IMG/VR virus record: IMGVR_UViG_3300004097_000033
Coordinates: 1-31,411 of that record
Direction: 5' to 3' (one strand)
Length of the DNA: 31,411 bases
From: a virus
Part shown: in pieces, positions 1 to 31,411 of the stretch
Layout of the letters: the number at the start of each line of letters is the position of its first letter
How positions within the stretch are numbered: the first letter of the stretch is position 1
Program-made: the position numbers and the translations under genes
Notes under the pieces: model-generated
Told to the model about the DNA's origin: nothing
The model's input: only the letters and a program-made list of their open reading frames with translations
Database searches by the model: none

Positions 1-728
1 CTTGTCTTCAACTCCTCTCGGACTTGCATCAACAAGTTGTTGGACTGCTTTAGCCTTTCCTCGCTTACTGCATAAATATAGCATGATTCACGAACTTGGT
101 CAAGAGGAAAAAACAGTTTTTCTTCGCCTGTCTCGATGTTCTTGTTTCCAACTGTAGAAATCCGACAAGTTTCTTGTGGGTCTTCCAGACCTCCGACAAT
201 CGGTGTGTTATTATTATAAACATTAATCATGTGAATGCTTGAAGCAACAAGAGTATTGATCTGGTCCCAGTACCCAATAACAGGAAGTTCACCAAGAATG
301 GCTTCAATAGTGTTGTTATCGAACAGATACATTCTTTCAAAATGTCCTGACCGTGTGTATTCTTGTAGGACGTGGTAAACTACACGCTCGTGCTTCTGAC
401 GTGTGGCGTTTAGGATGCTGGTATCAGGCTGAACATAAACAAGATTTACTTCCCTGTCTCCGAGTGCTTGCCGGAAAGCAAGGGAAGCAGCCGTGGTGTA
501 GGAAGCCCCACAGAGAAAGAGGTAGATAGGCTCATCGTCAAGGGCCTCAACAAAGTCTTTAAAATCTCGTGCGCTCTCTTCATACTTCTCAGGGTGTTTC
601 TGCTTCTTGAAAGTTAAACTATTTTCGCCCCACTTCTGGTGGTCAACGTAATAGACATTGTATTGTGGATAGTCTTCAAACCATCCAGCGATGCGGCAGC
701 CGACACCACCAAAGCCAATCACATTCAT
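1..728 (-). CDS. Divergent tubulin/FtsZ-like protein, 3' end outside window
   Basis: The frame is open from an ATG at 728 to the left edge, giving 242 codons without a stop. The ATG overlaps the TGA of the upstream polymerase gene (ATGA), which implies coupled translation. The N-terminus has a glycine-rich nucleotide-binding loop (GFGGVGCR, residues 5-12) and a second strand ending YYVD (26-29). A hydrophobic strand leads into CGASYTT (73-79), where tubulins and FtsZ carry their GGTGTG signature loop. LFDNNTIEAIL (135-145) and an amphipathic helix at about 153-172 match the base-contact loop and central helix H7 of that fold. The overall order of elements resembles FtsZ, TubZ or PhuZ, which are filament-forming GTPases. 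PhuZ positions phage DNA in infected cells. The signature loop is poorly conserved, so GTPase activity is uncertain. A ThiF-like or other Rossmann protein is the main alternative. The fold is inference from motif order. Confidence 0.55.
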   Translation of the reverse strand, partial: MNVIGFGGVGCRIAGWFEDYPQYNVYYVDHQKWGENSLTFKKQKHPEKYEESARDFKDFVEALDDEPIYLFLCGASYTTAASLAFRQALGDREVNLVYVQPDTSILNATRQKHERVVYHVLQEYTRSGHFERMYLFDNNTIEAILGELPVIGYWDQINTLVASSIHMINVYNNNTPIVGGLEDPQETCRISTVGNKNIETGEEKLFFPLDQVRESCYIYAVSEERLKQSNNLLMQVREELKT

Positions 729-1900
729 AGGGCCAAATCCTTTAAGTTTCCGAAGTCCTTACCGGTTTTGCAAGAAACCACAAAACCATCGGCTCGCATA
801 CATTCCAAAACTTCCTTTATAGTATACCGCTCTTCCCAGTCCAAGTCAAGCACAATCGAGTCGTGGATTGTAAAAGCCAAGCGAGTGTTCTTGCCTTCAA
901 GAAGGTTGTTGATCTCGATCAGCTTAGTCATTACATAATCGGCTGTTGTGCTTTGAATAAGATAAGAGATTGCATTTTCTCTCTCGACTTGAATCTTTCG
1001 TCCGAACGGGTTTGTGACCCAGCCATCCTTCCAGTGGTCCCGAAGAATCTTATCCCGACCATAGGCCGCTTCCAACTTGTCGTTACGCTTATCCAAGTCG
1101 TAAAGCCACGAGAACATTAGTTTCTTGGCCATATCTCGGGTTGTGTCTTCTCCAAAGATGTTTTGAATGTTCCAGTCGTGAATGTCGATGGATGGCTGGT
1201 TCTTTCCGAGAATCAGGAAAAGCGAACGAAGGTCGGCAGCATTGATGTCCAACTCCAAAAACCAGTCTTGGTTTGGCTTGATGAACTGCCGATACTCTTT
1301 GTTGAGGCGGAGGATAGGAAACGAGGTTTTCGTGGTCGTAAGACGCCCCGTAGCGGACCCGTATAATAGATACTTCACATTGTGTTGGTACTTATTATAA
1401 AGCTTCCAGAAGCCCTTGTAAGCCTTCTTGTGGCGATGTTTCAAAACCTCTTGGCGGTCAATGTTCAGGGTGTAGTCTTCCATAGAATGAACAAGGCCGT
1501 GTGCCTGAACAAGAAGGTCGTGGTTGTCGGGCTTTTCGTAGTTCTCAAACACCCAGCGACAAATGCGGTCCTTTGTGGCGGCGTGTCGCTTCAAGAACTT
1601 GGTCGGAACCATGTCGTAGAAACAGTGCCTTCTAAGGTCCACTTTTGCTTCTCCAAACGAACGATAGAGGGCAAACAACTTTTCATTTACCTCGTCCCAG
1701 TCTTCCTTGATGTGGTCAGGACATACTTCGGTAAGGGTTTTCCCACCAACCCAAATCTTGGCATACTCCACGCCCGCATCCAAGTAGGGCGTCCAAGACC
1801 AAGTGTGCGTCAGGCCATCGGGAACATAGTCAAAATGAAGTTCACCGTTGGTATAGATGCCCACACAATTATCCTTATCGTCCAAAGTTTGGAAAAGCAA
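725..1900 (-). CDS. Family-A DNA polymerase, polymerase domain only
   Basis: This 391-residue protein has the three polymerase motifs of the Pol I family. Motif A is LELDINAADLR (215-225, D218). Motif B has R255, K259, F263 and Y267 in the usual spacing. Motif C is FTIHDS (343-348), with the second catalytic aspartate at D347. A GRLTTT segment (185-190) and NPFGRKI (297-303) also fit the palm and fingers. The family usually has HDE in motif C, DYSQIELR in motif A and glycine after the motif B tyrosine; here they are HDS, DINAADLR and aspartate. No 3'-5' exonuclease motifs are visible, and the length fits a polymerase domain with a short N-terminal region. The start is TTG at 1900, because the frame has no ATG or GTG back to a stop at 1997 and GAGG lies 5 nt upstream. 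T4 itself uses a family-B replicase, so this is a real departure. It presumably copies the phage genome. Confidence 0.9.
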   Translation of the reverse strand: MLFQTLDDKDNCVGIYTNGELHFDYVPDGLTHTWSWTPYLDAGVEYAKIWVGGKTLTEVCPDHIKEDWDEVNEKLFALYRSFGEAKVDLRRHCFYDMVPTKFLKRHAATKDRICRWVFENYEKPDNHDLLVQAHGLVHSMEDYTLNIDRQEVLKHRHKKAYKGFWKLYNKYQHNVKYLLYGSATGRLTTTKTSFPILRLNKEYRQFIKPNQDWFLELDINAADLRSLFLILGKNQPSIDIHDWNIQNIFGEDTTRDMAKKLMFSWLYDLDKRNDKLEAAYGRDKILRDHWKDGWVTNPFGRKIQVERENAISYLIQSTTADYVMTKLIEINNLLEGKNTRLAFTIHDSIVLDLDWEERYTIKEVLECMRADGFVVSCKTGKDFGNLKDLAL

Positions 1901-1920
1901 AACAACCTCGCCCTTCCATT

Positions 1921-3255
1921 TTAGTATTGATTCATCAAACTTGCAACATAAAAATCTTTTATTTGCTGTAAAGGATCTGTCAAGGACTCTGATTCTCTAA
2001 GTTTGACCTGAAGTTCTCTGTAAGTTGTTGAGCCTTGATCGAGGGGCGTAAAGTTAAACTTCCTGTTGATTGAGGTTACAATGTTGCCCAAGTCAGCATA
2101 TCCAACCTTATCGCCTTCGAGCTTCATGATTCTATTAAGTTCGATGTCGCCCATCTCAATGCCCGAGAACTTATTTTTAAGCTTGACATAAAGCATAACC
2201 CATTCTTGAGTGGGTATTTGTGAAAGTGACATAATTTCGACAGGATTTCGGAAGATTACCCTAGCATTGCAAGAATCTTCCTGCTCAGAACTTGTTCTAT
2301 TGGAAAATCTATTGTTGCCAATAAAGTAGCTGTAGGCAGTATAGATATTGTTTAACATTATTACGAAGTCATTTGTATCGACAACATCGTAGTATTCATG
2401 CAAGACATTTTCTATACCCATGCCTTCTGTCTCGGTACCCATAAGTCTTCTTCTCATGGCTTTTGAATCAATATCGGCAACCAGACGCCATGGTACCTGC
2501 TTGTCAATCATAAAGCCAAACTCTTGTGCCAACTGAACATATCTTGGATAGTTTGGGGACTTCAAGAAGTTGTCAACTTTATAAGCGTCATCACTGTATA
2601 AGGCCGATGCAATCTCAACGGCAAGGCCAGTCGATGTTATTGGGTTAAAGTCTGATTTAATGAAGTCAGACAAAAAGAAAGGTGCTGCCAAAGAGTTAGA
2701 TAATAAAACGTCTGTGTAAAATCTGACGAAATCCTTCAAGTTATTTATTCTATCTTTTCGTCTCTTCGGTGTAGCTAAAATCAAGTTCTCGAAATAAGAA
2801 GTATTGAAATCTACAAATAACCTCAGAGAACTTTGATAACCACTTACGGCTCTTATAGACTCTAGTGGCCCTACCGGAGTACCGCTTGGAGAGTCAATAA
2901 TGATCCTGTTAGCGGCTAGTAGTCTATCATATCTTCTGGCCATTTCACCAAAAGCCGTTGCTACAAAATCAAACGCATATGCTGTAGTGCTTTCGTCTGA
3001 ATATGAAATAGCACTAATCATATCTACCTTTGGTAAGACTGCAAACTGATTGGTCTCCACTTTCCCGGCTAAATATCTTTTACCATTGGAAAAATCCTTA
3101 ACAGAATCAAGCTCCTGAATCGGGATAACAGCTTCGCGAGAAGGAACTTGACCTAGTTGGCCTGTCTTTACAGCTAAATCTTTATAATCCTTTCTCTTTT
3201 GGAAAAGATTTCTGGCTCCATCAGAGTTCTTTGCGTCTAGCTTAGGTCTGGTCAT
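1921..3255 (-). CDS. Unknown protein, probably virion or baseplate structural
   Basis: I do not recognise this 444-residue protein. It starts at an ATG at 3255 that overlaps the end of the large upstream gene by 14 nt, so the two are probably translated together. It has no signal peptide or membrane segment and reads as a mixed soluble protein with a charged N-terminus (about residues 1-40) followed by aromatic-rich segments. Its place is the last gene of the tail/baseplate run, directly before the DNA polymerase. That suggests a structural role, for example in the baseplate, or an ejected protein, but no motif proves it. T4 baseplate wedge genes such as 6, 7, 8 and 25 are not otherwise seen here, so one could be hidden in divergent form. 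Confidence 0.8.
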   Translation of the reverse strand: MTRPKLDAKNSDGARNLFQKRKDYKDLAVKTGQLGQVPSREAVIPIQELDSVKDFSNGKRYLAGKVETNQFAVLPKVDMISAISYSDESTTAYAFDFVATAFGEMARRYDRLLAANRIIIDSPSGTPVGPLESIRAVSGYQSSLRLFVDFNTSYFENLILATPKRRKDRINNLKDFVRFYTDVLLSNSLAAPFFLSDFIKSDFNPITSTGLAVEIASALYSDDAYKVDNFLKSPNYPRYVQLAQEFGFMIDKQVPWRLVADIDSKAMRRRLMGTETEGMGIENVLHEYYDVVDTNDFVIMLNNIYTAYSYFIGNNRFSNRTSSEQEDSCNARVIFRNPVEIMSLSQIPTQEWVMLYVKLKNKFSGIEMGDIELNRIMKLEGDKVGYADLGNIVTSINRKFNFTPLDQGSTTYRELQVKLRESESLTDPLQQIKDFYVASLMNQY

Positions 3256-6049
3256 TTTGCTTCAAAGCTCCTCTGTTTTCCCAACGTGTCTTCACAATAG
3301 TAGTATAGTCTCCCGGCGTCATCTTGTGGTTAATCTTTGTAATCAAGTGAACACCGCCAAGGCCCATAATATAAGAAAGTGAAGTTGGATCATTAGGCGA
3401 ACCTAGCGAACCGTCAGGGGCTAACCCAAATGGATCAAAATAAATATAAGAACCAAGAGTATTCAAATCATTTCCGATCATGTTGAAAGTTGCATTGTAG
3501 AAGTTAGTTAAGTAACGATCTGGGTCTTGGCCGCCAGCTTGTTCAAATCTTGTTTCTCTAAAAAGTGGAATGTCCTGTTTCTCTAGCGTAATCTTTTTGA
3601 TCAAGCCGTATGGCTGACCTTGGATAAAGTGAGGAATAAATCTCTTGAAATCTTTTTCGATGTCTCCATATTGTTCTTTACTAAAGTCTTTGTTGCTGTT
3701 TTCATGAATCACAACAATATTAAGAATGCCCAGAGACGTTTCCAAGAACGAAGCATCGGAACATGCCCCATTAAGGTTTAGTAGCACAGGATTAATTTGT
3801 GGGTTCTCTATAGCAGCATTTTCTCTAATCTCTGTATAGCCTTTGGCATATTTAGGATCCAAAGAAACTACGTCGAACTTATCTGGTGTAGCTGTTGGGT
3901 CTGGATTGTTCTTCGTTCCGTAGTGCAAAAACGCAGTGGTTTTGAAGTTTATGTTGTTATTTGTTGAAATCTTAACCGACTGACGTCCCAAGGCTTCGCC
4001 TAGAACTTTATTAAGCAGCAAGCGAATAAACTGGAGTAGGGTGTATTTCTGTCTTTTGTTGGCCTTAATTTCTTTTTCTATAACAGACCTTAATAGTTCA
4101 ACCGTGATCGGAATAGCCCCAATAGGAATTGCGCCTTCCTTGGTCTCATCTAAAGGTGATTTAATCTTTACGTTGCTAAGTATGTATCTGTAGTCTTTAA
4201 ACTTATCTTTGCCAGCATTTTCTATCACGGCATCTAAAACATCGCCAAAGAAGACAAATGGTACAGTGTATAACGAGTCTGTGGCAAAGATATTAACTGG
4301 ATCTCCGATAGGGCGCCCCGTTCTTAGACTCACTTCTGCGTCTCTGGCCCCCACGATACCTATTGGCTCTATCTCCGGAGGAGGCTCTGGTAACAATCCA
4401 ATATTTACTGGTGTATTTTCCCGAACACCCTTGCGAAATGCAGCAAGTGTTTCCTGTTGAGGGTCCTCTAAATATTGTGAAAACAATCTTGAACTATCTT
4501 CTGTCAAATCAATAGAGTATACTCTGTTCCTCTTGCCCCGAACACCCGGTAAATCAACTTCTTGCAGAAGTACATCTAGAACATTAGAAAAGAAAGAATT
4601 TCTAGCCTCTTCAATAAGAAGTTGTTTCTTTTCTTTTGCTCTCTTTAGAGATCCTTCTGCTTTTTCAAGATTGGTTACGGTTAGCTCGTCTTGTATTTCT
4701 TCTTCTGTTAACAGGCCAAATGTTCTGCTCGTGTTAATCCTAAAACGCTGACCAGCTTTTCTAAGTCCCTCTGAGAAGCTATCATCAAGTCTTGTTGAGT
4801 CGTCTACTCTGCCTATTACCTCTTCTTTGATGACACCGTTTTTAATATCTCTCACTTTAGCTTCTAGTATTTCTATGCTTCTTTCTTTTCGCCTTATTAA
4901 ATCCGATATATCTGAACTTAGTAAAATGTTTGCCTCTGGTGCTCGATCAGCAGATATTGATCGGGCAACATAGTTGATCGTTACATCAACTTTACCGTTT
5001 TCGCCAAAAGTAAAGCTATGGTCGGTTGTATTAAGATACATGCAAGACTTCATCTTCTTGAAGTCGATTGATTGTAAAGCTCTCTGAATATCTTCGTCCT
5101 CAAATACTATAGCTGACTTACCTTGTAAGTTCATCAACTTAATCATTTGATTTAACTTCTCTTCGTCAACAAAATAGCCGGCTTCGATAAGAACCTCGTA
5201 GCAGCCCGGATCATATTTTAGAGCTTGATTAGATGGAATGCTTTTTGCCTCCTGATTCGTCTGATCGGCAGGCTCGTTCGGTCGCGGCTTAGAGAAACCA
5301 TTTTTCTTGAAGCAATCTGCTTGTATCATGACGTCGAGGATTCTATACTTTTGACCTTTCCTATTTGTGCGAACAGCATTTAACGCACCCATACCATCCA
5401 TTGACAAGGTTAATGCTGCTTGAATATCCCTTTCTGCGGAGAAGGGGTTCTGTCCTTGATAGTTCCATTCAAAAGATTTGATGCCAATCTGGCCAGCCCG
5501 TCGCAAAAGTGGCCTTGAAAGATCTAAATCACCTGCTGATGGCGTCAGATCTTGAATCTTCTCGCTTAAAGTAAGTTGAGGTTCTTCCGGGGGCGACTCA
5601 ACACCTTCATTAAGCTCTCTGCCTAGAGTAAGAAAAGCTTCTCCGATGGCGTCCTGTACGGATGAGACTGTATCCAGAGCAGTACGGTTTTTCTGAATAT
5701 AGTCTTGTCCAAGTGATTTTGGTATCTCTATCTCGATTACTTCTTTTTTGGTAACTTTACCAGAAGAATTCTTGGTGTTTCTGACCTTATACAGCCTAAT
5801 ATCTGGCACTAGGGCAGCAAAAATAATCTGTTTAAGGTAAAACAGATGCATATCACTGTAAGAGTTTCTAGTGATATTTGTCTCTTCGCCGGGGATACAG
5901 TTTTTTAGAATATCGTTATTAACAAGTCTTTGGGGAAACTGTAAGGCAGAATCTGGTGGCAGATATAAGCTCTGCACTGTAGGTGTGTCTATAAGAGAAT
6001 AGAGCAGCGTCTGACCATCAAAAACTTTTTTATTTGTGCCTTTTGCCAT
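3242..6049 (-). CDS. Large putative baseplate/hub structural protein
   Basis: This 935-residue protein is the second longest in the window. It contains many beta-rich stretches, for example about residues 190-240 and 330-370. Charged, probably helical segments lie around 375-410 and 440-490. The C-terminus reads GLGGVHLITKINHKMTPGDY followed by TTIVKTRW. That pattern, a strand pair ending in a control-type His-x-Met-x-Pro-Gly turn, resembles the C-terminal part of hub proteins that sit under the tail tube; the resemblance is my inference. The gene follows the gp53-like gene and a small 89-residue gene with no spacing and overlaps the next gene by 14 nt. Its position after the tape measure fits a central baseplate component. 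No enzymatic motif was found. A fibre-attachment or wedge role is the main alternative. Confidence 0.8.
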   Translation of the reverse strand: MAKGTNKKVFDGQTLLYSLIDTPTVQSLYLPPDSALQFPQRLVNNDILKNCIPGEETNITRNSYSDMHLFYLKQIIFAALVPDIRLYKVRNTKNSSGKVTKKEVIEIEIPKSLGQDYIQKNRTALDTVSSVQDAIGEAFLTLGRELNEGVESPPEEPQLTLSEKIQDLTPSAGDLDLSRPLLRRAGQIGIKSFEWNYQGQNPFSAERDIQAALTLSMDGMGALNAVRTNRKGQKYRILDVMIQADCFKKNGFSKPRPNEPADQTNQEAKSIPSNQALKYDPGCYEVLIEAGYFVDEEKLNQMIKLMNLQGKSAIVFEDEDIQRALQSIDFKKMKSCMYLNTTDHSFTFGENGKVDVTINYVARSISADRAPEANILLSSDISDLIRRKERSIEILEAKVRDIKNGVIKEEVIGRVDDSTRLDDSFSEGLRKAGQRFRINTSRTFGLLTEEEIQDELTVTNLEKAEGSLKRAKEKKQLLIEEARNSFFSNVLDVLLQEVDLPGVRGKRNRVYSIDLTEDSSRLFSQYLEDPQQETLAAFRKGVRENTPVNIGLLPEPPPEIEPIGIVGARDAEVSLRTGRPIGDPVNIFATDSLYTVPFVFFGDVLDAVIENAGKDKFKDYRYILSNVKIKSPLDETKEGAIPIGAIPITVELLRSVIEKEIKANKRQKYTLLQFIRLLLNKVLGEALGRQSVKISTNNNINFKTTAFLHYGTKNNPDPTATPDKFDVVSLDPKYAKGYTEIRENAAIENPQINPVLLNLNGACSDASFLETSLGILNIVVIHENSNKDFSKEQYGDIEKDFKRFIPHFIQGQPYGLIKKITLEKQDIPLFRETRFEQAGGQDPDRYLTNFYNATFNMIGNDLNTLGSYIYFDPFGLAPDGSLGSPNDPTSLSYIMGLGGVHLITKINHKMTPGDYTTIVKTRWENRGALKQNDQT

Positions 6050-6319
6050 TTATCTACCGTTAATCTTTGTTTTTAAATAGGTTAAAAACTTTTGTTCATT
6101 CTCTGATAATATACCATTCTCGCTCTTAGAAATCAAGCGATTATATTGATCTCGGAGATAAAATTGTTTAGAAAGATTAGTCTTTTTGGTGTCCAACTTA
6201 TTTGTTTTAATTAAATTATAATAATATAATAAGTCTTCTGTTAGCTGTGTAGGATCAATATAGTCATTATTAATGTCTGGAGTTATCCCAACTAGCTTTC
6301 TTCCGTCTTCGGGCTTCAT
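6050..6319 (-). CDS. Small baseplate-cluster protein, function unknown
   Basis: The gene encodes 89 residues from the ATG at 6319, whose A is also the last base of the upstream TAA (TAATG). GGAG lies 5 nt before this ATG. A longer frame opening at 6388 exists, but it would overlap the gp53-like gene by 70 nt, so I reject that start. The product is hydrophilic and probably helical, rich in Asn, Lys, Leu and Tyr (YYYNLIKTNKL), with no cysteine cluster or membrane segment. It is expected to act with its neighbours in baseplate assembly. It does not resemble gp25, which is the usual small wedge protein. Confidence 0.7.
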   Translation of the reverse strand: MKPEDGRKLVGITPDINNDYIDPTQLTEDLLYYYNLIKTNKLDTKKTNLSKQFYLRDQYNRLISKSENGILSENEQKFLTYLKTKINGR

Positions 6320-6654
6320 TATAACTCCAGTGCTTCCAATATAATCCTTACTGGTGTTGGAACTAAAACTCTGTCGCCGGGTTTCCAACTTGCATCTATT
6401 GGCTTATTGTTGTAGTATCCTATAACCCACCAAAGATCAGGATCACCATAAAATCGGTCTGCGAGTTTATACAACTTCGTGTCTGCTGCCCAAGTTATTT
6501 CTTGAATCGTTAGTCGCTGCGTAACACTATCAGGAAGTGTTCCCAGAGGTCTAGGCTGAACTTGAAGTATTTTCTTCTTATTTCTCGACTTAAGTTGCTT
6601 AGAGTAAAAACTTAAATCATTTTCTACTAAATTAAATTTTCTATATCTAAACAT
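6319..6654 (-). CDS. gp53-like baseplate wedge protein with LysM-like segment
   Basis: The product is 111 residues from ATG 6654, preceded by AGGA at 6 nt. A TTG at 6672 would add six residues but has no good ribosome site. Residues 59-100 form a LysM-like unit: TKLYKLADRFYGDP, then LWWVIGYYNN, then KPGDRVLVP. This pattern is typical of the gp53 family of T4-like phages, which joins wedges in the baseplate, and of LysM-containing proteins next to the hub in other myophages. T4 gp53 is longer (196 residues), so this is a reduced version. The N-terminal 35 residues are basic. The gene overlaps its upstream neighbour by 8 nt and shares one base with the downstream gene. Confidence 0.75.
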   Translation of the reverse strand: MFRYRKFNLVENDLSFYSKQLKSRNKKKILQVQPRPLGTLPDSVTQRLTIQEITWAADTKLYKLADRFYGDPDLWWVIGYYNNKPIDASWKPGDRVLVPTPVRIILEALEL

Positions 6655-6661
6655 AATGATC

Positions 6662-7321
6662 CTAAAAATCAAATGGGAAGCTATTGTTTCTTGGGCTTAG
6701 TCTACCGCCACTAACTGAAAATCCAGCAACTTCCCTGTGGAGAATATTTAGTCCAAAGTTTACTTGAAAATACCGAGGGGCAGCAGTAACATTTGTTTGC
6801 CCTTCATCAAGACCTTCTCCCTCGCCAATCTGCGGGGTGTTGATAATAGAAGATGGATCTGCATATTCAAAGTTCATGCCATCCAAAAATCCGATCTCAT
6901 CCAACAAGGGGGCAGATTGGTCTCCAAGAGGCCGAAAAATCACTCTGAAAAGCGGAGGAGAGACCAAAGTAGTATTGGAACTACCATCATAAACTGGATA
7001 CTGATTAACCATAAGTTCCTTCAGTCTTAAAAACTGTTCTACTGCCATATCGGTATCTTGCTGCAAGGTTAAGAAAGTCATTTGTGCCTTTCTTTCATTA
7101 CCCTGATAGAACATTATTGGATCTGTTCTGCCAAATACTCTTTCTTTAGTTGTGCTTACTGAGATATTATCTGAATAACTCGTGACAATAATCGGAGCGA
7201 ACCTGATAAAATCAGCGTCTCCTGCACCTGTTGCAGTATGTAGAGGCAAGAAATCGACGCGACCAACTTGTTTAAGTTGTTCGTCGTTTCCATCAAAGCC
7301 GGAATCATAAATATTAGTCAT
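6662..7321 (-). CDS. Putative tail-tube initiator or hub-proximal baseplate protein
   Basis: This 219-residue, beta-rich protein starts at the ATG at 7321, whose first base is the last base of the tape-measure TAA (TAATG). The core reads VFGRTDPIMFYQGNERKAQM (about residues 62-81), a tube-like beta motif in which a turn of the R-T-D-P type precedes strands. Later come PPLFRVIFRPLGD and a C-terminal strand pair ending NFGLNILHREVAG. Proteins of this shape, placed just after the tape measure and before a LysM protein, nucleate the tail tube on the hub in many myophages, comparable in role to T4 gp54 or gp48. That role is inferred from position and style, not proven by a motif. Confidence 0.7.
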   Translation of the reverse strand: MTNIYDSGFDGNDEQLKQVGRVDFLPLHTATGAGDADFIRFAPIIVTSYSDNISVSTTKERVFGRTDPIMFYQGNERKAQMTFLTLQQDTDMAVEQFLRLKELMVNQYPVYDGSSNTTLVSPPLFRVIFRPLGDQSAPLLDEIGFLDGMNFEYADPSSIINTPQIGEGEGLDEGQTNVTAAPRYFQVNFGLNILHREVAGFSVSGGRLSPRNNSFPFDF

Positions 7322-9321
7322 TATACGATCCTATCTCCTCTACTAATTAGTCCAGCGATGGAATTGTAAAGATTGGGGTTGAGAGCAGAATCGACCTTAA
7401 TACTATTAACTATTGTCTTGATTTCTTGCCCGTCAATGCTCAAGCTAATATTCATATTGACAGGACCACCAGCCGCTGCTGTAGAACCTCCGGAAGTTGC
7501 GGGGGTTCTTGTAGCTGCTCTGGTTAAGTTAGTGCCAGCCATAACCGTGTCTCTGTTGTTAAGGCTAATCGCACCTTCTGGTCCTAACAACACTCTTCCG
7601 CCTCGACCAGAAGAACCAGTTGGGCCGGAAAGTACATCATCACCGGGAATAAGTTGGCCTATGCCTCCGACGGCTACCGCTCCTGCAAGATAAGGTAGAA
7701 CAGGGGTTAGTGCTCCGAGTATTCCTAGAATAGGGCCTGATAACGCTAATAACGCTGCAACACCTACGCCGCCTAAAAACACTTTACCAAGAGGAGTTGA
7801 CAATACATTCATTATCCCTTCTACAATAAACTGAACGCCTGTAGCAAGCATTCCGATCAAATCAACGACTGGTCCGAGACTAATGACTGTTGATTGCAAA
7901 ATATTATTGAACTTTTCCAACACTGTGTTGAAGTCTCTTTGCTGGTCTTTCAGTGCTTGAATATCTTCTATAGGCATTATTTCAGGAGGGGCTACCGCCT
8001 CAAGATTACCTGCCATTAGAAGAGCTAGATCATTAACATCTTCGAGACCCGGTATTGTGTCAGCCAGCATCTGCCTCTCATAGAATCCCAACTGCTCGAA
8101 AGATAGACCTGCGTCATCGAGGGCCTGACCTATCATCCTAAGTTTTTCTGCTGGATCAGTAGTCTCGATCATCTGTATCGTGCTTAGGAACGGGCCGCCT
8201 AGAATAGAGTTAAGGGTTCCAACATTTTGTGCGGCACTTTCAAAAGTATTAAACCCTTTCGCAATATTGATAAGCTTGGAGATACTTAATCCAGTAGCAT
8301 CAGCTTGTGCAGCCAATAAATCAAACTGTTGTGTCAACTCCTCTGAGTTTTGAGCAGAAGCTCCTAGAACACCCTGAGCTTGTTCAAATCCTTGTACCAG
8401 TTGGTCAATTGGCATATCTAGTTCGTCTGCAAGACTTGCCAATCTTGTATTAAACTGAGCAGCTTGTGTAGCTGATGTGCCCATAGATTTAGTAAGGAAA
8501 AGAATGCTCCGTGCTTGAGCACCAGCATCGAAGCCCATTTTGGCTAATAAAGCGGTAGTTTGTGTAATCTCTGATCTTGCTTCTGGTGTTAAGTCGGCAA
8601 AATCTCTTATCGTTGTGAATAGTGATTGGAATGCTCCGATTGTTCCAGCTTGGCCAATACCGACGCCAAGAAGCTGTCCGGAGAGATTTTGTAGCTCTGC
8701 GTTAAACTGTCCGGTTGTTCCAGTTGCTTTATTGAACTGTGTGATTAAGCCATCTTGCTCTATGGCAGCTTTAAAGTTTGCAGCAGCAACAGCAGTCAAG
8801 CCCTCGAACAGCTTATCTGCGAGCATAATATTAACATTTAAAGGTGAGGCTGCGTCTTTTAATGTTGTTGTAAAACCTTTATAGGCAGAGTTTGCAGCCT
8901 CAGTGAAAGATCCTAGCTTAGCAGAGTTTGATACCAGTCTCCCAAACCCAGTTTGAGGACCTTGGCCGATTCCGAGCACGGCTGCCGCAAGGTCTGAAGC
9001 GCCTTGAGCGCCTTGGCTAAAAGAATCATTTAGAGCTTTCTGCTGTTGTAGTAGCTTATCTTGATTTGCGAGCGCGGCTCTTGCATTGGCTTCGGCTTGC
9101 TCATTCTGTTCAGCCATAGCTCTTTCTAGGTTCCTAATGGCATCTTCGCGAGCTTTAGCTTGTGTCTTAAGATCGTCGTCCAACTTGATCTGAAGCTTAA
9201 GTGCCTCGTTGGTAAGCCCAATGGAGTTCATAAACTCTGTTTGTGCTTCAGCGATTGCTAATAGTGTTGCGGCTTTATTTCCTGTCGGTCCACCGCCGCC
9301 AATATCACCCGGATCAGACAT
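7321..9321 (-). CDS. Tail tape measure protein
   Basis: This 666-residue protein has the classic tape-measure make-up. There is a long helical N-terminus (about residues 20-100) rich in Ala, Gln, Glu and Lys. Extended Ala/Gly/Gln-rich helices follow. A strongly hydrophobic stretch with several possible membrane-spanning helices lies at about 475-550, before a Gly/Ser/Thr-rich tail. It sets tail length and is thought to pass into the host envelope during DNA entry. T4 gp29 is 590 residues, so a slightly longer tail is expected if length scales. The start at 9321 has GAGG 6 nt upstream and lies 11 nt after the previous stop. Position downstream of tube and chaperone genes matches the general tail-gene order. 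Confidence 0.88.
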   Translation of the reverse strand: MSDPGDIGGGGPTGNKAATLLAIAEAQTEFMNSIGLTNEALKLQIKLDDDLKTQAKAREDAIRNLERAMAEQNEQAEANARAALANQDKLLQQQKALNDSFSQGAQGASDLAAAVLGIGQGPQTGFGRLVSNSAKLGSFTEAANSAYKGFTTTLKDAASPLNVNIMLADKLFEGLTAVAAANFKAAIEQDGLITQFNKATGTTGQFNAELQNLSGQLLGVGIGQAGTIGAFQSLFTTIRDFADLTPEARSEITQTTALLAKMGFDAGAQARSILFLTKSMGTSATQAAQFNTRLASLADELDMPIDQLVQGFEQAQGVLGASAQNSEELTQQFDLLAAQADATGLSISKLINIAKGFNTFESAAQNVGTLNSILGGPFLSTIQMIETTDPAEKLRMIGQALDDAGLSFEQLGFYERQMLADTIPGLEDVNDLALLMAGNLEAVAPPEIMPIEDIQALKDQQRDFNTVLEKFNNILQSTVISLGPVVDLIGMLATGVQFIVEGIMNVLSTPLGKVFLGGVGVAALLALSGPILGILGALTPVLPYLAGAVAVGGIGQLIPGDDVLSGPTGSSGRGGRVLLGPEGAISLNNRDTVMAGTNLTRAATRTPATSGGSTAAAGGPVNMNISLSIDGQEIKTIVNSIKVDSALNPNLYNSIAGLISRGDRIV

Positions 9322-9332
9322 TCATTACCTCA

Positions 9333-10454
9333 TCAAACAAATGGCCACTTAAGACCAGTTTCTCTCTCAAAGTTACGAATCGAAGAAGCAAGTTCTGCTC
9401 TTGAAGTGTAAGTTTGTCGATTATTAAGGCCATACTTCTTAATTGAGTCAATATATTTCTTTTCACCAGTAATAGCTTTTCCAAAAGCTGCAACTTCGCT
9501 AGGTGTCCCTTTAACTTGTACTGGGAAAGAAGTGTCGCCAAAAATGAACTTAAGGATGATTTTAATCCAAGTTCTGAACATGAGCATGAAACTCTCATCG
9601 AGTTTGCTCACTCTTTTCGCCTCGTTAAGATCCAAAACCAACTTGAAGCTCTCTGTAACTGCACCACCGAGACTCTGATACTTCTCTTTGACCGCTGCCT
9701 CAAGCTTTGATACCAAGCTGTTTATTTCTTGAGGGTTTGTATAATATTCGTCTTTACTTAATACATCACGTACAAAGTTATCGCTCAAGCTCATGCCTCT
9801 AGCCATCGGTGTGAACTCTTTACTCATTTCCGTTTTGCCCGGAAACTGGTCTGACAGTCTAGGGTTTGCATCAATAAAAGACTGTTTTCCAAACTTTTTG
9901 AATGAGTTTTGGACATAACTATAAAACTTACTTTTTAAGTTGTCAAAATAAGGCTCTGTATTGTTACTATGGTCACGCAGAAGATCAATAAGCTTTTCTT
10001 GATACTTTGAAGCTGACGTTTCTTTTGCCGGATCGGGGGCAGTTGGGGCCTCTTCGTCCTTAAACTGTGTCATGGCCTTGAGAACGTCTTCAAGATTTGC
10101 ATCTCCTTGGCCAAGTTCTTGCTTGATAGCCTTGGTGATTACTTCAAGACCCTCTTCGTCTCGTGCCATTAAAGCGTCAATCGCCTTAAGTTCTTCAGGG
10201 CTGAGCGACGCTAAGCCAGTGCTCTCTTCCAGTGCGGCAACGTCCATCGGACCAGACTGCTCTTCGGTGTAGCCTATCATGCTATAGATTTCACTTGTTG
10301 GAGAATACTGGAATATAAAGTTAACAAGTTCTCTGAAGAGTGGGCTACTCTCTTGATCTTGTCCGGCCAACAGCAAAAATCTTGCTGCGTATCTTACAAA
10401 ATCATCTGATGCCTTTATAAATTTACTAGGCATTATCTGCCGTTCGTTAAGCAT
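9333..10454 (-). CDS. Unknown tail-module protein
   Basis: I do not recognise this 373-residue protein. It starts at ATG 10454, with GGAG 7 nt upstream, just after a terminator and a copy of the promoter-like motif. It therefore probably begins a new transcript carrying the tape measure and baseplate genes. The N-terminus (about 10-60) is hydrophobic-helical and aromatic. Residues 65-145 are acidic and Glu/Asp/Ala-rich. The remainder is basic with alternating Lys and aromatic residues and ends in KWPFV. There is no signal peptide, cysteine cluster or catalytic motif. Its place between chaperone and tape measure suggests tail assembly or a tail-tip component. A lower-quality frame at 9314-9598 on the same strand overlaps its end and looks like a shadow. 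Confidence 0.8.
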   Translation of the reverse strand: MLNERQIMPSKFIKASDDFVRYAARFLLLAGQDQESSPLFRELVNFIFQYSPTSEIYSMIGYTEEQSGPMDVAALEESTGLASLSPEELKAIDALMARDEEGLEVITKAIKQELGQGDANLEDVLKAMTQFKDEEAPTAPDPAKETSASKYQEKLIDLLRDHSNNTEPYFDNLKSKFYSYVQNSFKKFGKQSFIDANPRLSDQFPGKTEMSKEFTPMARGMSLSDNFVRDVLSKDEYYTNPQEINSLVSKLEAAVKEKYQSLGGAVTESFKLVLDLNEAKRVSKLDESFMLMFRTWIKIILKFIFGDTSFPVQVKGTPSEVAAFGKAITGEKKYIDSIKKYGLNNRQTYTSRAELASSIRNFERETGLKWPFV

Positions 10455-10470
10455 AAATAAACTCCATCAA

Positions 10471-10480
10471 TATAAATAGT
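10471..10480 (-). promoter_or_regulatory. Candidate late-promoter motif upstream of the 373-residue protein gene
   Basis: On the coding strand this reads ACTATTTATA, 17 nt before the ATG at 10454. It directly follows the U-tract of the terminator at 10485-10513, which is where a promoter for the next unit would be expected. It belongs to a set of six similar intergenic sites. Promoter function is inferred. Confidence 0.5.
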
Positions 10481-10484
10481 TTAT

Positions 10485-10513
10485 AAAAAAGAAAGCCGGG
10501 TATTATCCCGGCT
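10485..10513 (-). terminator. Rho-independent terminator after the tail-chaperone extension
   Basis: On the minus strand AGCCGGG and CCCGGCT form a 7-bp GC-rich stem around ATAATA, followed by TTCTTTTTT. The stem begins inside the stop codon of the frameshift extension. It would end the transcript carrying the sheath, tube and chaperone genes. Confidence 0.85.
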
Positions 10514-10707
10514 ATTTATTTTTCTTTTGCGCTTTTTCATATTCTTTCTTCTCGTCTTCCTTCTGCTTGATCAGTCGCTCTAAGAACCAACGGCGGATCG
10601 GAATCGGAAGATTGTATGTCTCGAAGAAATCCCACTGTCCATGATATTTTAAAAGGAATAGTTCCTCATAGACAGTTTGAATATAATCATTGTTTAGGCC
10701 AAAAAAA
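10512..10707 (-). CDS. C-terminal extension of tail assembly chaperone, probably reached by frameshifting
   Basis: Downstream of the T7 run at 10707-10701, the frame shifted +1 (equivalently -2) from the gp26-like gene is open for 62 codons to a TAG at 10512. The peptide starts GLNNDYIQTVYEELFLLKY and includes YNLPIPIRRWFLERLIKQ, then a Lys/Glu-rich helical end. It has no ATG, GTG or TTG that could start it before its middle. The ATG overlapping the gp26-like stop is in the wrong frame. The composition and the aromatic/Arg pattern look like real protein. The position between tube and tape-measure genes is exactly where other tailed phages make a frameshifted tail-chaperone fusion. A fusion would be about 334 residues. 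A homopolymer error (T6 read as T7) would also explain the split. Confidence 0.7.
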
Positions 10708-11517
10708 TTCCACTGACATAGGCAGTTCCACCTCCTGTAGCATCATGCAGTTATTACAGGCGATGTTCATGTTTGTGTTCATAGTTGGGCTAACCTTAGC
10801 ATGGACTTCTCGCAGATACTTTGAATCCCTAAACGGCATATTCTGAATGAAGTTGTAAATCTGGCCCTTTGCATCCACTCCGTTGATGCTATGAACAATG
10901 AACATCAACTGCGTAACTAGAGCACCAGTTTCGGCACCTTGCTTCTTTTGCTTTTGAATATGGGCGGTCATTTCCTTTTCATCTCTGCCAACCAAAAGTC
11001 GAAGAGCTACCTTGACGCCAGTTACAGGAAGCGTACAGACATAATGCCCATCCACAAACTCAACATCGTCTAGACTAACTTCTTTTGGTTCAATTTCTGA
11101 TAGGTCGAAATCGTTTGTTACAGCTTGGTTACAGGATCGACAGAAGAACTTTGTTTTGTATTCTGGGCCATATGCAGAGATCCGGGCAGCATACATGATC
11201 GCTGTCTTGTCTCCCAATAGCATGTCATCCACGCTTATTCGCTTATCTACAATAAGGCTTTGAATCAAACGATCCAAGACCACACCCTTTTTAATAAGTT
11301 CCTGAGAAGCGAGAATATCCTCCTCCTTGGCGGTCATGAACTTGATCTCGATTGATGTGCTGCCATGAAGTGGGTGACCTTCAGGGTAGTGTTCTCCCTT
11401 TGAAGGAAGATCAACAAACTGTGTTGGTGCCACAAAGGACATTAAGTCAACAGCTTTAGGCTGTTCTGGTGCGGGCTCTTCAGCAGGAGCCGCAAAACGA
11501 GAACTATTATCTCTCAT
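10687..11517 (-). CDS. gp26-like baseplate hub / tail assembly chaperone protein
   Basis: The product is 276 residues and starts at ATG 11517, with GGAG in the usual place. After a Pro/Ala/Glu-rich N-terminus, residues 36-70 read VDLPSKGEHYPEGHPL, then IEIKFMTAKEEDIL. This is the conserved opening of a family annotated as gp26-type hub or tail-assembly protein in T4-like phages. LLGDKTAIMYAARISAYG (101-117) continues that pattern. Two cysteine pairs, C126/C129 and C254/C257, form a likely zinc-binding site. The tail ends FFWPKQ just before a TGA at 10687. A run of seven T in the last codons offers a slip site into a 62-codon extension. By position the protein probably coats the tape measure during tail assembly; the link is inferred. 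Confidence 0.8.
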   Translation of the reverse strand: MRDNSSRFAAPAEEPAPEQPKAVDLMSFVAPTQFVDLPSKGEHYPEGHPLHGSTSIEIKFMTAKEEDILASQELIKKGVVLDRLIQSLIVDKRISVDDMLLGDKTAIMYAARISAYGPEYKTKFFCRSCNQAVTNDFDLSEIEPKEVSLDDVEFVDGHYVCTLPVTGVKVALRLLVGRDEKEMTAHIQKQKKQGAETGALVTQLMFIVHSINGVDAKGQIYNFIQNMPFRDSKYLREVHAKVSPTMNTNMNIACNNCMMLQEVELPMSVEFFWPKQ

Positions 11518-11536
11518 AAGTATACTCCGTCATATC

Positions 11537-11569
11537 ACTTCTATAATATAACCATTTATTAATAGAAGT
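11537..11569. repeat. Inverted repeat upstream of the gp26-like gene
   Basis: ACTTCTAT (11537-11544) and ATAGAAGT (11562-11569) are perfect 8-bp arms around 17 A/T-rich bases. Up to four more A-T pairs are possible with one bulged base. It fills the gap between the second tube gene and the gp26-like gene and has no U-tract, so it is not a standard terminator. It may be an RNA hairpin or a protein-binding site. Confidence 0.6.
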
Positions 11570-11575
11570 CAAGTA

Positions 11576-12178
11576 TTAATTTTGATTACCAAATGTATAT
11601 GTATTATTCCCAAGCTCAACCTTAAACCCAGTATAGCCTAACCTGATACTAAGTTCAAGCAAACTATCATCGGAATAACTTAAGTCTCCAAAATCCACGC
11701 CAATAATGTATGGCTGGAAAAGCGTCCAAGTTTCAACTGGCTCTAGATTACTGGCACCGTCCTGAACTGGTTTTTTGTGAGCAAGCTGCTGTATTTCTAC
11801 AACACCAAGATTCCTTGTCGCATTGGGTAGGCCATAGTAGTTACCAGTCTTTCCTGCATCTTGCATATAAGACATCAGTTTTTCTGTTACCTTGCTTGCA
11901 GGTCTAGAGCCATTCGGATCTACGAATGCTATTGTTATTGGGCTGAAAGCATTCAAGGCACCCGGATTAATATATCCGACCTTCTGCCCTACTTGGCCAG
12001 CACCCATCATATAAGTGTTTGCCTGAGGGCCAGCATTGGCATCGTATTCGATGGAAGGCTTATCAACTGATTTTGCCCACCATAAAACTTCGTTTTCAAA
12101 AAGATTATCCATTCTCACCAAGAATAGGTCTTTTTTCTTGGGAGAAAGGATATTTTCTGTGTCTGTCCAAAAAGTCAT
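11576..12178 (-). CDS. Second tail tube-like protein (gp19 family paralogue)
   Basis: This 200-residue protein starts at ATG 12178 with GGAG 9 nt upstream. It begins FWTDTENILSPKKKDLFLV and contains LWWAKSVDKPSIEY, AFVDPNGS and a C-terminal LSYSDDSLLELSIRLGYTGF. The neighbouring tube gene has FWTNTNTPVDPKRNF, IWWARDVDQPAA, LVDPVTPG and LSYTNEELMTVALGIRYDW in the same places. The two are clearly paralogues of the gp19 tube fold, although overall identity is low. One copy may form the tube and the other a tube start, tube end or minor component. T4 gp48 and gp54 do this with the same fold, but they are encoded elsewhere. Confidence 0.8.
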   Translation of the reverse strand: MTFWTDTENILSPKKKDLFLVRMDNLFENEVLWWAKSVDKPSIEYDANAGPQANTYMMGAGQVGQKVGYINPGALNAFSPITIAFVDPNGSRPASKVTEKLMSYMQDAGKTGNYYGLPNATRNLGVVEIQQLAHKKPVQDGASNLEPVETWTLFQPYIIGVDFGDLSYSDDSLLELSIRLGYTGFKVELGNNTYTFGNQN

Positions 12179-12221
12179 AATAAACTACTCCAATAATAAT
12201 TAGATTCGTTTATAAGTTTTA

Positions 12222-12809
12222 TCAGACTTTGAATAAACCAGTTCCTAGAACAGCTTCCGGAAGCTCATTGTTGAGTGATTGGTATGAAGCCCAATCGTAG
12301 CGAATACCAAGAGCAACTGTCATTAACTCTTCATTGGTGTATGAAAGCTGTGAAGGTGCAACTGACTTGATGAAAGCGTTATTGAGGGTCCACTGGTGCA
12401 GTGGCAGGCCAACAGCATTTAAGACCTCAATAGTAACCGCGCCGCCGTCTGCCAAAGCATCTACAGCATCTGGCTTACTGATAGAACTGTAAGCAGCCGG
12501 AGTATTAGGATCTGAAGGGAGAACGTAGCCAGTATTTTGTAGAGTAAGAAGAAGTTGGTCTAATGTTCCCGGTGTAACTGGATCTACAAGGGTCATATTA
12601 ACCTCGTTCCACGTTACCTTGGAAGGATAGTAGAACCTATGGGTCATAAAGTCATGAGTAGCTTCTGAAACAGTAGCTGCTGGCTGATCTACGTCTCTGG
12701 CCCACCAGATACCTTGTCCGAAAAGGGATACCCTAAAACGGAAGTTACGCTTTGGATCTACCGGTGTGTTGGTGTTAGTCCAAAAGTTTTGTGGGTTGTC
12801 AAATGGCAT
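12222..12809 (-). CDS. 19: Tail tube protein (gp19-like)
   Basis: The product is 195 residues, starting at ATG 12809 behind AAGGAG and a copy of the promoter-like motif. It opens with FWTNTNTPVDPKRNFRFRV and has IWWARDVDQP (about 33-42), a membrane-free beta-rich core and LSYTNEELMTVALGIRYDW near the end. T4 gp19 is 163 residues and forms the hexameric rings of the inner tail tube inside the sheath. Placement immediately after the sheath gene is the standard 18-19 order. A second tube-like gene follows. Because this copy is next to the sheath and has its own probable promoter, I take it as the main tube protein. Confidence 0.85.
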   Translation of the reverse strand: MPFDNPQNFWTNTNTPVDPKRNFRFRVSLFGQGIWWARDVDQPAATVSEATHDFMTHRFYYPSKVTWNEVNMTLVDPVTPGTLDQLLLTLQNTGYVLPSDPNTPAAYSSISKPDAVDALADGGAVTIEVLNAVGLPLHQWTLNNAFIKSVAPSQLSYTNEELMTVALGIRYDWASYQSLNNELPEAVLGTGLFKV

Positions 12810-12830
12810 TAGAAAAACTCCTTATTCTCT

Positions 12831-12840
12831 AGTAAATAGT
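12831..12840 (-). promoter_or_regulatory. Candidate late-promoter motif upstream of the tail tube gene
   Basis: The coding-strand sequence is ACTATTTACT, one base off the ACTATTTAT consensus, ending 22 nt before the ATG at 12809. It abuts the end of the sheath gene. A separate promoter would allow more tube than sheath; this is inference. Confidence 0.4.
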
Positions 12841-12841
12841 G

Positions 12842-15799
12842 TCAGTCGTCAAAAGAAGCGCCGGATCTCGTGATAATAAAGTCAAGAGCGATGAACTCAA
12901 TAGAGCGGGTTGGCTTAATGTAGACCTTAGCATAGAGAATGTTTCGATCAACAAGATCTGGGGTTGTTGTTGTCTCGTCAAGAACGACACGGTAGTCATC
13001 TAGACCAAATCCAATCTTAACACTGCTCAAGAAGCTCTCAGCGGCGTTTCTGAATCGGTTCCAAGTTGCCGGTACATTCTGCTCGAAGAGAGTGGTGGCA
13101 GCAATCTGTGAGATGCCTTTCTTCAAGAAGATGAGTAGACGACGGACGTTAATTCTGTCGAGGGCAGAAGGTGTTGCTTGTAGCGTCTTCTGTCCGAAGA
13201 CTACAATGCCTTCTGCTGGGAATCGTGCGATTGGGTTAATATTGCGGCTGTAGAGTCGGTCGCGGTCACGAGCGTTCAAGACTTCATCAACATTAACTAC
13301 TGAGATACCAGCCGATCCGTTGGAGATACCGCCGCGATTGAAGCCAGCAGGGGCAAACCATACATCTGCAACTCTCTCGGTGTTAGCGAGAACACCGATA
13401 GCAGGAACAGTTGGTGGAACTCGGAGCGACGTAGCACTGATTGTATCCTGCATAAGGACCCAAGGGTAGTAAGCTGCACCGTAAGAGTTGTTTAGGTTTC
13501 TTGTATCAATATCATTAACAACTGCCTCTACAGTACCCTTTCTGGATGTAGGATCAGTCACGTACTGCTCGTGTGGCGGATTGTAGCCGCCCTTGACATC
13601 AATAACTGCGAGAGCGTCGCCACGTTGCTCACAGACTTCCAGAGCACGGTCGGTGACACCAGAGTACCAAACGCCGGGAACACTAAGTAGGTTGTACTCA
13701 AACTGCTCAGCATCAGTTAGAATATCAAGAGCAGTTCTATATGTATTTAGAACGTAGTTGTTGGTGAGAGTTGGGCTCTGGCCATCCATTAAGCGGTTGC
13801 GAAGTGGATCTCTTTCGTAAACAGAGAATCCGTCGAAGCCGCCGAAGAAAGGTGCGGTGAACTTGGTGAACCCAGCATCAATAATATTCTTGTAAGTTGC
13901 TGTTGGGGGACGTCCCGCGCCACTGCTTGTAGCAGTAAATGAGGTACCAGCGGCTCTAGAACCAGAAGTGTAAACCGCTCTAGCAATGTTTGCTTGCTTA
14001 TTAGTAGAGAAGTTATAATCAGAGTTCAATACAACAACAACATTGTCTAGCGTGAAAGCATCTTCAAATGCGACACCGGTTGGGAGAGTGCTGACAGATA
14101 GGCCAAAGTTATCTGTCCATACTGTAGCTCCAACAACGTCTTCGCCCAAGAATCGACCATAATCAACATACCCTTCATCAAAAGTGGTGCTTGTTTCGGT
14201 CTTTGTTGTACTAACTCCGAAGAAGTCAGTTCGTGCGTCGGAAACATCAGATGCGGTTACACGAGTAGGGAAACTTGGGAAGTTAACAGTACCTGTAGCT
14301 GTTGAGGCTGACATGACATAAGCAGCGGCACCTGCTCCATTAGAACCAGTGAACCCACCCTTAGCAATGTAGCGAGCACTGTAGTTGTCTGTTCTCGCGC
14401 CGCTTACTTGTGTTACGGTTTCATACTTAGGAACACCGTAGTATCCGAACGGAAGCAATGCCGGAGTATCGCCGGCTGCGACATCAGTGCTAACGACAAC
14501 ACGGACAAGGTTTGAGCGATTTGGGAAATCTCCGTATTCCTTAAGAGTTCTCGTTGTGTCGTCAAACTTCCTGTAGCTATCGCCAATCCTAGCAACAATG
14601 TAGTTGCTTGAGTTAGGATCAAGGTTACAGTTTGTAAATGTTTCTATGGCATCAATGTTGCCATCTGTGTCTTTTACATTACGAACAAAGACATCGAAGG
14701 TACCAAAGCTAACCTTGTCATTTGGAGAGTATTGGACATTTCCAATTGAGACCTTAAGTCCTGAGTTGGCATACTGTCCTTGTCCGTTCAATGAGACAAA
14801 CTTGAATAGCGGAATAGCTCTTGATCGGTCAGCAGGGCTAAATGAGGCACTGTTTGCGCTAAGATCCTGTGAGATAAACCAAGGCGTCTGTGCTTCGCGG
14901 TATCCTGAGCGGCGATTTGCGTAACCTGCGGCTCCGTTTCGGTTCAGAGGAAGAACAGCAGCAAAGTAGTTTGTGTTAGTGTTGATAACACTATCTTTGA
15001 CTGATCTCTCAAATGTCTCGCCCAACCAGTAGTTAAGGGTCTTGTTAGGGTCTTCAACAGAAGCTACTGGTGCATCGGAACGATAGACAGAGAGTTGTGG
15101 GTTTGTATTTAGGACGCTGCGAATGTAGTTAGGATCGTTTTCATCAAAAGAAACTTTGTATGTTTCGCTAGTGCCAGCACTTGAAGAGACTACCAAATCA
15201 ACTTGTGCAGTTGTCCCAAGGTCAAACAGAATGTTCATACCAGCCGCTGCGACGCCACCTTCCGCAGTACCAGTTGGATAAATGGCGGTGCCACTAGCAT
15301 AGAGAACTGCTGCCAATGTTCCAGTTGCGGCAGCCTTACCGGCACCAGCACTCGCTGATCCAAACAAGAAGAGGCCGAAAGCACCAGCAGTATCTTCTGC
15401 TTTTGGATTTGTTGCTGCGGTGGGTACATCGAAACCGGCTTCGCCAAAGGTATCGGCGGTTGCGTTATTGTTTTCAACTCCAGCTAGTCTAACATAAGTA
15501 AGTGGAGTATCACCAGCAAGCAAGTGAGCTTGAGCAGCGTATGTTCCATACATAGGTGAGTTAAGAGCACCGTTACGCCAAACATCTCCGGGCTGTTGGG
15601 ATCCGGGGACTGGTCGGCCAAACTTGGTGACAAATTCACTAAATGAACTTACCTTTGTTGGGCTCATGACTGGACCACGCTGAGCGCGGCCTATAATAAC
15701 CGGACCAATGGCTTCTGGTGTTGCAGGAACCTGTGAGCGGTCAAGTTCGGTAATAAAAATACCGGGTGATACGAATCTGAAGTTTCTTTCGGCTGCCAT
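12842..15799 (-). CDS. 18: Contractile tail sheath protein (gp18-like)
   Basis: This 985-residue protein opens FRFVSPGIFITELDRSQVP and GPVIIGRAQRGPVMSP, the diagnostic N-terminus of myophage sheath proteins. The C-terminal domain has VWFAPAGFNRG, then NPIARFPAEGIVVFGQKTL, then INVRRLLIFLKKGI and a terminal beta arm with YIKPTRSIEFIALDFIITR. These are the handshake and inner-ring elements that bind the tube and the next sheath subunit. T4 gp18 is 659 residues, so about 300 residues are extra. The additional sequence lies in the Gly/Ala/Ser/Thr-rich middle (about 130-650), where surface domains of sheaths vary. Start: ATG 15799 behind AGGAG. The protein contracts to drive the tube through the host envelope. 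Confidence 0.95.
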   Translation of the reverse strand: MAAERNFRFVSPGIFITELDRSQVPATPEAIGPVIIGRAQRGPVMSPTKVSSFSEFVTKFGRPVPGSQQPGDVWRNGALNSPMYGTYAAQAHLLAGDTPLTYVRLAGVENNNATADTFGEAGFDVPTAATNPKAEDTAGAFGLFLFGSASAGAGKAAATGTLAAVLYASGTAIYPTGTAEGGVAAAGMNILFDLGTTAQVDLVVSSSAGTSETYKVSFDENDPNYIRSVLNTNPQLSVYRSDAPVASVEDPNKTLNYWLGETFERSVKDSVINTNTNYFAAVLPLNRNGAAGYANRRSGYREAQTPWFISQDLSANSASFSPADRSRAIPLFKFVSLNGQGQYANSGLKVSIGNVQYSPNDKVSFGTFDVFVRNVKDTDGNIDAIETFTNCNLDPNSSNYIVARIGDSYRKFDDTTRTLKEYGDFPNRSNLVRVVVSTDVAAGDTPALLPFGYYGVPKYETVTQVSGARTDNYSARYIAKGGFTGSNGAGAAAYVMSASTATGTVNFPSFPTRVTASDVSDARTDFFGVSTTKTETSTTFDEGYVDYGRFLGEDVVGATVWTDNFGLSVSTLPTGVAFEDAFTLDNVVVVLNSDYNFSTNKQANIARAVYTSGSRAAGTSFTATSSGAGRPPTATYKNIIDAGFTKFTAPFFGGFDGFSVYERDPLRNRLMDGQSPTLTNNYVLNTYRTALDILTDAEQFEYNLLSVPGVWYSGVTDRALEVCEQRGDALAVIDVKGGYNPPHEQYVTDPTSRKGTVEAVVNDIDTRNLNNSYGAAYYPWVLMQDTISATSLRVPPTVPAIGVLANTERVADVWFAPAGFNRGGISNGSAGISVVNVDEVLNARDRDRLYSRNINPIARFPAEGIVVFGQKTLQATPSALDRINVRRLLIFLKKGISQIAATTLFEQNVPATWNRFRNAAESFLSSVKIGFGLDDYRVVLDETTTTPDLVDRNILYAKVYIKPTRSIEFIALDFIITRSGASFDD

Positions 15800-15832
15800 A
15801 TTAGTTAACTCCTAATAGTAGTAACATTCAAA

Positions 15833-15841
15833 ATAAATAGT
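15833..15841 (-). promoter_or_regulatory. Candidate late-promoter motif upstream of the sheath gene
   Basis: ACTATTTAT on the coding strand, 33 nt before the ATG at 15799, in the 61-base gap between the tail-completion and sheath genes. It is a perfect match to the consensus built from six sites. Confidence 0.5.
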
Positions 15842-15860
15842 TATTTGCGATTCCAAAAGA

Positions 15861-16766
15861 CTACTCGCGATAAAATGAATTCTTTGTCAGTTCATTAATA
15901 TCGCCAACAATCACACGCTCTCTTGGAATCTTCACTTCCACTGCATTTTCAACAATAGAGAATTTTGGTTGCTCATCGTTTGGACCTTCACCCATCAAAT
16001 AGCCAAGGACCCTAAAGTTAATATCGGTTACAAAGGTCCTTAGTTGCTCGCCAAGATCATTAAAGTTGTTGCCATAGCTAAAGTTGCCATCAATAAAAAC
16101 TTCATAACGATGGCCTTCTGCCTCAATAAAGAAAGTGTTAATCTGTCCTGTTCTGGCTAGAAAAGGTGTTGTAAGGTCATTCATTTGCTGAAGGTGGTCC
16201 GTGACAATCCTTAGTTTATAACTTACACGAACATAAGTTGGCAACGGGCCATATACGGTTTGATATACAACTTTGGTATTCTTTCTTTTTCTGTTTGGAT
16301 CTCCAGAACCTATAGTGCGACCGGGGCCAAACTTTCTTGCGGCATCAGCATTTGCAAACTCAGAAGTCTTTTTCTGCATGATCCTTCTTGCAAGAGGTAC
16401 ATTGACCCGTCTTGGATCATTTGGTACCTGACCGGGGCCATTAAAGAAATGTGCTTGAAACGATCCCTTAAAGTTAGGATCCTTTTCGACTGTATCTCTA
16501 GAGATAATCATGAGAGGGTAAATCAGATCTGACTTATCATCACGAATCTCTGGATTATTCTTAATCTGGTGTGAACGCTCCGCTGATAGCCAGAGAAGAG
16601 GGGCCTTTTTAAAACCCTCGTTAGTCTCTGTCCCTAGATTAAAACGCTCGTTAAGGTGCCTAAACATCGCTGTATCAATGGTTTCCAAGGTAGATGGGGT
16701 TAGCAGTTGTTCTTGGATGATCTTGTCGGCATTATCAATGCCTGTGTATTTATAATCAGGTGCCAT
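15861..16766 (-). CDS. Putative tail terminator / sheath stabiliser (gp15-like position)
   Basis: The product is 301 residues from ATG 16766, which has GAAAGGG 8 nt upstream and overlaps the previous gene by 11 nt. A start at 16811 would add 15 residues with a larger overlap and no better site. The C-terminal half reads VRVSYKLRIVTDHLQQMNDL, then TPFL, then HRYEVFIDG and FSYGNNFNDLGEQLRTFVTDINFRVLGYLM. This is a strand-helix-strand plan in which a conserved helix follows a 'pyelr' strand. The same plan appears in gp15-type proteins that cap the finished tail and join it to the neck. The N-terminal half has no recognisable motif. Position between neck and sheath genes supports this reading. 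Confidence 0.65.
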   Translation of the reverse strand: MAPDYKYTGIDNADKIIQEQLLTPSTLETIDTAMFRHLNERFNLGTETNEGFKKAPLLWLSAERSHQIKNNPEIRDDKSDLIYPLMIISRDTVEKDPNFKGSFQAHFFNGPGQVPNDPRRVNVPLARRIMQKKTSEFANADAARKFGPGRTIGSGDPNRKRKNTKVVYQTVYGPLPTYVRVSYKLRIVTDHLQQMNDLTTPFLARTGQINTFFIEAEGHRYEVFIDGNFSYGNNFNDLGEQLRTFVTDINFRVLGYLMGEGPNDEQPKFSIVENAVEVKIPRERVIVGDINELTKNSFYRE

Positions 16767-17247
16767 CGAATATTCCCTTTCTTGCCTTGAAGCATTTAGC
16801 TGATATTTCAACTGGGTTTTCTATTTGTCCGAACATTTGTCTAGGCTCGGCTGTACCAACGATCTCGTAAAGAACTTCACCATATTGTACGAAGTCTCCA
16901 GTACGAACATAAAGATCTTGGTCTTCTTCTAATCTTCTTCTGTGGAAGTGAACTGTGATCTCTTCTTCAACGTCAATACCGATTCCACTGGAGAATCGTG
17001 TTCTATCGCTATTCCATTCCACCAAAGCATAAACTCTGATCGGTGGGAGGAAGTTTTTTGTAATGGCTTCACCATAGATAGGGTGAAAGTCAGTTGTTTC
17101 TAGGTCGATTGGATAATAAAGAACCTGCTGGCCTATGACTCTTTCTGCAAGTTCGTCGTTTACTTGTTTTACAAGGTCTTTCTCTTTTTGTCCAAGAAAG
17201 AGCGGAGGAGGCGGCGATGCGGGTTGTTCCCATTTGTTATTTGCCAT
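16756..17247 (-). CDS. Putative neck / head-closure protein (gp14-like)
   Basis: The product is 163 residues; ATG 17247 follows GAGGTG. After a Pro-rich N-terminus come VNDELAERVIGQQVLYYPID (29-48) and a region about an acidic GEAIT turn, similar to the opening of gp14-type neck proteins. The second half is a small beta barrel: EEITVHFHRRRL, VRTGDFVQYGEVLYEIVGT and VEISAKCFKARKGIF. This is the arrangement found in head-closure or stopper proteins that seal the portal vertex and accept the tail. It lies 8 nt after the gp13-position gene and overlaps the terminator-like tail gene, consistent with a neck operon. Confidence 0.65.
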   Translation of the reverse strand: MANNKWEQPASPPPPLFLGQKEKDLVKQVNDELAERVIGQQVLYYPIDLETTDFHPIYGEAITKNFLPPIRVYALVEWNSDRTRFSSGIGIDVEEEITVHFHRRRLEEDQDLYVRTGDFVQYGEVLYEIVGTAEPRQMFGQIENPVEISAKCFKARKGIFDGT

Positions 17248-17255
17248 TAATCACC

Positions 17256-18593
17256 TCATCCCTGATAAATCAACATAGGCATTACTTCCTGTATCTTCTT
17301 AACGCTTTCAATCATTGAAGCATCTTGTGCAGTCAACTTCTCGTATGTCAGAGTATCAATGATAGTTGTTAACTCTTCTTTGAGTCTGTTCTGCTCTTCT
17401 CGGCCTTCACTAATAAGGGCTGGTCCGTTGAGCGTTACATTATCACCCGGAATTGGGACGGTAGCAAACTTAGATCGGATCTGCCCTAGAGTCTCTTTGA
17501 CAAGTGCAAGAGCATATCGTCTAATCCACTGCTTACCAATAGCGTTAATACTTTCATATGGCAAGTTATCAAATGGCAATGTGTTGATATTGTTGATTCC
17601 TTTCTCGCCATTATCAATATTGCCAGAAGGATCCCAAGCATCAGTACCGTCGTCAACGGTGAACTCAAACCAGAGGAACTGAGTAAGACTTACTTCTGGA
17701 ACCGGGAATAGCCTTAGTCTGTTATCGAATATTTCATAGGAGTAGTGAGAAAGCCTAGTATATAAATGGTCTTCATACGCCATGGCCTGAAGTTTGTTTT
17801 GCCATACAGGTACAATCTCAAATGTTGAGTCATCCGAGAACTGTCCATAATAGTTTAAGTTACCTACAACATTGAGTCCGCCATAATACCCGTAAAAACG
17901 CCACATAGCTTGCGGAGTCTTATAAAAGACACGACGAATGTTGATTCTTTTGTTTGACTCTCCAGATCCTGTGCCGATAATACCGGCGTATGGAACAGGG
18001 CCACCTGATGCAGGCTCTTTGTTTCTGGATGCGTTGTCAATGATCACTTGCTGAAGGTCGTAATCTTGCTGTCCACTTCTGAGTTGGACACTGGCTGAAT
18101 AATGTCGCAAGTCCCCGCCTGCGACGCCAGCTTCATTAGCAATACCAATAGCGACCTTCTTTGCATATCCAATCTCGAATCGTGGATAGCGAAGGTTGAT
18201 ATTTGTGCCAGAAAGCGAAGTCTTTAGTTGACCGTCATGGTCAAATGTTCCCGTGGCATTGCCAAGGTAGTTACCAAGCGTATTCTTTGCTTGATGAAGA
18301 TTCATAATGTATGAATATTCTAATACCGCTTCTTCGTAAGCAGCGTAAACATTGCCCGGAGTAATCTCTAGGTCTAATACATCTCCGCCTAACTTCTTAT
18401 AAGTAAATGCAACTTGATCCGATGCTCCCGAAATAAAATTAGCATCATATAAGCCACTATTAGGATCTGCATAAATACCTAAAGGGTAAAGTGACACGTT
18501 CCCCGCACCGTTGCCGGTTGTCGCTGTTGAGCCTGTTGCGGGGAGAATAACGGCACTTACTGTACTTTTAGGATTTAGATTAGGTAACGCCAA
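17256..18593 (-). CDS. Putative head-tail adaptor / neck protein (gp13 position)
   Basis: This 445-residue protein starts at TTG 18593. The four codons before it run into a stop, no ATG is near, and GGAGG lies 4 nt upstream. Residues around 75-105 (VYAAYEEAVLEYSYIMNLHQ) form an amphipathic helix typical of adaptor proteins that dock on the portal ring. YSASVQLRSGQQDYDLQ and a C-terminal helix with LGQIRSKF support an adaptor fold with a beta-sandwich insertion. T4 gp13 is about 309 residues, so this is longer. It opens the neck cluster, directly after the capsid terminator and its own promoter-like motif. The functional call rests on position and helix pattern. Confidence 0.6.
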   Translation of the reverse strand: MALPNLNPKSTVSAVILPATGSTATTGNGAGNVSLYPLGIYADPNSGLYDANFISGASDQVAFTYKKLGGDVLDLEITPGNVYAAYEEAVLEYSYIMNLHQAKNTLGNYLGNATGTFDHDGQLKTSLSGTNINLRYPRFEIGYAKKVAIGIANEAGVAGGDLRHYSASVQLRSGQQDYDLQQVIIDNASRNKEPASGGPVPYAGIIGTGSGESNKRINIRRVFYKTPQAMWRFYGYYGGLNVVGNLNYYGQFSDDSTFEIVPVWQNKLQAMAYEDHLYTRLSHYSYEIFDNRLRLFPVPEVSLTQFLWFEFTVDDGTDAWDPSGNIDNGEKGINNINTLPFDNLPYESINAIGKQWIRRYALALVKETLGQIRSKFATVPIPGDNVTLNGPALISEGREEQNRLKEELTTIIDTLTYEKLTAQDASMIESVKKIQEVMPMLIYQG

Positions 18594-18610
18594 GAGACCT
18601 CCAGCCTATT

Positions 18611-18619
18611 ATAAATAGT
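18611..18619 (-). promoter_or_regulatory. Candidate late-promoter motif upstream of the neck operon
   Basis: ACTATTTAT on the coding strand, 17 nt before TTG 18593. It sits just past the U-rich tract of the strong terminator after the capsid gene. A terminator followed at once by this motif and a ribosome site is the best argument that it starts transcription. Confidence 0.55.
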
Positions 18620-18624
18620 ATTCT

Positions 18625-18662
18625 AGAAAGAGAAAAGCCCCCGCCTCGTGAGAAGCGGGGGC
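18625..18662 (-). terminator. Strong rho-independent terminator after the major capsid gene
   Basis: GCCCCCGC and GCGGGGGC form an 8-bp almost pure G-C stem with a 10-nt loop, followed on the minus strand by TTTTCTCTTTCT. It lies 34 nt past the capsid stop codon and would insulate the highly expressed capsid transcript from the neck genes. Confidence 0.9.
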
Positions 18663-18663
18663 C

Positions 18664-18686
18664 AAGTTAGGCCGAAGCCTAAACTT
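18664..18686 (-). other. UUCG-capped hairpin directly before the terminator
   Basis: On the minus strand AAGTTTAGGC, TTCG and GCCTAACTT form a 9-bp stem with one bulged base and a C(UUCG)G tetraloop, an unusually stable RNA cap. It lies between the capsid stop at 18696 and the terminator stem. It may protect the 3' end of the message from exonucleases or assist termination. Confidence 0.75.
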
Positions 18687-18695
18687 TAGCTGTTA

Positions 18696-20426
18696 TCAGC
18701 TTGCGCCAGTCTCACCGAGGAGGCCGCGACAGATAACAAGTCCGTACATGTCTGGACGTACCATCTTCTTGGCGTAGCGTGTCATAACGCCCTTGCGAGG
18801 TACGAAGTCCTCGACACCGAAGATAGTAGGTGTGACCTGTAGTGGGACGTATGGAGCGTAAACGTAGCCGCTCTCAAGGAAGCTTGCACCACGACGACCG
18901 ACGAGAACTAGGTTCCGTGGGAAGTATGGATCGACGAATACGTCGAACTTCTTGGAGAGTGAGCCAACGCGAACAGCGCCGATGTCGCCTCTTTGATCGT
19001 CAGCAGTAACGCTTGCGCGGAAGCCAGCAGTGAACTCCAAGATGTTAGCAACTTCAGGAGAAGTTACGATGAAGTTCGCGCCGCCGCGAAGTGTCTTACG
19101 GTGGATCTGAGCAGAGACATCATTGATGGTCTCGATTAGAGTCTCGTACCACTCGGAGACAGTGCCGGTGAAGTCAGGAGCAGCAGCGCCTGCACCAACT
19201 TCGGCACCAGTTGTGCGGTTGACGAAGAGACCGGGTGAACGGCTCCAGTAGAATGTACCAGCGGTTGCACCATTGATGAGGTCCTGAAGGATCTCGTGGT
19301 CAATCTCAAGAGCAATCTGCTCGGAGAGAATGCTGGTAAGCTCAACCTCAGCGTCGAGGTTATGGTAGGCGTTGAGGTCCTGACCGAGTTCAGGGGTCCA
19401 CTTAGCCTTGAGCTTCTTGGTCTGAGCGGTAACAGCAACGCTGTCAACCTTGATGTCAATCTCAGGAATCTTGGCATTGTTCTCAAGACCAAACTCAGTT
19501 GCGTTAACAGCACCAACAGGTGTTGCATTCGCGTAGACATCTCTCTCAGCGTAGCTAACAGCAGTGATGTCCTCGACAGAGGTGCTAAGCTGAGTTACAG
19601 TACCGGTGCCCTCGAAGACGAAAGCAAGTACGCTCTGGCTTGAGCCACTGAACATAGTTAGACGACGAACCTGAAGGTTGGCCTTGGATGCTGGTGAGAA
19701 AGTAATACCGATAAGGTTATCAGTGTCAAGATCAGAAGGTGCATTTAGAGTTGCAATAACAAAAGATGAACCTGAGGTTAGATCTGGATCAAATCGAAGG
19801 TACTCATTTGCCTGATCGGTGGTTAGGTTGCCCTTAGCCATGTTACCAGCGATACCGCCAACACCAACTGTACCGGAGTCAAGCTGAGTTAGGCTGATAC
19901 CAGTAGCTGAGCCAGTGGAGGAAGCGTAACCAGTGTTGAGGCTGTAAGGACCACGCTCGGCACGAACGCCAGCAAGGTCAAGACCACCAGTGATCTGAGC
20001 GCCAACACGACCACCACCAAAGAGTGAACGATCAGCAGAAGCTGAAGGGTAGCCCAAACGAGGGAGACCAGCACCATCGGTTGAGGTGGTGAAGTCAAGG
20101 AAGAAAATGAGACCTGAAGGAAGGCTCATTGGCTGAACGCTTACGATGTCGTTGGCGAAGAGGCCAGCGAATACGCGGCGAACGAGGGGGAATGCAACAG
20201 CAGAGAAACCCTGAACGTCACCACCGCCAGAAGCGGCCATAACTGAGGTCTCCTTGAGGAGTTGCTTAGCTTGGTTTTCGAGAAGGCGGGCCATGCCGGC
20301 ACGCTTGTTATCGCCGTCAAGACCTTCAAGAAGTCCTGTCTTCTCCCACTTGGTAAGAAGAGCAGCACCCTCTTGAGCGAGATCGCGATTTACAATGCCT
20401 TCTGTAAGTTTATCAAATACAGACAT
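18696..20426 (-). CDS. 23: Major capsid protein (gp23-like)
   Basis: The product is 576 residues from ATG 20426 (MSVFDKLTEG), with GGAG 7 nt upstream; an ATG four codons earlier has no such site. T4 gp23 is 521 residues. The HK97-fold core follows the gp23 pattern. VQGFSAVAFPLVRRVFAGLF (71-90) and an LPSGLIFFLDF strand come early. KLKAKWTPELGQDLNAYHNL follows, then EQIALEIDHEILQDLI, and the C-terminal GVMTRYAKKMVRPDMYGLV. The N-terminal ~59 residues are probably a propeptide. QLLKE ends at E59 and matches the L/I-x-E cleavage rule of gp21-type proteases, close to the T4 cut at E65. It forms the hexamers of the head. A separate vertex protein (gp24-like) is not seen here. Confidence 0.95.
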   Translation of the reverse strand: MSVFDKLTEGIVNRDLAQEGAALLTKWEKTGLLEGLDGDNKRAGMARLLENQAKQLLKETSVMAASGGGDVQGFSAVAFPLVRRVFAGLFANDIVSVQPMSLPSGLIFFLDFTTSTDGAGLPRLGYPSASADRSLFGGGRVGAQITGGLDLAGVRAERGPYSLNTGYASSTGSATGISLTQLDSGTVGVGGIAGNMAKGNLTTDQANEYLRFDPDLTSGSSFVIATLNAPSDLDTDNLIGITFSPASKANLQVRRLTMFSGSSQSVLAFVFEGTGTVTQLSTSVEDITAVSYAERDVYANATPVGAVNATEFGLENNAKIPEIDIKVDSVAVTAQTKKLKAKWTPELGQDLNAYHNLDAEVELTSILSEQIALEIDHEILQDLINGATAGTFYWSRSPGLFVNRTTGAEVGAGAAAPDFTGTVSEWYETLIETINDVSAQIHRKTLRGGANFIVTSPEVANILEFTAGFRASVTADDQRGDIGAVRVGSLSKKFDVFVDPYFPRNLVLVGRRGASFLESGYVYAPYVPLQVTPTIFGVEDFVPRKGVMTRYAKKMVRPDMYGLVICRGLLGETGAS

Positions 20427-20444
20427 AATAATCTCCATTAGGGG

Positions 20445-21587
20445 TTAGTTTTTGTTAATACCTGCCAAAGTTTGAAATCTATTTCTCAAATCTGATTCGA
20501 CAGCATTTGTCTTGATTTCTCTTCTTGGAATTGTGTGAGAAGGTCTACTGATGACTTCGTTTAGCGATTCACGGCTCTTGCTATTGCTTGCGCCCGCTGA
20601 ACTTTGAAGGACTTCGTGTATAACCTTCGCATCCTGTACGGATGTTGCCTCACGAATGCTTTCGACAATTTGCGACTTTTGTCGTCTATTCAAAGACTCA
20701 TTCATGTGGACTTCATTCTGTAATGCCAACTTGGCATTCGCAACTGTTAACTCGTCAAGTTTGGACTTGAGAGCTTCAACTGTTTTTGCAAGAACGTCAT
20801 TCTTTGCCTGAAGTGACTCATTGACTCCGGCAAGCTTTTCCATTCCTGCTTGTAAATCTTCTAGTTCTGCTTGTCTCTCGGTATCTGCGAGACGAGCAAG
20901 GCCGATCATTTCCTGACGTTGGCGGTCAATCTCAGGACGACCTGCCCAACCTGTAAAGTCTCCGTCAGTAATGTCAACTGTTAGTTCTTCTGCGAGAACA
21001 TCGGTAATCATTTCACGAATCTCAGCTTCTGTGAGTTCGGGATCTTCCTCCTCCTTCTTGGGAGGGTCGGCTGGAGGATCTTCTGTAAACCCGCCGTCTG
21101 TATCGGCGTAAAGCTCATCAAGCTTCTCTTCTTCCTCGTCAACCATTGTAATCATTTCTTCTAGATCTTCTTCACTCACGGTGCCGCAAGAGGCTTCGTC
21201 CATGATGTCGCCGCCTTGGTAGGCTTCCATGAGGGCATCAACTAACTCGTCTTGGTCAGCAGGCTCACCCATGTCGCCTTCTTCCTCGGCTTCGCCCGCA
21301 AGATCTTTGAGGGCTTCTAAATCGAGAGTAATAGTTGTTTCTTCTTCCTCATCGGGGCACGGGCAAAGCTTCATGTCGGCCATAGGTGCTGCGACGACTT
21401 CTTCAGGAACTTCGTCCTCAACTTCGGCAGCGGCCATCTCTTCGCCGTCTTCTTGCTCTAAAATAGAAGACATGGCTTCCTTGATTTCAACAGAATACTT
21501 CTCAATAATTTGGTTCTCTGCTGTCTTTAACGCGGCTTCTCTAATCTGAGTCGCATCAAGGATAGCCTGTTCAATGATAGAAGACAT
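20445..21587 (-). CDS. 22: Prohead core scaffold protein (gp22-like)
   Basis: The product is 380 residues, starting at ATG 21587 with GGAG 8 nt upstream; a TTG at 21611 would add 8 residues. The protein is highly acidic over residues 45-185, with long Glu/Asp runs. A coiled coil follows at about 225-290 (LEDLQAGMEKLAGVNESLQ), and the C-terminus ends RFQTLAGINKN, like the conserved end of gp22 scaffolds. Several L/I-x-E sites fit its expected destruction by the prohead protease during maturation. Position between decoration genes and the capsid gene is standard. It has its own promoter-like motif upstream, and the capsid gene, which has none, is probably cotranscribed with it. Confidence 0.9.
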   Translation of the reverse strand: MSSIIEQAILDATQIREAALKTAENQIIEKYSVEIKEAMSSILEQEDGEEMAAAEVEDEVPEEVVAAPMADMKLCPCPDEEEETTITLDLEALKDLAGEAEEEGDMGEPADQDELVDALMEAYQGGDIMDEASCGTVSEEDLEEMITMVDEEEEKLDELYADTDGGFTEDPPADPPKKEEEDPELTEAEIREMITDVLAEELTVDITDGDFTGWAGRPEIDRQRQEMIGLARLADTERQAELEDLQAGMEKLAGVNESLQAKNDVLAKTVEALKSKLDELTVANAKLALQNEVHMNESLNRRQKSQIVESIREATSVQDAKVIHEVLQSSAGASNSKSRESLNEVISRPSHTIPRREIKTNAVESDLRNRFQTLAGINKN

Positions 21588-21605
21588 AAATATACTCCAA
21601 CTATT

Positions 21606-21625
21606 ACTCAAAAATAAATAGTTCT
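21606..21625 (-). promoter_or_regulatory. Candidate late-promoter motif upstream of the scaffold-capsid unit
   Basis: The core ACTATTTAT on the coding strand is at 21614-21622, 26 nt before ATG 21587. The surrounding 20 bases match 24041-24060 at 19 positions. This site is the nearest candidate promoter for both scaffold and major capsid genes. Confidence 0.5.
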
Positions 21626-21655
21626 AAAATAAACTAAAAGACTTGTTTATTACTA

Positions 21656-22051
21656 TTAGCCAACGCCGTTGGAGCCTGACCAGTTAGTCTTTAGCCTATC
21701 AGACGGGATGTTGGTAAGTCCAGCGACAATGGAAGCTGACTGCTGTGCTGCCGTATTAGAGCGTAAGAATACAGATGTTACCTTATAATCTGCGGACAAA
21801 GACTCTGAAACTGCCAAACGAACAAAGTTTGTGCCTGCAAGACCGCCTGAAGAGAAGCCTACGCGAATGTCGCCAGCAGAATCTACCTCGTTACGGATAA
21901 TAACAAACTTAGTTACTTGATTAAACTTGATTTCGAGTGGGGCTGCCGTATTAGCAGGAACTGTAATAGAAGAAGAAAGGAAAGGCTGACCACTTACTTG
22001 GTAGGAGCCAACATTCTGTAAACCAACTGAATAAATAAAACTATCGGACAT
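21656..22051 (-). CDS. Small beta-rich protein, candidate capsid decoration
   Basis: This 131-residue protein starts at ATG 22051 behind GAGG and a promoter-like motif. It reads as a compact beta sandwich: FIYSVGLQNVGSYQVSGQPF, LEIKFNQVTKFVIIRNEV, IRVGFSSGG and YKVTSVFLRS, ending in a Gly/Ser/Asn-rich tail. There are no cysteines, signal peptide or membrane helix. It lies in the head module between a second beta-rich protein and the scaffold. Small beta proteins in such places are often decoration proteins added to the outside of the head, or fibre parts. I cannot name a family. Confidence 0.75.
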   Translation of the reverse strand: MSDSFIYSVGLQNVGSYQVSGQPFLSSSITVPANTAAPLEIKFNQVTKFVIIRNEVDSAGDIRVGFSSGGLAGTNFVRLAVSESLSADYKVTSVFLRSNTAAQQSASIVAGLTNIPSDRLKTNWSGSNGVG

Positions 22052-22067
22052 TATAACCTCTTACGAA

Positions 22068-22076
22068 ATAAATAGT
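22068..22076 (-). promoter_or_regulatory. Candidate late-promoter motif upstream of the 131-residue protein gene
   Basis: ACTATTTAT on the coding strand, 16 nt before the ATG at 22051, preceded by a short A-rich tract. It is a perfect copy of the consensus. Confidence 0.5.
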
Positions 22077-22084
22077 TTGCTTTT

Positions 22085-22843
22085 TTAATAACCGTCTGTT
22101 TTGAAGCCGTTTGAAACAACTTTGCCGCCGCCTGCCGGTGAAGCAACACGAGAAACACTAAAACCTTTTGTTCTGCCACCTCTTGACCTAACTCTTCTTT
22201 GCTTTGCGCGGCGTTGTCTTAGAGCGTCATCAACGTCAACAGAACCAGCGGTATAATCAATGTAGGGGCGGAAAGTGATGTCAGAGTAGCCAGCGAAATA
22301 CATACCTGATCTACGGTTTACATTACTTGCTGGTGCTGAGTTGCTAAAATCGTGTGTGAAGTTCACCAGTGCTACCTTAAAAGTGTCCAAACTTGCGATA
22401 CGGTTTAGGGCGTCCTGATTCAGGGTAAAGCTGTTATAGCCTGAAGTGCTCCAACTACTAATGTGCTCTGCGTATTTCATATTGGTAACTTGATCAAAAT
22501 CGTCAGCACTAAAGTTACTTGATGTGTCTCCGGTAGCAGCAGCATCAATACGAATAGGAATAACATCGGAAGTTCCACGCTGATAGCCGTAAATCTTTAA
22601 AGTTGCTGACGCTGGAATGTCTGTTATTGCGCTTGTGTCAAAAGCCATAAAATGACGGTAAACTGAAAATCCGCTTGCGTTCTTCGTCACCCTTATCGCG
22701 ACATCGTAACGATCTGCTCCGAATAGAGGCGTAGCATCAGGCGCAACCATATCAGCAGCGGAAGCGCCACGAGCGAGAGCAAACGTGCTTTTGTCGTTTA
22801 CAATCATTGTTGTATCAGTAGCGGCAGCGTAAATATCAGGCAT
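22085..22843 (-). CDS. DNRLRE-like beta-sandwich protein with basic C-terminal tail
   Basis: The product is 252 residues from ATG 22843, which shares one base with the upstream TAA; a TTG at 22864 would overlap more. Residues 10-195 look like a carbohydrate-binding-type jelly roll of the DNRLRE kind. YRHFMAFDTSAITDIP leads to a strand ATLKIYGYQ, then WSTSGYNSFTLNQDALNRI and FKVALVNFTHDF, closing with GMYFAGYSDITFRPYIDYT. Such domains are common in secreted adhesins and phage surface proteins. Residues 205-225 are very Arg-rich (RQRRAKQRRVRSRGGR), which could bind nucleic acid or the negatively charged capsid. It sits among head genes, so a head-surface or vertex fibre is likely; a nonstructural role is possible. 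Confidence 0.7.
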   Translation of the reverse strand: MPDIYAAATDTTMIVNDKSTFALARGASAADMVAPDATPLFGADRYDVAIRVTKNASGFSVYRHFMAFDTSAITDIPASATLKIYGYQRGTSDVIPIRIDAAATGDTSSNFSADDFDQVTNMKYAEHISSWSTSGYNSFTLNQDALNRIASLDTFKVALVNFTHDFSNSAPASNVNRRSGMYFAGYSDITFRPYIDYTAGSVDVDDALRQRRAKQRRVRSRGGRTKGFSVSRVASPAGGGKVVSNGFKTDGY

Positions 22844-23250
22844 TATTTCATCAACTCTTTCCAAACTCTGCCGTTACCAGCAAAAAGATTGGAAATGTCT
22901 ACGCCGGGATCACCCGGATCTTCGTGTGCCAATGGGCTATGCTGTGATGAGCCTCTTGCAGGAGCGGCCATTGGAGTTGTACCCTCAAACACATCTACGC
23001 CATTGAAAGCCTCGCGTCCAATAGAATCTAGAAGTTGCTTCTTTTGTTGCTTCATTCTTTCGTTTCTCTCTCGCATTACTTGCTCGTTTACTTGTGGAGC
23101 AGGTGCGGCCTGTGGCTGCGGGGTAGGTGTTCCCATACCCTTTGCGACCTCGGAAACGATTCCGGATAAAAGACCGCCCTCGTAAAGTGTTTCTCTTACA
23201 CACTCTTGAACGAGGGGCTTCAACATTTTCTTAAGATCTTCGCGCTTCAT
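22843..23250 (-). CDS. Small putative prohead core protein
   Basis: This 135-residue protein starts at ATG 23250, overlapping the protease stop (ATGA). The N-terminus KREDLKKMLKPLVQECVRET with LLSGIVSEVAKGM is a pair of amphipathic helices. A Pro/Ala/Gln linker and a charged helix with MRERNERMKQQKKQLLDSI follow. The C-terminus is Pro/Gly/Asp-rich and ends VWKELMK. Helical, charged small proteins between protease and scaffold genes recall T4 gp67/gp68 core proteins, which are cut during head maturation. The match is by type and position, not by sequence I can align. Confidence 0.7.
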   Translation of the reverse strand: MKREDLKKMLKPLVQECVRETLYEGGLLSGIVSEVAKGMGTPTPQPQAAPAPQVNEQVMRERNERMKQQKKQLLDSIGREAFNGVDVFEGTTPMAAPARGSSQHSPLAHEDPGDPGVDISNLFAGNGRVWKELMK

Positions 23251-23849
23251 TTGTTCCCCAAAATATCATCTACTATACTAATAATACTATTTTTAGGTCT
23301 TGTCAAGCGATTTTCCATAACTATTTCGTCCATAAACGCCTTTGGTGTTGAAGGATCGGAAACAACATCAAAACAAATCAACTGAAAGTCGTCTTGAACT
23401 ACAACGTGGCCACCGGCCTGTGTTACAGAGCCAAGGCCACGAGATGAAATACCAATCTTTACTCCGTCATTAACAAGAGCGCGAAGTGTTTGTCCAGCAG
23501 GTGTTGAGAGAACTTTGATCTTGCCCATTAGAGCATTACCGTCCCACCAAAGGTCAGTAACCATATGTGAAGCGTTCTTTAGGTTTACAACCGAATCGTC
23601 TGGGTGGTCTAGTTCGCCACAAGCACGACGGTCCTTTACAACTTCCATATACTTCTGAACTTCGCGGCGAAGAATGTCCACCGGATACTTACGACCGTTG
23701 CCGTTTAGTCTCTCGGCTTCATGACACTTGCCAACAAGATAAAGAGTTTTGCCATCGGCCATCTCTCGCTTCTCTGCCTCAGTCAAGACATCTAAGCAAG
23801 CACCGTCAGGGCATAACTCATAAAATTCTCTCAATAACTTTTTAGACAT
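23247..23849 (-). CDS. 21: Prohead maturation protease (gp21-like)
   Basis: The product is 200 residues, starting at ATG 23849 with AGGAG upstream. It is a serine-type capsid protease of the gp21 / herpesvirus-assemblin-like fold. HEAERLNGNGRKYP (43-56) is the usual N-terminal signature. ACGELDHPD (76-84) holds the likely catalytic histidine at H82. KIGISSRGLGSV (131-142) holds the likely catalytic serine at S135 or S136. WWDGNALMGKIKVLSTPAG (101-119) lies between them. In T4 this enzyme cuts the scaffold, core proteins and capsid protein after L/I-x-E and then itself, making room for DNA. T4 gp21 is slightly longer. Two RNA hairpins lie just upstream of its ribosome site. Confidence 0.93.
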   Translation of the reverse strand: MSKKLLREFYELCPDGACLDVLTEAEKREMADGKTLYLVGKCHEAERLNGNGRKYPVDILRREVQKYMEVVKDRRACGELDHPDDSVVNLKNASHMVTDLWWDGNALMGKIKVLSTPAGQTLRALVNDGVKIGISSRGLGSVTQAGGHVVVQDDFQLICFDVVSDPSTPKAFMDEIVMENRLTRPKNSIISIVDDILGNK

Positions 23850-23859
23850 AAAATCTCCT

Positions 23860-23906
23860 AAAAGCGGGCGTCACCCGCCCGACCTAAGAGCCGCTACAGC
23901 AGCGGC
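23860..23906 (-). promoter_or_regulatory. Two hairpins in the leader of the protease gene
   Basis: On the minus strand GCCGCT/AGCGGC with a 5-nt loop (23906-23890) is followed by GCGGG/CCCGC with a UGAC-like loop (23878-23864) and then UUUU. The second resembles a weak terminator that ends exactly at the AGGAGA ribosome site (23859-23854) of the protease. It could attenuate transcription or modulate initiation; only the hairpins themselves are seen. Confidence 0.6.
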
Positions 23907-23933
23907 GAACTTCTGGAATGTTTCTGCGTCGCA

Positions 23934-24242
23934 TTATTTCTCCCTGTTAATCTTTAAACCGAAGTCATCAACAAGCATTGAGAGCAGGTAGGATGTACCT
24001 GAACCGACACACCCACAAATCAAAAAGTTCGCGAGCGTATACTCAAAAGTAAATAGTTCTGTCCATCGGTTAATCGCAAACAAAAACCAGCCAGCGTGAA
24101 AACCAAAGCAAAGAGTGCAGTGGAAAAGCTTTCCAAATCCACCGAACCCCTCTTTGCTTGGCCTTATTCTGTCAAAAATGCTTGCATATACAACTAAATA
24201 TGTGAGGCCGTAACAGGCCAGCATAAACCAAAGTAAGTCCAT
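23934..24242 (-). CDS. Small membrane protein in the head module
   Basis: This 102-residue protein starts at ATG 24242, 3 nt after the previous stop. It has three likely membrane helices: LLWFMLACYGLTYLVVYASI (3-22), FHAGWFLFAI (48-57, with flanks) and ANFLICGCVGSGTSYLLSML (70-89). A short motif C-x2-C, within HCTLCFGFHAGW (41-52), recalls small phage and bacterial membrane proteins of the DUF1360 type; that comparison is from memory. Its role among head genes is unknown. Anchoring prohead assembly to the inner membrane, as T4 does with gp20 and gp40, is one possibility. A readable peptide continues in frame after its TAA. Confidence 0.8.
   Translation of the reverse strand: MDLLWFMLACYGLTYLVVYASIFDRIRPSKEGFGGFGKLFHCTLCFGFHAGWFLFAINRWTELFTFEYTLANFLICGCVGSGTSYLLSMLVDDFGLKINREK
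24041..24060 (-). promoter_or_regulatory. Internal copy of the promoter-like motif inside the membrane-protein gene
   Basis: The coding strand reads ACTATTTAC (24057-24049) within a 20-base stretch that matches 21606-21625 at 19 positions. It lies about 190 bases upstream of the protease gene, which has no motif in its own gap. It is inside coding sequence, so chance codon use is possible. Confidence 0.35.
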
Positions 24243-24245
24243 AAA

Positions 24246-24797
24246 TCACTCGTATGTAAATGACTGATAGTAGAATGAGTTTCCGTAAGCATAAGGATTA
24301 GGACTAAGTGAGCCCTTTCTTGTTTCCTGTGGAACTTCGCCCAACTCTGTAGAGTCTTTTTCATCCGGCTCTACAAGGCGATCATTCTCCATCTCGTTAT
24401 AATCTGCAATAAACTCAAAGTACGGACGCTCTTCCTCAATAAACTTATCTATGTTGATAAGAAGTAGTGGAATAGTGTTGACCTTTGGGTTCTTGAAGTA
24501 TCCGCCTTCCATACTAGCGTAGACAGAACCGGCCTGAATAGTAGCAGGGTCTACTAGGCCCTTGTCTACAAGAAACTTGAAAAGGCGGTTCTGTGTTCCG
24601 TAACAGTAGTCGGAATCAATGTCCTTGGCGTATGCTGTAACTTTCTTCATCTTTGGCTGTATTACTATTGTAACATCTTCGTGGTCAAAAATCATTACAT
24701 CATCGTTAAGATTTTTAAGAACTTGTAAATCAATAATCTCTTTTGGAGTTACGACTTTCTTTTCTGGCTCGGAGCCAACCTTAATCGTGATCGCCAT
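24246..24797 (-). CDS. Conserved-type unknown protein between portal and protease
   Basis: The product is 183 residues from ATG 24797 (MAITIKVGSE), with GGAG 7 nt upstream, overlapping the previous gene by 17 nt; a TTG at 24815 is less likely. The first 60 residues are beta-rich (VMIFDHEDVTIVIQPKMKKV). A middle segment YCYGTQNRLFKFLVDKGLVD is followed by LLLINIDKFIEEERPYFEFI. The C-terminus is Asn/Tyr/Ser-rich and probably disordered. No catalytic or binding motif is clear. It may have a head-assembly role because all flanking genes do, but I cannot name one. Confidence 0.8.
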   Translation of the reverse strand: MAITIKVGSEPEKKVVTPKEIIDLQVLKNLNDDVMIFDHEDVTIVIQPKMKKVTAYAKDIDSDYCYGTQNRLFKFLVDKGLVDPATIQAGSVYASMEGGYFKNPKVNTIPLLLINIDKFIEEERPYFEFIADYNEMENDRLVEPDEKDSTELGEVPQETRKGSLSPNPYAYGNSFYYQSFTYE

Positions 24798-25599
24798 CTT
24801 GGATCTCCTCAGCAAGAGTTTGAAGTTTTAGAACCTTTTCTAGCATTTCCTTATCAATAGGTCGGTTACGGAATGTATTGATCATTTCTGTAACCTGTCC
24901 CATCTTACTCTTCATTCCCTCGTCTCCGTCAAAGCCTTCAACAATGGCCTTGATGCGGTCCAACTCTTGGCCAACATAAGACACAAAGCCGATGCCTTGG
25001 TCTTGGAAAGAGTGAACGAAGTGCTGAATAAGGTGCTTTTGGTTTTCGGTTAGGGCGTCGTCATACTTCTCGTTGAAGTTCTTGATGACGGTCTTATAAA
25101 CCAAGTTGTCCATTGGCTCCATCTTGGTCTCGGCAATAACCTGTGGCTTGCCTACCAACTGAACATAGACCCGCTTCTCCAATAGGACGCGCTCTTTAGG
25201 ACCGCTTGTGTCGCCAAAGAACTGCGAAATGGTTGCGAGTGACTTGTAGTTAGGAACAAACATTGAGAAGGCATCACGGCCAACATTCTTGTTGATCCAG
25301 TTGATAACCTTTGTCTGCTCGTTGAAAATAGTTCTGTGGTCCAACTTCTTATGGTCAGCCTGTGCTTCTTCTAGGAGACGCTTTGCTGTATAGGAGTCAA
25401 CACCATTGGTTTCTGCTAGGGTCTTGTAAAGTGATAGTTCGCCGTATAGTGGGCGGCCCTTAGCAAAGAAGGCTACAATAGTGTTCTTTATCTCGCTCAT
25501 CAACTCTTTGTTCTTGTTGATAGAAGCAATCGTGTATTGCTTTACAAGAACCTCGTAAAGAAAAGCGGTATTTCTTTTCTTATTGTGTCTTAGTTTCAT
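24781..25599 (-). CDS. Helical unknown protein following the portal gene
   Basis: This 272-residue protein starts at ATG 25599, overlapping the portal gene by 20 nt, with GGAG upstream. It opens MKLRHNKKRNTAFLYEVLVK, a strongly basic helix, and is almost entirely helical, with charged repeats such as FNEKYDDALTENQKHLIQHF and a C-terminal acidic end. There are no cysteines or transmembrane segments. T4 has the core genes 67 and 68 at this place, and this protein may have a similar internal-core or chaperone role. The comparison rests on position and secondary structure only. Confidence 0.8.
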   Translation of the reverse strand: MKLRHNKKRNTAFLYEVLVKQYTIASINKNKELMSEIKNTIVAFFAKGRPLYGELSLYKTLAETNGVDSYTAKRLLEEAQADHKKLDHRTIFNEQTKVINWINKNVGRDAFSMFVPNYKSLATISQFFGDTSGPKERVLLEKRVYVQLVGKPQVIAETKMEPMDNLVYKTVIKNFNEKYDDALTENQKHLIQHFVHSFQDQGIGFVSYVGQELDRIKAIVEGFDGDEGMKSKMGQVTEMINTFRNRPIDKEMLEKVLKLQTLAEEIQDGDHD

Positions 25600-27577
25600 T
25601 TATGGTCTCCATAGAAGTCTCTAGTGATTCTAATAGTTGTTCTATTTCTTTCTGAGCATTGAATACTTCGTGAGTATCCTTGTTATAACTAGTTCCTTTA
25701 ATCTCGTAAACATTACCAGCGGCCAAACCTTCTAGTTCGGTGCGCCCCGCCATAGAGCGTTTGGTTGTTTGCATAAACTGTTCTGGTCTAGTAATAGAAG
25801 CATAGTTCTTCTTTCTTGCTACATCGCCCTTCTTGCGCTTGGTTGGCTTATGGTAGTAAGTCTTTCCTGATGGTCCGCGACCACGAACCTCGACGCCGCG
25901 AGCAGTAACTCTCCTAACTTCGTCTTCCTCTTGAAGTGCGCCTTCGCCTTCGCCGGGGGCAGCAAGGACGACATCTTCAGCCGGTTCTTCGGCTGGTGTT
26001 TCTGCTTCGCCGCCAAGGTCAAGACCGCCCTCGTCACCACCGAGGTCAAGGTCTGCCCCAACATCAGGTGTACCAAGGTCGAGGCCACCACCTTCGTCTC
26101 CTCCAATACCGGCTGCTTGCTCTTGCATTTGTTCAGCAACCGCATTGAGTTGTGCGTCATACTTGCGGTCGTAGAAGATCTCTCGTTGGTTACGAAGGAA
26201 CTCTTGCTCTGACATGTTGAATAGATACTGTGCCATCCAACGACGCGAGAAGAAGCCTTCGGTAGCGGAAGATGCTACGGAGAATTTCTTGTCCCAGTGC
26301 TCTAGTTCCTGAAGTTCTGCAATCTTAGATGGGTTGTTTAGGGCCAAGCTAAAGCAAGTTAGATCGTCGCCACGGAAACCAAGTGTGTAGAGATGGACGA
26401 TACCAACTTTCTCTAGCTCAGAAATCGCGGCTCTTTGAAGACGCTGAATAGTTCTGGCAAACCGAATGTCCTTCTGTGCAAGTGTTGTCTTATCTTCGCT
26501 GCCAGCTTCGCCCTGTGTTAGGTAGGATGCTGGAATCTTGAGAGCGGAGAATAACTTGTCGCGAAGATACTTGACGTCTTCGATAGCTCCATTATACTGT
26601 CCACCGGGAAGAGTCTGAATCTCTGATTTGTTTTGCCCACGTACAGGAATATAATAGTCTTCTTCTACTGAAAGTGGGTTATAACGAAGGTCAACACGAC
26701 CGGTCTTATCATCTACAATAGAGTTACGCTTCATTTGAGTCATAACCTTCTGCATATAGTTCTCAACCTCATTAGGAGGAATCTCGCCTACGTCAACATA
26801 GAAGATCCGGCGCTCAGGAGCACGGACGATACGATAAGCCATCATAGCGTCTTCTAGAAGGGTCAACTGACGCCAGATACGACGTGAGGCTTCTAGGACT
26901 GAGGTTCCGTAGGGAGCATACTTGTCGTTTCCAAGAATACGGAAGTGAGCCATCTGCCAGTTCTCTAAGGTCATTCCTGCGGAGTTCCACTGGAACTGGA
27001 CATAGTTTGGATTAGTTACGTCTTCGCCTTCTAGTCTTTCAATCTCATTACTAGGAAGGCCAATAACATTTGTAATGCCCTTGTTGTCTTCGATGTCTAG
27101 GTATAGAAAAAAGTCTCCATACTTACACATGGTGCGGCACCAACCAAACAAGTTGAAGTTAATGTTTATGATGTCATGATAAAGAACATTTAAAACGCCC
27201 TTGATTTCGTCATTGGGGCATTTAATGTGAAGCATAGGCTGTAGCGCAGAGTGTGTAGTCATTTCGTCTGCGTAAATATCGAGGGCCGAAGCGATCTCTG
27301 GGGTGTATTCCATTTGATCAAAATCCACATACCGCTCGGTGCGGTTGTGGTTGGTCATAATACTGTTCTGTAGATTTGTAAAAGCGTAATGACCCGAACG
27401 CTTGAACTGCTGACCGGAGGCAGACCGGAACTGAGTCGCATACTTGTCTAGTAGGGTCCTGCGGAGACGACGAGTGCCTTGAGTTCTGTAGTTTACAATC
27501 GGACCAGAAAAAAGTCTTGTAAGTTGTCTGAACAACTGTGAACCACTGTTTCTGGGATTTCTTCGGTTGTCTGCCAT
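25580..27577 (-). CDS. 20: Portal vertex protein (gp20-like)
   Basis: The product is 665 residues; ATG 27577 follows AAAGGA and lies just after the terminase stop. T4 gp20 is 524 residues. The family core is clear: YVDFDQMEYTPEIASALDIY (82-101), then DEMTTHSALQPML, KYGDFFLYLDI, RILGNDKYAPYGTSVLEASR and RRIFYVDVGEIPPNEVENYM, with a long helix SALKIPASYLTQGEAGSEDK. After about residue 480 it carries an extra Gly/Asp/Leu-rich acidic stretch with repeats such as DLGGDEGG, then a basic end. The portal forms the 12-subunit ring at one vertex through which DNA is packaged. The acidic tail could be a flexible domain or protease target. Confidence 0.93.
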   Translation of the reverse strand: MADNRRNPRNSGSQLFRQLTRLFSGPIVNYRTQGTRRLRRTLLDKYATQFRSASGQQFKRSGHYAFTNLQNSIMTNHNRTERYVDFDQMEYTPEIASALDIYADEMTTHSALQPMLHIKCPNDEIKGVLNVLYHDIININFNLFGWCRTMCKYGDFFLYLDIEDNKGITNVIGLPSNEIERLEGEDVTNPNYVQFQWNSAGMTLENWQMAHFRILGNDKYAPYGTSVLEASRRIWRQLTLLEDAMMAYRIVRAPERRIFYVDVGEIPPNEVENYMQKVMTQMKRNSIVDDKTGRVDLRYNPLSVEEDYYIPVRGQNKSEIQTLPGGQYNGAIEDVKYLRDKLFSALKIPASYLTQGEAGSEDKTTLAQKDIRFARTIQRLQRAAISELEKVGIVHLYTLGFRGDDLTCFSLALNNPSKIAELQELEHWDKKFSVASSATEGFFSRRWMAQYLFNMSEQEFLRNQREIFYDRKYDAQLNAVAEQMQEQAAGIGGDEGGGLDLGTPDVGADLDLGGDEGGLDLGGEAETPAEEPAEDVVLAAPGEGEGALQEEDEVRRVTARGVEVRGRGPSGKTYYHKPTKRKKGDVARKKNYASITRPEQFMQTTKRSMAGRTELEGLAAGNVYEIKGTSYNKDTHEVFNAQKEIEQLLESLETSMETINETKTQ

Positions 27578-27581
27578 TTAT

Positions 27582-29162
27582 TTATCCTTTAAGTAACCAA
27601 ACAAACTGTTCGTATTGCTTTTTTCTATCCATTGTTTCTTGCGAGAAGCTATCTATTTTATGACCTTGCATACCCGGAATAGTTGTTTGCATCTTCCCTT
27701 GTGTGCTAAACATTGAGCTAACCATTGCTTTCTTATATTGTAACTCGCGCTGGTTAATTGTCAAGGCAGTATCTTTAACCCAACAAGCAATGGCGAGGGC
27801 CATCACTAAGTCATCGTGGTAAGAACGCATTGCCTGTGCTCTGTTATTTTGCCATACAAAAGTCTTAAACTCGTTGATAACCCTCTGTGAATACAAAATA
27901 ATTAGTTTATTTCGTATAAACTCTTCCAATTTAGCTATAATAAGTGGTCTAGTCTTGCTAGAGGTTGTAAAGCCGGGAATAACATTGTCTCTGTATGCCT
28001 CGGTAGGGGCAGCGTAGTTATGTGAACCTTTCTCGGAATAGTATAAGTTATTATACTCCATTTCTTGCAACTTTTCAAGTACAGAAATGCCTAAACTGTT
28101 ATTTTCTACTACCAAAAGGCAGTTGCCGAACTCTCGTCCTGTATTATTCAGCAGAGTAGCAAACTCACTAAGGGAAGGTTTTCCTTGATATTCTCCGACC
28201 ACTTCCATAGTTTGTAGCTTAATAAGATGAAAAACAGAATAGTCAGAACCGTCACCACGGGCAACGTCGGCCACAAGAAGATAGTTGCACTCAGGCTGGT
28301 ATTGCTCCCAAAGCCAGAAACTGCGGTCAAAGCCAGTCTTATACTGCGGAGCCTGTATGCTATTGTTTAATCTTTCCATGTCTGTTGAATGTATTACTGT
28401 CTCACCGGAAGAGTTGAAGTTACATTCCAACTCCTGTGCGATTTGACGCTTGGACATGTTTCTGGTTTCTTTGTTGAACCAAGCAGGATTTCTCTCAGGA
28501 TGAACATCCCAAGGTAGCAGAACAGGATGGAAATCGTTTGAGCCTTGTTCCGCTTCAATATAAGTTTTGTGGAACCAGTTACCGACACCATTTGGAGTTG
28601 AAAGAGCAATACAACTACCGCCTGTTGACAGGGTAGGGTACAGGCCAGTCCATAGTTCTTCAAGGCCGTCAATGTGGGCAGCCTCGTCAATAACCAAAAG
28701 AGAAAGGGCTTCCGAACGACCAGCATCGCCGGAAGTTGAGGAAGCCTTTACTTCTGAACCATTTGTAAGGACAAACGAAGTTCTGTTGTCAATCTTGATG
28801 TCTGCGATACGCAGCCAGTCAGGAACATTTTGCATTATGTTCTTTACTTTCTTTACCAAGTTAGCAGCAACACCAAACTTGGTCGCAACAACCAGAACAT
28901 TCTTGTCGCGGTAGAAAAGCATAAGCCACACAATATATGCGGCTGATACAGTCGAAATACCCAACTGACGGGCTTTCAAGATTACGTTGAAGCGATAGTC
29001 CACAAAGTCTTGAAGTAACTCTTCCTGATAAGGATAGAGAGCAAACGGAATAAGACCTTTGCCGGGGTGAGAAATCTTACAGAAGTTGTTGATAAAGTAT
29101 ACTGGGTCTTTACCGCACTTGACGATTTCTTTGACTATGTGGGCTTTTGTTAACCGGGGCAT
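27582..29162 (-). CDS. 17: Large terminase subunit (gp17-like)
   Basis: The product is 526 residues and starts at ATG 29162, sharing one base with the upstream stop codon. The ATPase domain has a Walker A variant KARQLGIST (63-71), Walker B LLVIDEA (155-161) and coupling motif ALSTPNG (186-192). The nuclease domain has VADVARGDGSD (298-308), VVEN (351-354) and HDDLVMA (449-455), the acidic residues that bind two metals. T4 gp17 is 610 residues; the difference lies mainly at the N-terminus. It powers DNA packaging into the prohead at the portal and cuts the concatemer. A separate small terminase is not obvious nearby; the preceding gene has no HTH that I can see. Confidence 0.96.
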   Translation of the reverse strand: MPRLTKAHIVKEIVKCGKDPVYFINNFCKISHPGKGLIPFALYPYQEELLQDFVDYRFNVILKARQLGISTVSAAYIVWLMLFYRDKNVLVVATKFGVAANLVKKVKNIMQNVPDWLRIADIKIDNRTSFVLTNGSEVKASSTSGDAGRSEALSLLVIDEAAHIDGLEELWTGLYPTLSTGGSCIALSTPNGVGNWFHKTYIEAEQGSNDFHPVLLPWDVHPERNPAWFNKETRNMSKRQIAQELECNFNSSGETVIHSTDMERLNNSIQAPQYKTGFDRSFWLWEQYQPECNYLLVADVARGDGSDYSVFHLIKLQTMEVVGEYQGKPSLSEFATLLNNTGREFGNCLLVVENNSLGISVLEKLQEMEYNNLYYSEKGSHNYAAPTEAYRDNVIPGFTTSSKTRPLIIAKLEEFIRNKLIILYSQRVINEFKTFVWQNNRAQAMRSYHDDLVMALAIACWVKDTALTINQRELQYKKAMVSSMFSTQGKMQTTIPGMQGHKIDSFSQETMDRKKQYEQFVWLLKG

Positions 29163-29656
29163 TACTCAGTAGGCAGTTCGAGGTATGCCTTGAAAGAAGC
29201 CTCAATGCTGTCCTTGCTTGGGCCGCGAACTGGATCAACTTCAACACCACCAATAGAGAAGGTCTTATTAGCAGTTACGAAGTATCGCACCTTGGAGGTG
29301 TTCTGGGCAAGAACCTGAACTTCGCCAACAGGAGTTAGTGTAAGAGCCTTGCCGGTTGCGGCGCGGAACTCTTTCTTGATAAAGTTTACGATGTCCTGAA
29401 TGGTTTGGTCAACTTCTGCCTCAAGGTCTCCCTTGTAAACGTCAGCCAGTCTGATTTCTGCGTGATAAGTGAGGATAAGATCGCCAGCGGAGAAACGAAC
29501 TTTGAAACCGTCCATTACTCGGCTATCAACGATGGGGCATCCCTCTTCTCTCTTAAGGCCGATCTCCACTGGGGATCCGTCCTTCATGCGGGCTCCATCG
29601 TAACCAAGTTCAGAAACGATGTTTGAGATTGCTCTTACTATTTCAAGAATGTTCAT
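29162..29656 (-). CDS. Unknown protein directly upstream of the large terminase
   Basis: The product is 164 residues from ATG 29656 (MNILEIVRAISN), with GGAG 9 nt upstream; a start at 29701 would overlap the zinc-ribbon gene more. Alpha/beta composition: an N-terminal helix, beta strands GFKVRFSAGDLILTYHAEI, a helix VDQTIQDIVNFIKKEFRA and a C-terminal half with strands VGEVQVLAQNTSKVRYFV. It lies where T4 carries the small terminase gene 16 and has the same length, but I see no sequence resemblance and no coiled-coil core typical of small terminases. It shares one base with the terminase start. Confidence 0.8.
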   Translation of the reverse strand: MNILEIVRAISNIVSELGYDGARMKDGSPVEIGLKREEGCPIVDSRVMDGFKVRFSAGDLILTYHAEIRLADVYKGDLEAEVDQTIQDIVNFIKKEFRAATGKALTLTPVGEVQVLAQNTSKVRYFVTANKTFSIGGVEVDPVRGPSKDSIEASFKAYLELPTE

Positions 29657-30035
29657 TTTTTGGTCTCCAACCTGATTTCCATCTTTCTTCTCTGCCCTCA
29701 ACCCACTGAACGTGACACTTGGTACAACAGTCCCATTTTAGAATGTAAACGTCGTCTTTTGCTGTTCGGCTCTGTCGGTTACAGACAGGACACTTATCTA
29801 TAAATAAGTTTCCTCTACTAAATAGTTTTTCAGTTACAAAAAAGCCGTCTTGTTCTACTTTGGTTTCTTTGTCCCAATGTTCTAACTCTTTTTCGTGAAG
29901 TTCTTTGGCTTGCTTCTTAAACTCTTCTTCTTTTTCTTCGTTCCAATGCTTGCGAGGGTTCTCAATACTTTCTTTGCCCCAACGCTTTGAAATGGCTCTT
30001 TCAAAGTTTGCGATTTCGTCAAAGTTCTTTTTCAT
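29643..30035 (-). CDS. Zinc-ribbon protein
   Basis: This 130-residue protein starts at ATG 30035, overlapping the previous stop by 4 nt. The first 60 residues are a charged helix with KRWGKESIENPRKHWNEEKE. Two CxxC pairs follow: KCPVC (82 and 85) and CTKC (104 and 107), with an extra Cys at 103. They make a zinc ribbon. The end VQWVEGREERWKSG is basic and aromatic. Small zinc ribbons near terminase genes may bind nucleic acid or partners; function unknown. The coding sequence also holds a promoter-like motif copy at 29826-29818. Confidence 0.8.
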   Translation of the reverse strand: MKKNFDEIANFERAISKRWGKESIENPRKHWNEEKEEEFKKQAKELHEKELEHWDKETKVEQDGFFVTEKLFSRGNLFIDKCPVCNRQSRTAKDDVYILKWDCCTKCHVQWVEGREERWKSGWRPKNEHS

Positions 30036-30490
30036 GGCCTGCTCAATAAGTTATCAATAGCATAAGCACTTGCGAACCCAACGGCAACCCCTCCAAGCAC
30101 AGAACCTGTAACAATAAGTGGAATATTGAGCTTCTTTTGCTTTGAGATGATGCCTCTCAACTCTTCTATTTCTTTATCTCGGGTCTCAACGCCTACGTTA
30201 TACTTATCTTGTAACACGTCCAGAGAGATTTGCAAGTTTTGAACTTCAAGAGCGTGCTGAGCCTTCAACTTTTCCGTCTCCAACTCGTGCTTGATTTCAA
30301 ACTCTTTTCCAAGAAACTCTTTCCAAGTCACAACCTTTCCAATAGCAAAGTCGTCAAAACAGGTTGCTCGGAAAGGTGCTCGCTCGCCTTTGTCTAAAAA
30401 GGTAAACTGCCCTTGGTCGGCAGCCGATGCTTCTGTGGGCCAAACAAGGAACAGGGCCATAAGAAGGCCCTTCAATAAGTTACTCAACAT
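30032..30490 (-). CDS. Exported coiled-coil protein with C-terminal membrane helix, possibly lysis-related
   Basis: The product is 152 residues from ATG 30490, overlapping the preceding gene by 11 nt; a TTG at 30514 is less likely. The first 24 residues form a signal peptide (LLMALFLVWPTEASA) with an AxA-like cleavage site and no lipobox cysteine. Next comes FLDKGERAPFRATCFDD, a short conserved-looking segment seen in many phage exported proteins. A long charged coiled coil follows (about 60-115), then a C-terminal hydrophobic helix (PLIVTGSVLGGVAVGFASAY). This arrangement fits an envelope-spanning protein such as a spanin-like factor. It follows a holin-like gene and an Rz-like gene. The lysis role is inferred. 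Confidence 0.65.
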   Translation of the reverse strand: MLSNLLKGLLMALFLVWPTEASAADQGQFTFLDKGERAPFRATCFDDFAIGKVVTWKEFLGKEFEIKHELETEKLKAQHALEVQNLQISLDVLQDKYNVGVETRDKEIEELRGIISKQKKLNIPLIVTGSVLGGVAVGFASAYAIDNLLSRP

Positions 30491-30845
30491 ACTCAAATCC
30501 AAACTCGTCTTCAATGATGGCTCTTAGTTCTTCTGGCTTGTTCTTTCTGATGCGTGCTATTTCGCCTTGACGCTTGTCTCGCTCGCGTTCCAACTGCTCA
30601 ATACGACGCAGGTATTGCTTCTCCAAGGAAGCAACAACCCTTTCGTAAGCCTCTAATGCTTCGTCTCTTTCTTCCAACTCTCGCTTGTGTGCTTTTTCAA
30701 GAAGGTCTTTTTCTTCTTTGTATCTCGCATCAGCGATTGCTATAACGTCTTCCAGAGAGTTATTGTGGTAGAGCCAACCACTAGCAAAAGAGAAACCCAG
30801 AAGGACAAGTAAAATGTCCTTCCAGTATTTCTTGATGAGGTCCAT
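30480..30845 (-). CDS. Putative i-spanin-like (Rz-like) protein
   Basis: The product is 121 residues from ATG 30845, whose A is the last base of the upstream TGA. It has one N-terminal membrane helix at about residues 10-26 (DILLVLLGFSFASGWLY) with basic residues before it. A single long, highly charged coiled coil then runs to about residue 100 (EKAHKRELEERDEALEAYER). This is the layout of inner-membrane spanins, which together with an outer partner fuse the membranes at the end of lysis. No Rz1-type lipoprotein is nested in it that I could find, so its partner may be the next gene. Family membership is by architecture. Confidence 0.6.
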   Translation of the reverse strand: MDLIKKYWKDILLVLLGFSFASGWLYHNNSLEDVIAIADARYKEEKDLLEKAHKRELEERDEALEAYERVVASLEKQYLRRIEQLERERDKRQGEIARIRKNKPEELRAIIEDEFGFEYVE

Positions 30846-31039
30846 CAATCAAGGCCCTTCAACTTGGCGATAGCGTCAATAACAGACTGTCCACCAAGGT
30901 AAAGAGCAGAAATGACTACCCAATCGGCGCTGTCCACTGTCCCAGCAGCAGCCAAGCCAGTTGCTGTTAGCCACACAAGAAGCTTGCGTGATAGGACCTT
31001 TTCAAGTCCCTTATCTACTAATCCTTTTACTCTGCTCAT
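30845..31039 (-). CDS. Putative holin (two membrane helices)
   Basis: This 64-residue protein starts at ATG 31039 with AAGGAG 7 nt upstream. The N-terminus is amphipathic and basic (MSRVKGLVDKGLEKVLSRK). Two hydrophobic stretches follow, LLVWLTATGLAAAGTV and WVVISALYLGGQSVIDAI, separated by a short acidic turn. It ends in a charged AKLKGLD tail. Size and layout match small class II-type holins, and YLGGQSVIDAI resembles the second helix of several small phage holins. It heads the lysis-like cluster. It could instead be an unrelated membrane peptide. Confidence 0.6.
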   Translation of the reverse strand: MSRVKGLVDKGLEKVLSRKLLVWLTATGLAAAGTVDSADWVVISALYLGGQSVIDAIAKLKGLD

Positions 31040-31059
31040 AATGAACTCCTTTATCTTAA

Positions 31060-31411
31060 TTAGTCTTCTCTGACGTAAGCAAACCCATCTTTTTTGCCGA
31101 TTTCAATGGTAATGTCGGCTACATCCTTCAAAGCGTCAAGGTGAGAAATAAGGAAAATAGTCTTGAACTTCTCTTTGACCATTTCCAGCATTTGAGTAAA
31201 TGCTACGAGGTGCGTTTCATCAAGTGCTGTTCCCGGTTCATCCAACACGCAGATGTCCGATTTCGGCAAGTTAGATACGGCGAGAAGAGAAAGACGAATA
31301 GCCATAGCAGCCATTGTCTTTTCCGCACCTGACGCCATAGAAAGCGGTCTTGGGTCGTGGTTGGGATGCTTGATAAAGATTTCCAACTTGCGACCGGCTT
31401 CCTCAAAGAAC
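31060..31411 (-). CDS. 46: SbcC/Rad50-like ATPase (gp46-like), 5' part outside window
   Basis: The frame enters from the right edge and ends at a TAA/TAG-type stop at 31060; 116 codons are visible. This is the C-terminal ATPase lobe of an SMC-type protein. It carries the ABC signature PLSMASGAEKTMAAMAIRLS, Walker B ICVLDEPGTALD and the switch histidine LISHLD. In T4, gp46 and gp47 form the Mre11/Rad50-like nuclease that resects DNA ends for recombination-dependent replication. A bacterial SbcC is a less likely source given the phage neighbours. The Walker A motif and coiled coil lie beyond the window. It ends 20 nt before the holin-like gene. Confidence 0.85.
   Translation of the reverse strand, partial: FFEEAGRKLEIFIKHPNHDPRPLSMASGAEKTMAAMAIRLSLLAVSNLPKSDICVLDEPGTALDETHLVAFTQMLEMVKEKFKTIFLISHLDALKDVADITIEIGKKDGFAYVRED

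Follow-up and report, generated by a model that had tools for sequence, protein, structure and literature searches.

Two-frame chaperone genes are known from phage lambda, where the overlapping G and T frames near the tube and tape measure genes give a short and a long product by a −1 slip. A 2016 review presents this G/GT model and describes the G-T frameshifting as conserved in the long-tailed phages 'except T4' (PMC5009743). Slips of +1 also arise in the tail genes of tailed viruses, in the tail chaperone of the myovirus HSTV-2 and in Listeria phage PSA (PMC5009743). The T4-like chaperone genes and their poly-T −1 signals are already published (Vladimirov, Gautam and Davidson 2022, Virology 566:9–15, as conveyed in PMC12846349), and neither gp26/gp51 as chaperones nor −1 shifting in some T4-like phages is new.

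Here, the window is the whole analysed stretch of DNA, 31,411 nucleotides from a virus of bacteria. Its gp26-like gene very probably yields a short and a long tail assembly chaperone through a programmed +1 frameshift, as argued from sequence comparison. It shares with the T4-like gp26/gp51 the PF12322 domain, the short and long pair and, for some of them, a poly-T signal at the 3′ end of the short gene, but the signals as conveyed in PMC12846349 are −1 whereas that of the window is a predicted +1 at YUU_UGG. The original prediction knew of no slip in the gp26-type family. Shifts of −1 are already published there, and the +1 version, of which we found no description in the open full-text literature, appears undescribed.

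The other described systems differ in further ways. Lambda G/GT is likened to the window by layout, its slip being −1. The PSA slip occurs at Pro codons before a stop or a pseudoknot, and HSTV-2 infects archaea, with gp26 homology not reported in that review (PMC5009743). The T4-type genomes have two genes and no shift.

The gene ends in GAA TTT TTT TGG CCT AAA CAA TGA and a frame one base over is open for 62 codons beyond the slip, just as the original prediction read it (Table 1). The gene matches PF12322 (T4_baseplate) with an E value of 4.9e-10 and 39.9 bits against the curated cut-off of 24.5, and phrog_150 (baseplate hub) with an E value of 5.4e-13. Conceptual translation with one +1 step gives a fusion of 334 aa, equal to the size foreseen, and the second frame does end inside a terminator, its stop overlapping the stem. 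The gene order runs from the sheath through two tube-like genes to the gp26-like gene. Hence the predicted place exactly between tube and tape measure is right on the tube side, while a 373-aa gene without any match in Pfam or PHROG intervenes before the tape-measure-like gene. The sheath gene is unusually long, coding for 985 aa, and its conserved sheath domains lie at the C-terminal end.

Table 1. Positions in the window of the gp26-like gene, its two frames and the neighbouring features.
Feature	Position	Strand	Remark
gp26-like gene, short form (TAC-N)	11517..10687	-	276 aa; PF12322 and phrog_150
AGGAGGT, Shine-Dalgarno-like, candidate stimulator	10736..10730	-	22 nt 5′ of the T run
Open +1 frame	10742..10515	-	
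Conserved slip site TTT TTT TGG CCT	10707..10696	-	predicted: P-site codon 10704-10702 moves +1 onto 10703-10701; A site UGG
Run of seven T	10707..10701	-	
0-frame stop (TGA)	10689..10687	-	
+1-frame domain, C-terminal part of putative long form (TAC-NC, P0002)	10700..10512	-	62 codons (10700-10515) and TAG
+1-frame stop (TAG)	10514..10512	-	
Intrinsic terminator	10513..10484	-	7-pair stem, 6 GC, T-rich tail; stem (10513-10494) overlaps the +1-frame stop
Sheath gene	12842..15799		
Tube-like gene	12222..12809		
Tail tube-like gene, directly upstream	11576..12178	-	phrog_4542, E 5.5e-9
373-aa gene	9333..10454		
Tape-measure-like gene, downstream	7321..9321	-	phrog_167, E 1.7e-8

A scan of viral contigs returned 80 relatives. 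In those with a match up to the 3′ end of the gene, the gp26 frame ends in ...FFWP(K/E/D/R)... and the +1 frame continues as ...FFGLSDEYIENVYEQFFLLKYHGGWSFIEAYNLP..RRWF..RL. Two other queries added 138 distinct loci, in which the +1 frame is open for at least 40 codons in all those not cut by a contig end, and 49 of the 138 lack a start codon before the shift. The homologue alignment proposed with the original prediction finds the two-frame arrangement in all relatives that extend far enough.

The downstream domain is conserved as protein. Between the window and its close relatives, pS is 0.68–0.88 and pN is 0.08–0.19 in the +1 domain, while the two remaining frames of this DNA mostly give pN/pS above 1, and these values indicate that purifying selection acts on the +1-frame domain. 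The fusions from different clades align through the junction. By these comparisons the two-frame layout is more than chance, and hundreds of mostly marine relatives are seen to retain the same slip site. Hundreds of distinct loci keep the layout together with the slip site and the downstream domain, and a programmed frameshift, called probable at the outset, explains this far better than any rival.

The variants of the slip site indicate the direction of the slip. We surveyed the pattern TTY YTY at the two slip codons in 218 confirmed loci, related to one another and hence not independent counts, and found 207 TTT TTT, 7 TTC TTT and 4 TTT CTT, with no other combination of this pattern. Pooled, 362 distinct protein-level sites, likewise non-independent, comprise 348 TTT TTT, 7 TTC TTT and 7 TTT CTT. 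As many as 338 are identical to TTT TTT TGG CCT, and the rest read TTC TTT TGG, TTT CTT TGG or TTT TTT TTC or have TCT or ACT as the fourth codon. TTC TTT TGG and TTT CTT TGG each occur in at least five lineages, and the nearest relative usually has the common form.

None of the 362 sites has a second slip codon that ends in C (TTT TTC or CTC). The upstream Phe codons are 77% TTT and 23% TTC, so the missing TTC is not a matter of codon bias. All 362 sites have a P-site YUU able to re-pair on UUU after a +1 step, and the A-site codon is UGG except for UUC in two. In the window's clade, the synonymous constraint is confined to TTT TTT TGG NCT and an upstream NTG GAG GTN and peaks at the slip site. 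The site rule as read from these variants is YUU_UGG, matching a +1 slip of the P-site tRNA at the second codon. The run of seven U is not required in itself, since the variants with four or three U persist.

This rule resembles that of the RF2 gene prfB, where a P-site YUU slips +1 onto UUU. CUU_U, the slip codon of RF2, is a natural variant among the window's relatives, and in tests cited in PMC10885494 UUU is one of the codons that slip best after it. The differences are that the A site holds UGA in RF2 and UGG here, and that no release-factor autoregulation is implied here. The canonical −1 heptamer X XXY YYZ is absent from the window's site, the base before TTT TTT being A and the product frame +1.

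A −2 backward slip as in phage Mu would give the same two products, the fusion having one more Phe, with the junction peptide ...SVEFFFGLNNDY... in place of ...SVEFFGLNNDY... expected for +1. The final frame is identical and TTT TTT permits it, as the original prediction noted in letting the P-site UUU re-pair perfectly after either slip. The first slip codon is TTT in 97% of the sites against 77% for the upstream Phe codons; this preference would not be explained by a +1 slip at the second codon and counts against that reading. However, TTC TTT TGG would force UUU to re-pair on UCU under −2, and TTT TTC TGG, expected to be tolerable under −2, never occurs. We assign +1 to the slip because TTC TTT, barred under −2, is found and TTT TTC, permitted under −2, is not. 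The tolerated and forbidden variants thus sustain the +1 half of that prediction and disagree with its −2 half, and we consider the backward slip unlikely.

The upstream element bears on the same choice. AGGAGGT lies close to its predicted place (about 25 nt before the T run), and AGGAGGT-like sequences are conserved. SD-like 4-mers occur at fixed upstream positions in 64–72% of loci in three clades, against a per-position background of about 1%, the loci being related to each other. These positions are −22/−21 in the window's clade overall, −29 to −27 in its own subclade, −30 to −27 in the second +1 clade and −15 to −13 in the cyanophages. The cyanophage spacing resembles that of known −1 sites. 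The conserved sequences lie 16–24 nt away, compared with 3 nt in RF2, to which the spacing of the +1 clades bears no likeness. Such a distance would suit the backward tension of a −2 slip better than +1 stimulation. The element is a possible stimulator. The downstream RNA folding is weak, with a mean z of −0.7 in the window's clade, −1.2 to −1.3 in the second +1 clade and −1.6 in the cyanophages, and we make no claim of a downstream pseudoknot on such signals.

Alternatively, RNA polymerase could slip on the homopolymer of seven T and produce a mixed mRNA population. A seven-base homopolymer is short for polymerase slippage. Moreover, the runs of only four U in TTC TTT TGG or three in TTT CTT TGG persist in several lineages and the constraint is codon-phased, making this account very improbable.

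Among the related phages, the gp26 genes of cyanophages, rhizobiophages and jumbo phages end at T TTT TTC (42 of 44) or T TTT TTT (2 of 44), and their −1 frame runs on into a related domain. The cyanophages S-SSM5 and S-RIM8 and Sinorhizobium phage phiM12 share with the window the domain order and a short ORF after which the same domain follows in a different frame, but use −1 at the canonical heptamer T TTT TTC, or T TTT TTT in phiM12. In several −1 members the −1 frame has a stop shortly before the slip and the domain is preceded by no start codon, which rules out a separate start as their explanation. In cyanophages and phiM12 (L103, L107, L104), a 'gp51 baseplate hub assembly catalyst' is annotated separately; our comparison shows it as the −1 continuation of gp26, and the annotated starts are doubtful.

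The window's +1 domain compares with the cyanophage gp51 domain at a profile score of 35.3, against at most 16.6 for shuffled columns. When the marine domain is compared by profile directly with the T4 gp51 C-terminus, the score does not exceed that of shuffled columns, and the link from the marine phages to T4 therefore rests on the cyanophage intermediates. T4 gp51, a single ORF, aligns over residues 6–244 with the cyanophage fusion as conceptually translated, and the match runs straight across the junction (E 5.4e-11). In alignment A3 the cyanophage short proteins stop at the position of gp51 F200, and the T4 gp26 C-terminus, ...LKEFFELL, is at the same place as the cyanophage short-protein end. 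PHROG 634 matches both the cyanophage −1-frame domain and gp51 147–246. Judged by homology, T4 gp51 is this fusion encoded in a single frame, and the T4-type genomes carry a short gene 26 and a long gene 51. The predicted fold of a T4-type gp51 (pLDDT 84) has no significant PDB match. One T4-type gp51 (L098, G302:C1:125062-125666) is split into two ORFs within the N-terminal domain, by an error or a real break.

The gene counts agree with this picture. There are two PF12322 genes in seven T4-type genomes and one in 16 of the 18 records with a shift layout (one reported as two pieces), while the other two have none by Pfam and one by tblastn with the window protein. Each genome would thus be able to make a short and a long form.

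The +1 frame is used also by SP-15, LIS04, GXN1 and an Erysipelotrichaceae-associated contig, with UUU followed by C or A. The site of Thornevirus LIS04, TTT TTT AGT, breaks the YUU_UGG rule, and NCC CGA was considered as a candidate Thornevirus slip site from few sequences. No annotated gene covers the whole second domain in LIS04, GXN1 and Flavobacterium phage immuto (among L005, L006, L007 and L003), and in SP-15 and immuto only a fragment of 36–40 codons is called downstream of the hub gene. A GC-rich relative (L191, 3649-3705) has the −1 frame after the C-rich TCC CCC CGG TAG and not a T run. In the huge-phage contig LR756508 (L004, 2730-2760) the domain is in the +1 frame with no recognisable slip codon (TTT CTA TTC CCT ACC GAG TGA).

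The second domain could also be made as a separate gene. Pfam DUF6760 (PF20546) matches the +1-frame domain of an actinobacterial-MAG-associated phage contig and also small ORFs that lie beside gp26-like genes of Actinomycetota, one belonging to a sheath-tube-tube locus; control genomes gave no PF20546 match. Most of these ORFs begin at GTGA or ATGA overlaps and look like coupled separate genes. In contractile injection-type loci (sheath, tube, tube) of Actinomycetota, the DUF6760 ORFs that come after gp26-like genes are L199–L209 and L612; L205 and L208 have no ATG, GTG or TTG near the junction, and the G run of L208, GCG GGG GGG CGA, is a possible slip site.

Translation of the window's 62-codon frame by such coupling or from an unusual start would thus have a related precedent, and ATT and CTG codons are present in the frame. 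However, where the original prediction excluded ATG, GTG and TTG up to the middle of the +1 frame, none exists anywhere from 10742 to 10512, and the ATGA overlap at the gp26 stop has its ATG in the third frame. A separate gene also leaves the codon-phased slip site unexplained, and the homology with T4 gp51 spans the junction; we hold it to be highly unlikely. Least credible of all is a sequencing error or a decayed gene, which error-prone homopolymers could suggest and the relatives rule out, as the same T7 in the independent contigs L009 and L010, the layout kept in hundreds of divergent loci and the purifying selection all stand against it.

The layout, its conservation, the selection on the domain, the YUU_UGG rule and the homology to cyanophage gp26/gp51 and T4 gp51 are all read from the aligned sequences. 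In the +1 mechanism we propose, most ribosomes would terminate at TGA to give the short form TAC-N of 276 aa. Some would pause when the peptidyl-tRNA sits on the second UUU and UGG, a Trp codon, occupies the A site; that tRNA would move one base forward onto the overlapping UUU, GGC would be decoded next, and the 62 additional codons would complete the long form TAC-NC of 334 aa. If the two forms act like those of lambda G/GT, the short one would coat the tape measure protein and tube subunits would be recruited by the long one. We infer that slipping takes place, and its rate, as well as the function as a chaperone and whatever part the SD-like element plays. The chances are roughly even that YUU_UGG with a distant SD-like element represents a bacterial +1 type independent of stop codons, driven by slow decoding of the Trp codon and setting the ratio of short to long chaperone in a large set of marine phages related to T4.

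The 362 sites, though related to each other, amount to a natural mutational scan of a +1 slip site whose A-site codon is a sense codon. The two-frame reading also corrects the annotation of many genomes, where the C-terminal domain is missing or labelled as a separate 'gp51'. The putative forward-slip version joins a frameshift trick already known from other tailed viruses, and the relatives show how T4 fits, set apart as it was by 'except T4' (PMC5009743). One chaperone pair would be made in at least three ways in related phages, by a −1 shift, by a +1 shift and from two genes as in T4 26 and 51, and the coupled separate small gene of the actinobacterial injection-system loci is likely a fourth.
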